Positions 1 to 64,000 of a DNA stretch of 64,000 bases are shown here, piece after piece. Within the stretch, counting starts at the first letter, position 1. Each line of letters opens with the position of its first letter. The position numbers and the translations under genes were made by a program. The DNA comes from Aliarcobacter sp. GTDB lineage: Bacteria; Campylobacterota; Campylobacteria; Campylobacterales; Arcobacteraceae. Under the pieces are notes generated by a model that was given only the letters and a program-made list of their open reading frames with translations, ran no database searches and was not told where the DNA came from. Location: the NCBI GenBank assembly GCA_028689025.1, contig JAQTXA010000001.1:62001-126000 (forward strand). The letters run 5' to 3'.

Positions 1-339
1 TGAAATTATATATAAGATTTTAAAATCACTAAAAGAAAAAAGCATAAAAGAAAGACTAAATCCTAAAAAACCAGCTAAAAAAGAGAAAATAAAACTAATC
101 AAATACCAGAACTTTTTATTTACCTTTGGAAGTATAAATTTATTTGAAATAGTGATTAAAAAAAATGCAAACAAAGAGATAGAAATTGCACTGCTTGTAC
201 TAAAAATAATAGTTGAAATATTTTGTAAATCATCACTTAAGAAATAGAAACATAAAGAGATAAAAAAGCCGAAAAATGCTCCAATAATTATTATATAAAG
301 CCAATCTTTTGGTGCGATTTTTAGTTCAACAGTTTGCAT
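1..339 (-). CDS. Membrane protein, N-terminal part only (runs off window)
   Basis: An open frame of 113 codons starts at an ATG preceded by an AAAGGAACTA ribosome binding site and continues past the left edge without a stop. The translation begins MQTVELKIAPKDW and then shows three strongly hydrophobic segments at about residues 14-33, 41-65 and 77-103. This is an inner-membrane domain, possibly the sensor part of a longer protein such as a histidine kinase, but no catalytic part is visible. It is missing from the ORF track because it is truncated. The reading frame is well supported; the function is unknown. Confidence 0.75.
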   Translation of the reverse strand, partial: MQTVELKIAPKDWLYIIIIGAFFGFFISLCFYFLSDDLQNISTIIFSTSSAISISLFAFFLITISNKFILPKVNKKFWYLISFIFSFLAGFLGFSLSFMLFSFSDFKILYIIS

Positions 340-361
340 TTAGTTCCTTTTTTATTTAGCA

Positions 362-1588
362 TCAAAATAACTTATATTTTACAATTGCTTTTTCATAACA
401 ATTTTCTAAATTATTTTTCAACATCTCTATAACTTGTAAATCTACTTTTCCTTCTTTACTCATTTCATCCAAAAGATCAAAAGTATCATCCATTGATATT
501 CCCATTCGATAAGGTCTATTTTGAATAAAGGCTTGGAAAATATCAGCGACGGTTAAAATTCTAGCTTCAAATGGTATTTCAGACTCTTTTAAATTATATG
601 GATAACCTTTTGAATCTAAAGTTTCATGGTGTAAAGAGGCTAAATAAGCTATCTTTTTGAATCCTTTTATTCTTCTTAATATTACATAAGAATCAAAGCC
701 ATGTCGATTCATTTTCATTTTCTCTTCATCATTTAAAGTGCTTGTTTTATTTAAAATTGTATCATCAACTCTTAATTTTCCAAGATCATGTAATAATCCT
801 GCAAGTTCAATTATTTCACAAGATTCTTCATTTAAATTAAATAATTCAGCTAAATATCTAGCTAAGGAACTTACCCCAACTGAATGTTCAGAAGTAAATT
901 CACTTTTTGCATCAACAACTGCTGCAAACATTAAAGATATATTTTTTAAATCATTAAATTCAAAACTTTCATCTTCTACTTTGTCTATCCAATCTAAAAA
1001 ATATCCTTCTAAAGCTTCACTTTCTAAGTAAAACCAAAATGAATTTTTTAAAGACAAGGAAAAAAATGCTTTAACTAATTTATCTGAAAACATATCATTT
1101 GAATATTTTTGCAAAACATCTAGAATTTTGGGAATAGCTTTAATTCCTTCATTTTTCATTTGAGCATTAAGGGCATCTACTCTATCTACTAAATAGATGA
1201 TATTTGAGAGTTCTTTTTCTAATAAAGTTAAAGTTTCAGGTAAATCTTTCCAATGTGTATGATGATATTTAATATATACTGCATATTTTTCATAAATATT
1301 TGTAGATTTTAAAAGTTCAAACCCTCGAAGAGAGTGTACTTCAGAATTATTCCAGTCTAACTCTGAGACTAAATGAGTATGTACATCCGTTGAAGATACA
1401 CCGCAGTCATGAAGCATTCCTAGAAATATCAAATCATCAATAATACTTTTATCAAAATTTAACTCTTTTGCAAGTTCAGCAGCCATGAAAGCCACTCTTT
1501 TGCCATGTAAAGTATCATCAATTCCCACTAAATCAAGTGCTCCTGATAATGCATATGTGACTTCTCGAATATTTAAATTATACTTCAT
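362..1588 (-). CDS. HD-GYP domain protein (probable c-di-GMP phosphodiesterase)
   Basis: The 408-residue protein contains two HD-superfamily regions. The first has LGMLHDCG (HD at 60-61) after a helical stretch. The second is a complete HD-GYP core: LLHDLG (HD at 267-268) followed by HHETLDSKGYP at 320-330. HD-GYP proteins hydrolyse c-di-GMP with a bimetal centre. No membrane segment or signal peptide is present, so it is cytosolic. The ATG follows AAGGATAGAGA. The N-terminal HD region lacks a GYP motif and probably serves as a regulatory domain. The family call is firm; activity is inferred from intact motifs. Two diguanylate cyclases are encoded elsewhere in the window. Confidence 0.9.
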   Translation of the reverse strand: MKYNLNIREVTYALSGALDLVGIDDTLHGKRVAFMAAELAKELNFDKSIIDDLIFLGMLHDCGVSSTDVHTHLVSELDWNNSEVHSLRGFELLKSTNIYEKYAVYIKYHHTHWKDLPETLTLLEKELSNIIYLVDRVDALNAQMKNEGIKAIPKILDVLQKYSNDMFSDKLVKAFFSLSLKNSFWFYLESEALEGYFLDWIDKVEDESFEFNDLKNISLMFAAVVDAKSEFTSEHSVGVSSLARYLAELFNLNEESCEIIELAGLLHDLGKLRVDDTILNKTSTLNDEEKMKMNRHGFDSYVILRRIKGFKKIAYLASLHHETLDSKGYPYNLKESEIPFEARILTVADIFQAFIQNRPYRMGISMDDTFDLLDEMSKEGKVDLQVIEMLKNNLENCYEKAIVKYKLF

Positions 1589-1635
1589 TCTCTATCCTTA
1601 CTATTGAGTTATTATTCTACAATAGCTACTATTCT

Positions 1636-3069
1636 TTAAAACTTAATGAAATTATTTTTATTTAATTCTTTGTTTAAAACATCAACTCCAACTGCAATTC
1701 CTGGCCAACCTTGCCCTGCAAAAACTGTATCTCCAACATTGTATAAACCCTCAAATGGTGTATTACAACTTGGTAGACTAAAGGCTGATTTTATATTTAT
1801 TGGTTTTCCACCACAATTTGTTCTATTTATAAAAGAATAAAAAGTTTTTGAAGTTGCTGCAAAATTTGATGTAATATTTTCTTTTTTTATAGTGTCAAAA
1901 TATTTCAAAAACTCTTGAATAATAAACTCTTTTGTTTGTTCTTTTTTTGCTTCATACTCTTCTTTTGTCAAACCTTCCCAAAAAATTGCTTTTGAGTGAG
2001 TTGAGATTGTTAGACTTAGGCCATTTTTTGACATTTTCTCATCATTTACATCACTAAAAGAGACAAAAAAAGAGTTTGATATACAGTTTGGGATATTTTG
2101 TTTTAAAACTATTTGATAGTGGTGTAAAAATTCTTTTTTTATATCTAATTTCATATACACAACAAAAGCACTTTGATCACCAAACTTAAAGCCTTGAAAA
2201 TATGATTTTATATCTTCATCTATAAAAAGTTTTGAACTATCAAAAATAGTCGAATTTAATACTACTTTATTACATAAATATTCATCTTTTGTAGTTTTTA
2301 AAAGATATTGTTTTTTATTTTTTTGTATAGAAATCACTTGTTCATTTTTATTTACTTTTACATCTTTTAATAAATCTTCAATTAATTTTCCCATTCCACC
2401 ATTTACATAAAATACCTTGTGAAATGGATATGCTAAACCTAAACTCATAGATAAAAGTGTCGCATTTTTTGAGCTTGTTTGAAGTGTGATTAAAAGTTGT
2501 GAATCTATAAATGCTTTATATTCTTCACTTATATTTGGCAAAGTATCATTTATAAACTTTTGAGCACTTATTAATAAATCTGTTTTAAACTCTTTTAAAA
2601 GTTCAGCTATAAAACAAGATGTTTTAAATAGTGCTTTTAGTGAATATTTTGCAAAATATATATGTTTTAATTTCCAAAATTTTTCATCTGTCTCTTTTAT
2701 TTTTGTCCAAAAAGCTCTATTATTTTTGTGATAATAAACACTATCTAATTGGCTCAAAAACTCTTCAAAGTTTTGAATTCTATCTACTTTTTTATTTCCT
2801 TGAATATTTCTAATAGCGATTTTACTTTGTAAAATATCTGGCTTTAGACCAACTTTATCAAAAATATTTTTAATAATATGCCCATCTTCATATCCTACAA
2901 AAGTTGTAGCTCCTGTATTAAAAAAGTGTCCAAATCTTTTAAAAGTTGAAGCACAACCTCCAAGATTATGGTCTTTTTCAAAAACTACTATATCTTTGTT
3001 TTTATTTAATGCAGCTATCATTGCTCCACCAATTCCAGAACCTACAATTGCAATATCAATCTTTTTCAT
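1636..3069 (-). CDS. FAD-dependent oxidoreductase, phytoene desaturase (CrtI)-like
   Basis: An N-terminal dinucleotide-binding fold (IAIVGSGIGGAMIAA) is followed by an acidic strand end and a GG motif (VVFEKDHNLGGCAST). The C-terminus has the second flavin signature GLYNVGDTVFAGQGWPGIAV. This is the layout of the CrtI/CrtISO-type amine oxidase superfamily, which desaturates or isomerises isoprenoids or similar lipids. I chose the ATG at MKKIDIAIVG rather than the track start 16 codons upstream, because it puts the Rossmann strand at the N-terminus and has a GAGC site. It then overlaps the photolyase gene by 14 bases, implying translational coupling. The substrate is unknown and no other carotenoid gene is seen nearby. 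Confidence 0.8.
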   Translation of the reverse strand: MKKIDIAIVGSGIGGAMIAALNKNKDIVVFEKDHNLGGCASTFKRFGHFFNTGATTFVGYEDGHIIKNIFDKVGLKPDILQSKIAIRNIQGNKKVDRIQNFEEFLSQLDSVYYHKNNRAFWTKIKETDEKFWKLKHIYFAKYSLKALFKTSCFIAELLKEFKTDLLISAQKFINDTLPNISEEYKAFIDSQLLITLQTSSKNATLLSMSLGLAYPFHKVFYVNGGMGKLIEDLLKDVKVNKNEQVISIQKNKKQYLLKTTKDEYLCNKVVLNSTIFDSSKLFIDEDIKSYFQGFKFGDQSAFVVYMKLDIKKEFLHHYQIVLKQNIPNCISNSFFVSFSDVNDEKMSKNGLSLTISTHSKAIFWEGLTKEEYEAKKEQTKEFIIQEFLKYFDTIKKENITSNFAATSKTFYSFINRTNCGGKPINIKSAFSLPSCNTPFEGLYNVGDTVFAGQGWPGIAVGVDVLNKELNKNNFIKF

Positions 3070-4408
3070 TATTTGCTCTTTTAAACTCTTCAATTGCTCT
3101 TTTTCTCGAAAATTCAATACTTACAATCTGAGTCGGATAATCTAAAAATATATTTGATTGAACACCATTTTCTTTATGTATTAGTTTTGGACTTACATCT
3201 TTTAGTTCAGATATTACTGATTTTATAAAAATAGCTTCTTTGTCAAATTTTGCTGATTGTAAATATGGATTAAAAATCCTAAAATATGGAACACTATCAG
3301 CTCCCGTACTTGCTGCCCATTGCCAAGAACCAATATTTGAACTTGCTTCATAATCTAAAAGTTTACTAGCAAAATATCTTTCGCCTTTTTTCCAATCTAT
3401 TAATAAATTTTTTGTTAGGTATGAAGAGACTATCATTCTTAATCGATTATGCATAGTTCCCGTTTGGTTGAAATATCTCATTGCAGCATCAATAATTGGA
3501 ATGCCAGTACTTCCATCGCACCATTTTTGAAAAACCCCTTCATCTTCATTCCAATTTACTTTTATTTCATTTAGATTTGATGTTTCACTTTTTGGGAAAT
3601 GAAACAAAATATAATTATAAAATTCTCTCCAAAAAAGTTCTCTTATAAAAAACTCTTTGTTTTCAGTTCTGGCTTTTAACTCTTTTATTTTGTTAAAAGC
3701 TTGCCTTGGAGAAATAAGTCCAAATCTTAAATGAACAGCTAGATTTGAAGTTGCATTTTTATCAAAAAAATCCCTATCAACTTTGTAGTTATCAATTTTT
3801 TGTTCAAACTCTTCTAACAATTCATCTGCACTTCTTTCTAAAAACTCTGGTAATTTTTGAGTAATAAAATTCATATCTTCTAAAGTAGGAATAGACTCAT
3901 AATCAAAAGAGATTAATTTTAGATTTTCATTTGTTATAAACTCTTCTAGTCTATATGAATTCCAGATAAACTCTAAGTTATTATAATATGGAGTAAATAC
4001 TTTATAAGGGGTTTTATCAACTTTTAGACAATCATTTGGATGTGTTATAAAGGAATCTGTAAAAGTTTGAATTGGGATAAGTTTAGAGATTTCTTCATCT
4101 CTTTTTTTAGCATAATCATCAAAATCAACCGAACATAAAATATTTTCAAAACCTTCATCTTTTAGCTTTGAAAATACCTCTTTTGGAGTTGAATAAAATA
4201 TGGCTAAATCTAGCCCTATTTCTTTCAACTGTTTTTTTAATTTTAAAACGCTTTTATAAATAAAAGTTACTCTTTTATCATCATTTGAAAGTAGATTTAA
4301 GATATTTTTATCAAAGATAAAAATAGGCAATACTTCATCTTTTGCAAAATGCAAAATTGCACTATCAATGATTCTTAAATCTCTTCTAAACCATAAAATT
4401 TGTTTCAT
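3056..4408 (-). CDS. phrB: Cryptochrome/photolyase family protein, deoxyribodipyrimidine photolyase
   Basis: The 450-residue protein has the photolyase N-terminal alpha/beta domain (ILWFRRDLRI) and the C-terminal FAD-binding helical domain. Signature stretches include ELFWREFYNYILFHFP, GIPIIDAAMRYFNQTGTMHN and WQWAASTGADSVPYFRIFNP, the last being the family signature that contacts FAD and the DNA lesion. Length fits class I CPD photolyases. It repairs UV pyrimidine dimers using blue light. It lies second in a tight operon: its ATG overlaps the stop of the DUF523/DUF1722 gene by one base, and its 3' end overlaps the FAD oxidoreductase gene. Confidence 0.93.
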   Translation of the reverse strand: MKQILWFRRDLRIIDSAILHFAKDEVLPIFIFDKNILNLLSNDDKRVTFIYKSVLKLKKQLKEIGLDLAIFYSTPKEVFSKLKDEGFENILCSVDFDDYAKKRDEEISKLIPIQTFTDSFITHPNDCLKVDKTPYKVFTPYYNNLEFIWNSYRLEEFITNENLKLISFDYESIPTLEDMNFITQKLPEFLERSADELLEEFEQKIDNYKVDRDFFDKNATSNLAVHLRFGLISPRQAFNKIKELKARTENKEFFIRELFWREFYNYILFHFPKSETSNLNEIKVNWNEDEGVFQKWCDGSTGIPIIDAAMRYFNQTGTMHNRLRMIVSSYLTKNLLIDWKKGERYFASKLLDYEASSNIGSWQWAASTGADSVPYFRIFNPYLQSAKFDKEAIFIKSVISELKDVSPKLIHKENGVQSNIFLDYPTQIVSIEFSRKRAIEEFKRANNEKD

Positions 4409-5364
4409 TATTTATAAGCCTTAATATCACTTCTTAGAGCCAATTCACTTGGATATGGATTTAAAAATTTTTGCACTTTTAAGTACTGAACATCAAATCT
4501 ATTTACATAAAGATTTATGATTTTCATAACTGCAATTAAAGGAATAATTTTTTGTTTATACTCTTCAAGGGTTGATAAAATAATCTCTTTTTCTTCTTTT
4601 GTGATTAGCTTTTTAAAATATCCAAACATATGAAGTAAGACATTGTAAGTTTTGCTTACGCTTCCTTTTAAACTTATTGCTTTTAAAAACTCATCTTTAT
4701 ACTCTTGTAAAATTTCTGGAAGTTGTTTTTTATCATGATTTGCAACTATTTTTCCAAGAGCATTGTAAGATTTTTGAGCCTTTGAGTAAATTAGATATTT
4801 ATATGAAGTGTGAAATATTACAAGGTCGTTAAAACTTGGGTTTGATTTAATAAATTCATGAAAATGTTGATATGCAAAAATTTGCATCAAAAAGTTTTCC
4901 CTAAGCCATGGATCAATTAATCTACCCTCTTCTTCAACTGGCAAATATGGATATTTCTCTTTTATCTGTTTTGCAAAAACTCCAATACCATTTTTCACGC
5001 TAGGTGCATTAAAAGGTTTGTATACTTTTACTCTTTCCATTCCACATGTTGGTGATGATGATTTTAAAATAAATCCACATAAATCATCATTTTCAATTCT
5101 ATTTGCGCACTCAATTGAAACATTTTCAAGCTCTTCTGTCACATCTTTTGGAGTTTTTGTTGAAGTTACAATTTTTAATTTGCCATCTTCATTTAAAGTT
5201 TGTCTGATTGCTTCTCTTGGACTTCCCCAAATTATAGTTTCTGGACAATATGCAGATGTTTCAAAATATTTTTGTAAAACATCTACTATAAATTTATCAC
5301 TTGCACCCACGCCATCATAACGACATTGAGTACCAATTAAACATGCAGAAACTCCTAATTTCAT
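4408..5364 (-). CDS. DUF523 + DUF1722 fusion protein (YbgA-type)
   Basis: Residues 1 to about 150 match DUF523 (start MKLGVSACLIGTQCRYDG, later SSSPTCGMERVKVY) with conserved cysteines. The C-terminal half matches DUF1722/YbgA (DLVIFHTSYKYLIYSKAQKS, LLHMFGYFKK). Such fusions are commonly encoded next to photolyases, as here. The family's biochemical role is not firmly established; cysteine and metal binding or thiouracil-related activity has been proposed. It is the first gene of the photolyase operon. The upstream region 5365-5441 contains a TATTATAA-like -10 on the minus strand and an AAAGGA site before the ATG. Confidence 0.88.
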   Translation of the reverse strand: MKLGVSACLIGTQCRYDGVGASDKFIVDVLQKYFETSAYCPETIIWGSPREAIRQTLNEDGKLKIVTSTKTPKDVTEELENVSIECANRIENDDLCGFILKSSSPTCGMERVKVYKPFNAPSVKNGIGVFAKQIKEKYPYLPVEEEGRLIDPWLRENFLMQIFAYQHFHEFIKSNPSFNDLVIFHTSYKYLIYSKAQKSYNALGKIVANHDKKQLPEILQEYKDEFLKAISLKGSVSKTYNVLLHMFGYFKKLITKEEKEIILSTLEEYKQKIIPLIAVMKIINLYVNRFDVQYLKVQKFLNPYPSELALRSDIKAYK

Positions 5365-5441
5365 AACAAATCCTTTTTTTATTTTAGTTTATAATAAAAA
5401 AGGTACAACTTGTAGGTAGAAATTAGCGATTAATAGTTTTT

Positions 5442-5957
5442 TTATAATTTAATATTCATTCTTTTGAGTATTTCATAGGTTTTTGTCACATCATAGGTTG
5501 CACTATGATATTTATCTCCATCAAATTCAATTCCATAATATAAACAAGTTTCATCTAGTTTTGGATTTTTTAATCTTCCACTTTTTCCATAAGCTTTTAC
5601 AATATCTTTGTTTCCACTCATTGTGCAAATATGTTTTTTGAATTTAACTTTATTATCAATATGTCTTAATTCAAAAGTAATATTGTGAGCTATTAAAGTA
5701 TCTGATTGTGAACAAAACTCTAAAAAATCTTCATCTTCAGTGAAATATGAACAGTAAGATTTATCTTTTCTATAATCAAGTATTAACTCAGGTGTTAATC
5801 TATGAACTGCAAATGAAAAGTAATTAACAGGATATCTTGATAAATAATACCTATGAAATTTATCTAAAACATTAAAATCTTTATCAATTCGCACAGCTGC
5901 TACTTCAATTACATCACCAATATTACTCGTATTTGTCTCAAAATCTATTATTATCAT
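5442..5957 (-). CDS. 3'-5' exonuclease domain protein (DnaQ-like DEDDh)
   Basis: The 171-residue protein starts with the Exo I motif IIIDFETNT, has a middle motif LIAHNITFELRHID (Exo II) and ends with KYHSATYDVTKTYEI, which fits Exo III of the DEDDh type. These supply the acidic metal ligands and histidine of RNase T/DNA polymerase epsilon-type exonucleases. There is no polymerase-binding or BRCT part, so it is a stand-alone single-strand DNA or RNA exonuclease of unknown substrate. Its ATG overlaps the TGA of the upstream DUF309 gene (ATGA), indicating coupling. Confidence 0.85.
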   Translation of the reverse strand: MIIIDFETNTSNIGDVIEVAAVRIDKDFNVLDKFHRYYLSRYPVNYFSFAVHRLTPELILDYRKDKSYCSYFTEDEDFLEFCSQSDTLIAHNITFELRHIDNKVKFKKHICTMSGNKDIVKAYGKSGRLKNPKLDETCLYYGIEFDGDKYHSATYDVTKTYEILKRMNIKL

Positions 5958-6280
5958 TTTATATATATTTCTCTTTTTTTATAAATTATCTCTTTAATTT
6001 TTTTATAATTTTCACTATTTATTGACTCTATTTCATCTATTAAATACTCATACTTTTTGTAAGTATTCCAAATATTTAAAGAGTGTTCATATCTTTGCAT
6101 TTTATAAAGTGCTATTGTAACACTTCCATTCACAAAAGCTTTTAAAATAAATGATTCTTTTCTTGTATCTTCATTATCTTTATATTTACGCCAAAGTTTT
6201 TCAAATAAATCATGGGATTTTACAAATTCATCATTTTTAAGAAATAAAATAATTTTTTTAAGTGTTAAATTTATATCCAT
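5954..6280 (-). CDS. DUF309 domain protein
   Basis: A 108-residue helical protein. The stretch KSHDLFEKLWRKYKDN resembles the DUF309 core (usually HE.lE..W), followed by SFILKAFVNGSVTIALYKMQ and a repeat-like second helix pair. The fold is a TPR-like helical bundle of unknown function. It overlaps the following exonuclease gene by four bases, so the two are probably co-expressed. It diverges from the flagellin gene across about 100 bases. Confidence 0.7.
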   Translation of the reverse strand: MDINLTLKKIILFLKNDEFVKSHDLFEKLWRKYKDNEDTRKESFILKAFVNGSVTIALYKMQRYEHSLNIWNTYKKYEYLIDEIESINSENYKKIKEIIYKKREIYIK

Positions 6281-6315
6281 TTATAGCCTAATCAAGTTTA
6301 GATAGTAATATTATA

Positions 6316-6344
6316 TTAATACTTAATAATAGTTTAATACTTAA
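6316..6344 (+). repeat. Direct repeat TTAATACTTAA upstream of flagellin
   Basis: Two perfect copies of the 11-mer TTAATACTTAA lie at 6316-6326 and 6334-6344, 18 bases apart start to start, ending about 38 bases before the flagellin ATG. They sit where a promoter or activator site would be expected. No convincing sigma-28 or sigma-54 motif is seen. Binding of a regulator is inference; in such AT-rich DNA a chance repeat is possible. Confidence 0.35.
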
Positions 6345-6381
6345 AGGAATAAAATTTGTTAAATGATAAAAGGAGTATGTT

Positions 6382-7209
6382 ATGCAAATAAATTCAAACT
6401 CTGCCATAAACCAAAATGTTTATCTAAATCTTAATCAGAGCCTAAATAGGATTGCAACTGGTGTTGAGTTAAATCAATCTAGTGATAATGCATCTGGTTT
6501 ATCAATTGCAAATAATTTATTAACTCAATCAAATGGTTATTCACAAGCTATTGAAAATGCTAATTCTGCTGTTGCTGCAACACAAATTGCAACAGGTGCA
6601 ACTAATGAACAATCTAAAATTTTAGATAATGTAAGAGAAAAACTTCTTCAAGCTTCAACTGATACTACAAGTCAAGAAGGAAGAACTGCATTATTAAAAG
6701 ATATTCAATCTCAACTGGATCAATTTAATCAAATAGCTAGTGGAACAAACTATAATGGTCAGTCATTACTTCAAAAAAGTTCGACTGATAACTCAGCTTC
6801 AGATGTTCAACAATATCAAACTGGATTAAATGGTAATGATATAATTGATACTTCAAGTGTTCAATCAAATACTCAAGGATTAGGTTTAACTAACCTTGTA
6901 AATCAAGATACAACAACTTTTTCTTCAGCAGATGCAAGAAATTTCCTAGATAATGTAGATAAAGCGATGAGTGGATTGAATGATATAAGAAGTGGATTTG
7001 GCTCAACTCAGAATCAACTTGAAAGTTCAAGTAGAAATCTAGTTTCTCAACAAACAAGTACTTTAAATGCAGCTTCTTTATTTGAAACAAATTATGCAAA
7101 AGAGACTAGTAATTTTTCTAAACAAAATATTCTTTCTCAAATTGGTGCATATGGACAAGCGCAAGCTAATAATATAAATCAACAATCTGTGTTAAGACTT
7201 CTTAGCTAA
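6382..7209 (+). CDS. Flagellin (short form)
   Basis: The 275-residue protein has the conserved N-terminal D0/D1 helices (LNQSLNRIATGVELNQSSDN, ASGLSIANNL) and C-terminal D1/D0 helices (QTSTLNAASLFETNYAKETS, ending VLRLLS). Only a short serine/asparagine/glutamine-rich stretch lies between, so surface D2/D3 domains are essentially absent, as in other Arcobacter flagellins. It polymerises into the flagellar filament after type III export and has no signal peptide. The ATG follows AAAAGGAG. The gene is monocistronic and ends in a strong terminator. Whether it is the major or minor flagellin cannot be told. Confidence 0.93.
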   Translation: MQINSNSAINQNVYLNLNQSLNRIATGVELNQSSDNASGLSIANNLLTQSNGYSQAIENANSAVAATQIATGATNEQSKILDNVREKLLQASTDTTSQEGRTALLKDIQSQLDQFNQIASGTNYNGQSLLQKSSTDNSASDVQQYQTGLNGNDIIDTSSVQSNTQGLGLTNLVNQDTTTFSSADARNFLDNVDKAMSGLNDIRSGFGSTQNQLESSSRNLVSQQTSTLNAASLFETNYAKETSNFSKQNILSQIGAYGQAQANNINQQSVLRLLS

Positions 7210-7223
7210 AAAGATTTATGCAT

Positions 7224-7257
7224 AAAAAAAGGTTCAAGATAAACTTGAACCTTTTTT
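7224..7257. terminator. Bidirectional rho-independent terminator
   Basis: The arms AAAGGTTCAAG and CTTGAACCTTT form a perfect hairpin with a short ATAAA loop, flanked by A and T runs. It lies 14 bases after the flagellin stop and directly against the stop of the convergent glycine-zipper gene, so it can serve both. Confidence 0.92.
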
Positions 7258-7699
7258 ATCTTCCATGTCCATCTCTATGATGGTGGTGATCACGACGTTC
7301 ATTGTAATAATATCTGTTAGGGTATCTATCATAATTTTGATAAATAATTGTTACTGGTTGAGGAGCTGGTCTTCTTTCATATACTGTGTATCTGTCATAT
7401 CCATCATAATCATCATAATAATTGTTTCTTACATAAGTTGTTGATCTTTCGTAATTGTTATTATAAGAGTTATTGTCATAATAACCATTTGAATAAGGTG
7501 GTGTTCTAGAACTATTTGCGATACCAGCACCTAAAAGTCCACCGGCAACCCTTGCAACGTCTCTTCCATTTCCTTTTCCAACTTGATTACCAATTGCAAC
7601 CCCAATAGTAGCCCCAACTAATGTATCAAGACCTATTGAGTTATCCATAGCAAAAACTAAAGAACTTGAAATAATAAGTGTTGCTAATATTTTTTTCAT
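7256..7699 (-). CDS. Secreted glycine-zipper 2TM protein with Tyr/His-rich tail
   Basis: The 147-residue protein has a signal peptide (MKKILATLIISSSLVFA), then a glycine-zipper segment (LVGATIGVAIGNQVGKGNGR, GGLLGAGIA) typical of outer-membrane or periplasmic proteins of the Rick_17kDa/2TM family. The C-terminal half is low-complexity, rich in Asn, Tyr and Arg, ending in a histidine cluster (DHHHHRDGHGR) that could bind metal. Its promoter carries a match to the Campylobacter DccR box (separate entry), suggesting control by the neighbouring two-component system. The molecular role is unknown. Confidence 0.82.
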   Translation of the reverse strand: MKKILATLIISSSLVFAMDNSIGLDTLVGATIGVAIGNQVGKGNGRDVARVAGGLLGAGIANSSRTPPYSNGYYDNNSYNNNYERSTTYVRNNYYDDYDGYDRYTVYERRPAPQPVTIIYQNYDRYPNRYYYNERRDHHHHRDGHGR

Positions 7700-7744
7700 T
7701 TTATAACTCCTGTTATATTTTATATTGAAAGTATAAATCTTGAT

Positions 7745-7762
7745 TGTGAAAGTATTGTGAAT
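7745..7762 (-). promoter_or_regulatory. Putative DccR-type operator
   Basis: On the minus strand the sequence reads ATTCAC-AATACT-TTCACA, matching the C. jejuni DccR consensus WTTCAC-N6-TTCACW at every defined position. A TATACT -10 candidate lies downstream at 7735-7730, so the repeat covers the -35 region, as described for DccR promoters. The controlled gene is the glycine-zipper protein. The site is adjacent to a DccRS-like operon. Confidence 0.6.
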
Positions 7763-7768
7763 ATAAAA

Positions 7769-8113
7769 CTATTTTAATTTACCGAAAATTTTATATTTGT
7801 CCCAATATCCATCTATCGCATTTTCTAATTTAGAATCATTTAAATTTGTCTTCTTTTTTACCCCAAATCTTGTAATAAATGATTCAGTCATTACCGTTTT
7901 TTCAGAAGATGGATTTTTTAGATAATCAAACATTGCTTTTTTAACATCTCTTTCACTACTATATTTTAACAAATATTTATAAAAATACTTATCAATACTA
8001 ACTGGTAATTGTGAATGACATTGAACACAATTTAAATTATATATTGAAGAATCGTTATTATCTGCATTTAAAGACAAAACCATTAAGATAATTAAAAAAA
8101 GTTTTTTTACCAT
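7769..8113 (-). CDS. Periplasmic single-heme cytochrome c-like protein
   Basis: The 114-residue protein has a signal peptide (MVKKLFLIILMVLSLNA) and one heme c binding motif, CVQCH, near residue 34. The rest is charged and not recognisable as a classic cytochrome c fold; a possible distal methionine occurs in AVMTES-like context near residue 76. Its start overlaps the stop of the histidine kinase gene by seven bases, so it is the last cistron of the two-component operon. It may be a redox-linked sensor accessory or target of that system; this is inference from position. Confidence 0.75.
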   Translation of the reverse strand: MVKKLFLIILMVLSLNADNNDSSIYNLNCVQCHSQLPVSIDKYFYKYLLKYSSERDVKKAMFDYLKNPSSEKTVMTESFITRFGVKKKTNLNDSKLENAIDGYWDKYKIFGKLK

Positions 8114-9294
8114 TTTATTTCCACTTTAGTCCCTACATTTATTTCAGATTTAACATCTATTTTTAAATCATACTCTTTTGCTATCAAAGAGACAATATTT
8201 AAACCAATACCAAATCCACCTACACTTTTATCAAATCTTGAATATCTTTCAAAAAGAGTTTCTAAATTCTCTTTTGCAATCCCTTTTCCACTATCTTCAA
8301 TACTTAAAATATTATCATCTAAATTTACTTTTATAAAACCTGCAATTTTATTATATTTAATTGCATTTGATAAAATATTATCTATTAATTTAGTTATCTT
8401 TTTCATATCACAAATCAAAAAAACATCATCTTCAATGTTTATATCAAAGCTTATTTTTTTCATTGTTGCAATACTATTAAAATACTCAATTCTTTGTCTT
8501 AATACATTTGAAAGATTAATCTCTTCATTATTTGAAATTATTTGATTATTCAGTGTCACAAAAGTCAAATCTTCATAAATATTTGAAATTGTTTTTGCAC
8601 CTATTTCAATTCTATTTATTTTTTTTAATAATCTCTCATCTAAACTACTTTTATCAATCATCTCAATATTTGTAATAATTGCAGTCACCGGTGTATTTAA
8701 CTCATGGGTTGTATCTTTTATAAACCTATCCAATAGATGTAACGCATCTCTCATTGGCTTTAGAAACAGTCTTAAAATAAAATATCCTAAAACCATCATA
8801 AATATAAAAGCCAACAAAAAACTTATAGCAATTTTATGCCTGATTTGCTCAAACCAAACTCCATCATCTGGAACTTCAACAATAATAAATTTGCTTCCCA
8901 AATAGTAAGATTCTGGCTCTTTTATAAAATGTATTTGATTATGACTTAGATAAATAACTTCATCTAAACTTACATCTTTTGATTTAAGAGTTGAAAAAAT
9001 CTTTTTTTTATCACTATCAAAAATAGCTGATTCAAATCGTTCATCTCTTGGATAGATATTATTTTTATCGATATTAACATGTAAATCTTTTAATCTGAAA
9101 ATTAAATCATTTGAATAACTTTGTAAAATTTGCCTTTTTTCTTGCAACATTAAATCTTTTTGGAATTTGTAGTATAAAAAAGATACTACACCCAAAATTA
9201 CTAAAACAAGAAAGGAATATAAAAAACTAAAACTTAAAAGAGTTCTAGTTTCACTTTTGGTTAAATCTATACCCGAGTTTTTTAAGACTAACAA
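8107..9294 (-). CDS. Sensor histidine kinase (DccS/CrdS-like)
   Basis: The 395-residue protein has a membrane segment at about residues 20-43, a periplasmic loop, a second segment at about 155-178, then an H-box (FIKDTTHELNTPVTAI) and HATPase motifs: N-box LIDNILSNAIKYN, G1 IEDSGKGI, and GGFGIGLNIV. The start is a TTG: no ATG or GTG precedes the first membrane segment, and AGGA sits about ten bases upstream. It overlaps the response regulator gene by 44 bases. Sequence style and operon resemble Campylobacter DccS and Helicobacter CrdS; the signal sensed is unknown. Confidence 0.88.
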   Translation of the reverse strand: MLVLKNSGIDLTKSETRTLLSFSFLYSFLVLVILGVVSFLYYKFQKDLMLQEKRQILQSYSNDLIFRLKDLHVNIDKNNIYPRDERFESAIFDSDKKKIFSTLKSKDVSLDEVIYLSHNQIHFIKEPESYYLGSKFIIVEVPDDGVWFEQIRHKIAISFLLAFIFMMVLGYFILRLFLKPMRDALHLLDRFIKDTTHELNTPVTAIITNIEMIDKSSLDERLLKKINRIEIGAKTISNIYEDLTFVTLNNQIISNNEEINLSNVLRQRIEYFNSIATMKKISFDINIEDDVFLICDMKKITKLIDNILSNAIKYNKIAGFIKVNLDDNILSIEDSGKGIAKENLETLFERYSRFDKSVGGFGIGLNIVSLIAKEYDLKIDVKSEINVGTKVEIKW

Positions 9295-9919
9295 TTTTAT
9301 CTTTTCCTAATATTTTTCTAAGATTTTTTATATAAGTTCTTAAAGAGTTATCACTATACTCTTCATCATAATCCCAAACATAATCGTAAATTCTATCATG
9401 AACTAAAAGTTCATTTGGATGTTGTAAAAAGAATTTCAGAAGTTTTGTCTCTTTTAAATTTAATTTTATTATCTCTTCACCATCTTTTAACTCACTAGAT
9501 ATTGAATTAAAAGTTATAGTTTCAGTTATGTTTATACTCTCACCTTTATGAGAAAATTCTCTTTTTAATATTGTTTGCACTCGTATTAAAAGTTCTTTTA
9601 ACTCAAAAGGTTTTCTAATATAATCATCACAGCCACTTGAATATCCTTGCTCTAATGAATCCATAGAGTTTAATGATGTAATAAAAATAGCAGGCGTATT
9701 ATTATTTTCATTTCTAACTTCTTTTAATACTTCAAAACCACTTTTAATTGGTACGTTTACATCAAGTAATAATAAATCAAAAGAGTTTTCATAAATAGAT
9801 GTTAGTGCTTCTTCACCATCATAAACACAAATTACCTCAAAACCTTTTTCTTCCAAATATTCACAAACTGTTTCACTTAAATTTAAGTCATCTTCTAATA
9901 ATAATATTTTAGTTTTCAT
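9251..9919 (-). CDS. OmpR-family response regulator (DccR/CrdR-like)
   Basis: The 222-residue protein has a receiver domain with the acidic pair ED at 9-10, phospho-acceptor D53 in LLLLDVNVP, Thr/Ser in IFITS, and Lys in IRKPFE. The C-terminal winged helix includes TKLLKFFLQHPN and SLRTYIKNLRKILG. It is the cognate partner of the overlapping kinase gene. Its ATG overlaps the stop of the DUF1104 gene by 11 bases. A matching operator lies in front of the nearby glycine-zipper gene. Confidence 0.92.
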   Translation of the reverse strand: MKTKILLLEDDLNLSETVCEYLEEKGFEVICVYDGEEALTSIYENSFDLLLLDVNVPIKSGFEVLKEVRNENNNTPAIFITSLNSMDSLEQGYSSGCDDYIRKPFELKELLIRVQTILKREFSHKGESINITETITFNSISSELKDGEEIIKLNLKETKLLKFFLQHPNELLVHDRIYDYVWDYDEEYSDNSLRTYIKNLRKILGKDKIVSLKKLGYRFNQK

Positions 9920-10139
9920 TTTGTTTTAACTCTTCTATACTTTGTTCAAATTGAGCTTTTTCATCTTGACTCATAGTTGGAATTCTAGAATTCAACTCTT
10001 TAATAAATTGAGCTTTGTTTTCATCTTTTACATAACCAATAATTGCTATTAGTTCTTGAGTACTCATTTCTGAATAATCTTCTTGTTTTGCAAAAACAAA
10101 AGTGAACAATAAAAGGAATATCAGGGCAATTTTTTTCAT
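9909..10139 (-). CDS. Small periplasmic DUF1104-like protein
   Basis: The 76-residue precursor has a clear signal peptide (MKKIALIFLLLFTFVFA) and a short helical mature part (EMSTQELIAIIGYV, QAFEQSIEEL-like) typical of Campylobacterota DUF1104 proteins. It heads the four-gene operon with the response regulator, kinase and cytochrome. Small periplasmic proteins of this type beside two-component systems may bind a ligand or report envelope state, but the role is not established. The promoter region is the 89-base gap to the divergent lipoprotein gene. Confidence 0.75.
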   Translation of the reverse strand: MKKIALIFLLLFTFVFAKQEDYSEMSTQELIAIIGYVKDENKAQFIKELNSRIPTMSQDEKAQFEQSIEELKQNEN

Positions 10140-10258
10140 TTTTAAACTCTATTTTTTATTTTGATTGTACCATATTAAATGTATAATAATTGTAGATAAA
10201 TCCACTTTAAGCTTTCAGTAAATAATTTTTGACTAAAATCACTTCAAAAAAGAGTTTA

Positions 10259-10558
10259 ATGTTTAAACACATATTTCTAATTTCAGGTTTTACTCTTATT
10301 CTTTGTGGTTGCTTTGGAAAAAGTAAAGAAGAAAAGTGGACTGCTTTTATCTATCCAGATAAAGAAAATAATAAAAAAAATATAAAAAGTCCAATGACTT
10401 TCCCCTCAATTGAAGAGTGTAAAAAAAGTTCTATTTTAGAAATAAAAAAACAAAACTTAGAAAATATTGCCATATTCAAATGTGGTTTAAATTGTAAATA
10501 TCACGATGGAATGAAAATAGAAATATGCCAAGAGATGTTATCATCTAATGACAAATAG
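10259..10558 (+). CDS. Putative small lipoprotein of unknown function
   Basis: I start at the ATG giving MFKHIFLISGFTLILCGCF, a short charged N-terminus, hydrophobic core and lipobox-like LCGC. The track start ten codons upstream is a TTG that would bury the signal. The mature part of about 80 residues is lysine-rich and contains further cysteines (EECKKSS, CGLNCKYHDGM, EICQEM), suggesting disulfides or metal binding. No family recognised. It precedes the regulator gene by 24 bases and is probably co-transcribed with it. Confidence 0.6.
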   Translation: MFKHIFLISGFTLILCGCFGKSKEEKWTAFIYPDKENNKKNIKSPMTFPSIEECKKSSILEIKKQNLENIAIFKCGLNCKYHDGMKIEICQEMLSSNDK

Positions 10559-10582
10559 TAAAATTATTTAGTAGGAATTAAA

Positions 10583-11245
10583 ATGAAAGCGTTGAGATTT
10601 TTAAATATTTGTTATGATATAAAAAGTATCAATAACGAATTTAGTGATTATATCTCCTCACATATTGATAACTTTTTAGAATATAAACATCACGATGAAT
10701 TAATTGAATTAATAAATACAAATGATATTCATTTTGTTATAACTCAATATAACTTTGAACTTTTAAAAAAGATTAGAGTTTTAAATAAACAAATACAAAT
10801 TATTGCTCTTCAAGATGAGTTAAATCATACACATTTATTAGAGAGTTTAGAGCTTAAACATGTAAAGTTTATACAAAATTTAGATTGCGTGAATACTTTT
10901 ATTGATACATTAAAAGAGTGCGTAAAAATTACAGATTCAAATAAATCTAACATTATTAATTTAGGAAATGATTTTGTTTATGATAAATATAATAAATATC
11001 TATTCAAAAATAACAATGTTGTTTCATTAACAAAAAAAGAACTTACATTTTTAGATTTTTTACTAAATAACCATGACTGTCCAATAAGTTATGAAAAAAT
11101 CAATATGAATATTTGGGATGGTTCTATGACTCATGATTCTTTAAGGTCATTAATAAAAGAATTAAGAAAAAAAACCTATAAAGAACTTATAAAAAATGTG
11201 TCAGGAATAGGATATAGAGTAGATATTCTAGCTCAATATGAATGA
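10583..11245 (+). CDS. OmpR-type winged-helix regulator with degenerate receiver
   Basis: The C-terminal 90 residues form an OmpR/PhoB-type winged helix (LTKKELTFLDFLLNN, SLRSLIKELRKKT, VSGIGYRVD). The N-terminal 120 residues have receiver-like length but lack the phospho-acceptor aspartate: the expected strand reads HFVITQYNFE. It is therefore probably a phosphorylation-independent or atypical regulator. No partner kinase gene is adjacent. It overlaps the ABC exporter gene by eight bases, so it may control that transporter. Confidence 0.75.
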   Translation: MKALRFLNICYDIKSINNEFSDYISSHIDNFLEYKHHDELIELINTNDIHFVITQYNFELLKKIRVLNKQIQIIALQDELNHTHLLESLELKHVKFIQNLDCVNTFIDTLKECVKITDSNKSNIINLGNDFVYDKYNKYLFKNNNVVSLTKKELTFLDFLLNNHDCPISYEKINMNIWDGSMTHDSLRSLIKELRKKTYKELIKNVSGIGYRVDILAQYE

Positions 11246-13010
11246 AAAAATCTCTTTAAAATATATTTTTAAACTTTTACTAGATAATAAAAAAACACTT
11301 ATTATTGGTCAAATAATTACAATAATTGCGATATTAGTAAGTGTTCCTATTCCCCTACTTTTGCCTTTATTAGTTGATGAAGTTCTACTAAAAAAGCCTG
11401 ATTTTTTTGTAAATAATATAAATGAATTTATTGGTAGTGGCAATGCTTTTTATTATATTGCTATTGTTACATTTATAGTTTTATTTCTTCGTGTGATTTA
11501 TTTTGTTTTTGGTGTAATTATTACAAAACTATTTACAAAAATCTCAAAATATGTAACCTTTAAAATAAGAGAAAAACTTTTAAATCATCTTGAACTTGTT
11601 AATATGAATGAATATGAGAGTTTGGGTTCTGGTTCAATTAGTGCAAATTTAGTAACTGATGTAAATACTTTAGATAATTTTATAGTTTCAATTGCTAGTA
11701 AATTTATCTCTTCAATCTTAACTTTAATAGCTGTTGCAATTGTAATAATTGCAATTCACCCAATTTTAGGTCTTATGATTTTATTTATTCAACCAATTAT
11801 TATGATTCTTTCAAAAAAAATCTCTAAAAAAACTGGTGAATTAAAAAAAGAGGAAAACAAAGCCATTGAAGAGTTTCAAAATAATATAAATGAAACTTTG
11901 GACTTATTTGGACAGATAAAAGCTAGTAATAAAGAGAGTTTCTTTTTTAATGAATCAATAAATAAAGCCACAAATATTCAAAAAACTTCCAATGAATTTA
12001 ATTATAAAAGTGTAGCTTATGAGAGATTTTCTTTTACTATTTTTTTAATTGCTTTTGAGATTTTTAGAGCCGTTGGACTTTTACTTGTAGTTTATAGTGA
12101 TTTATCCATTGGTTTAATGTTTGCCATGTTTGGATATATTTGGTTTATTATGACCCCTGTTCAAGATATTTTAACTATTCAATACTCATTTGCAAGTGCA
12201 AATGCAGCAATTATTAGAATAAATAAAATCTTAGATTTAAAAAAAGAGAAAAATGGAACTTTAAAATTAGACTCTACTTCTAAAAAAGTTGATATTTCTA
12301 TACAAAACTTGAGTTTTTATTACAATGAAGAAAAAGAGGTTTTAAAAAATATCTCTTTTAATATAAAATCAGGTGAAAAAGTGGCAATCATAGGTGCAAG
12401 TGGAAGTGGGAAAACGACAATTGCAAATATAATTTCAGGTTTTTATTCTAAAAATTCTGGAGATATTTTATATAACAGTATCAGTATTGATGAATTAAAT
12501 AGACAAAGTTTAAGAGAAAATATCTTTTTGGTTTTACAAATGCCAATTTTGTTTAATAATAGTTTACGATTTAATATTACAATGGGAAATATAAATATAA
12601 GCGATGAAGAGATTATCAAAGCTTTAAAAATTGCACAACTTTATGATACAGTTGAAAATATGTCAAATGGCCTTGAAACACTTGTTGGTAAACATGGAAT
12701 AAGATTAAGTGGTGGACAACGCCAAAGATTATCAATAGCTAGAATGATTATTGCAAATCCTGCTGTTGTTATATTTGATGAATCAACTTCAGCTTTAGAT
12801 GTACATACAGAAGTAAAACTATTTAGTGATTTAGAAGAGTTTTTAAAAGAAAAAACTGTTATAACAATAGCTCACAGATTAAGTACCGTAAAAAATGCAG
12901 ATATGATATATGTAATAGATGATGGAAAACTTGTACAAAGTGGAAATCATAAAGAGTTAGAAGAACAAGAGGGACACTATTTAGAGTTCGTTAAGAAACA
13001 ACTAATTTAA
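11238..13010 (+). CDS. ABC exporter, fused permease and ATPase (MsbA/MDR-type half transporter)
   Basis: The 590-residue protein has an N-terminal six-helix membrane domain (about 20-310) and a C-terminal ATPase. The ATPase shows Walker A GASGSGKTT, signature LSGGQRQRLSIARM, Walker B VVIFDESTSALD and the H-loop TIAHRLS. It works as a homodimer or heterodimer to export lipids, peptides or drugs. Substrate cannot be read from sequence. There is no peptidase C39 domain. It is translationally coupled to the upstream regulator gene. Confidence 0.9.
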   Translation: MNEKISLKYIFKLLLDNKKTLIIGQIITIIAILVSVPIPLLLPLLVDEVLLKKPDFFVNNINEFIGSGNAFYYIAIVTFIVLFLRVIYFVFGVIITKLFTKISKYVTFKIREKLLNHLELVNMNEYESLGSGSISANLVTDVNTLDNFIVSIASKFISSILTLIAVAIVIIAIHPILGLMILFIQPIIMILSKKISKKTGELKKEENKAIEEFQNNINETLDLFGQIKASNKESFFFNESINKATNIQKTSNEFNYKSVAYERFSFTIFLIAFEIFRAVGLLLVVYSDLSIGLMFAMFGYIWFIMTPVQDILTIQYSFASANAAIIRINKILDLKKEKNGTLKLDSTSKKVDISIQNLSFYYNEEKEVLKNISFNIKSGEKVAIIGASGSGKTTIANIISGFYSKNSGDILYNSISIDELNRQSLRENIFLVLQMPILFNNSLRFNITMGNINISDEEIIKALKIAQLYDTVENMSNGLETLVGKHGIRLSGGQRQRLSIARMIIANPAVVIFDESTSALDVHTEVKLFSDLEEFLKEKTVITIAHRLSTVKNADMIYVIDDGKLVQSGNHKELEEQEGHYLEFVKKQLI

Positions 13011-13053
13011 ACTTTTTCAACTATAATTAAAATAAATATCTTAAAGGACTATT

Positions 13054-14103
13054 TTGTTAGATTCAACCAATTTAAAAAACTATTTTTTCTATTTCGCAAC
13101 TTTTGTTGTAATAATTGCTGGAATAAAAATGGCAGGAGAAGTTGTAGTTATACTTTTTTTAGCAATTTTTATATCTTCAATATTCTCAACACTTTTAAAT
13201 GTTTTACAAAAAAAAGGAATTGCTAGAATCTTCTCTTATTTTTTTATTTTATTAATTATTTCTATAATAAGTTTTCTATTGGTCTATGTAATAAATATCT
13301 CTTTAAATGATTTTATTCTAAATCTTCCTGAATATGAAGAAAAATTTAGAACAATAGTCTTAAATTCTATTCAATTTGCCCAAGATTCAGGTTTTGAGAT
13401 AGATAAACAAAAGATATTAAATGCTTTAAGTTTCGCTTCTTTTTTTGGATTTTCAACAAATATAATAGGAATTATTGGTACTTTTTTATCAAAATTTTTA
13501 CTTGTAATCATTGGAGTTGCTTTTATATTAGCAGAATCAAAATCTTTTCAAACAAAATTAAAAATAATTTTTAGATATGATGCAAAAAAGTTAGAACGAT
13601 TCAACTTATTTTCATATAATATTCAAAGATATTTTGTAGTTAAATCATTTACAAGTTTTTTAACAGGTTTTATAATAGCAATTGTTTTATCATTTTTTGG
13701 AGTTGATTATCCTATTTTATGGGGAGTTATAGCAATGTTATTTAACTTTATTCCTGTTATTGGATCGATTATTGCTTCAATCCCTGCAATTTTATTAGCT
13801 TTAATGAGTCTGGATTTAAGTGCAACTATTTGGGTGGCAATTTTATATATTATAATAAATATTTCTATAAGTAATATTTTAGAGCCAAAACTTATGGGAA
13901 AAGAGTTAGGACTTTCACCTTTAGTTATCTTCTTTTCACTGATTTTTTGGGGTTATATTTTAGGAATTGTTGGAATGTTTTTAGCCGTTCCAATTACAAT
14001 GACTTTAAAAATTGCTTTTGACTCAAATATAAATACCCATTGGATTGGAATATTAATGTCAGATTTATCAAGAAAAAGAGAAAGAAATAAAGAGCTTAAT
14101 TAA
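13054..14103 (+). CDS. AI-2E family transporter (UPF0118/TqsA-PerM-like)
   Basis: The 349-residue protein is almost all membrane helices. It has the family's C-terminal pattern PILWGVIAMLFNFIPVIGSI, SNILEPKLMGKELGLSPLVI and FLAVPITMTLKIAFD. Members have been linked to AI-2 export, sodium/proton exchange or other roles, so the substrate is open. The start is a TTG preceded by AAAGGA seven bases away. It lies 43 bases after the ABC exporter gene and may belong to the same unit. Confidence 0.88.
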   Translation: MLDSTNLKNYFFYFATFVVIIAGIKMAGEVVVILFLAIFISSIFSTLLNVLQKKGIARIFSYFFILLIISIISFLLVYVINISLNDFILNLPEYEEKFRTIVLNSIQFAQDSGFEIDKQKILNALSFASFFGFSTNIIGIIGTFLSKFLLVIIGVAFILAESKSFQTKLKIIFRYDAKKLERFNLFSYNIQRYFVVKSFTSFLTGFIIAIVLSFFGVDYPILWGVIAMLFNFIPVIGSIIASIPAILLALMSLDLSATIWVAILYIIINISISNILEPKLMGKELGLSPLVIFFSLIFWGYILGIVGMFLAVPITMTLKIAFDSNINTHWIGILMSDLSRKRERNKELN

Positions 14104-14124
14104 AACCTCTTTATTTCTTTAAAA
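14081..14124. terminator. Bidirectional terminator hairpin between convergent genes
   Basis: A perfect 14-base stem, AAAGAAATAAAGAG at 14081-14094 pairing with CTCTTTATTTCTTT at 14107-14120, with a 12-base loop that contains the stop codon of the AI-2E gene. It lies just ahead of the stop of the convergent GH3 gene. The stem is AT-rich with little GC, so its strength is uncertain. Confidence 0.65.
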
Positions 14125-14127
14125 CTA

Positions 14128-15228
14128 TTAATATTTAGCCATCATCTTATCAATTCTCTCATTTGATTTAATTATTTGATCTATTGAAATCTCTTTGTTA
14201 AGAATTTGAGCATAAACAGTATTTACAATCTCTTTTAATGAGATTGGTTTTGCTAATTGATTTGCGAATAAAAGCATATTTACCCCTGAATTAATAGCTA
14301 AAGTTAAAGTCTCTTTTAAATCATAATGTTTTGAAATTGCTTGCATTTGTAAATCATCACTAATTAAAACACCTTCATATCCTAGTTTGTTTCTTAATAA
14401 CTTTGTATTAATTTCAGTTGATAGTGTTGCTGGATAATTTTTGTCTAAATTTTTATTATAAACATGAGCTGTCATAATCATATCAACTCTGTTATTTTGA
14501 ATAAAATATTTATAAGGCTCTAACTCTTTTGGACTCCAAGTATTTGAAATATCTACAAATCCTAGATGGGAATCACTTAAAGATGAACCATGTCCTGGGA
14601 AATGTTTTAAAACAGAGATAATTTTTTGTTTTTTTAACTCATCCACAAATATTGACGAATATTTAATAACATCTTTAGATGATTCTCCAAAAGAACGACC
14701 TCTGGTAACAATCACCTTATTTTCTTTGTTTATAGCTAAATCTACAACTGGTGCAAAATCAGCATTTATTCCACTTTGTTTTAAATCTTTTGCTAATAAT
14801 CCATATGCCTCTTTTGCAAAACTCTCACCTTTTTGAGCTACATCAATAGCTTTTGGTGTATTTACAAATCCATCAGAACTTTTTAATCTTTGAACAATTC
14901 CACCCTCTTGGTCAATAGAAATTAAAAGCTTTTGTTTTGAAATAGCTTGTAATGAAGATGTTAATCTACTTAACTGCTCTTTATTTCTTACATTCTTTAC
15001 TTTTTTCTTATCATTTGGATCTTTATCAAATAATATAACTCCGCCAAGTCCTGCTTTTATATTTTTATATACTTCATCATTAGAATTTACTGTTTCACCA
15101 TTAAAACCTAAAACTACCATCTTTGAAATCATTTTTTCTATTTGTTCTTTTGTATATTTTTCATTTGCAAAAAGGTTATTACAAACTAACAAAAATAATA
15201 AAATTGAAATTGAAACTTTTTTATACAT
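14128..15228 (-). CDS. nagZ: Glycoside hydrolase family 3, beta-N-acetylhexosaminidase (NagZ-like)
   Basis: The start at MYKKVSISILLFLLVCNNLFA gives a clean signal peptide and an AAGAG site; the longer track start adds ten non-signal residues and overlaps the upstream gene. GH3 motifs are present: SIDQEGGIVQRL, KHFPGHGSS with DSH (the His-Asp acid/base dyad of NagZ enzymes), and GVLISDDLQMQAI, whose aspartate is the nucleophile. It removes GlcNAc from peptidoglycan fragments. A signal peptide is unusual, since many NagZ enzymes are cytosolic; here the protein should act in the periplasm. Confidence 0.88.
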   Translation of the reverse strand: MYKKVSISILLFLLVCNNLFANEKYTKEQIEKMISKMVVLGFNGETVNSNDEVYKNIKAGLGGVILFDKDPNDKKKVKNVRNKEQLSRLTSSLQAISKQKLLISIDQEGGIVQRLKSSDGFVNTPKAIDVAQKGESFAKEAYGLLAKDLKQSGINADFAPVVDLAINKENKVIVTRGRSFGESSKDVIKYSSIFVDELKKQKIISVLKHFPGHGSSLSDSHLGFVDISNTWSPKELEPYKYFIQNNRVDMIMTAHVYNKNLDKNYPATLSTEINTKLLRNKLGYEGVLISDDLQMQAISKHYDLKETLTLAINSGVNMLLFANQLAKPISLKEIVNTVYAQILNKEISIDQIIKSNERIDKMMAKY

Positions 15229-15247
15229 ATTCACTCTTTCTTTTAAA

Positions 15248-15664
15248 TTAACTCTCATCTTTTTCTTTTAACAAATATCTTTGAGATGAAATTACTGATA
15301 AATATCTTACAAATAATAAGAAAACTATTACACCTGATAAAATTAATAAGTTAAAATTAACGGGACTTGAGAAAAGAGCATCTATAGTAGTTAAATCCTC
15401 TTTATTTACCTTTACAACATTCACAATAAACTCTCTTAGAGCCAAAATGATAAAGGCATCAACAAGTAAGGTCATTGTAACTCTTTGCTCTCTGACGTAG
15501 TTAACAACAGCTCTTACAATTTCCAAGAAAATTACAAAATAAAGCATATAGATAATAAAATCCATAAGTTTATCTAAAGATAAAGCTATTAAAAATAGCA
15601 CTGTTGTAATTGATAATTCAATATATAATTTATCTGAGAAAAAGTTTACAAAAGTTTTTTTCAT
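15248..15664 (-). CDS. PsiE-family membrane protein
   Basis: The 138-residue protein has four hydrophobic segments (about 18-30, 35-52, 65-82, 104-125) and the stretch FLEIVRAVVNYVREQRV followed by DAFIILALREFIV, characteristic of the PsiE (phosphate-starvation-inducible E) family. Its biochemical role is not known. The gene lies 10 bases after the ADP-ribosylglycohydrolase gene and 19 bases before the GH3 gene on the same strand, so the three probably form an operon. Confidence 0.75.
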   Translation of the reverse strand: MKKTFVNFFSDKLYIELSITTVLFLIALSLDKLMDFIIYMLYFVIFLEIVRAVVNYVREQRVTMTLLVDAFIILALREFIVNVVKVNKEDLTTIDALFSSPVNFNLLILSGVIVFLLFVRYLSVISSQRYLLKEKDES

Positions 15665-15674
15665 AAATACTCCT

Positions 15675-16529
15675 TTAAATTTTTGCGTTAATATTCATCC
15701 ACTCTTTTGGTAATTGCCCTATTTCATTATTTGCCATAAATATTATAGTTGCTATCATTGCTCGTGCACTCGTGTCTCCACCAGCTTTTGAATTAGCAAT
15801 TATCATCTCTTTTAAATTATCATATTTTATTAAAAGATGAATAACTCCACTAAAACCATCATTTATATCGCAAGCTGGTCCAAAAGTTCTAATAGCTTTA
15901 AAACTATCTTCATCCTTTGAATTTAGAGCTTTTTCTATCATATCTTGGAAATGTTCATTAGATTCATCTTTTAATTTTAAGATTGATTTTGTTATATCAT
16001 TTTTTTCTAAAACTAAAATCAATAATTTTGCAAAAAAATCAGCACACTCTTTTGCAAGTTGGCTATTGTGAGTGATAATTACAAAATTTTCTACATTTTT
16101 GAAAAACTCTTCTTTTGTTTTTGAAACCTTTAAAAGTGGAGCAATTCTTCCAACTATTGATAAATCAGTAGATGTTGAACCACTTGGTTCTATTTTATTT
16201 TTGATATTTTCAATTGTATTTCTTGAAGCTCCATCAACATAACCTGTATAAGTTTGCATTTTATCAAACCAAAAATCTTTAAAAGCTTCTTCATCAAAAC
16301 TATCTTTGTCTTTTAAAAACTCATACAACCATAAAGTTTGGTCTCCATAATGAGTAAAATCACCTGCTATTTTTCCCTTATGCCACATCGCAATTGGTGC
16401 ATTTAAACCATTCCAATCTATTGAATTATTAATCAATTGTTCTTCATCGTAAACCCAATGTGTTCCTAAACAATATGAATCAACAACTAAGGTACTTGTA
16501 ACTAAATCTTTTATTTTTTCTTCAAACAT
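15675..16529 (-). CDS. ADP-ribosylglycohydrolase family protein
   Basis: The 284-residue protein shows the family's metal-binding layout: GDFTHYGDQTLWLYEF near the N-terminus, YVDGASRNTIEN in the middle and the C-terminal KAGGDTSARAMIATII. The family removes ADP-ribose from proteins or small molecules (DraG, ARH) using two magnesium ions. The N-terminal motif differs from the classic GAIxGDAxG, reading VVDSYCLGTHWVYD, so the substrate may be unusual. No ADP-ribosyltransferase gene is seen in the window. Confidence 0.82.
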   Translation of the reverse strand: MFEEKIKDLVTSTLVVDSYCLGTHWVYDEEQLINNSIDWNGLNAPIAMWHKGKIAGDFTHYGDQTLWLYEFLKDKDSFDEEAFKDFWFDKMQTYTGYVDGASRNTIENIKNKIEPSGSTSTDLSIVGRIAPLLKVSKTKEEFFKNVENFVIITHNSQLAKECADFFAKLLILVLEKNDITKSILKLKDESNEHFQDMIEKALNSKDEDSFKAIRTFGPACDINDGFSGVIHLLIKYDNLKEMIIANSKAGGDTSARAMIATIIFMANNEIGQLPKEWMNINAKI

Positions 16530-16538
16530 TTTAATCTC

Positions 16539-16805
16539 CTATTTATTCCAGTTTTTATAATTTGTAAATGAAGGAAACTGGTGTTTAAACTCATCTTTAT
16601 CAAATGAAAAGTAGTATGAATCCATATATGCGCATAATAAATCATAATTTTTTTTCAATTCCAAAAACTTTTCTTCACTTCCTGTTTCCATATCTGGATG
16701 GTATATTTTTGATAATTTTAAATACTTCTTTTTTAAATCTTTTTTTGAAACCCTTGTTAATATTCCAAACATATCAACAGCTTTTTCAAACTCTTCATAT
16801 TCCAT
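16539..16805 (-). CDS. Small J-domain protein
   Basis: The ATG at MEYEEFEKAVDMFGI follows AAAGGA and is preferred to the track start 17 codons upstream. The 88-residue protein is little more than a J domain: KKDLKKKYLKLSKIYHPDME contains the HPD tripeptide that stimulates Hsp70 ATPase, followed by EKFLELKKNYDLLCAYMD. There are no Gly/Phe or zinc-finger regions. It probably recruits DnaK to a specific client. It is ten bases upstream of the ADP-ribosylglycohydrolase gene on the same strand. Confidence 0.82.
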   Translation of the reverse strand: MEYEEFEKAVDMFGILTRVSKKDLKKKYLKLSKIYHPDMETGSEEKFLELKKNYDLLCAYMDSYYFSFDKDEFKHQFPSFTNYKNWNK

Positions 16806-16918
16806 AAAAATCCTTTTAATATCTTCTATATTGTACACAAAAATATTTAATTTCAATTTAGAAGTATTTTATTTCAATAATGTTAGTCTAAATATCAATA
16901 TACTTTAAAAGGAAATTT

Positions 16919-25675: not shown

Positions 25676-27832
25676 CTACTCTATATGTAACACAACCTTA
25701 TTTCTACCTGTCTCTTTTGCTTCATAAAGTGCACTATCTGCTCTTTTAATCATAGATTCAATGGTATCACCATTTTTAAATATAGAAATACCAAAACTTA
25801 CAGTTTTAGATCCAACTATTTCAAAATTATGGTTCTCTATATCTATTCTAATATTTTCAATTACCTTTATTATCTCTTCTTTTTGCGCTTCAAAACAAAC
25901 AATAATAAACTCTTCCCCACCAAATCTTCCCACAAAATCAGTTTTTCTAATACTATTACTTAATATATTTGCAATCTCTTTAAGTATTTTATCTCCAATT
26001 TGATGGCCATAGGTGTCATTAACTTCTTTAAAGTGGTCTATATCTAACATCGTAAGGCTAAAGTTGCAATTAAATCTTTCACATCTATTTATTTCAAGTT
26101 GCAATAACTCTTCTAATTTTCTTCTATTAAATAAATTTGTAAGATTATCAATAGTTGCGAGTCTTTCTAGCTTTTCATTTTTTTCTTCAATATCTTTTTG
26201 GGCTTCTAAAAGTAATTCATTGGCTTTTGTAATTTTTCTATTCCAATAAATGATAAGAATAAAAAGAAAAGTAACCCCAGTAACCACTTTCCAAACTAAA
26301 CTATAATCAATACCTCTTTCATACTTGATTGAAGTCCATTTATTTAAAATATCTCTGTACATTTCAGCAGGAATGCTATTGACTGCCTTTTGCATAACAT
26401 TTAATAAAACTTCATCATCATTTCTTACAGCAACCCGAAGTTGTAAGGTTTCAGATAATTGACCTGCAATTTTTAACTCTCCAAAATATTTAGTTTGGAA
26501 TTCATGTCCTATGCTAGCTAAAGCATCAATATAAGCAAAAATTTCGCCCTCTTTGACTTTATCTAAGCCCTCATCAATATTATTAATTTCTACAATATTC
26601 AAAAAAGGATATTTTTCTTTTAATGTTTCAACAAATCCATAATCTTTGGTAATACCAATTTTTTTACCTTTTAAATCTGTCATTTCATTGATAAAGGTAT
26701 CATCTACTTTATTGGCAATTACCAATGGAATTTCCAAATAAGAGTCTGTGAAATTAAAATTCTTTTTTCGCTCTGGCGTTTCCATGATAACACTTGAAAT
26801 ATCACATTTTTTCTCTTTTAAATACTCAATAGATTGACTCCAACTTGAAGTTTTTACAAGGTTAAATTTAGCAGAAAGGATTTTTTCAAATAGTTTATAA
26901 AAGTCTGAACTCATCCCTGAATGTTCACCTTTTTCATTTAATCCTTCAAAAGGTAACCAATTTGGGTCGATACAATATTGTATTACCTTACTGTCTATAT
27001 ATGCTGTTTCCCTTTCACTTAATTCAATATGTTGATCGCCATACTGTTTAATTGAACCAATCCATTTATTTACCAATTTATTTTTTTCATCTTTACTAAT
27101 TGCATCTAAAGATTTTTGTAAAATAGAAGCAAGTAGTGGTTCAGTTGAGTGTACTCCAAATCGTAAATCTTCTATGGTTTTATTAGAAACTTTAAATTCA
27201 TCGGCAAGTCTTATATTTGTATAGGCATATTTTTTTATTAAATAGTTTATGGCTGTTAAGTTTTCAACGGCTGCATCAATTTTACCCAAGGATACATCTT
27301 TGGTTAATTCCAATAAACTAGTGTATGGTTTTAAATCAAAAATACCTAAATTTTGTAGTTCCTCTTGATAAAATATATCTTTTGTAATACCAACTTTTTT
27401 TCCTTTTAGACTTTGCAGACCATCATACTTTCCAAAATCATCTCTTACAAATATTATAATAGGTATATCGTAATAAGAAGTGGTAAAAAGAGTAAAAGCT
27501 GCTCTCTCTTTTGTGTATGAAATACTTGATATCATATCAACTTTATTGTCCATAAATGAGTTTAAAACCATACTCCAAGAACCCATAACTTTTTCAAAAG
27601 TAAGACCTGATTTCTCAGATATAAGTTCAAGTAAATCGTGTTCAAAACCCACAGGTTTGCCATCTTCAATAAAGGTAAAAGGAGTGTAATCTTGCATCAT
27701 AGAAATCGTTATTTTAGGATGAGTTGATATAAACTCTTTTTCCTCTTTTGTAAGATTAAGAGGTTGGGCAATAGCATGTACAGCAAAATAAAAAACTAAA
27801 AGAAAGTGTAGTAATAAGGTTTTCAACTTCAT
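25676..27832 (-). CDS. Diguanylate cyclase with two periplasmic SBP3 domains
   Basis: I start at MKLKTLLLHFLLVFYFAVHAIA, a signal-like helix with TAAGGAGC upstream; the track adds 13 residues. Two tandem SBP_bac_3 domains follow (FIEDGKPVGFEHDLLELISE, then GLNEKGEHSGMSSDFYKLFE), a membrane helix (about residues 515-533), a coiled coil and a GGDEF domain with RFGGEEFIIV and an upstream RKTD inhibitory site. It should make c-di-GMP in response to periplasmic solutes. The double binding domain suggests two ligands or a duplicated sensor. Confidence 0.92.
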   Translation of the reverse strand: MKLKTLLLHFLLVFYFAVHAIAQPLNLTKEEKEFISTHPKITISMMQDYTPFTFIEDGKPVGFEHDLLELISEKSGLTFEKVMGSWSMVLNSFMDNKVDMISSISYTKERAAFTLFTTSYYDIPIIIFVRDDFGKYDGLQSLKGKKVGITKDIFYQEELQNLGIFDLKPYTSLLELTKDVSLGKIDAAVENLTAINYLIKKYAYTNIRLADEFKVSNKTIEDLRFGVHSTEPLLASILQKSLDAISKDEKNKLVNKWIGSIKQYGDQHIELSERETAYIDSKVIQYCIDPNWLPFEGLNEKGEHSGMSSDFYKLFEKILSAKFNLVKTSSWSQSIEYLKEKKCDISSVIMETPERKKNFNFTDSYLEIPLVIANKVDDTFINEMTDLKGKKIGITKDYGFVETLKEKYPFLNIVEINNIDEGLDKVKEGEIFAYIDALASIGHEFQTKYFGELKIAGQLSETLQLRVAVRNDDEVLLNVMQKAVNSIPAEMYRDILNKWTSIKYERGIDYSLVWKVVTGVTFLFILIIYWNRKITKANELLLEAQKDIEEKNEKLERLATIDNLTNLFNRRKLEELLQLEINRCERFNCNFSLTMLDIDHFKEVNDTYGHQIGDKILKEIANILSNSIRKTDFVGRFGGEEFIIVCFEAQKEEIIKVIENIRIDIENHNFEIVGSKTVSFGISIFKNGDTIESMIKRADSALYEAKETGRNKVVLHIE

Positions 27833-27953
27833 GCTCCTTAACAGATCATCGTAGTATCTCAATATTAGCAAATCATATATTAAAACTTGTTATTTATTTG
27901 CAATATTTAATAAGGAAGAAATTTAAAAGTTCTTCTTCTATTTTTTATTTCGT

Positions 27954-28208
27954 TTATATCAAAGATTTTTCTATAAGTTGAAGTTTTTTCAATCGTGTGA
28001 GTTTTTTGATTTCATATTCACGCTTTGAAGCACTACTTCTATCAATTGAAAGTTCTTCATATAGTAGTTTTACAGGACGTCTAGATTTTGTATATTTTGC
28101 ACCCTTATCCGAACTATTATGCTCTTCCAAGCGTTTTGTAACATCGGTTGTAATGCCAGTATACAAACTTCCATCGTTGCACTCAAGAATATAAACAAAA
28201 TATGACAC
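27954..28208 (-). CDS. GIY-YIG nuclease family protein (UPF0213-like)
   Basis: The 84-residue protein is a minimal GIY-YIG domain: [20 protein letters not shown] carries the YIL and YTG strands, RLEEHN the helix with Arg, and [14 protein letters not shown] the following part, with a later conserved Glu (SKREYEIKK). This fits the small YhbQ group, whose substrate is uncertain. It stands alone on the minus strand; the 120 bases between it and the diguanylate cyclase contain nothing recognised. Confidence 0.88.
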
Positions 28209-28293
28209 GGGGATTCCTTGTGTTTTGGATTAGGTTTGCTATTACTGAGAATTGAAAGTAGAGATTCAACCTCTGGAGTATAAAATAAAAAAG

Positions 28294-28569
28294 TTATTCA
28301 TTTATTTTTATTCCACTTGTAAATGTATACCAATCCTGTTCAACAAAATACTTCCAATGTTCCTTATCATTTACTTTCCCTGAGGCTTTTTCTGCATTAA
28401 TAAGGATATCATTTAATTTATTGAATAAATATGGGTCATTGATAATTGATTTCATTTGATTTACTTTATACTTTAATCTATTTAATAAAGGCTCTGCATG
28501 CTTTTTTGTAAACGAATATATGACTTCTTCTATATCATTCCATAACTTTTCTAATTCGTCTTTATTCAC
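28294..28569 (-). CDS. Hypothetical small protein
   Basis: The 91-residue protein is soluble and helical, with motifs such as KLWNDIEEVIYSFTKKHAEP and HWKYFVEQDWYTFTSGIKI. No family recognised. It lies between the GIY-YIG gene and the palindromic element 28636-28781. The start lacks a strong ribosome binding site (upstream GAAGTGAATAA). It may be a recent arrival or a strain-specific gene. Confidence 0.55.
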   Translation of the reverse strand: MNKDELEKLWNDIEEVIYSFTKKHAEPLLNRLKYKVNQMKSIINDPYLFNKLNDILINAEKASGKVNDKEHWKYFVEQDWYTFTSGIKINE

Positions 28570-28635
28570 TTCGAACTTCTAATTATTTGTTATGTTAAAA
28601 TTAAATTATACTACTTAAATATTTTATATTACAAT

Positions 28636-28780
28636 AAAAGTGATGTCAGAAATATTAGATTTTTGTTTTAATCAAGGCGAAGCTTGGATTTTAAGCGGAG
28701 CGTACAATTAGTACGTGAGCATTAAAATTCAAGATTCAACGCAGAGTAAAGCAAAAAAATGATGTTTATCACATCACTTT

Positions 28781-28781
<1 letters not shown>
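28636..28781. repeat. Palindromic intergenic element with terminal inverted repeats
   Basis: A 146-base stretch is bounded by perfect 11-base inverted repeats AAAAGTGATGT and ACATCACTTTT. Its centre is GTAC-AATTA-GTAC, and the sequence around it forms an imperfect palindrome with arms of about 30 bases (GCGAAGCTTGGATTTTAAGC against a diverged copy). Local GC is higher than the surroundings. It holds no ORF. The structure suits a MITE/REP-like mobile repeat, and the right end abuts the guaB stop where it may also terminate transcription. Confidence 0.65.
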
Positions 28782-30229
<1,448 letters not shown>

Positions 30230-30246
30230 TTAATCCTAGTTAATAT

Positions 30247-31608
30247 TTATTTATTATAATTTATTGCTTTTTCTAAAGATAAAGCACCGTCAAATAATGT
30301 TTGTTCATCATATGCTTTTGCGATAAATTGAAGACCAACTGGCATCCCATCTTCATCTTTATCAACTGGCAACGAAATTGCTGGTAAACCTGCAAGGTTA
30401 ATTGAAATTGTGTAAATATCACTTAAATACATTTCCAAAGAAGTTTTAAATGAACCAAATTTTGGTGCAGTTGTTGGTGCAACTGGAGATAAAATCAAAT
30501 CAGCTTCTGCAAAAATTTCTGCATATTCATCTTTAATTAAATGTCTTACTTTTTGAGCCTTAATGTAATATGCATCATAATATCCTGAACTTAATACAAA
30601 AGAACCTAACATAATTCTTTTTTGTACTTCTGCTCCAAAACCTTGTGATTTTGTTTGAACATACATATCTTTAAGACCAGCATCACCTTTTCTATTTCCG
30701 AATCTTACACCATCAAATCTAGCAAGATTTGCTGATGCTTCAGCTGTTGCAACAATATAGTAAGTTGATACAATTTTATCAGTATCTAACATATTTTTAT
30801 GAATTATATTATGTCCAGCTTCTTTTAAAGCATTTACAGCTTTTTCAAAACCTTTTTGAATAGCAGGACTAGCTTGTGAAACAAAGTTATCAATTACTGC
30901 TATTGTTAATTTTCTATTTGAATCTAATTTTGGAGTTACTGCTTCATAATCAACATTTGCAGAAGTTGAATCCATTGGATCATATCCTGAAATAATGTCA
31001 TATAAAATAGCTGCATCTTCAACATTTTGTGTTATTGGTCCACATTGATCTAGTGATGAAGAATAAGCTGTAATTCCATATCTTGAAACTCTTCCATAAG
31101 TTGGTTTCATCCCAACACAACCACAATAAGCAGCAGGTTGTCTAATACTTCCGCCTGTATCAGTTCCAAGTGCAGCAATTGCAATTCCAGCTGCAACTGC
31201 AGCCGCTGAACCTCCAGAGCTTCCTCCTGGAACTTTTTCATTATCAACCGGATTTAAAGTTTTTCCATAACAAGAAGATTCAGTTGAACTTCCCATTGCA
31301 AATTCATCCATATTTGTTCTACCAAATGGAGATAAACCAGCTTTTTCTAAATTATTAATTACAGTTGCATTATATGGAGAAATATAACCTTTTAAAATGT
31401 TACTAGAACAAGTAATTTCCCAATTTTTAACATTTATATTATCTTTTATTGCTATTGGAATACCCATTCCAGATTGTGAAATATTTGTTGAAATTAATTG
31501 TTCAACATAAGCACCTGTATTGTTTTCTTTTATTTTTGAAGTTAAATCATCTCTTAGTTTTTTTATATCATCACTAGCTAAAGTTAGTGCTTCTTTTAGT
31601 GTTATCAA
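30247..31608 (-). CDS. gatA: Asp-tRNA(Asn)/Glu-tRNA(Gln) amidotransferase subunit A
   Basis: The 453-residue protein is a full-length amidase-signature enzyme: the catalytic Lys in IPIAIKDNI, the glycine/serine-rich GGSSGGSAAAVAAG and the second serine in TDTGGSIRQPAAYCG form the Ser-cisSer-Lys triad. It releases ammonia from glutamine for transamidation of misacylated tRNAs in the GatCAB complex. gatB and gatC are not in the window. The ATG follows TAGGAGAACCGAT... as TTGATAACAC-type context; the exact start may be the ATT-adjacent codon, but the N-terminus fits the family. Confidence 0.96.
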   Translation of the reverse strand: MITLKEALTLASDDIKKLRDDLTSKIKENNTGAYVEQLISTNISQSGMGIPIAIKDNINVKNWEITCSSNILKGYISPYNATVINNLEKAGLSPFGRTNMDEFAMGSSTESSCYGKTLNPVDNEKVPGGSSGGSAAAVAAGIAIAALGTDTGGSIRQPAAYCGCVGMKPTYGRVSRYGITAYSSSLDQCGPITQNVEDAAILYDIISGYDPMDSTSANVDYEAVTPKLDSNRKLTIAVIDNFVSQASPAIQKGFEKAVNALKEAGHNIIHKNMLDTDKIVSTYYIVATAEASANLARFDGVRFGNRKGDAGLKDMYVQTKSQGFGAEVQKRIMLGSFVLSSGYYDAYYIKAQKVRHLIKDEYAEIFAEADLILSPVAPTTAPKFGSFKTSLEMYLSDIYTISINLAGLPAISLPVDKDEDGMPVGLQFIAKAYDEQTLFDGALSLEKAINYNK

Positions 31609-31694
31609 TCGGTTCTCCTATGATTTTACAGTTGTAATATTACGCTGGATTTTATCTAATAAATGATTAATTTTAGGTTATAAAAGGAGGTTTT

Positions 31695-31724
31695 GTGAAA
31701 GTTATTTTTTTATATTTAAAATAA
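31695..31724 (+). CDS. Possible nine-codon minigene with perfect Shine-Dalgarno
   Basis: On the plus strand AAAGGAGG is followed after four bases by GTG and nine sense codons (MKVIFLYLK) and TAA, running straight into the hairpin at 31723-31757. A TATAAA-like sequence lies just upstream. This may be a tiny peptide gene, a leader, or chance; nothing downstream on the plus strand would be controlled by it. Confidence 0.2.
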   Translation: MKVIFLYLK

Positions 31725-31757
31725 AAAAAGGGATAGAAGAAAATCTTCTATCCCTTA
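31723..31757 (-). terminator. Terminator of the ribosomal protein operon
   Basis: The arms AGGGATAGAAGA and TCTTCTATCCCT pair perfectly with a three-base loop, followed on the minus strand by a run of T. It lies about 20 bases after the rplQ stop. Confidence 0.93.
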
Positions 31758-31777
31758 AAAATATAATAGAATTTCTA

Positions 31778-32128
31778 CTATACGAATGAAATGAATGCCA
31801 TTGGTGTAGCATCACCTCTTCTGATTCTTGTTTTAATTATTGAAGTATATCCACCATTTCTACCTAGGTATTTTGGTGCAATTTCGTTAATTAATTTTTT
31901 AGTAGCTTCTTTGCTTTGTAAAGCTGCAAATACATATCTATGTGTATTTAAATCAGCGTCTCTTGCAACAGTTACTAATTTTTCAATATATCTTTTTAAT
32001 TCTTTTGCTTTAGGTACAGTTGTTTCGATTTTTTCTCTTTCGATAATAGCAATTGCCATATTTTTTAACAATGCTTTTCTATGAGAAGAAGTTCTACTTA
32101 ACTTTCTATATCCATGCTTATGTCTCAT
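31778..32128 (-). CDS. rplQ: 50S ribosomal protein L17
   Basis: The 116-residue protein begins [20 protein letters not shown], the near-invariant L17 start, and ends [20 protein letters not shown], the family C-terminus. It is the last gene of the rpmJ-rpsM-rpsK-rpsD-rpoA-rplQ operon, 13 bases after rpoA, and is followed by a strong terminator. Its length is normal. Confidence 0.98.
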
Positions 32129-32141
32129 ATTAAACCCTTAA

Positions 32142-33140
32142 TTATGCTTTTAGTTGCTCTAATTTTCTTCTTAATGCAGAAGCAACATTTTCTGGAAGTG
32201 TATTTTCAACTGGGTAACCTAGAGATTCTAATTTCTCTGCGATTTCATCATAAGATTTTTTCCCAAGATTTTTAATATTTTTAACTTCAACTTCACTCAT
32301 AAGTACTAATTCACCTAAGAATTTAAGTCCAGCTCTATCTAAAGAGTTAAAACTTCTAGCACTTAAATTTAAATCATCAATTTTAATAACTAATTCTTTA
32401 AGTTCTAATGGCTCTTCACCACTTTCACTAACTGTTACTTCTGATAAATCAAAAACTTTATTAAAAACTGACATTTGCGCATACATAACTGATACAGCTT
32501 CTTTAAAAGCAGTAATTGGAGAAATTTGTCCATTAGTTTGTATTGTAAATACAGCTTTTTCAAAGTTAGGATTATCTTCAACTAACATTTTTTCAATATC
32601 ATAAACCACTTTTTTAACTGGTGTAAAGAAAGCATCAATAGGAATATAATCAGCTCCAACAATATCTCTAATGTCTTCTGAAGGCATATATCCTATACCT
32701 CTTTGAATAATTACAGAGAAAGTTAGATTACAATCGCTATTAATTGTTGCTAAGTGAGCATCTTTTGATACAATTTCAACGTCAGAGTTAATAAGGTCTT
32801 CACCTTTAATTTCTCTTGGTCCATTGAAAGAATACTCAACTACAACTTGTTCTTTATCACCATTTATTTTAAACTTAATATTCTTTAAATTTATAACAAA
32901 AATAGCTATATCTTCTAGCATACCTCTTAATGAGTCAAACTCATGCGAAGCACCTTCTATTTTTACTGCAATTGGTGCATAACCAACTGAAGAACTTAAT
33001 AAAAGTCTTCTTAAAGGGTGTGCTAAAGTAATTGCAAAACCATCTTCAAATGGATATGCTGATATTTTAGCTTCATTATCACTGATAGCCTCTATTTCAA
33101 CTTCAGTTGGTAAAAACGGTGTTTCTGCAAATTTTTTCAT
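32142..33140 (-). CDS. rpoA: DNA-directed RNA polymerase subunit alpha
   Basis: The 332-residue protein has the N-terminal assembly domain (GFAITLAHPLRRLLLSSSVG, YMPSEDIRDIVGADYIPIDA) and the C-terminal domain that binds UP elements and activators (ARSFNSLDRAGLKFLGELV, NLGKKSYDEIAEKLESLGYP). The length is normal. It lies between rpsD and rplQ in the usual alpha operon order. Confidence 0.98.
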   Translation of the reverse strand: MKKFAETPFLPTEVEIEAISDNEAKISAYPFEDGFAITLAHPLRRLLLSSSVGYAPIAVKIEGASHEFDSLRGMLEDIAIFVINLKNIKFKINGDKEQVVVEYSFNGPREIKGEDLINSDVEIVSKDAHLATINSDCNLTFSVIIQRGIGYMPSEDIRDIVGADYIPIDAFFTPVKKVVYDIEKMLVEDNPNFEKAVFTIQTNGQISPITAFKEAVSVMYAQMSVFNKVFDLSEVTVSESGEEPLELKELVIKIDDLNLSARSFNSLDRAGLKFLGELVLMSEVEVKNIKNLGKKSYDEIAEKLESLGYPVENTLPENVASALRRKLEQLKA

Positions 33141-33157
33141 TAACTACCTTTTACTTA

Positions 33158-33784
33158 TTATTTAGAATATAACTCTACGATTAATCTCTCTTCTACAGGA
33201 ATAACAACTTCTTCTCTAGCTGGGATTCTTGTGAAAATTCCAAATACTTTTTCTTTATCAACATTAACCCAATCAACCATTCCTGTTTGATTTGTTAACT
33301 CTAATGCTCTTACAACTTGAGGATTAGATTTAGATTTTTCTTTGATTTCGATTTTTTGTCCAGCTTTTACTAGGAATGAAGGAATATCAACTTTTTTTCC
33401 ATCAACTAAAACATGTCCATGAGTCGTAAATTGTCTAGCATTTGCTCTAGTTGTAGCAAATCCCATTCTAAATACAACATTGTCTAATCTTTGCTCGATT
33501 AATGTAATAAGGTTAGCCCCTGTATTACCTTCTCTTCTTGCCGCTTCTGTGAAGTATTTTCTGAATTGTTTTTCAGAAACACCATACATGAATTTAGCTT
33601 TTTGCTTTTCTCTTAATTGTAAACCATACTCAGAAATTTTAGCTCTTCTTTGTCCGTGTTGTCCTGGAGCAAATGGTCTTTTTTCTAAAGCACTTTTACC
33701 TGATAATCTTCTCTCACCTTTAAGTCCAAGATCCGCATCAAGTCTTCTTTCGATTTTTTCTACTGGTCCTCTATATCTTGCCAT
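33158..33784 (-). CDS. rpsD: 30S ribosomal protein S4
   Basis: The 208-residue protein begins [20 protein letters not shown], a Campylobacterota-type S4 start, and contains the S4 RNA-binding domain ([40 protein letters not shown]). It initiates 30S body assembly and in many bacteria represses the alpha operon. It lies 10 bases after rpsK. Confidence 0.98.
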
Positions 33785-33794
33785 TATTTACTCC

Positions 33795-34187
33795 TTACAC
33801 TCTTCTTCTTTTAGGAGGTCTACAACCATTATGTGGTAATGGTGTAACATCTTTTAACCAAGTAACTCTAACTCCGTCCATAGCTCCAACTGCTTTAACA
33901 GCTGTATCTCTACCTGAACCTGGTCCTTGAATTTTAATCCCAACGTTTTTGATTCCGTGTTCCATTGCTTTCGCCATTGCATCTTCAACTGCTGCTTGCG
34001 CTGCAAATGGAGTTGATTTTTTAGAACCTTTAAATCCTAAGTTTCCAGCACTTGACCATGCGATTGCGTTTCCTGCATTATCTGTAACTGTAACCATTGT
34101 ATTATTAAAACTTGCAGCAATATGTACGATACCGTCAGCAATATTTTTTCTTACAATTTTTTTTCTAGTAACTTTTCTTTTTGCCAT
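33795..34187 (-). CDS. rpsK: 30S ribosomal protein S11
   Basis: The 130-residue protein has the S11 signature region [20 protein letters not shown] and ends [17 protein letters not shown], the standard C-terminus. It forms the platform of the 30S subunit with S6 and S18. It lies 10 bases after rpsM. Confidence 0.98.
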
Positions 34188-34197
34188 CTACAATCCC

Positions 34198-34566
34198 TTA
34201 TTTAGTTGCTGCACCAACAGTTTTCTTTTTACCTTTTCTTGTTCTAGCATTAGTTTTAGTCTTTTGCCCTCTACAAGGTAAACCTTTTCTATGTCTTAAC
34301 CCTCTATATGAACCTAAATCCATTAAAGCTTTAATATCCATAGCAACTTTTTTTCTTAAATCACCCTCAACCATATAGTTGTCTTGGATTTCTTTTCTGA
34401 TAATTGCCGCTTCGTCTTCTGTTAATTCGAAAGCTCTTTTATTGTAATCAATTCCAACAGCATCTAAAATTAATCTAGAGTTATGTAATCCGATTCCGAA
34501 GATATACGTTAACGCATATTCCATTCTCTTTTTATTTGGTAAATCAACACCTGCGATTCTTGCCAT
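34198..34566 (-). CDS. rpsM: 30S ribosomal protein S13
   Basis: The 122-residue protein begins [20 protein letters not shown] and has [20 protein letters not shown] followed by a basic tail, the standard S13 features. It contacts the tRNA and S19 in the 30S head. It lies five bases after rpmJ. Confidence 0.98.
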
Positions 34567-34571
34567 GTGCC

Positions 34572-34685
34572 TTATCCTTGTCTCTGTTTATGTTTTTTGT
34601 TTTCGCAGATTACTCTTACGACACCTCTTCTTTTGATAACCTTACATTTATCACACATTTTCTTTACTGAAGCTCTTACTTTCAT
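34572..34685 (-). CDS. rpmJ: 50S ribosomal protein L36
   Basis: A 37-residue gene too short for the ORF track. The translation [20 protein letters not shown] continues [17 protein letters not shown], with the C-C-C-H zinc ligands of the zinc-containing (C+) L36 type. GAGGAGACAGACTT precedes the ATG. It is the first gene of this ribosomal operon. The 259 bases upstream (34686-34944) hold its AT-rich promoter region and the divergent promoter of the HIT gene; infA, often directly upstream in related bacteria, is absent here. Confidence 0.97.
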
Positions 34686-34944
34686 AAGTCTGTCTCCTCT
34701 TTTTTTGTGTTGTTTCCACTTTCAACAGGAAAAAGCCTTAAAAAATAAATATATTTTATTTTCCAGCTTTTACCAACCCTTTATAAAATAGAAAATATTT
34801 TACAAAAACTTCCTCGATGGTTGAAAAAATGGAGTTGGATTATAATTAATTTTTACTTAAAGCTAGTTGAATATGCTTTAAATATCTAATTTAATTGTAA
34901 TTGTTGTAATATTTTGAAAATAATAATTATCAAAAGGATTAACA

Positions 34945-35307
34945 TTGTCTCTAATTTACAAGAATGATTTAATTAAAATAGAAATTGAAAGCTCTGAAAT
35001 ACCATGGCTTAAAATATTTACCATAGAAAATATAAAAGAATTTTCACAATGCAATAATGAAACTAAACAAGAAATATTTAAATATCTTGATATTATTGAA
35101 AAAGAGATGTTAGCTTATTTCAATCCTAAAAAAATAAATATTGCATCTTTTGGGAATTATGTTCCGCATGTTCACTTTCATATAATGGCAAGATTTGAGG
35201 AAGATTCTTATTTCCCAGAACCAATGTGGGGAAAAAAACAAAGAGATGCAAATTTAAATTTGCCCTCTTTTGAAGAATTTTATGAGAATTTAAAAAAGAA
35301 GTTATGA
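34945..35307 (+). CDS. HIT family protein
   Basis: The 120-residue protein has the histidine triad VPHVHFHIMARF near residue 72, in the order HxHxH with hydrophobic spacers, and a WG-containing C-terminal loop (PEPMWGKKQRD). HIT proteins hydrolyse nucleoside phosphoramidates or dinucleotides. The start is a TTG six bases after AAAGGA; no ATG precedes the first strand. It stands alone and ends in a hairpin. Confidence 0.85.
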   Translation: MSLIYKNDLIKIEIESSEIPWLKIFTIENIKEFSQCNNETKQEIFKYLDIIEKEMLAYFNPKKINIASFGNYVPHVHFHIMARFEEDSYFPEPMWGKKQRDANLNLPSFEEFYENLKKKL

Positions 35308-35320
35308 TTAACTTCTTTTT
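35293..35320. terminator. Terminator hairpin between convergent genes
   Basis: The arms AAAAAGAAGTTA and TTAACTTCTTTTT flank a short loop containing the HIT stop codon. T-run on the plus strand. It may also act for the convergent DHH gene. Confidence 0.75.
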
Positions 35321-35323
35321 AAT

Positions 35324-36253
35324 TTAACCATCTTGATTTATTTGTTTAATTAAATCTTCTAATACAATTTCAGCTTTGTCAACATCAATTTGACAACCAC
35401 CAGCAGCTTTATGTCCACCACCATGATGTTTAAGCATTAATTCACCAACATTTGTTTTAGATGATTTATTAATTATTGATTTTCCAGTACTATAAACAAT
35501 ATTTTGTTTATCTTTTCCCCAAATAACATGAATAGAAATATTTTGTTCAGGATGCATTGCATATACCATAAATCTATTACCTGGATAGATAATTTCTTCA
35601 TCTCTATAATCTATAATCAACAAATTATCTTTAATTGTTGTACATCTTATTAATTGTTCTTTAAAATCTTTTTCATATTTAAAGTATAATTCAATTCTCT
35701 CTTTAATATCTGGTAGTTCTAATATTTCATCAATATTATGTCTTGCACAATACTCAATTAAATCCATCATAAGCTGATAATTAGAAATTCTAAAATCTTT
35801 AAATCTTCCAAGACCAGTTCTTGAGTCCATTAAAAAACTTAACAGTGCCCAACCTCTTGGCTCTATAATATCTTCTTCACTAAAATCTGCAGAATCTGCT
35901 TTATTAGCACCATTCATCATTCCAGTAAAATATCCAGGGAAAACTTCATCGCCACCATAATATTGATAAACAACTTCTGCTGCACTTGGAGCATCTGGAT
36001 TTATAATATGATTATCTTTTTTTTCATTTCTAATTGTTTCTGAAAAATGATGATCAAATGCTAAATATACACCATCTACATAAGGAAGATTTGTTGTAAT
36101 ATCATTTTGCGTTATTTTTACTTTTCCATCTTGCATATCTTTTGGATGAACAAATGCTATTTCATCTATAATATTTAAATATTTCAACAAAGTACCACAA
36201 ACTAAGCCATCCATATCACTTCTAGTAACTAATCTGTATGTTTTTTTACTCAT
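35324..36253 (-). CDS. DHH-family phosphoesterase (exopolyphosphatase-like)
   Basis: The 309-residue protein has the DHH superfamily layout: RLVTRSDMDGLVCGTLLKYL (motif I, with SDMDG), FDHHFSETIRN (the DHH motif), and a C-terminal DHHA1 glycine motif KHHGGGHKAAGGCQID. Such proteins cleave phosphodiesters in nanoRNA, cyclic dinucleotides or polyphosphate. Which substrate applies here is not evident. The gene is monocistronic with 86 bases to leuB. Confidence 0.87.
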   Translation of the reverse strand: MSKKTYRLVTRSDMDGLVCGTLLKYLNIIDEIAFVHPKDMQDGKVKITQNDITTNLPYVDGVYLAFDHHFSETIRNEKKDNHIINPDAPSAAEVVYQYYGGDEVFPGYFTGMMNGANKADSADFSEEDIIEPRGWALLSFLMDSRTGLGRFKDFRISNYQLMMDLIEYCARHNIDEILELPDIKERIELYFKYEKDFKEQLIRCTTIKDNLLIIDYRDEEIIYPGNRFMVYAMHPEQNISIHVIWGKDKQNIVYSTGKSIINKSSKTNVGELMLKHHGGGHKAAGGCQIDVDKAEIVLEDLIKQINQDG

Positions 36254-36338
36254 AAGCTATCCCAAAATTATAATTTAACTATCTCTCTTTGATTCTATCA
36301 TAAAAAATTATTAATAAAAATTAAACTTTTGTTTACTA

Positions 36339-37406
36339 TTAATTATTAATATACTTCGTAATCAAATCGCCCATAGCAGTAGTATTTAAAACTTCAATTG
36401 CATCAAATCCTGCTAAATCTTTTGTTCTATATCCATCTTTTAATGCTGCTTTTATTGCGTCTTCTATCATATCTGCTGCTTTTATTTCATTTAAAGAGTA
36501 TCTTAACATCATTGAAGCACTTAAAATTGTTGCTATTGGATTTGCTATTCCCATCCCTGCGATATCAGGTGCTGAGCCATGAATTGGTTCATAGATTGCT
36601 GTTTTATCTCCTGTTGAAGCAGATGGAAGTAATCCAATAGAACCAACAACCATTGAAGCTGTATCAGAAAGAATATCTCCAAAAATATTTCCAGTTACAA
36701 TAACATCAAATTGTTTTGGATTTCTTACAAGTTGCATTGCTGCATTATCTACATACATATGTGAAAGAGTTACTTCTGGATAATCTTTTGATAACTCATT
36801 CATAGTATCTCTCCAAAGTTGAGAAACTTCTAAAACATTTGCTTTATCAACAGAACAAACTCTTTTATCTCTTTTCATAGCTAATTCAAATGCTTGTTTA
36901 CCAATTCTTACAATTTCAGGTTTTGTATAAACCATTGTGTTATATGCTTTAAATCCATCATTTGCTCTTGGTTGACCAAAGTAAATTCCACCGATTAACT
37001 CACGAACTACCATAATATCACAACCTTTAATTACTTCAGGTTTTAGTGTTGATGCATTAACTAATTCATCATAAACAATAGCAGGTCTAAGATTTGCATA
37101 AACACCCATCTCTTCTCTAAACTTTAAAAGTCCAGTTTCAGGTCTTAATTCTCTTGGTAATGTATCCCATTTTTCTCCACCAATAGAACCAAATAAACAA
37201 GCATCAGAATCTAAAACACCATCAACTGTTTCTTGTGGAAGTGGAACACCAGTAATATCAATAGCAATACCACCCATTAAATATTCTTTATATGATAATT
37301 CAAAGCCACATTTTTTAGAAACTGCATTTAATACTTTTATTGCTTCATCAACGATTTCTGGTCCTATTCCATCACCTTTGATTACTGATATTTTATAGTT
37401 ATTCAT
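36339..37406 (-). CDS. leuB: 3-isopropylmalate dehydrogenase
   Basis: The 355-residue protein has the N-terminal [20 protein letters not shown] and signature [20 protein letters not shown] of the isocitrate/isopropylmalate dehydrogenase family, and [13 protein letters not shown] of the LeuB group. It catalyses the NAD-dependent oxidative decarboxylation step of leucine synthesis. It lies three bases after leuD. leuA and leuC are not in the window. Confidence 0.97.
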
Positions 37407-37409
37407 TTA

Positions 37410-37910
37410 TTAATTTCCTCTTCCCATTTCAGCTTTTGCATAATTTATTAATCCACCTGCTGCAATTAATTCTTGCATAAAAGGAGGAATTGCAATAAAA
37501 TCATAAGTTTTATTTGTAGTATTGTTTGTAATTTTTCCATTATCTAAATCTATTGAAATTTCTTCACCCTCTTTTATCTCTAAAGACTCAGGTAATTCAA
37601 ATATTGGTAATCCCATATTAAAAGCATTTCTATAAAAAATTCTTGCGAATGATGGTGCAACAACAGCAGCAACTCCTGCAGCTTTTAATGCGATTGGAGC
37701 ATGTTCTCTACTTGAACCACAACCAAAATTTTCACCAGCAACGATAATATCACCTCTTTGTAACTTTTTAGGAAACTCAGGATCTGCATCTTCCATAACA
37801 TATTTTGCTAAATGTTCAGGATCTGAACTATTTAAATATCTAGCTGCAATAATAACATCAGTGTCTATATTAGCCCCAAAATTCCATACTTTACCAGTAA
37901 TTTTATTCAT
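37410..37910 (-). CDS. leuD: 3-isopropylmalate dehydratase small subunit
   Basis: The 166-residue protein has IVAGENFGCGSSREHAPIAL, the LeuD/aconitase swivel-domain signature, and FARIFYRNAFNMGLPIFELP. It pairs with LeuC, whose gene must lie elsewhere. CAAGGACATATAAT precedes the ATG. It forms a two-gene operon with leuB and diverges from rpoD. Confidence 0.96.
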   Translation of the reverse strand: MNKITGKVWNFGANIDTDVIIAARYLNSSDPEHLAKYVMEDADPEFPKKLQRGDIIVAGENFGCGSSREHAPIALKAAGVAAVVAPSFARIFYRNAFNMGLPIFELPESLEIKEGEEISIDLDNGKITNNTTNKTYDFIAIPPFMQELIAAGGLINYAKAEMGRGN

Positions 37911-38044
37911 ATTATATGTCCTTGAATTTAATAAATTTCAAAATTTATTAAATAAATATTTTCAAAAAGAATGCATTTTAGCTAATTTTTTAGTAATATT
38001 TGTTTAAATCCTTTTTTTTTAATTAAATGTTTAACTAATTTGGG

Positions 38045-38050
38045 TATAAT
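38045..38050 (+). promoter_or_regulatory. -10 element of rpoD
   Basis: TGGGTATAAT, an extended -10 with consensus TATAAT, lies 36 bases before the rpoD ATG. Upstream T-rich runs in place of a -35 are typical of Campylobacterota housekeeping promoters. Confidence 0.65.
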
Positions 38051-38085
38051 ATCCGACCATCTTAGAAAGAGGATTTCCTAATACC

Positions 38086-39969
38086 ATGAGTGTAAAAGAT
38101 ATAAATAAAACTATCGAACAATTAGTAAAAGAGTACAAAGAATCAGTACTTACTTACGAAAAAATCATTAAAATCTTTCCCAAAGCACCTTCAGGTCCAA
38201 ACATCAAAAAACTTCTAGCTTTAATACAATTATATAATGTAACTGTAATTAGTTCTCAAGAACAAGCAAAAAGAATGAATGCTGAAGAAGCTAAAAAAAG
38301 AAAAGAATTAAGAGAAAAGTTAATAGAGAATGAAGATGATGTTTACGATTTATTAAAAAATAAAGAGTTACTTGAGTGGTCAAGATCAGATTCTCCTGTT
38401 AGAATGTATTTAAGAGAAATGGGACAAATTCCATTACTTACTAAAGAAGAAGAGATTGAAATCTCTAAAAGAATCGAAATGGGTGAAGATATTATTCTTG
38501 ATGCCATTTGTTACGTACCTTACCTAATTGATTTTATTTTAGAATATAAAGAACCATTGGTAAATAGAGAAAGAAAAGTAAAAGAGTTATTTAGAAATTT
38601 TGACGATGATGATTCTGAAACTGAAGAAGAAGATGAAATCGAAGATGAAATTGTAGAGGAAGAAGAAACTGAATCTAGTGATGACGAAGATAGTGAAAAA
38701 AATAGTGCTAAAAAATTAAAAAAACTTGATAAAAGAGCACAAACTATTATTGAAGCATTTAAAATTTTAGAAAAAGCTAAAAAAGATTGGCTTAAATTTG
38801 CTGCAAAAGAGACTGCAAAATCAGATGATGAAACAGATCAAATGACTTTTAATCTTGCTGTTGCATTCAAAAAAAGAATTTTAAAAGAGGCATTATTAGA
38901 TTTAGGACCTACATCTAAGTTAATTACTGAAATTGTAAAAGCAATGGAAACAGCTTTAAAATCTGATACAGGTTTTGATGGTGAATTAAAAAGATTAGAG
39001 TATAAATTACCTCTATTTAATGAAACACTATTAAAAAATCATAAAAAGATTTTAGATAACATTGTAAATTTAACAAAAGCACAAATTACATCAATGGTTC
39101 CAGAAGCAACTATGGTTTCTTCTTATATGGAAATTAAAAAACTTTTCCAAACAAAAGAAGCTTCAAAAGGTGGATTTGATTTAGCACCTGAAGAGTTAAA
39201 AGATGTTCTTGAACAAATTAAAAGAGGTAAACAAATTACTGATACTTCTAAAACAAGAATGGCAAAATCAAATCTTAGACTTGTTGTATCTATTGCAAAA
39301 AGATATACAAATAGAGGTTTACCATTCCTTGACTTAATTCAAGAAGGAAACATCGGTCTTATGAAGGCTGTTGATAAGTTTGAATATAAAAAAGGTTATA
39401 AATTCTCTACTTATGCAACATGGTGGATTAGACAAGCAATTTCAAGAGCAATTGCAGATCAAGCTAGAACTATTAGAATTCCTATACATATGATTGAGAC
39501 TATTAATAGAATTAATAAAATCATCAGAAAAGGTATTCAAGAGAATGGTAAAGAGCCAGATGTTGAAGAAATTGCAAAAGAAGTTGGATTACCAGTTGAT
39601 AAAGTAAAACAAGTAATAAAAATCACAAAAGAGCCTGTATCTTTAGAAGCTCCAATTGGAAGTGATGATGATGGTAAATTTGGAGATTTTGTTCCTGATG
39701 AAAAAGCTCCAACACCAGTTGATAATATCATGAAAGAGGACTTACAAGGTCAAATTGATCAGATTTTAGGTCAATTAAATGAAAGAGAACAAGCTGTTAT
39801 TAGAATGAGATTTGGTCTTATGGAAGATGCAAGTGATAGAACATTAGAAGAGATTGGAAAAGAACTTTCTGTAACAAGAGAGAGAGTTAGACAAATTGAA
39901 TCAAGTGCTATTAAAAAATTAAAGCATCCAAAAGTAGGTAAAAACCTTAAAAATTACGTAGAAAGTTAA
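38086..39969 (+). CDS. rpoD: RNA polymerase primary sigma factor (sigma-70)
   Basis: The 627-residue protein has region 1.1, region 1.2 ([20 protein letters not shown]), a non-conserved acidic insert with a run of Asp/Glu at about 178-212, region 2 ([40 protein letters not shown]), region 3 and region 4 with the helix-turn-helix [20 protein letters not shown]. All parts needed for -10 and -35 recognition are present. AAAGAGGA precedes the ATG. A small gene follows after four bases. Confidence 0.98.
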
Positions 39970-39973
39970 TATT

Positions 39974-40654
39974 ATGAGTTTTTTTGAAGAATGGGTAGAG
40001 TTAGATTTAAACCCTATTTTATCTTTTTCATCTAATGCAAAAATACTTTATTCTAATTCTGAGGCTCAGTTTTTATTGAATAGAATAAAACAAAAAGAAC
40101 TTTTTGATTTAGCTTTAACTTATGCTCCAAAAACTTTTGGAGCACAAACATCTTATATTGATTTAAATATTAAGAACTATACTTTTTATGCTATAACTGT
40201 AATGTATGAGAATGAAGATGAAATTCATATGAAACTTTACAAAAGTGCTATGGTAAAAAAAGAGTCTAGTCTTAATATTAAGAACATTAATACAACAAAT
40301 ATCTTTACTTTAGTTGATTTAGCTATTTCAACAAGTAAAATAAAAAATGAAATTAATTTTACAAAAAACTATGACCCATCAATTCCAGAGTTTAAACTAG
40401 ATGCAAGTACATTTATAAAAACTTTAAATAATATTTTTGAAGCTTTTAGAGATAAAGAAAATGTAACTTGTTCTATTTTATTAAAAATTGGAGAGTATAT
40501 AAAAATTGATAATAAAAAGTACTCTTTAATAAGTGTAGAGATTTCATCAAACAAAAAAAGTGACTTCTCTTCAATAATTACTAAAGAAAATAACTCTTTT
40601 ATTTTAACTGCAGATGAAACAAAAGTAAATATTGATTTACCTTTGATTCTTTAA
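39974..40654 (+). CDS. Unknown protein co-transcribed with rpoD
   Basis: The 226-residue soluble protein starts MSFFEEWVELDLNPILSFSS; this N-terminal region, with AKILYSNSEAQFLLN, resembles a PAS-like fold. The C-terminal half (DASTFIKTLNNIFEAFRDKE) could be a degenerate kinase-like domain, but no ATP-binding motif is visible. No family assigned. The gap of four bases to rpoD implies co-expression. It ends at a 13-base hairpin. A role in sigma factor control is only a guess from position. Confidence 0.7.
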   Translation: MSFFEEWVELDLNPILSFSSNAKILYSNSEAQFLLNRIKQKELFDLALTYAPKTFGAQTSYIDLNIKNYTFYAITVMYENEDEIHMKLYKSAMVKKESSLNIKNINTTNIFTLVDLAISTSKIKNEINFTKNYDPSIPEFKLDASTFIKTLNNIFEAFRDKENVTCSILLKIGEYIKIDNKKYSLISVEISSNKKSDFSSIITKENNSFILTADETKVNIDLPLIL

Positions 40655-40689
40655 ATTTTCAAAGCTTTTTTTCTATAAGCTTTGAAAAT
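40655..40689. terminator. Bidirectional terminator hairpin
   Basis: A perfect 13-base stem, ATTTTCAAAGCTT pairing with AAGCTTTGAAAAT around a nine-base T-rich loop, directly after the plus-strand gene and overlapping the last codons of the convergent minus-strand gene. Confidence 0.8.
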
Positions 40690-41219
40690 AAAACTCCAAG
40701 AGGAACAACTCCCAATCCTATTATAAAAGCAATTGGTAGAAAAATCTTATTATTATTTAAAGCAAAAAAACCAAATATTAAAATTCCATAACCTAAAACT
40801 CTGTAAATTGATAAAAATCCACTTGCTGAAAAAAGAGTATTTTTAAAAGAGTTTCTTTTCACTTTTGATTTCTCATCATTTAAAATCTCTTTTATTTTTT
40901 CACTTGTTAATTCTGATTCTGGTATCTCTTCATATTCAGTATATAAATCATAAGGATCATCTATCTCATCAATTTTATCTCTATCTTCAAATTGATTATT
41001 ACTTTTTGTTAAATCAAGATTTGATAATCTATTTTGTATATTGTTTTTATAAGATAAAAAAGAAGCAATTGTAATAAACAATGAAGAGAAAAATGCAACT
41101 TGTACATTTAAAAACCATAAATAGTCTTGAAATATAAATGAATATAAAATAATACAAAGGTCTAAAATAATAAAAACCTTTGCAAATTTTAGAATCTCTG
41201 GATTAATCTTCATCATCAT
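40659..41219 (-). CDS. Integral membrane protein next to AtpZ-like gene
   Basis: About 185 residues with hydrophobic segments near the N-terminus (FAKVFIILDLCIILYSFIF, then VQVAFFSSLFITIASFLSY), a charged central region, and two more near the C-terminus. I place the start at the ATGATGATG cluster just ahead of the first helix, which overlaps the AtpZ-like gene by about 17 bases; the track start lies a further 35 codons inside that gene and is unlikely. No family recognised; homologues appear to follow hemL-atpZ in Campylobacter. Exact start uncertain. Confidence 0.7.
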   Translation of the reverse strand: MMMKINPEILKFAKVFIILDLCIILYSFIFQDYLWFLNVQVAFFSSLFITIASFLSYKNNIQNRLSNLDLTKSNNQFEDRDKIDEIDDPYDLYTEYEEIPESELTSEKIKEILNDEKSKVKRNSFKNTLFSASGFLSIYRVLGYGILIFGFFALNNNKIFLPIAFIIGLGVVPLGVLFSKLIEKKL

Positions 41220-41520
41220 CTTTATCAAAAGATTTATCTCCATGTTTTGCTCTGTAAGCGTATCTTGGATCATTTTCCATACCCTCAAACTCTTTTTGAG
41301 CTCTTTTATATGCTCTATAAACATTCATAATAGCAGCTGCAATTCCCCATGCAATACCAATCCATAAAGTCCACGTATATCCAGTTAATTGTTTTAAGCC
41401 ATACCCAATACCAAAACCTATGATGATTGCTGCAACTATTGAAATCCCTAAAGATAAGTTATCTAAAGCGATAACTTTATCTTGGTGTTTTGGTTTAATA
41501 TTATTTTGTTTATCTTCCAT
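41203..41520 (-). CDS. AtpZ/AtpI family protein
   Basis: The 105-residue protein has two membrane segments (about 23-40 and 51-68) of the AtpZ/AtpI type (ISIVAAIIIGFGIGYGLKQL), then a charged tail ending DKDDDED. The family assists assembly or magnesium supply of the F-type ATP synthase. The atp operon is not in the window. It lies 12 bases after ppnP on the same strand. Confidence 0.8.
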   Translation of the reverse strand: MEDKQNNIKPKHQDKVIALDNLSLGISIVAAIIIGFGIGYGLKQLTGYTWTLWIGIAWGIAAAIMNVYRAYKRAQKEFEGMENDPRYAYRAKHGDKSFDKDDDED

Positions 41521-41532
41521 TTTAAACCAAAA

Positions 41533-41850
41533 TTATGCTATAAAAGTACAACAATAATCTGTTAATTCTAATACTTTTATTTCAAAACTACAATTAGCAG
41601 GAACTTCAAAATACTCTCCACCATTTACAGTTTCCCAATTACTATCACCACAAGCGATTAAAACTTCAACTTTTCCTGAAATAATTTCCATATGTTCTGC
41701 TTCATTTGTACCAAAAGTATACTCACCTGGCATCATAATACCTAAAGATTTTTTTACACCATTTGCATCTACAAAACTTCTACTTGTAACTTTTCCATCA
41801 AAATAAACATTTGCTTTTTTTGTTAACTCTACATTTTTAATTGTTGGCAT
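41533..41850 (-). CDS. ppnP: Pyrimidine/purine nucleoside phosphorylase
   Basis: The 105-residue cupin protein has NVYFDGKVTSRSFVDANGVK, KSLGIMMPGEYTFGTNEAEH and NGGEYFEVPANCSFEIKV, the PpnP (formerly DUF1255/UPF0345) pattern. It phosphorolyses several nucleosides to the base and ribose 1-phosphate. It follows hemL by 15 bases. Confidence 0.93.
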   Translation of the reverse strand: MPTIKNVELTKKANVYFDGKVTSRSFVDANGVKKSLGIMMPGEYTFGTNEAEHMEIISGKVEVLIACGDSNWETVNGGEYFEVPANCSFEIKVLELTDYCCTFIA

Positions 41851-41865
41851 ATTAATTCCTTTTTT

Positions 41866-43146
41866 TTATAAATTTTTCATAACTTCGTCAGCTGCATTAA
41901 TGCAAGCGTCAATATCTTCATTTGTAATTTTAGTACAAATAAATCCTGCTTCATATTGTGAACAAGCAAAATAAAAACCTTTTTTTAACATTTCATGGTG
42001 AAATGTAGCAAATCTTTTAAAATCACAAAGACCTACTTCTTTAAAGTTTTTTGGTTCATTATCACAAAAGAAGAAACCAAACATACTTCCTCTTGTATTA
42101 ACTTGTAAAGAAATACCATTTTTACTTGCTACATCTTTTAAGCCATTTACTAATCTTAAAGCTTTTTCACTTAATTCAGTATATACAGAAGGATTTGCTT
42201 TTAATTTTCTAAGACTTACTAATCCAGCAGCCATAGCAACTGGATTTCCACTTAAAGTTCCAGCTTGATAAACAGCTCCATCTGGACTTAAGTATCCCAT
42301 AATTTTTTTATTAGCGGCAAAAGCACCAACTGGCATTCCAGCACCAATTACTTTTCCGAATGTAATAATATCAGCTTGAACTTTTAAAATCCCACTTGCA
42401 CCTTTAAGTGAAGCTCTAAATCCTGTCATTACTTCATCAAATATAAGTAATGCACCATTTGCATCACATAATTCTCTACAAGCTTTTAAAAATTCATCAC
42501 TTGCAGGAACTAATCCCATATTTCCAGCAATTGGCTCAATTATAATACAAGCAATATCTGAACTATCTGCAAAACATTTTTTTAGATTTTCGATGTTATT
42601 ATATTCACATAAAAGTGTATGTTTTGTTAAATCAGCTGGAACTCCTGGACTACTTGGACTTCCAAATGTAGCCATTCCTGAACCTGCTTGTACTAACAGT
42701 GAATCCGAGTGTCCATGATAACAACCCTCAAATTTTACAATATCATTTTTCCCTGTAACTCCACGTGCTAGTCTAATAGCACTCATTACAGCTTCAGTTC
42801 CTGAGCTTACAAATCTAACTTTATCAATATTATCAAACATCTCAACAATTTCAGTAGCTAATTGTGTCTCAAGAACAGTAGGTGCGCCAAAAGATAGACC
42901 TTTTTTTGCAGTTTCAATAACAGCATTTTCAATATCTTTATCACAATGACCAAAAATTAGTGGCCCCCAACTTTGTACAAAATCCAAATACTTATTTCCA
43001 TCTATATCAAATAGATAAGCACCCTCCCCTTTTTCAATAAAAGGTGGTGTTCCTCCAACACTTTTAAAAGCTCTAACTGGTGAATCAACTCCTCCGGGAA
43101 TTACTTCACAAGCTTCTTCATAAGCTTTAATTGATTTATCAAACAT
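41866..43146 (-). CDS. hemL: Glutamate-1-semialdehyde 2,1-aminomutase
   Basis: The 426-residue class III aminotransferase has [16 protein letters not shown] near the N-terminus, [26 protein letters not shown] and the PLP lysine in [16 protein letters not shown]. It makes 5-aminolevulinate for tetrapyrroles in the C5 pathway. It heads the hemL-ppnP-atpZ-membrane protein operon and diverges from tonB. Confidence 0.97.
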
Positions 43147-43183
43147 TTATATTCCTATTAATCATTTATTAGCGTAATTGTAT

Positions 43184-43195
43184 TATAATCGCGCT
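43184..43195 (+). promoter_or_regulatory. tonB promoter -10, probably leaderless
   Basis: A perfect TATAAT at 43184-43189 ends only six bases before the tonB ATG at 43196, so transcription should start at or next to the ATG. There is no Shine-Dalgarno sequence in front of this ATG. Confidence 0.5.
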
Positions 43196-43972
43196 ATGAA
43201 AATTATTATACTTGCCTTTATTATTTCAATATCTTTACATTTCTTTCTATTTAAGATGTATAAGAATGATGAATTTCCAAAAAACAGTGAAATAGAAGAA
43301 AAAACAATCAAAAAATCCGATGTAAAATTTGTAAAAATCAAAAAAGAAGAACCAAAAATAAATAAAACATTTGAAGAAAAAGTTGAACCAAAAGTTGAAA
43401 ATAAAATAGAATCTCCTAAACCAAATAAAGAGATTGTAAAAAAAGAAGTAATACCAAACGAGATTCAAAAAAAAGTTGACTATGCGAAAAAAGTTGATGT
43501 TCAAAAATCTAAAGAGTTACAAAAAAAAGTATTAAATGAACAAATTGTAAATGAAAAAGAATCTATCCAAGATAAAACATTAGAAAACTTTTTAGCTCAA
43601 AAAGAACCAGTAAGTAAAGAAATTTTAAATGAACTTCAAAAATTATATGGTGAAGAGTATGATAAATTCACAAAGGTACAAAAAGCTTATTTAGAAAAGA
43701 ATTTAGGTAATTTTCAAACCATTACCCAAAGGGTTTTAAATAGGTTAGGTTATCCTCCAATTGCAGCAAAACTCAAAATTGGTGGAGTAAATGTTATAGA
43801 ATTTATGTTTCATCCTGATGGAAGTATTACAAATTTAAGAGTAATAAATTCATCTGGATATGCTGTTTTAGATGATTATTCTCTTGAATTAATTGAGATT
43901 GCATACAAAGATTATCCAAAACCTCAAACATCTACGAAACTAAGATTTAATGTACAATACAGATTATATTAG
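43196..43972 (+). CDS. tonB: Energy transducer TonB
   Basis: I start at MKIIILAFIISISLHFFLF; the track start six codons earlier is a TTG lying inside the -10 box. One N-terminal anchor helix is followed by a long Lys/Glu-rich spacer (about 25-130) and a C-terminal TonB domain with GGVNVIEFMFHPDGSITNLR, VINSSGYAVLDDYSLELIEI and a final YRLY. It couples proton motive force from ExbBD to outer-membrane receptors. ExbB and ExbD genes are not adjacent. The spacer has few prolines for the family. Confidence 0.87.
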   Translation: MKIIILAFIISISLHFFLFKMYKNDEFPKNSEIEEKTIKKSDVKFVKIKKEEPKINKTFEEKVEPKVENKIESPKPNKEIVKKEVIPNEIQKKVDYAKKVDVQKSKELQKKVLNEQIVNEKESIQDKTLENFLAQKEPVSKEILNELQKLYGEEYDKFTKVQKAYLEKNLGNFQTITQRVLNRLGYPPIAAKLKIGGVNVIEFMFHPDGSITNLRVINSSGYAVLDDYSLELIEIAYKDYPKPQTSTKLRFNVQYRLY

Positions 43973-43980
43973 GGAAAACA

Positions 43981-44697
43981 ATGACAATAAATGAAAATAA
44001 AAATTATTTCTATAGACTTTTAAAAGGAGAGAGTTCCTTTCCAATCGTATTTTGGTTTTGGTTTATATTTGTATCTTTTTTAATTGAACTCTTTTTTGAA
44101 ATAATTTTCATGGATAGCATCTATGCCCAGAATAAAGAAAATTATACGGAGTTTTTTTTATATCTTGTTCTTACAATCTATTCTTTTGCTATTTTTTTAA
44201 TAATTTTTAGAACAGCAAATAAATATAAAGGTCTAAAATTATGGTCATTTTTATCAAAAGTATTAGTAAGTATAAATCTATTTTTTTCTATTAATTTTTT
44301 TATTGAAGTAGGTAAATTCTATTTTTATGAAGATTATGGTCTAGAAAAAGAGATTGCAAGTTTAAAAGATAATTTACCAATGCAAATAGATATAAATAGT
44401 ACTTTAATAGATATAAACAAAGAAAAGAAAAATATTTATTACAAATACCAACTTAACGAAGTTAATTTAGAAGATGATATTTTGAGAAATAAATTTAAAA
44501 AACAGATTCAAGACTCTTTATGTGAAGATCCCAATACATTAGATTTATTAAAACGAGACTATATTTTAAATTATAGCTATGTAAATGAGAAAGAGAAAGA
44601 GATTATAAATATTATTACGGATAAAAAAGCATGTGGTGATTCAATTTATGATTTAGAAATTTTAAATAATGTATTAGAAAAACAAGGAAAAATCTAA
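43981..44697 (+). CDS. Membrane protein of unknown function
   Basis: The 238-residue protein has three hydrophobic segments (about 22-46, 56-76, 88-108) in its N-terminal half, somewhat DUF805-like (FWFWFIFVSFLIELFFEIIF). A soluble C-terminal domain follows with LPMQIDINSTLIDINKEKKN, then IYYKYQLN and YILNYSYVNE; this pattern (defined constant, then Y-Y/N-Y strand) recurs in uncharacterised bacterial proteins. It follows tonB by eight bases and is probably co-transcribed. Function unknown. Confidence 0.75.
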   Translation: MTINENKNYFYRLLKGESSFPIVFWFWFIFVSFLIELFFEIIFMDSIYAQNKENYTEFFLYLVLTIYSFAIFLIIFRTANKYKGLKLWSFLSKVLVSINLFFSINFFIEVGKFYFYEDYGLEKEIASLKDNLPMQIDINSTLIDINKEKKNIYYKYQLNEVNLEDDILRNKFKKQIQDSLCEDPNTLDLLKRDYILNYSYVNEKEKEIINIITDKKACGDSIYDLEILNNVLEKQGKI

Positions 44698-44710
44698 CTT
44701 TTTCCTTGTT
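44681..44710. terminator. Hairpin between convergent genes
   Basis: The arms AACAAGGAAAAA and TTTTTCCTTGTT pair perfectly with a six-base loop that holds the stop codon of the upstream gene, and lie against the rodA stop. Confidence 0.7.
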
Positions 44711-45815
44711 ATAACTTTCTTTCATAATTGTATAAATTCATATATCTAAATGCTAATAAATTTTCTAAAATAGCAAATGTAACTATAAAATTAATAAATG
44801 AACTCCCCCCATAAGAAAACAGTGGTAAAGGAAGTCCAACAACTGGTGCAAAACCAATAACCATTAAAATATTAACACTCATGTTAAAGAAAATAAGAAG
44901 CCCTAACCCAGAAGCAAAAACCCTAATTATATAATCATCTTTAAAATAATAGTTCATACTGAGTAAATGCATGACTATGATGGCATATAAAAATATCAAT
45001 CCAATTGCACCTATAAATCCATATCTTTCAACAAAATATGCAAAAATAAAATCGCTAGTAGCAATTGGTAAAAATTTAAGTTGAGTTTGAGTTGCATCTT
45101 CACTTTGTTTTCCAGTAAGTCCACCTGAACCAATAGCAATAATTGATTGCTGAACATGATAACTAGGCTCTTCTGAAACAAAATCTGTTATTCTTTTTTT
45201 CTGATAATCTTTTATTAAATATGTATAAATAAATGGTGATGAAATACCAATTACAATAATAATAGTTGCCCAAATTTTCCAGTTTACACCAACAATAAAT
45301 AAGATTCCATAACCTACCAAAAGTAAAACAAGTGCTGTTCCTAAATCTGGTTCTTTTGCAATTAATACAAATGGTAATAAAATATAAAAAGAAAAATAGA
45401 CAAAATCTAAAAGATTATAACCATTTTTTGGTGGTGGTTTATGTTGGATTAAAAATCCAAGCATCAAAATAAATACTGGTTTTATTAATTCAGAAGGCTG
45501 AATTGTTGTACCTAAAATTGGAACAGGCAACCATCTAGTCGCTCCTAACTTTGTAACACCAACAAATTCAACAGCTAGTAATAATATAACTCCTAACCAA
45601 TATAAAATTGGAATGATTCTAATCTTTTTTCTGATTGGTAAAATAAAAACAAACATGAATATAAAAATAGAAATTGCATAATATACTAATTGTTTATTAG
45701 CTAACCTTTCGTTAGTTTCACCAATTAAATGGTATGATATAAATATCAAAGGTAAAACAAATATTATTAACAAATAATCAAAATGGGAAATAATTCTTTT
45801 ATCAAATAATCGCAT
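44709..45815 (-). CDS. rodA: Rod-shape peptidoglycan glycosyltransferase RodA (MrdB)
   Basis: The 368-residue protein has about ten membrane segments and SEDS-family motifs: GATRWLPVPILGTTIQPSEL, LLPFVLIAKEPDLGTALVLL and near the C-terminus VVGLPLPLFSYGGSSFINFI. It polymerises glycan strands for cell elongation with a class B PBP. The shorter length and lack of FtsW-specific extensions favour RodA over FtsW. It diverges from the pseudouridine synthase gene with a gap of only a few bases to the GTG, leaving about 20 bases to the ATG. Confidence 0.93.
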   Translation of the reverse strand: MRLFDKRIISHFDYLLIIFVLPLIFISYHLIGETNERLANKQLVYYAISIFIFMFVFILPIRKKIRIIPILYWLGVILLLAVEFVGVTKLGATRWLPVPILGTTIQPSELIKPVFILMLGFLIQHKPPPKNGYNLLDFVYFSFYILLPFVLIAKEPDLGTALVLLLVGYGILFIVGVNWKIWATIIIVIGISSPFIYTYLIKDYQKKRITDFVSEEPSYHVQQSIIAIGSGGLTGKQSEDATQTQLKFLPIATSDFIFAYFVERYGFIGAIGLIFLYAIIVMHLLSMNYYFKDDYIIRVFASGLGLLIFFNMSVNILMVIGFAPVVGLPLPLFSYGGSSFINFIVTFAILENLLAFRYMNLYNYERKL

Positions 45816-45834
45816 AGTGAAAGAGTATCTAAAT

Positions 45835-46821
45835 ATGGATAAAAATTTTATTGTTTTTGAAACAAATAGACTAGATAAATTTCTAGCATTAAATATTGAT
45901 GCTTCAAGAAATCAAATTGAACAACTAATCAAAAAAGAGTACGTAAAAGTAGATGGCAAGATTGTAAGTAAAACAGGACTTAAATTAAAAGAGAGTCAAA
46001 GTATTGATGTTCATTTCCCTGATGCTGAATTAAATCCAGTTAAAGATGAAAATTTTGTAAAAGAGTCTTTAAAAGATAAAAATGTTGAAATCATTTATGA
46101 AGATGATGATATTTTGGTTATAAATAAACCATATAACTTAACAGTACATGATGCTCCAAGCGTTAAAGATGCAACTTTGGTTGACTGGTTAAAGTTAAAT
46201 AATATCTCATTATCAACAATTAGTGGAGAAGAAAGACATGGAATTGTACATAGATTAGATAAAGGAACAAGTGGTGTTATGGTTGTAGCAAAAACGAATC
46301 AAGCACATTTAGGACTTTCTAGACAACTTGAAGATAAATCTATGGGAAGATATTATCTAGCAATAGTAGATATGCCTTTAAAAGATAATATTATAATTGA
46401 TAAGTCAATAGCTAGAAGTCAAAATAATAGACTTAAAATGGCAATTGATGAAAATGGAAGAAATGCAAAATCTGCATTTCATAAACTTTCATTAAGCAAA
46501 AAAGAGAATTTTGAATTAATAGTAGCTAAATTGTTCACTGGAAGAACTCATCAGATTAGAGTTCACTTAAGTTCGATAAATAGGCATATATTGGGAGATA
46601 ATTTATATGGTTTTAAGGGCGAATTAAATAAAATAAATAGATTTTATTTACATGCTTATTATCTTTATTTAACTCATCCTATTACAAATAAGCAAATGAG
46701 ATTTAAAGCAAATTTACCAAAAGATATGGATGAATTCTTAAATACTAATTTTCAAGAGGAGAATATAAATGACAAACTTAATGAAAACAACATCATTAGC
46801 TACTTTAATACTTTTGCTTAG
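45835..46821 (+). CDS. RluA-family 23S rRNA pseudouridine synthase
   Basis: An S4 RNA-binding domain (RLDKFLALNIDASRNQIEQL) is followed by the catalytic domain with IVHRLDKGTSGVMVVAKT, which contains the catalytic Asp, and LFTGRTHQIRVHLSS. The ATG at MDKNFIVFE is favoured over the GTG six codons upstream because AAAGAG precedes it at usable distance; either is possible. The 3' end overlaps the lipoprotein gene by 53 bases. In C. jejuni a homologue sits in the same position (Cj1280c). Confidence 0.92.
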   Translation: MDKNFIVFETNRLDKFLALNIDASRNQIEQLIKKEYVKVDGKIVSKTGLKLKESQSIDVHFPDAELNPVKDENFVKESLKDKNVEIIYEDDDILVINKPYNLTVHDAPSVKDATLVDWLKLNNISLSTISGEERHGIVHRLDKGTSGVMVVAKTNQAHLGLSRQLEDKSMGRYYLAIVDMPLKDNIIIDKSIARSQNNRLKMAIDENGRNAKSAFHKLSLSKKENFELIVAKLFTGRTHQIRVHLSSINRHILGDNLYGFKGELNKINRFYLHAYYLYLTHPITNKQMRFKANLPKDMDEFLNTNFQEENINDKLNENNIISYFNTFA

Positions 46822-47827
46822 TGGTTGTACAAATATAATTGATACCTTAAATCCAGCAACAAAACCAAAAGTGGATAATTCTATTGAAATAGTAAATTAC
46901 AGCTCTATAAAATCTATCCCCGATATGGCAAATATAGGATTTGAATGGGAAAAAGTAAGTGATCCAAGAGTTATTGGTTACAATTTTTATAGAACTGAAC
47001 TAAATAAAGATTCAAATGAATTAAAACTTGTAAAAGTACTTGAAAACAAATATGCAACACATTATGTAGATAAAGGATTAGAGCCTAAAACGAGATATGC
47101 TTATCAAATTTCTTCAATAATAGAAGGAGGAATTGAATCAAAAACAACAGATGCATACATTGTTGAAACACTTCCTAGAATTATACCTGTTGAATTTGCA
47201 CAAGCAATTTCTAATTTACCTCATAGTGTAAAATTACTTTGGAGACCACATCCTGATAACAGAGTAGGATATTATAGAATTGAAAAATATAATACATTCA
47301 TAAATGAGTGGATACTTTTAAAAACTATAAAACAAAGACTTCAGGCAGAGTATGTTGATACTGGATTAGATAATAATACAAGTTACAAATATAGAATTAA
47401 AGCTTTCAGTTTTGATGATGTAGAAGCTGCACCTACAAAAGTAGTTATTGGAAAAACAAAAGCTCTTCCAGCAAGTCCGACAAATGTTAGAGCATCAAAT
47501 AATGAATCTAAAAGAATTACAATATCGTGGAATGCTTCTCCAACAGCTGATGTAATAAAATATGAAATACATAGAAGTACATTCAAACTCTTTGGATACT
47601 CAAAAATAAAAGAAGTTAATGCAAATACTTTAGAATATATTGATACACCAGAAAATAGCGGAAAAGCTTACTATTATAAAGTTATAGCTGTTGATAAAGA
47701 TGGCTTAGAAAGTAATACAGATGCAGTTCAAGGGATGAGTTTTAATACTTTTTCTAATCCAAGCTCAGCTTTAGCGAAATTAGAACAAAATAAAATTGAT
47801 TCAACATTAGAAAAAATAAAATTATAA
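46769..47827 (+). CDS. flpA: FlpA-like fibronectin type III lipoprotein
   Basis: The 352-residue precursor has a lipoprotein signal ending LLLLSGC and three fibronectin type III domains (about 45-135, 138-235, 237-335). The second contains WRPHPDNRV at 158-166, one residue different from the fibronectin-binding motif WRPHPDFRV reported for C. jejuni FlpA. GAGGAGAATATAA gives a strong ribosome binding site within the end of the upstream gene. Position between the pseudouridine synthase and trmB is as in C. jejuni. It is an outer-membrane lipoprotein and likely adhesin. Confidence 0.9.
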   Translation: MTNLMKTTSLATLILLLSGCTNIIDTLNPATKPKVDNSIEIVNYSSIKSIPDMANIGFEWEKVSDPRVIGYNFYRTELNKDSNELKLVKVLENKYATHYVDKGLEPKTRYAYQISSIIEGGIESKTTDAYIVETLPRIIPVEFAQAISNLPHSVKLLWRPHPDNRVGYYRIEKYNTFINEWILLKTIKQRLQAEYVDTGLDNNTSYKYRIKAFSFDDVEAAPTKVVIGKTKALPASPTNVRASNNESKRITISWNASPTADVIKYEIHRSTFKLFGYSKIKEVNANTLEYIDTPENSGKAYYYKVIAVDKDGLESNTDAVQGMSFNTFSNPSSALAKLEQNKIDSTLEKIKL

Positions 47828-47838
47828 TAAGAAGATAA

Positions 47839-49032
47839 ATGCCACATATAGTATTTGAAAAAAAAGAGTTAATTAACATCCCATCACAAAAAGATGGGGT
47901 AGATTTTGAGTTTATTGCAAAGTCTTATAATTTTACTGAAAAAGTAAGAAGAATTGAGTATAAAATTGCATTAAAAAATGAAGGTAAAGAATTTTTATTA
48001 TCACTAAAACCAAAAGATGATAATTTTATGATAAAAGCTGATAAAGTAACAAGAATATCGCCTGTTACGTTGGTAAAAAATGCTTTAAATGCTTATGTTA
48101 ATTTAAATAATTCAAATATCTTATTTTCAAATACAAATAATCTAAAATTTAAAAATGAACCAAAACATTTATATTTAAAAGATATTAACTATTTTGTTGA
48201 TGAATTTAATACAGATAAAGAGATTCAAATTGAGATTGGTTTTGGAAGTGGAAGACATCTATTACACCAAGCTAAAACGAATCCTAATATTCAATTTATT
48301 GGACTAGAAATTCACTATCCATCAATTGAACAACTACTAAAACAACTTGAAATTCAAAATATTACAAATGTTTTAGTTGTAAATTATGATGCAAGACTTT
48401 TTATGGAATTTATTGAATCAAATAAAGTTGGAAAAATATTTGTACATTTTCCTGTTCCTTGGGATAAAAAACCACATAGAAGAATCTATTCGAATGAATT
48501 TGTAAATGAAGCTTTAAGAGTTTTAAAAATTGCTGGAACACTGGAGCTTAGAACTGATAGTAGAAAATATTTTGATTTTTGTACAGAAGTTTTAACTAAT
48601 CTTCCAAAAGGAAGAATTACAATTGATATAAACAAAGATTTGGCAGTATCTAGTAAATATGAAGATAGATGGAAAAAACAAGGTAAAAATATCTATGATG
48701 TAGTTTTAGAAGCACAAAATGAAGATGAAAATATAAATCTGAATTTTGATTTCTCTTTTGATTTTAAAATAGATTTTCTTAGGACTTTAAAAACTATTCC
48801 AACAAAATCAATAATAGAAAAAAACTATTTTATTCATGTGGAAGAGCTTTATACTATTGAAAATAGTGAGAATTCTGGATTAATAAAGATAACTATGGGG
48901 AATTTTGATAGACCTGTAACAAAATATCTTTATGTAAATGATGGAACTATCTCTTATTATCAAGGGAATCCACTTCCAACAAGTTCAAATATAAATGCCC
49001 ACGAAAAATTAAAAGAGATTTTAAGTAAATGA
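47839..49032 (+). CDS. trmB: tRNA (guanine-N7-)-methyltransferase, long Campylobacterota form
   Basis: The central part (about 125-260) is the TrmB methyltransferase: EIQIEIGFGSGRHLLHQA is the SAM motif, then FIGLEIHYPSIEQLL, FVHFPVPWDKKPHRRI (the conserved PxPWpKkxHxxRR region) and ELRTDSRKYF. It methylates G46 of tRNA. At 397 residues it is nearly twice the usual length, with N- and C-terminal extensions of about 120 residues each that are shared with Campylobacter homologues. Their role is unknown. It overlaps ftsE by four bases. Confidence 0.93.
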   Translation: MPHIVFEKKELINIPSQKDGVDFEFIAKSYNFTEKVRRIEYKIALKNEGKEFLLSLKPKDDNFMIKADKVTRISPVTLVKNALNAYVNLNNSNILFSNTNNLKFKNEPKHLYLKDINYFVDEFNTDKEIQIEIGFGSGRHLLHQAKTNPNIQFIGLEIHYPSIEQLLKQLEIQNITNVLVVNYDARLFMEFIESNKVGKIFVHFPVPWDKKPHRRIYSNEFVNEALRVLKIAGTLELRTDSRKYFDFCTEVLTNLPKGRITIDINKDLAVSSKYEDRWKKQGKNIYDVVLEAQNEDENINLNFDFSFDFKIDFLRTLKTIPTKSIIEKNYFIHVEELYTIENSENSGLIKITMGNFDRPVTKYLYVNDGTISYYQGNPLPTSSNINAHEKLKEILSK

Positions 49033-49691
49033 TTGAAGCAAAAAATATTTATCTTTCATATGATGACAATAAATATGTTATTAAAAAAGGAAACTTTTCT
49101 ATTAAACCTAAAGAATTTATTTTTATAGGTGGAAATTCAGGAAGTGGAAAATCAACACTTTTAAAATCATTTTATGGAGATATTCCTCTAAAACATGGTA
49201 GTTTGAAGATAGAAAACCAAGAAGTTTTTGGAATTAGAGGTAAAAAATTAAGAGTTTTAAGAAAAGACATTGGTATTATTTTTCAAGATTATAAACTTAT
49301 AAATGAGTATACTATCGAAGAAAATATCATGATTCCACTTAAAATAAATGGTTATTCAGATGACATATCAAAAGACCAAGCTAACAAACTGCTAGCTCAT
49401 GTAAGACTTTCACATAGAGCTGGTTACTATCCAAATGAATTAAGTGGTGGTGAGCAACAAAGAGTAGCAGTTGCTCGTGCACTTGCACATAACCCAAAAA
49501 TAATAATTGCAGATGAACCAACGGGAAATCTTGATGATTTTTCAGCTGAAGTTGTATGGAATTTATTAAAAGGTGCAAATGAGCAATTAGGAATTACGAT
49601 AGTTGTTGTAACACATAGAGTTCCTAAAAACTTAGGAATTAAGTTTAGACAATTATCTATTGAAGATGGAATTATTTATGAAGTTTCTTAA
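49029..49691 (+). CDS. ftsE: Cell division ATP-binding protein FtsE
   Basis: The 220-residue ABC ATPase has Walker A GGNSGSGKSTLL, signature LSGGEQQRVAVARAL, Walker B IIIADEPTGNLD and the H-loop VVVTHR. The GNLDD version and adjacency to an FtsX-like permease identify it as FtsE. With FtsX it powers control of cell-wall hydrolysis at the septum. It overlaps trmB by four bases and ftsX by 14. Confidence 0.93.
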   Translation: MIEAKNIYLSYDDNKYVIKKGNFSIKPKEFIFIGGNSGSGKSTLLKSFYGDIPLKHGSLKIENQEVFGIRGKKLRVLRKDIGIIFQDYKLINEYTIEENIMIPLKINGYSDDISKDQANKLLAHVRLSHRAGYYPNELSGGEQQRVAVARALAHNPKIIIADEPTGNLDDFSAEVVWNLLKGANEQLGITIVVVTHRVPKNLGIKFRQLSIEDGIIYEVS

Positions 49692-50496
49692 AAATTTATT
49701 CGCTTTTTTAATTCCTTTACTTTCAATGTTAATTACATTTTCTATATTTTTATTAATAGATAATGTAGTTGATAATTATAAATCTAAGATTTCAAGGGAT
49801 TATTCTATAATTATAGTTACAACTAATCCCGTGGAAAAAGATTCTATTAAAGAGTTAGCTGGTATTAAAGTAGAAAAGATACAAAATTTACCAAATGATA
49901 AAATTATTTCAAGTATCCAATCTAATTTATCAGAGACATCTGTTGAATTATTAAAACAAAAACTTCCAAATTTTTATCAAATTTATTTAGAGATTTTTCC
50001 AACAACTAGTGAATTAGATGATATTAAACAGACTTTATTACAAAATAAAAATGTAAGAAAGGTTGAAGTTTTCTATAAAAATCACAATCAAATATATCTA
50101 CTTTTGCTTTTATTAAATAGTGTATCTTTCATACTATTTTTTATTATTACAATTTTTGCAATAATCATTATTGCAAAACAAATAAAACTATGGTTTCATG
50201 AACAAAGCGTTAAAATATCCATTTTAAGACTACATGGAGCTTCAATTTTATATAGTGCTTCCTCAATATTAAATTATGCATTGTTGAGTTCATTATTATC
50301 ATTTTTAATTTCAGCTGCATTTTTATATTATGTTTCTAATAATATGACTGTATTATTCCCACTAGAATTACATGAAATAGTAGATATTGATATAAATTTA
50401 TTTACTGAATTAGTAAAAATATTTTCCTTATCATTTAGTATTTCTATGTTTACAATATTTGGTGTATTACTAAAATATAAGATAACTAATGACTAA
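49678..50496 (+). CDS. ftsX: Cell division permease FtsX
   Basis: I start at the ATG of MKFLKNLFAFLIPLLSML, preceded by GATGGA; the track start six codons earlier is a TTG. The protein has one N-terminal helix, a periplasmic loop of about 110 residues (with LPNFYQIYLEIFPTTSELDD typical of FtsX), then three C-terminal helices. It passes the FtsE ATP cycle to a periplasmic amidase activator, here most likely the EnvC-like product of the next, overlapping gene. Confidence 0.88.
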   Translation: MKFLKNLFAFLIPLLSMLITFSIFLLIDNVVDNYKSKISRDYSIIIVTTNPVEKDSIKELAGIKVEKIQNLPNDKIISSIQSNLSETSVELLKQKLPNFYQIYLEIFPTTSELDDIKQTLLQNKNVRKVEVFYKNHNQIYLLLLLLNSVSFILFFIITIFAIIIIAKQIKLWFHEQSVKISILRLHGASILYSASSILNYALLSSLLSFLISAAFLYYVSNNMTVLFPLELHEIVDIDINLFTELVKIFSLSFSISMFTIFGVLLKYKITND

Positions 50497-51823
50497 CAAA
50501 ATAGTTTTTTTATTAATAGTATTTATAAGCACTATTTTTGCTGCATCTAATATTGACAAAAAAATACAAACAAATACAGAAAAACTTAATTCTAGCGATG
50601 ACAAAAAAGAGAGTACTTCATTAAAGATAAAAAATTTGGCTGATCAAATTGAGAGTCAAAATGCGAATATAACTAATATTGAAAAAGATATTAAGCAGAT
50701 AAATTCTGATATTGATGAGCATCAAAAACTATTAGAAGAGGCAAAAACTAAATTAGATGAACTTAAATCTAAATCTTCTGAATTAATAAAAGAAAAAACT
50801 ACTAGTGAAGAACAAATTGTAGATACTATTATTGAAGAGTTTTCTATTTCAATTGCAGTAAAATTAGCATCGGAAGATAGTTTACAAGAGTTAATAGATA
50901 GTGAAATTTATACTTTATTATCTCAACATTCAAAAGATAAAGTTCTAAAATTAAATACAAATTATAGTGCCTTATCTGCAAATACAAAAAATAATCAAAA
51001 AGATATAGAAAAGATTTCTTCATATATTAATGATAGGCAAAAAACAAAAGATAAATTAACTAACTTAAAAGAGAAACATTCAAGTTCTCTTTCTAGTTTA
51101 GAGCAACAACATAAATCTTATCAAGAAGAGTTAAATAAAGTTGCTAAAGAGCAAGAATCATTAAAAAATCTTCTTTCTGAATTAAATATTCTAAAACAAG
51201 AAGAGACAAAAAAAGCTGAAGAAGCAGCGGCAGCTGCTGAAGATGAGAAAAGAAAAAGATTACAAGCACTGCTATCACAAAAAAGAAATAGTAATAATAA
51301 TTCAAATGTTGAAGATGAAGCTCCACAAGATGAAATTCAAACTTCTGATGTAAGAAATCAAAGATATGCAAAAACTCTAAATCTTGATGTAAGAAAAATT
51401 GGTTCATCAACAGATGGAATTACAATTATAAAATATAAAGGTGAAAAAACAATTGCCCCATTAAAGTCATTTAAAGTAGTTAAAAATTTTGGAACATATT
51501 ATGACCCTGTTTATAAAATCAAACTATTTAATGAATCTATAGTTTTAAAAAGTGATGAAAATCAAGCAAAAGTTGTTTCTGTTTTAAATGGTAAAGTTGT
51601 TTATGCAAAGAAAAATGCTGGAATGCTTGATAATGTTGTGATTATTCAACACGAGGGAGGACTTCATACGATTTATTCTCACTTAGATGAAATTTCACCT
51701 ACTTTAGTTGTGGGAAAATGGATAAAACAAGGATATGTGGTTGGTCGTGTTAATAATACCTTAATGTTTCAAGCAACAAAAGATTCTTCACATATAGACC
51801 CGAAAGATTTGTTTAAAATATGA
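50489..51823 (+). CDS. EnvC-like murein hydrolase activator (degenerate M23/LytM)
   Basis: The 444-residue precursor has a signal peptide (KIVFLLIVFISTIFAAS), long coiled coils (about 25-110 and 165-265) and a C-terminal LytM/M23 fold (NGKVVYAKKNAGMLDNVVII, HEGGLHTIYSHLDEIS). Zinc ligands are missing: the first His-x-x-x-Asp motif is absent and the final HxH reads TLMFQ. This is the layout of E. coli EnvC, which activates amidases under FtsEX control. It overlaps ftsX by eight bases, giving a complete FtsE-FtsX-EnvC set. Confidence 0.88.
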   Translation: MTNKIVFLLIVFISTIFAASNIDKKIQTNTEKLNSSDDKKESTSLKIKNLADQIESQNANITNIEKDIKQINSDIDEHQKLLEEAKTKLDELKSKSSELIKEKTTSEEQIVDTIIEEFSISIAVKLASEDSLQELIDSEIYTLLSQHSKDKVLKLNTNYSALSANTKNNQKDIEKISSYINDRQKTKDKLTNLKEKHSSSLSSLEQQHKSYQEELNKVAKEQESLKNLLSELNILKQEETKKAEEAAAAAEDEKRKRLQALLSQKRNSNNNSNVEDEAPQDEIQTSDVRNQRYAKTLNLDVRKIGSSTDGITIIKYKGEKTIAPLKSFKVVKNFGTYYDPVYKIKLFNESIVLKSDENQAKVVSVLNGKVVYAKKNAGMLDNVVIIQHEGGLHTIYSHLDEISPTLVVGKWIKQGYVVGRVNNTLMFQATKDSSHIDPKDLFKI

Positions 51824-52272
51824 TACTTTTTATAGATGGTGATGCTTTCCCTAATCTTTTAAAACCAATTGTTTTAAGGGCTATTGAAAAACAAAAATTA
51901 GATACAATTGTAATTGCAAATAAAAAGATAAATATAGGTCATTCTAATTATATAAAATATATAATTGTTGACCTTGGTGCAGATGAAGCTGATAATAAAA
52001 TTGTTGAAATGTTAAATTCAAACGATTTAGTAATTACAGCGGATATTCCACTAGCAGATAGAACAATAGATAAAGATGCCCATGCAATTGACCATAGAGG
52101 TTCTATGTACACAAAAGACAATATAAAACAGTATCTTGCAATGAGAAATCTAATGCAAGAGATACGCGATAGCGGAGAGATTACAAAAGGCCCTGCCCCT
52201 TTTTCTCAGAAAGATGCTCAACAATTTGCAAACTCTTTTAATAATTTTTTGCAAAAATATAATAAAAATTAA
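51820..52272 (+). CDS. YaiI/YqxD family protein (UPF0178, DUF188)
   Basis: The 150-residue protein has LFIDGDAFPNLLKPIVLRAI at the N-terminus, VDLGADEADNKIVE and the block VITADIPLADRTIDKDAHAI, the DUF188 signatures of a PIN-like NYN nuclease fold, with acidic residues for metal binding. It is probably an RNA-processing nuclease, but the substrate is unknown. It overlaps the EnvC-like gene by four bases. Confidence 0.92.
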   Translation: MILFIDGDAFPNLLKPIVLRAIEKQKLDTIVIANKKINIGHSNYIKYIIVDLGADEADNKIVEMLNSNDLVITADIPLADRTIDKDAHAIDHRGSMYTKDNIKQYLAMRNLMQEIRDSGEITKGPAPFSQKDAQQFANSFNNFLQKYNKN

Positions 52273-52281
52273 GGATTTACC

Positions 52282-53160
52282 ATTATTTTAATAGATCAAT
52301 CAACAAAAAATCAATTTAGAACTTTTTGTACGGAAAACAAAATCACAGATATGGAAACAGCTGTTCAATACTTTATAGTATTTGGTGGATTAAATATAAA
52401 AATTGATACAACAAAACCTCTACTTGAGTTAATCGAAAAACATATTCTAAATGAATATACAAATCTTAGATACGAAATAAACACAATAAGTGGTGGATAT
52501 AAAGTTGACCATGCAATTTTAACAGGAATTGCCCAAGGTGACAGAAGAACAAACTCATCTTTTAAAAGAGCATTTGTTAGCTTTGAAGAGGGGATGAAAT
52601 GTGTTGAAAAACTAGTAGATAGAGGAATAATAGAAATTGAATCTTCACAACATCACTTAGCAAAAAAAAGAGGTGATGATAAAATTTCTAAAAAACTTCT
52701 TTTTACAACACCTTTTTTAAGATTTTGGTTTGCTTTTGTTTCTCCAATTTATAAAGGAATCAAAGAAAAAGAATACAAGGAGTTTTATGAGCTTTATGAA
52801 AATAAACAAGCTGAATTTGGAAACTTTATTTTTGAAGAGTTAGCAATGGAGTGTCTTAGAGACTCTTTTACAGAAGATCCTATTAAACAATTTGGTAAAT
52901 ATTGGGATGAAAAAGTTGAAATTGATTTAGTTGCAAAAACAACATCTGGAAAAATTATCGCTGGAAATTGCAAATATGTAAATTCAAAACTAAAGAAAAA
53001 TGAATTAAATAAACTAAAAGAAGATTGTAAAACAGCAGATTTAAATGTGGATACTTTTGTAATATTTAGCAAAAGTGGTTTTTCAAATGAGTTAAAATCA
53101 CAAAAGAGTGAGACTCTTAGACTATTTACGCCTAAGAGCTTTAAGCTATTATTAGCTTAA
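52282..53160 (+). CDS. DUF234-type protein with probable ATT start
   Basis: The open frame continues upstream of the track ATG (52351) to an ATT at 52282 that lies six bases after AAGGA. The added residues (ILIDQSTKNQFRTFCTENKI) run smoothly into DMETAVQYFIVFGGL, and the internal ATG has no ribosome binding site. The C-terminus is DUF234: FGKYWDEKVEIDLVAKTTSG then IIAGNCKYVNSKL, a PD-(D/E)xK-like core in which the usual GEvK/GECK glutamate is Asn. No AAA ATPase domain is present. Function unknown. Confidence 0.75.
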   Translation: MILIDQSTKNQFRTFCTENKITDMETAVQYFIVFGGLNIKIDTTKPLLELIEKHILNEYTNLRYEINTISGGYKVDHAILTGIAQGDRRTNSSFKRAFVSFEEGMKCVEKLVDRGIIEIESSQHHLAKKRGDDKISKKLLFTTPFLRFWFAFVSPIYKGIKEKEYKEFYELYENKQAEFGNFIFEELAMECLRDSFTEDPIKQFGKYWDEKVEIDLVAKTTSGKIIAGNCKYVNSKLKKNELNKLKEDCKTADLNVDTFVIFSKSGFSNELKSQKSETLRLFTPKSFKLLLA

Positions 53161-54941
53161 ACCTCATTCATTCTTATTTCAAACTCTTTATTCATAAGAT
53201 CAAGTTTGATTTGTAAAGCTTCCAATTGAGAAAATTTATCTTCTATATTTTTCTCAATTTTTGGAATATCTCTTGAAAGTTTTACTCTAGCATCTTCAAG
53301 TGAATCTTCTAATTTTTCAATCTCTTCTTCTATTTCTTGCATCTGTTTTTTAATTGGTGTTGTTGCTTTAGATTTCTCAGAAACAATAGCAGCTCTAAGT
53401 TTTTTGCTCTCTTTTTTATTAACTTTAACGGCTTTTTCTTTTTTTACTTCAACAACATCATCATCCCAACCAATTTTTTCTAAGAACTCATCATAAGTTC
53501 CATCAAAACAAGTAGCTTCATCGTTTGCAAATACAATCAATCTATCACAAACTGCTCTTAATAACTCTTCACTGTGAGTTACAATAATACTAGAACCCTC
53601 AAAGGCTTTAATAGCTTTTGTTAATGCTGCAATTGAATCCATATCAAGGTGATTTGTAGGCTCATCTAGGAAAAGTAAGTTTACATCTTTTGCGATGATT
53701 TTTCCAAGCATTACCCTAGATTTCTCTCCCCCTGAAAGAAGTGTGATTTTCTTTTTAGCATTATCTCCACTAAACATCATTAAACCACAAATACTTCTTA
53801 CAACTGATTCTGGTAATTTTGTATTTGTTGAATGGATTTCGTCCATGATTGTGCTATTTAGATTTAAATGAGAAATATTTGTTTGTCCAAAGTGTCCAAA
53901 AACTGTACTTCCATGATAATCAATAGTTCCACTTAAAGCTTTTAGTTCATTTGCAATTACATTTAATAAAGTTGATTTACCTTTACCATTTTTTCCTATA
54001 ATTCCTAATGTTTCACCTCTTTGTAAAGCAAAAGAGATATCTTTAAATAAAATATTATCTTTTGTATATCCAAAACTTACATCTTTTACTTCAACTAAGA
54101 ATTTTGCAGGTGTTTCTTTATAATTAAAATCAAATTTTAAAGTTGAGTCATAACCAATATCTTCTAAAACATCCATCTTCTCTAAGATTTTTACTTTTGA
54201 TTGAGCAAGTGCAGCAGTTGAAGCACGTGCTTTATTTTTTGCAATAAAATCTTCAAGCTCTTTGATTTTTTTATCTTGAGCTATTTTTTGTTTTTCATGG
54301 TGTTCTTCATTACTTGCTAATTGCTCATAGAACTTTTCTGTTCCACCAGCAATCATATAAGCATTTCTTCTGATAATTCCCATTGTATGAGTACAAACAC
54401 TATCCATAAAATCTCTATCATGAGTAATAAGGATTACTTCACCATCAAAGTTTTTAAGAAAGGCTTTTAACCATCTAATAGATAAAATATCCAAGTAGTT
54501 TGTTGGCTCATCTAGAAGTAACATATTTGGTTCAGTTAATAGTAATTTTGCAAGATTTATTCTAATTTGAAAACCACCTGAAAATGATTTTGGCTCTTTT
54601 TCTAAATCTTCTTGAGAAAAACCAAGACCAAATAATATTTTTTCAACTTTGTAAAGACTGAATTTATCATCTTCTGCAAGTGCTAGTGCTGTTTCATCAA
54701 TTAAAGTTTTTTCAGTAAAATCAAAATATTGTTTTAATGCCCCAATTTTATAATTTCTTGGAATCATAACCTCGCCACTATCGGCTTGTTCTTCATTAAG
54801 AATTAATTTGAAAAGAGTAGATTTACCACTACCATTTCGCCCTACTAAACCTATTTTATTACCAGAATTTAGTCTTAAATTTAGTTCACTAAAAAGCTCA
54901 TTTGGTCCATAGCTTTTTGATACATTTGAAAGTTCTATCAT
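53157..54941 (-). CDS. ABC-F family ATPase
   Basis: The 594-residue protein has two ATPase domains and no membrane segments. The first has GLVGRNGSGKSTLFKLI, FSGGFQIRINLAKLLL and LLLDEPTNYLD; the second has GIIGKNGKGKSTLLNVI, LSGGEKSRVMLGKII and LLFLDEPTNHLD. A charged linker and a C-terminal coiled coil (about 510-590, Lys/Glu-rich) resemble the Uup/YheS group. ABC-F proteins act on ribosomes, relieving stalling or drug binding. The gene is monocistronic and convergent with the DUF234 gene, overlapping its stop. Confidence 0.92.
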   Translation of the reverse strand: MIELSNVSKSYGPNELFSELNLRLNSGNKIGLVGRNGSGKSTLFKLILNEEQADSGEVMIPRNYKIGALKQYFDFTEKTLIDETALALAEDDKFSLYKVEKILFGLGFSQEDLEKEPKSFSGGFQIRINLAKLLLTEPNMLLLDEPTNYLDILSIRWLKAFLKNFDGEVILITHDRDFMDSVCTHTMGIIRRNAYMIAGGTEKFYEQLASNEEHHEKQKIAQDKKIKELEDFIAKNKARASTAALAQSKVKILEKMDVLEDIGYDSTLKFDFNYKETPAKFLVEVKDVSFGYTKDNILFKDISFALQRGETLGIIGKNGKGKSTLLNVIANELKALSGTIDYHGSTVFGHFGQTNISHLNLNSTIMDEIHSTNTKLPESVVRSICGLMMFSGDNAKKKITLLSGGEKSRVMLGKIIAKDVNLLFLDEPTNHLDMDSIAALTKAIKAFEGSSIIVTHSEELLRAVCDRLIVFANDEATCFDGTYDEFLEKIGWDDDVVEVKKEKAVKVNKKESKKLRAAIVSEKSKATTPIKKQMQEIEEEIEKLEDSLEDARVKLSRDIPKIEKNIEDKFSQLEALQIKLDLMNKEFEIRMNEV

Positions 54942-55026
54942 GTTTCTCTTTTATTATTGTGTTTTGTATTTGTTTAAGGTTGGGATTATACGATATATGT
55001 GGTTATATGTTGATTAGAGTTAAAAT

Positions 55027-55059
55027 AAAAAGAGGCAAGAAGAGAACTTCTTACCTTTT
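55027..55059 (-). terminator. Terminator after dapD
   Basis: On the minus strand AAAAGGTAAGAAG pairs imperfectly with CTTCTTGCCTCTTTT, followed by T-rich sequence, about 20 bases after the dapD stop. Confidence 0.75.
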
Positions 55060-55081
55060 AATTCATATAAAAATATAAAGA

Positions 55082-56269
55082 TTAGTGTAAATCAGCGTTT
55101 AATTTAATTTCTCTAGTACTTCTCATAGCGATTGTTTGACCATTTGAAGAGTTAACTCTAAAGTGAACACCATTTACTCCTTGGAAATCACTTCCTTTCA
55201 TAACTGTTGTAATCTCTTTAGTTGGATTAATCTCTTTAAGTGCAGCAACTGCTTTTTCTGATAATGCGATTTTAGTTCCTGGTAAAATTGTAACACCAGC
55301 ATCTAAAATACAACCATCACCAATTGCAGTTCCTGTACAAGAGTTTGCACCTAATAATGTGTTTTCTCCAATAGAAACTGGCACTCCATCAGTTCCTGAA
55401 AGAACTCCAAGAATTGAAGCTCCACCACCAACATCAGATCCAGCTCCAACAACTGCAGAAGATGAAATTCTTCCCTCAACCATTACTGAACCTAAAGTTC
55501 CTGCATTAAAGTTAACATAAGCAGCTCCAGGCATTACAGTTGTTCCTGCTGCTAATTGTGCTCCCATTCTAACTTTTGAAGTCTCTAGGATTCTTGTGTT
55601 ATCAGCAGGGATAATGTGTTGTAAGAATCTTGGGAATTTATCAACCATATCGATAATTGGGTATTTTCCTGAAAGTTTTAATACAATTTCGTTTGCTCTT
55701 AACCAGTCAAGTTCAATTGGTTGATTTCCAACCCAAGCGCAGTTGTGTAATTTACCAAATGCACCAGTTAAGTTTAAACTTCTAAGTGCTGCTTTTCCAG
55801 TTGAAAGTGCATATAGTTTTAAATATACAGCTTCAGTACTTTCAGGTGCAACATCTTCGAAAAGAAATACAACTCTATAATCATCACCTGTTAATCCAGA
55901 ATCTATTGGAAGTGAAGCAAGTGTTGAAATAACTTGAACATTTTTATGTACATCACCTTTTGCTTCAGGTATAAATGGTCTAAAAGCTTCAATACAAGAA
56001 GTTAAAAAGTCATCAGAAATTTTGCATACTAATTCAGATTTTGAAGTATCAACATTCTCACCTGCAACTTTTAAAGCGTTTAATAATACTGCTGCACTTC
56101 CAAAATTTTCATTCCAATTTATTAAAGGGAAAGTTGCTTGTAGTATTTTATCTTTATTGATTTGTCCTCTATCTACTTTTGCAATACCAAATCCGATTGG
56201 ATTTTTGTACCATGATTGTGATTGTATATCATCTACTAATTGTTTGAATTCTTCTTTTGTATAAGCCAT
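55082..56269 (-). CDS. dapD: 2,3,4,5-tetrahydropyridine-2,6-dicarboxylate N-succinyltransferase, long form
   Basis: The 395-residue protein has an N-terminal domain (FGIAKVDRGQINKDKILQAT, WVGNQPIELDWLRANEIVLK) and a left-handed beta-helix of hexapeptide repeats (GTTVMPGAAYVNFNAGTLGS, SSAVVGAGSDVGGGASILGV). This is the long DapD type of Campylobacterota and Actinobacteria-like enzymes. It succinylates tetrahydrodipicolinate in lysine and meso-diaminopimelate synthesis. Monocistronic, with its own terminator. Confidence 0.95.
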   Translation of the reverse strand: MAYTKEEFKQLVDDIQSQSWYKNPIGFGIAKVDRGQINKDKILQATFPLINWNENFGSAAVLLNALKVAGENVDTSKSELVCKISDDFLTSCIEAFRPFIPEAKGDVHKNVQVISTLASLPIDSGLTGDDYRVVFLFEDVAPESTEAVYLKLYALSTGKAALRSLNLTGAFGKLHNCAWVGNQPIELDWLRANEIVLKLSGKYPIIDMVDKFPRFLQHIIPADNTRILETSKVRMGAQLAAGTTVMPGAAYVNFNAGTLGSVMVEGRISSSAVVGAGSDVGGGASILGVLSGTDGVPVSIGENTLLGANSCTGTAIGDGCILDAGVTILPGTKIALSEKAVAALKEINPTKEITTVMKGSDFQGVNGVHFRVNSSNGQTIAMRSTREIKLNADLH

Positions 56270-56328
56270 TATTTCTCCTATTATTTTTTGATTTATTTTA
56301 CTACAAAGAAGACTAATTTTAGGTTAAT

Positions 56329-58176
56329 TTAGTAAATTGTATCCATATCTATTGAAGCATTTGGACTTTGAATACTATGTAAGGCATTTAAAAGTGCTTT
56401 TATATTGTTTGAGCGAACAAGGATTTCATACCTATATTTATTTGACATTTTAAAAATAGGACTTTGACCAAAACCTACAACTTCTATCTCTTTATTTGCT
56501 TTTAAAAGATGAACATAAGAATCCATTTCATCTTTTATTTTAAGTCCATTGGCATGGGAAAAAGTGATTTTTGCCATCTTTAAAAATGGTGGATAAAGCT
56601 CTTTTCTAAACTCTAGTTCACTTTCTAAAAACTCTTTATAATTTGATTCATTTAAATAGTGATTAAAAAACTCTTCATTTTTTGTTTGAATAATAACTTC
56701 ACCCTCACCTTTTCGCCCACTTCGTCCTGATATTTGAATAAGTAGCGACAAAGCTTTTTCTCTAGCTTTATAAGAATTCATATTTAAAACTGAATCAATC
56801 CCTAGAACTACAGCTAGTTTTACATTATGATAATCATGCCCTTTTGAAAGCATTTGAGTTCCAACTAAAATATCAATTTCACCTTTGTTAAATTCATTTA
56901 ATACAGTTTTTAACTGGGTATTTGTTTTTATTTGGTCACGGTCAAATCTTTTTATCACTTTTTGAGGGAATAATTCTTTTAATTCCTCTTCAATTTGAGC
57001 AGTTCCAACTCGAAGATTGTGAATAATTCCACTATGACATGATGGGCAAGTTTCAGGAATTTGTTGGGCATATCCACAATAGTGACACTTTAGCGCTAAA
57101 TCATTTTTATGTAAACTCATAGAAACAGAACAATAAGGACACTCAACAGATTTCCCACAAGTTGTACAAATTTGATATTTAAAATTAGCACGTGTTGGTA
57201 AAAATACGATTACTTGGTTTCCACCAGCTATAGTTTTTGCTATTTTATCTATGATTTTTAATGAAAGATTTGCTTCACTTTCATCAAAACTATAAGATTT
57301 ATTTGTATCATGGTAAGTTGATTCTAGTCTAAAAAATGGGATTTTATGAAAAGAGCCAGCTGAAACCGTTGCACTTCCTAAAATAAGTTGAATATCAAAC
57401 TTTTTTGCCATATAAATAGCTAAATCTTTTGTATGAAATCTAGGTTTTGAATCACTTTTGTAAGACTCATCATGCTCTTCATCAACTACAATTACACCCA
57501 AATTACTAAATGGCAAAAATAGAGCTGACCTTGCACCTGCAATTAATTTTATAGTTCCCTCTTGTAAGCCTTTTAAAATTTCTTCTTTTTTCTTTTTTGT
57601 GATTTTTGAGTGCCAAATAGCTACACTTTTCCCAAAAACCTTTTCAAGTCTTTTTTCCATTTGAGGAGTTAGGGAAATTTCAGGCATTAATAAAATTGCT
57701 TGTTTGTTTTGATTTAGATGCTCTTCTATAATTTTTATATAAACTTCTGTTTTTCCAGCACCTGTGTTTGCAAAAAGTAAAGCTTGTTTTTTTTCATCTA
57801 AAAATCTTTTTGCTTTTTCTTGCTCAAAAGATAAAACTATTTTACTATCAAATTTTATTTCATCAAAACTTTTACTAATATTTTTATCAAAACAGTTATA
57901 AACACTCAAAGCTTCACCAAGAGAACAAACATAATATTGAGATACAAAGTTGGCAATTAAAAGCATTTTCTCATCAAAATACTCATTTGAAACTTCTGAA
58001 ATATCTGTACATTTAAAAGTTGGTTTTTCTACTTCTTTTATTACAACTGCTTCATCTAGATTTTTTCTTTGTCTTAGTTTTATTAAAACTTTTGCACCAA
58101 TATCTAATTTTTCTTCACTTTGAAAAGTTAGATTATTTAGTGGTGATTTTAAAAGAGCAAGTTCATAAAAATACAT
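56329..58176 (-). CDS. priA: Primosomal protein N' (replication restart helicase PriA)
   Basis: The 615-residue protein has the N-terminal DNA-binding region, Walker A ANTGAGKTEVYI, DEEH box VIVVDEEHDESYKSD, a zinc-binding cysteine array (CTTCGKSVECPYCSVSM, CHYCGYAQQIPETCPSCH) and helicase motif VI QISGRSGRKGEGEVI. It reloads the replisome at stalled forks. It is shorter than the E. coli enzyme, as in other Campylobacterota. Its ATG overlaps the last base of the pseudopilin gene. Confidence 0.96.
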   Translation of the reverse strand: MYFYELALLKSPLNNLTFQSEEKLDIGAKVLIKLRQRKNLDEAVVIKEVEKPTFKCTDISEVSNEYFDEKMLLIANFVSQYYVCSLGEALSVYNCFDKNISKSFDEIKFDSKIVLSFEQEKAKRFLDEKKQALLFANTGAGKTEVYIKIIEEHLNQNKQAILLMPEISLTPQMEKRLEKVFGKSVAIWHSKITKKKKEEILKGLQEGTIKLIAGARSALFLPFSNLGVIVVDEEHDESYKSDSKPRFHTKDLAIYMAKKFDIQLILGSATVSAGSFHKIPFFRLESTYHDTNKSYSFDESEANLSLKIIDKIAKTIAGGNQVIVFLPTRANFKYQICTTCGKSVECPYCSVSMSLHKNDLALKCHYCGYAQQIPETCPSCHSGIIHNLRVGTAQIEEELKELFPQKVIKRFDRDQIKTNTQLKTVLNEFNKGEIDILVGTQMLSKGHDYHNVKLAVVLGIDSVLNMNSYKAREKALSLLIQISGRSGRKGEGEVIIQTKNEEFFNHYLNESNYKEFLESELEFRKELYPPFLKMAKITFSHANGLKIKDEMDSYVHLLKANKEIEVVGFGQSPIFKMSNKYRYEILVRSNNIKALLNALHSIQSPNASIDMDTIY

Positions 58177-58613
58177 TATTCAATCTCACTACATAGCTCA
58201 ACTGAACTTTTACATATAATCTTTTCATCTTCAAAAGAGAATAGAATATTTTTATCAGGCGAGAGATAAAAAGTATAAGAATTATTTGATGTTTTTGCCC
58301 ACATTCCAGACTCTTTTTTAGTAGTATTTGTTGAAATAATTGAAAAATCTATTACATTAGTAAAAAGTTTTTCTCCGACACTATTCAAAGTTGCCTCATC
58401 TAAAGAGATTATTTCTTGATTATTTGAAAGTAAAATATTTTTACTTTTTTGATTTGTTATTGCATTTTGGATTAAAGCCACTTGTGATTTTAAAGTAGTT
58501 ATGTTTTTATTGTAATTTAAATTTGTAAATTTAGGAATAGCGAAAGAGGTAATAATAGCTATTAAAACTATAGCAATTATCATTTCTAATAATGAAAAAC
58601 TTTTAATTTTCAA
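58176..58613 (-). CDS. Type II secretion/pilin-like protein (pseudopilin)
   Basis: The 145-residue protein begins KSFSLLEMIIAIVLIAIITS, a prepilin-type N-terminus with the conserved glutamate five residues after the expected cleavage point. The residue before the processed Phe is Ser rather than the usual Gly, so cleavage by prepilin peptidase may be inefficient or absent. The C-terminal domain has two cysteines near the end (IICKSSVELCSEI) that could form a disulfide loop. No secretion machinery is adjacent. Overlaps both neighbours by 1-4 bases. Confidence 0.82.
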   Translation of the reverse strand: MKIKSFSLLEMIIAIVLIAIITSFAIPKFTNLNYNKNITTLKSQVALIQNAITNQKSKNILLSNNQEIISLDEATLNSVGEKLFTNVIDFSIISTNTTKKESGMWAKTSNNSYTFYLSPDKNILFSFEDEKIICKSSVELCSEIE

Positions 58614-58819
58614 AACCTTGAAAGTTTATTTGTAATTTCTTCAATATCTTTTTTTAAGCCATGATGTTCTTGAGATAATCGTAAATATGCAACTAATAAA
58701 TCTTTAGTATCATTATTTTTTGCTAAATCTAGATATTTTGAAAGCTCTAAATATATATTTTCATCAATAGTTATAGTATATGCCATATTATTTATATGAA
58801 ATGTTACTTCTTTATTCAC
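58610..58819 (-). CDS. Small protein, possibly ZapA-like
   Basis: The 69-residue protein has an N-terminal strand pair (VTFHINNMAYTITIDENIYL), a helix with TKDLLVAYLRLSQE and a C-terminal coiled coil. This order resembles a shortened ZapA (FtsZ-ring protein), but the similarity is weak and the assignment is a guess. It overlaps the genes on both sides by four to eight bases, so it is surely translated as part of the priA operon. Confidence 0.7.
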   Translation of the reverse strand: MNKEVTFHINNMAYTITIDENIYLELSKYLDLAKNNDTKDLLVAYLRLSQEHHGLKKDIEEITNKLSRF

Positions 58820-59012
58820 TATTTCGTGCCTTTATTAACGTTAATGTACTATCTATTCTTAGAAACATATCTTGATTATTTCTAACTAGTTCATCATTTT
58901 CATTTTTCATAGAATCTAATTCTTGTTGTAATGATTGATTTTCTAATCTTAATTTATCATAATCGTGAATTAATTTATCAATTTTAGTATTTAGTGTTTC
59001 TATTATTTCCAT
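58812..59012 (-). CDS. Small coiled-coil protein, ZapB-like
   Basis: The 66-residue protein is one coiled coil (IETLNTKIDKLIHDYDKLRL, ENQSLQQELDSMKNENDELV) with heptad pattern throughout, like ZapB or a similar division coil. It is the first gene of the operon with the ZapA-like, pseudopilin and priA genes, overlapping the next by eight bases. The function is inferred only from shape and context. Confidence 0.7.
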   Translation of the reverse strand: MEIIETLNTKIDKLIHDYDKLRLENQSLQQELDSMKNENDELVRNNQDMFLRIDSTLTLIKARNSE

Positions 59013-59065
59013 GTATGCATTTTATCTAAAAATTCCTACTATTAGAATTTAAATTATACTAATTG

Positions 59066-59476
59066 TTATATTTTTTTCTCATTTACAAATATTTTAGCAA
59101 CTTCATATAACATTGCAACTGATTTTCCCCATTGAGAGTAATCATTTACGTCACTTACGTCTATTCCAAAACTCTCTGATATTTTTTGTATTAATTTTTT
59201 TTCATTTAAATTAAAAGTATGATCAATATGAATTAAAATCATTAACTCTAAAATTACTATTCGTTTACTTGATTCTGATTTAAAATCTTTTAATATTTTG
59301 TCTAAACTAAAATTATCAAAATCAAAAGAATCTAAATTCTCTATTCCCATTTCAGTACAATATTCTAAAATAATCTCTTCTTCTTGTTTTCCATATTTAT
59401 TGTCTATTCTTGCAAGGTAGTGAGCCAATTGTAAAAAAGAAAATTTCTCTTTTGACTCTAATTTCATTAATAACAT
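59066..59476 (-). CDS. TerB-like domain protein
   Basis: The 136-residue helical protein has KFSFLQLAHYLARIDNKYGK, IVILELMILIHIDHTFNLNE and KKLIQKISESFGID. These fit the TerB/DjlA-N fold: two copies of a helical hairpin with conserved acidic residues (D at the IDxxY and HIDxxF positions) that may bind metal. AGGAATTATAAG precedes the ATG. Role unknown; it stands alone. Confidence 0.72.
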   Translation of the reverse strand: MLLMKLESKEKFSFLQLAHYLARIDNKYGKQEEEIILEYCTEMGIENLDSFDFDNFSLDKILKDFKSESSKRIVILELMILIHIDHTFNLNEKKLIQKISESFGIDVSDVNDYSQWGKSVAMLYEVAKIFVNEKKI

Positions 59477-59554
59477 CTTATAATTCCTATTTGTATATAT
59501 TATTATTCTAATAAAAATTGGTTAACAATCAATAAATGAATACTTATTGTTTTT

Positions 59555-60874
59555 TCAAACTATCCGACATTTTCCCACTCTTTTTGCCTCATATAAAGAC
59601 TCATCAGCTCTTGAAATTAAATCATCAATACTGTTATCTCCTGCTTGATAGTATGAAGTTCCTATACTAATTGAGAAATTATACTCTTTATCTTTATTAT
59701 ATTCGTTTACTTTATTCATAACTTTATTTGCAACTAATCTTGCACTTAAAATATTCGTATTAGGTAATAAAATTATAAACTCATCTCCACCAAATCTAAC
59801 AACCAAATCACTTTCTCGTATACTTGCCTTTGATATTTTCACCAACTCTTTTATTACAATATCACCTATTTCATGACCAAAAGTATCATTTATAATTTTA
59901 AAATCATCTAAATCAAGTAATAATAAAGATAAATCTTTATCCTCTCTTTTTACAATTTTTAGATACTCAAATGAAAACTCATTTAAATATCTTCTATTGT
60001 ATGCACCTGTTAGTGGATCTGTATTTGCTAATCTTTCTTGGTATATTCTTTTTGTCTCTTCTAAAATCAGTTTATTTGTTCTTCTATCTAATTCAACAAT
60101 CATATTGTTAAAATTACTACTTAATCTATCTATTTCAAAAACACCACAAGGTTCAAGGCTTTTTATATCTTTTTTCATTCCTAAATTTTTTGTAAATTGT
60201 ATTATTTTTAATAAAGGTTGATTAATTCTATCTGTAAATTCTTTTGCTTTGAAAGATACGTAAAAAAAGAATAATATAAAAAAAATCAATACAGAAAAGG
60301 CCAAAACATAAGCTAATTTCTCATAATATTTTCCTAAATTTTGAATCCCATCTAAAATCTTATCTTCGGATATAAAAGCAACAACATAGGTTGAATTTTT
60401 AGGAACTTTTATAGAAAATAGAAGGTAATTTTTTTTATTTATTACTATTTTATTTAGATTTCTCTCTTTTAGAATCTCTTTGAAGTAATTTACAATTTTT
60501 AAATCTTGATGGCTAAAAATATTGATTTTATTTTCTTGTAAATTTAGTATATTTTGAATTTGTTCATCAACAAATAATATCTTTCCTGAATTGTCGATTA
60601 TAAGAATTTTACCATCATAAGGAAGTTTCATTTGAGTGAAGTGATGAATTGAAGAATCTAAGGAATCTTCAGTTATTGATTGTGTTTGATTTTCTACAAT
60701 TAAGGAGATTGAGTTTTCTACATCATTTAATAAAAAGTTTGCACTTTTATCAATCATGTTTTTATTTATTATAAAATAAAAAAATACCAAAAACAACTCT
60801 ATCAAAAATATTGATATAAGAGATGTTCTCAAATAATTTTTATAAAGTACTCTTTCTAAAGTTATTTTCTTCAT
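59555..60874 (-). CDS. Membrane-bound diguanylate cyclase (GGDEF)
   Basis: The 439-residue protein has a membrane segment at about 17-37, a periplasmic sensor of about 150 residues, a second segment at about 192-212, a HAMP-like linker, and a GGDEF domain: DPLTGAYNRRYLNEFSF, RESDLVVRFGGDEFIILLPN (with RxxD inhibitory site five residues before GGDEF) and SIGTSYYQAGD. It should make c-di-GMP and be product-inhibited. The signal sensed is unknown. Monocistronic. Confidence 0.93.
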   Translation of the reverse strand: MKKITLERVLYKNYLRTSLISIFLIELFLVFFYFIINKNMIDKSANFLLNDVENSISLIVENQTQSITEDSLDSSIHHFTQMKLPYDGKILIIDNSGKILFVDEQIQNILNLQENKINIFSHQDLKIVNYFKEILKERNLNKIVINKKNYLLFSIKVPKNSTYVVAFISEDKILDGIQNLGKYYEKLAYVLAFSVLIFFILFFFYVSFKAKEFTDRINQPLLKIIQFTKNLGMKKDIKSLEPCGVFEIDRLSSNFNNMIVELDRRTNKLILEETKRIYQERLANTDPLTGAYNRRYLNEFSFEYLKIVKREDKDLSLLLLDLDDFKIINDTFGHEIGDIVIKELVKISKASIRESDLVVRFGGDEFIILLPNTNILSARLVANKVMNKVNEYNKDKEYNFSISIGTSYYQAGDNSIDDLISRADESLYEAKRVGKCRIV

Positions 60875-60969
60875 TTTAAAGCCTTTGAATATAGCCTCTA
60901 CTGGAAATTATAATATCATAACTTTGTGGGAAAATGAATACTTTTATTTGTATCTTTTAATAAATAATT

Positions 60970-61311
60970 TTATTCTAGTTCTAAACTCATTAAATACATA
61001 TCTTCGCCATCTGTAACTTTTATATTTACACTTTGGCATTTTGGACAGCAAAATTCATTTTTTTCTAAAGTTGAAATCGTGCCACAATCAAAACACTCAA
61101 TGACCACTTTTTGATGATTTATCAAAAAAACTGCATCGTGGCAGACTGTTTGTTCTTTAAAAGTATCAAAAGCAGTTTGAAGTAAATCAGGTTCAACTCC
61201 ACTTAAAACTCCAATTTTTACTACTACTTTTGTAACTTTTTTTGAGTCATTTGTTCTAGCGTGTTCTTCACAACTTTCTAATAAAGATTGAACGATACTA
61301 TATTCGTGCAT
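60970..61311 (-). CDS. hypA: Hydrogenase maturation nickel metallochaperone HypA
   Basis: I start at MHEYSIVQSLLESCEEHART, which gives the nickel-binding Met-His at residues 1-2; the two extra codons in the track would displace it. The zinc domain has CFDCGTIS and CCPKCQS. The ATG overlaps the hypE stop by one base with AAGGA upstream. With HypB it loads nickel into [NiFe]-hydrogenase. Last gene of the hyp operon in the window. Confidence 0.95.
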   Translation of the reverse strand: MHEYSIVQSLLESCEEHARTNDSKKVTKVVVKIGVLSGVEPDLLQTAFDTFKEQTVCHDAVFLINHQKVVIECFDCGTISTLEKNEFCCPKCQSVNIKVTDGEDMYLMSLELE

Positions 61312-62309
61312 TAACAAATCCTTGGAAGAAGTTCACCTGTTGGTGTATCTAAAAATCTTTTTGTTCCCCAAGAACTATTTAGTATTACTTTTTGAGAATA
61401 TTGTTGAGTTACCTTTCCAATAACACAAGCTTTTGAAGCTTCTGGAAATGTTTGTAAAACTTCAATAGCTTTTAAAGCATCCTCTTTAGGAATTGCTAAA
61501 ACAAAAGTTCCCTCATTTGCAAGATTTGTTGCTTCAAAACCTAACATCTCACAAATTCCTTTTACCTCATCGCATACTGGAATTTTTTCTTCTTCTACTT
61601 CTATACAAATATTTGATTGTTTTGCCCACTCGTTTAACACAGCACTCACTCCACCTCTCGTGGCATCTCTTAAAGCTGTTATTTTAATACCTGCATCAAT
61701 CAAAGCTTTTACTTGCGGATATAAAGAGTTACAGTCGCTTTTAAGGTCTGAGTTCATATCCATACCCTCTCGTGCAGCAAAAATAGTAGCACCATGAGCG
61801 CCAATATCTCTATTTACTAGGATTACATCTTCTGTAGTTATATTGTTTGAGCTAATACCTTTGTATAGAATCTCTCCAATTCCTGTAGTGTTTATAAAGA
61901 TTTTATCAACTGCACCTTTGGGAACTACCTTTGTATCTCCACTTACAACAATAGCTCCATTTACTTCAAGCTCTTTTTTCATGGAAGCTACAATTCTTTC
62001 AAGTTGCTCTACTTCAAAACCCTCTTCAATAATAACTGAGCAAGTAAGATACTTTGGTTTGGCTCCCATCATAGCTAAGTCATTACAAGTTCCACAAATG
62101 GCTAATTTTCCAATATCAGCTCCACTAAAAAACAAAGGACTAACTGTAAATGAATCTGTACTAAAAGCTAATGTTCCATTTTGAATAACAGCTGCATCTT
62201 CACTTTTTTCTAATATCTCATTTTTAAAAGCATTATAAAATACTTTGTTTATAAGCTCATTGTTTTCAGCTCCACCATTTCCATGTGCTAGTGTTATTGT
62301 TTTAGTCAT
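61311..62309 (-). CDS. hypE: Hydrogenase expression/formation protein HypE
   Basis: The 332-residue protein has TLAHGNGGAENNELINKVFY, an AIR-synthase-like fold (SGADIGKLAICGTCNDLAMM, RDATRGGVSAVLNEWA) and the C-terminal PRIC, whose cysteine carries the carbamoyl group that is dehydrated to cyanide for the iron centre. It works with HypF. It is separated from hypD by two unrelated genes, on the same strand. Confidence 0.96.
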   Translation of the reverse strand: MTKTITLAHGNGGAENNELINKVFYNAFKNEILEKSEDAAVIQNGTLAFSTDSFTVSPLFFSGADIGKLAICGTCNDLAMMGAKPKYLTCSVIIEEGFEVEQLERIVASMKKELEVNGAIVVSGDTKVVPKGAVDKIFINTTGIGEILYKGISSNNITTEDVILVNRDIGAHGATIFAAREGMDMNSDLKSDCNSLYPQVKALIDAGIKITALRDATRGGVSAVLNEWAKQSNICIEVEEEKIPVCDEVKGICEMLGFEATNLANEGTFVLAIPKEDALKAIEVLQTFPEASKACVIGKVTQQYSQKVILNSSWGTKRFLDTPTGELLPRIC

Positions 62310-62332
62310 TTTTCAACCTATTTTTAAATTTC

Positions 62333-63559
62333 TTAATTATATATCTCTTCTTCAATTTCATCTAAACATTTTTGTAAATCTTCCCTTATCAGGTTCAATA
62401 AAGATATTTGTATTATATGTTCAGTTTTTTCTGTTTTATATAGTATTAAATTTGAAGTTGTAATATTAATGAAGTAAGAAGCTAATTCACAAGGAACTTT
62501 TATTCCTAAGTCACTTGGTCCCATAAGAACCTCATAAGAATCTTCACTTGATGAACCTCTATGAGAATATAAACTAGAAGAAGCCGAATGTATATTATTA
62601 CTTGATGATTTGTAAAATGGTTTCATATGTTTAACAAAATCAACTTTTGCTTCTATTTCCCAAAATTGAATCTTCTTTTTATTTCTAGGTTGAATTATAT
62701 TTAATGCCCAATTATAATCACCCTCAATAAATAATTCTCCATACTGTAATGCTAACTGATTTACTTCTTTTTCTAATTCTTCAATCTCAGAATTATTTAT
62801 TAAATCATCTTCAAGTATCTCATTATATTTAATAGACAATTTCGCTTCATTTAAGTCATTAACAATACTATAATCTAAATATCTTCTTGCCGTTTCATTT
62901 CCATTATCAGTAATAAAACAACTTATTACCATTGTTTCATAAAGTGTTCTACACCTAGCATATGCCCCATCTGCAAAACCTGCTCTTAAAAGTACCAATA
63001 TTTCATTTGATAATAAACAAGCTCGACCTTGCAATCTAGATAAAGCCTCATATAAATCAACGTTTTCTTCATTTATATCAACATCATAGCTTATTGTTAT
63101 ATCAATAGCTGTAGTTATTAATAGTTCAAATAAGTCTAGTGCTTGTCCCCAAATCTCATCAATACTTTGTTTTACTGTCATACTTTCATTTCTTAGTTTT
63201 ATAAAATAATCAGGAGTATTTTTATAGAGAGAAGATAATCTTTCTTTTGCAATTCGCTTACTTAAAGAAGCACTATATTTTCCTTTTTCATCATCAGATA
63301 AGTTAATGAATTTTTCTACTTGCTGTTTCTTATTTTCTATTATATTTAAGACATCAAAAAGAGTATCTTCTTCTTTAGAATATTTTGTATTTAATAATTG
63401 TTCTTCTGTAAAACTAAAAGTTATAGAACAACTTACATTTGGAGTGAACAATTGATTAACAATGCTATTTAATTGTTCTTCTGTTAAATATAAATTTAAT
63501 TGACTAAATTCATAATCTAAATATAAAATCAGTAACTCTTGACTTACATTATCATTCAC
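62333..63559 (-). CDS. DUF5677 domain protein
   Basis: The 408-residue soluble protein has the DUF5677 core around residues 165-340: RLQGRACLLSNEILVLLRAG, GAYARCRTLYETMVISCFI, RYLDYSIVNDLNEA, and HSASSSLYSHRGSS with conserved His and Arg. The N-terminal 150 residues are charged and helical. The domain is found in many bacteria without a defined function. Its ATG overlaps the stop of the MazG-like gene by four bases, so the two are translated together. It lies between hypD and hypE. Confidence 0.75.
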   Translation of the reverse strand: MNDNVSQELLILYLDYEFSQLNLYLTEEQLNSIVNQLFTPNVSCSITFSFTEEQLLNTKYSKEEDTLFDVLNIIENKKQQVEKFINLSDDEKGKYSASLSKRIAKERLSSLYKNTPDYFIKLRNESMTVKQSIDEIWGQALDLFELLITTAIDITISYDVDINEENVDLYEALSRLQGRACLLSNEILVLLRAGFADGAYARCRTLYETMVISCFITDNGNETARRYLDYSIVNDLNEAKLSIKYNEILEDDLINNSEIEELEKEVNQLALQYGELFIEGDYNWALNIIQPRNKKKIQFWEIEAKVDFVKHMKPFYKSSSNNIHSASSSLYSHRGSSSEDSYEVLMGPSDLGIKVPCELASYFINITTSNLILYKTEKTEHIIQISLLNLIREDLQKCLDEIEEEIYN

Positions 63560-63912
63560 TTATCTTCCCTACTCTTAGAATATTTTTTACTTCCACCTTG
63601 AGATGTTTCAACTGGATATTTTTTTTCATTTTTAGTCATCTTGTTTAATATGGCATCTTCAAGGTTTATGTCAAGTTTCATACAAAGTCTAAGAAGATAA
63701 ATAGCCACGTCTGCAACTTCTTCTTTTGTATGCTCTAATACATCATCAGGCAAGTTCATTGACTCTTCAAAATTTAGCCATTGAAATATTTCATTTAGTT
63801 CTCCTACTTCACCTGTTAATGCCATAACTAGATTTTTTGGATTGTGAAAACTTTCCCAGTTTCTATCATCTGAGAATTTTTGTATTCTTTGTTTTATTTG
63901 TTCTATATCCAT
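63556..63912 (-). CDS. MazG-like nucleotide pyrophosphohydrolase
   Basis: The 118-residue protein has the all-alpha NTP-PPase pattern: NPKNLVMALTGEVGELNEIF with the ExxE pair, and EEVADVAIYLLRLCMKLD with the ExxD pair that bind magnesium. It resembles dCTPase/RS21-C6-like enzymes that hydrolyse (modified) nucleoside triphosphates. It starts nine bases after the hypD stop and overlaps the DUF5677 gene by four bases. Confidence 0.88.
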   Translation of the reverse strand: MDIEQIKQRIQKFSDDRNWESFHNPKNLVMALTGEVGELNEIFQWLNFEESMNLPDDVLEHTKEEVADVAIYLLRLCMKLDINLEDAILNKMTKNEKKYPVETSQGGSKKYSKSREDK

Positions 63913-63921
63913 GTTATCTCT

Positions 63922-64000
63922 TTATAGTAAATTTCCATATTTATAATAAGCACTACATGCACCCTCGCTACTTACCATACAAGCACCAATTGGATTTGTT
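63922..64000 (-). CDS. hypD: Hydrogenase formation protein HypD, C-terminal end only
   Basis: The last 25 codons of a gene running in from the right edge read TNPIGACMVSSEGACSAYYK then YGNLL and stop. NPIGACMVSSEGAC with AAYYxY is the strongly conserved C-terminus of HypD, the iron-sulfur scaffold protein for the Fe(CN)2CO unit. The start is outside the window. Confidence 0.93.
   Translation of the reverse strand, partial: TNPIGACMVSSEGACSAYYKYGNLL

Follow-up and report, generated by a model that had tools for sequence, protein, structure and literature searches.

A conserved direct-repeat element beside a DccRS-related two-component operon in Aliarcobacter, a probable operator for a glycine-zipper gene and a small envelope regulon

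The window analysed here, a stretch of 64,000 nucleotides (64 kb) from the 2.7-Mb genome of an Aliarcobacter species, carries on its minus strand a compact two-component operon followed by a gene for a glycine-zipper protein. First in the operon is a gene for a small exported protein of the DUF1104 family (9909-10139; PF06518, E 6.4e-7). The Helicobacter pylori protein HP0721 (PDB 2xrh) belongs to this family; its function is given as unknown, and no two-component link was found for it in the literature searched. That the DUF1104 protein might be a Spy/CpxP-like periplasmic adaptor was unsupported, as a fold search gave HP0721 alone, and weakly (E 1.3, probability 0.89). Next in the operon come an OmpR/PhoB-type response regulator (9251-9919), whose receiver (PF00072) and winged-helix Trans_reg_C (PF00486) domains both score above the cut-off and which resembles DrrD (1kgs) over its full length, with Mycobacterium tuberculosis PhoP also among its nearest solved relatives; a sensor histidine kinase (8107-9294; HisKA and HATPase_c domains) with two membrane helices and a periplasmic region between them, the structure model of which (mean pLDDT 63) is too poor for naming the sensor domain; and, last in the operon, a small exported protein (7769-8113) that bears a single CxxCH haem motif, CVQCH, recognised by sequence and synteny and referred to below as the cytochrome. 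Beyond it on the same strand lies the gene for a glycine-zipper 2TM protein of 147 aa (7256-7699; PF05433, E 2.7e-7), with a signal-peptide-like start and a Tyr/Arg/His-rich tail, preceded by a ribosome-binding site, AGGAGT (7706-7711, minus strand), that is invariant across the alignment. No terminator-like site was found between the operon and this gene. The initial annotation also likened the operon to CrdRS, the H. pylori copper system with a CrdA-type copper gene; no copper gene was seen beside the operon in the window.

Other genes adjoin this group. A short flagellin-like protein of 275 aa (6382-7209, plus strand) is encoded convergently with the glycine-zipper gene and is kept there, with an inverted repeat at about 7228-7259 between the two. 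Divergent from the operon is a small lipoprotein-like gene without known family (10229-10558, plus strand), found near the operon in much of Arcobacteraceae and missing in some Aliarcobacter. Also divergent, the neighbour at 10583-11245 (plus strand) specifies a DNA-binding protein whose C-terminal domain is of OmpR type and in which no receiver domain was matched; it is evolving faster than the adjacent regulator, is absent from this position in part of the genus, and is directly followed by an ABC exporter (11238-13010).

The spacer between the cytochrome and glycine-zipper genes holds, at 7745-7762 on the minus strand, ATTCACAATACTTTCACA, the sole exact match in the 64-kb window to WTTCAC-N6-TTCACW, the motif reportedly described for the DccRS system of Campylobacter jejuni. 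The initial annotation had its sequence, strand and coordinates right, and comparison with relatives extends it to an operator-like direct repeat, TTCACAAT-ACT-TTCACAAT (7743-7761, minus strand), with an 11-bp period and a score of 16/16 against the consensus from those relatives, lying 7 nt past the stop codon of the cytochrome gene and 44 nt ahead of the start codon of the glycine-zipper gene. The placing of the motif over the -35 region of a promoter with TATACT as its -10 element is likewise borne out by the spacing: TATACT (7730-7735, minus strand) is separated by exactly 7 nt from the second TTCACAAT, which puts the box at about -38 to -20, over the -35 region. No recognisable -35 hexamer is listed for this -10 element, as is expected of an activator-dependent promoter, though -35 elements are generally weak in this phylum.

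Taken alone, the short motif is weak evidence, because it occurs at chance frequency genome-wide. When the window was shuffled 100 times, 8 of the shuffles had at least one exact WTTCACN6TTCACW (mean 0.09 per window), and the genome has four exact sites, about the number expected by chance from the window rate, so that no enrichment was evident when the motif was counted by itself over the genome; two of the other three sites are intragenic and one lies ahead of dnaA. The extended box TTCACAAT-N3-TTCACAAT has no second genomic copy at 0 or 1 mismatch, and box and -10 element together, TTCACAAT-N3-TTCACAAT-N7-TATACT (7730-7761), are unique in the genome within 3 mismatches (searched with N7-TATAMT). 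The weight of the argument rests on conservation.

At 66 regulator-kinase-cytochrome loci, the first 150 nt past the cytochrome stop codon were scored for the box at a threshold of at least 13/16. It was found in 52 of the 66, a count to be read with the scoring consensus having come from the same sites and with the loci sharing ancestry and hence not being independent; neither the reversed pattern nor the opposite strand, used as controls, reached 13/16 at any of the 66. The strongest -10-like hexamer stands exactly N7 downstream in 41 of the 52 box loci, which span at least seven families. The claim of co-conservation beyond Campylobacter holds in that, outside Aliarcobacter, six or more other families of the order have the box at the same locus position and at a fixed distance from the -10 element. 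Most Aliarcobacter genomes have a regulator orthologue with 75-97% identity, and operon synteny extends through Arcobacteraceae into further families of the order. The gene downstream encodes a glycine-zipper protein in most Arcobacteraceae and elsewhere other exported proteins, often a small cytochrome c; the box is present in 37 of 39 loci with a glycine-zipper gene nearby and in 14 of 26 without one, mostly ahead of other exported genes such as small cytochromes c. In an Aliarcobacter subclade represented by six loci, neither glycine-zipper gene nor box lies beside the operon, while one subclade retains the regulator despite the loss of both glycine-zipper genes, which counts against the model proposed below. 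Across Aliarcobacter the box is conserved before glycine-zipper orthologues, and since lack of such conservation had been named as refuting it, this supports the main interpretation of the initial annotation.

The operon's own promoter (10140-10228) had been described as free of such a box. It instead contains a degenerate one, TCTACAATTATTATACATT, at 10178-10196 (minus strand), which relatives carry at the corresponding position. It is followed after N8 by TACAAT (10164-10169, minus strand), a -10 element with an upstream TATG (extended -10). In some relatives the box comes nearer to the consensus (e.g. TTCACAATTCCTCCACAAT in one). When the -10 spacing was imposed on the score, 43 of 57 operon promoters reached at least 11, whereas the reversed pattern did so in 12 of 57. 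Its conservation makes autoregulation of the operon plausible, as is stated for dccR in C. jejuni (PMC7118207).

A search of 120 genomes for the box within 1 mismatch found intergenic copies before several kinds of gene. Four precede glycine-zipper-type genes unlinked to the regulator (family calls made by inspection, and for two also by overlap with glycine-zipper search matches), five precede small cytochromes c, and three precede the DUF1104-regulator operon in other genera. The notion that the conserved stretch is a mere constitutive promoter, or a motif arisen by chance in AT-rich sequence, could appeal to the genome-wide frequency of the short motif; yet the conservation is specific to strand and spacing with controls at zero, the full element is unique, and boxes recur before unlinked homologous genes, which leaves that notion with hardly any credibility. 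By these comparisons the box is a real binding-site-like element and not a chance motif. Near-perfect matches within a purB-like gene, at the same antisense place in six genomes, were set aside as intragenic and probably reflect coding constraint. A box with 1 mismatch and TACTAT at N7 also precedes a gene for a small lipoprotein in two Aliarcobacter genomes and may mark an additional target.

Within the source genome, near-matches scoring 14/16 to the box consensus were examined. Two intergenic ones precede genes for exported proteins that are predicted to be further targets, a glycine-zipper/OmpA lipoprotein (locus L124, 1501-2293) and a Tyr/Arg-rich exported protein (locus L125, 1501-2136); a third has no gene in its direction. 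In promoters of the lipoprotein gene a degenerate box persists at N8 from the -10 element, and ATCACAATTTATTCACACT or a sequence near it precedes 11 of 11 homologues of the Tyr/Arg-rich gene with N7 spacing. Orthologues of the window's glycine-zipper gene occur in 21 of 31 Aliarcobacter genomes, and the lipoprotein gene is found in the same 21 and absent from the same 10, a pattern that follows clades. Three of the 31 genomes have a distant paralogue of the regulator only, and in these there is no glycine-zipper gene and no intergenic box.

The last observation bears on whether the box could be the operator of a paralogous OmpR-type regulator, its adjacency to the operon being incidental. Sixteen regulators in the source genome match at E<=1e-20, and the recognition helix is common to paralogues, both of which would allow this. 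But adjacency in 52/66 loci over this range of families is hard to attribute to accident, genomes with paralogues and without this regulator have neither the intergenic box nor the glycine-zipper gene, and the operon's own promoter has a box, so that we consider a paralogue unlikely to be the cognate protein. The TTCAC repeats might alternatively be DnaA boxes, bound by DnaA instead of the response regulator. The epsilonproteobacterial DnaA core is TTCAC, with the consensus HTWTTCACW in A. butzleri (PMC5043019); the first half of the box, ATATTCACA, fits this consensus, and exact matches to the motif precede dnaA both in the source genome and in another family. The second half, ACTTTCACA, does not fit it, however, and relatives often alter the TTCAC core of the first half (to TACAC or TCCAC) while keeping the AAT tails, the 11-bp phasing and the N7 step to the -10 element, none of which DnaA boxes need. 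The site moreover goes together with the regulator operon and the genes it is taken to control, whereas epsilonproteobacterial DnaA boxes are recognised as clusters of HTWTTCACW near dnaA, a pattern from which a box with one fitting half and a core changed in relatives departs; a DnaA site is thus very improbable.

Binding by the adjacent regulator leads to the question of its kinship with DccR. DccRS is not known outside Campylobacter, where it is related to colonisation and has few targets; its traits include phosphotransfer from DccS to DccR and activation in the stationary growth phase. The closest Campylobacteraceae regulators include one that adjoins hemerythrin and groEL genes, as dccRS does on the C. 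jejuni map, and that we take to be DccR. In a first tree that included other Campylobacter paralogues, these closest regulators and that of the window fell in one clade; in a second, which took in Arcobacter paralogues as well, the Campylobacter clade again joined the window's clade and most Arcobacter paralogues stayed outside, on joining branches (89/87 and 81/90) below the strong-support mark. The clade holding DccR also has other Campylobacter paralogues, so co-orthology is the closest relation at stake, and with this moderate tree support the window's regulator is probably a co-orthologue of Campylobacter DccR, in keeping with the initial description of the operon as DccRS-like. Both are OmpR-type regulators, with 49-51% identity, and their recognition helices are nearly the same (SLRTYIKNLRK in the window's regulator, SLRAYVKNLRK in DccR); several paralogues are alike in this respect, so that the helix sequence does not prove regulator specificity.

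The promoters, too, agree in design. Among intergenic WTTCACN6TTCACW sites of ten Campylobacter genomes, 18 of 20 have TAnnnT 10 or 11 nt past the second TTCAC, and none of the 10 intragenic sites does at this distance; in both groups of bacteria the motif thus lies over the -35 region of targets with equal spacing to the -10 element. By inspection, the Campylobacter box-bearing genes code for PepSY-like, MacA-like and further periplasmic proteins, exported or membrane-bound, and no glycine-zipper or cytochrome gene was seen among them. The likeness to known DccR targets that had been suggested for the glycine-zipper gene therefore extends to the class of protein, exported or membrane in both sets, and not to the genes themselves. 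The systems differ further in that Campylobacter dccRS adjoins hemerythrin and groEL (groESL) and is without DUF1104 or cytochrome genes, unlike the DUF1104-RR-HK-cytochrome-glycine zipper layout of Aliarcobacter, and in that the conserved AAT extension belongs to the Aliarcobacter box. Some Campylobacter genomes (three loci) have, beside DccRS, a second system of small exported protein, regulator and kinase that resembles the DUF1104-first layout. DccRS was reportedly described by Wosten et al. (2010, J Bacteriol 192:2729), and its regulon is summarised in PMC7118207 and PMC9449129; in the literature searched, no paper giving the DccR motif was found, nor one linking Arcobacter with glycine-zipper proteins.

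In PhoB-type class II activation, two 11-bp direct repeats lie over the -35 region at a fixed step from the -10 element. The box has this layout, on which basis the adjacent regulator is proposed to bind it and activate. The 19-bp direct repeat is very probably the operator of this regulator (9251-9919), driving the glycine-zipper gene, its proposed main target, and a small envelope regulon. The kinase would phosphorylate the regulator, and a phosphorylated dimer would occupy the two 11-bp half-sites in head-to-tail orientation, take over the role of a -35 element and recruit RNA polymerase to the -10 element seven nt downstream. The glycine-zipper promoter would be activated strongly and the operon itself more weakly, the weaker box at its promoter serving autoregulation, while weaker boxes elsewhere in the genome would bring two more exported proteins into the regulon. 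As a guess, the DUF1104 and CxxCH proteins may modulate the kinase. E. coli PhoB with its Pho box and other OmpR/PhoB activators share the pair of 11-bp direct repeats replacing the -35 element and the fixed -10 step, but the E. coli system differs in half-site, signal and targets, and no PhoR/Pst context exists here; the M. tuberculosis PhoP box shares a half-site with TCACA and the 11-bp repeat period, but PhoP is a distant regulator with another regulon.

Together with its operator, the DccRS-related system appears to be an old and widespread envelope-gene switch in Campylobacterota. It is conceivable, though we hold it doubtful, that the DccR-type operator is the signature of a regulon ancestral to Campylobacterota, its core made up of small c-type cytochromes, envelope proteins of the glycine-zipper kind and the regulator's own DUF1104-RR-HK-cytochrome operon, in which the DUF1104 protein and the cytochrome would act as periplasmic accessory sensors, Campylobacter DccRS then being a derived remnant that lacks them and whose targets have changed. 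With its promoter geometry fixed across the order, the conserved operator allows a regulon to be predicted for free-living as well as host-associated relatives. The accessory pair, a DUF1104 protein and a haem protein, gives a hint of what the kinase may sense, and the glycine-zipper promoter would offer a simple reporter for seeking the signal in a laboratory strain.
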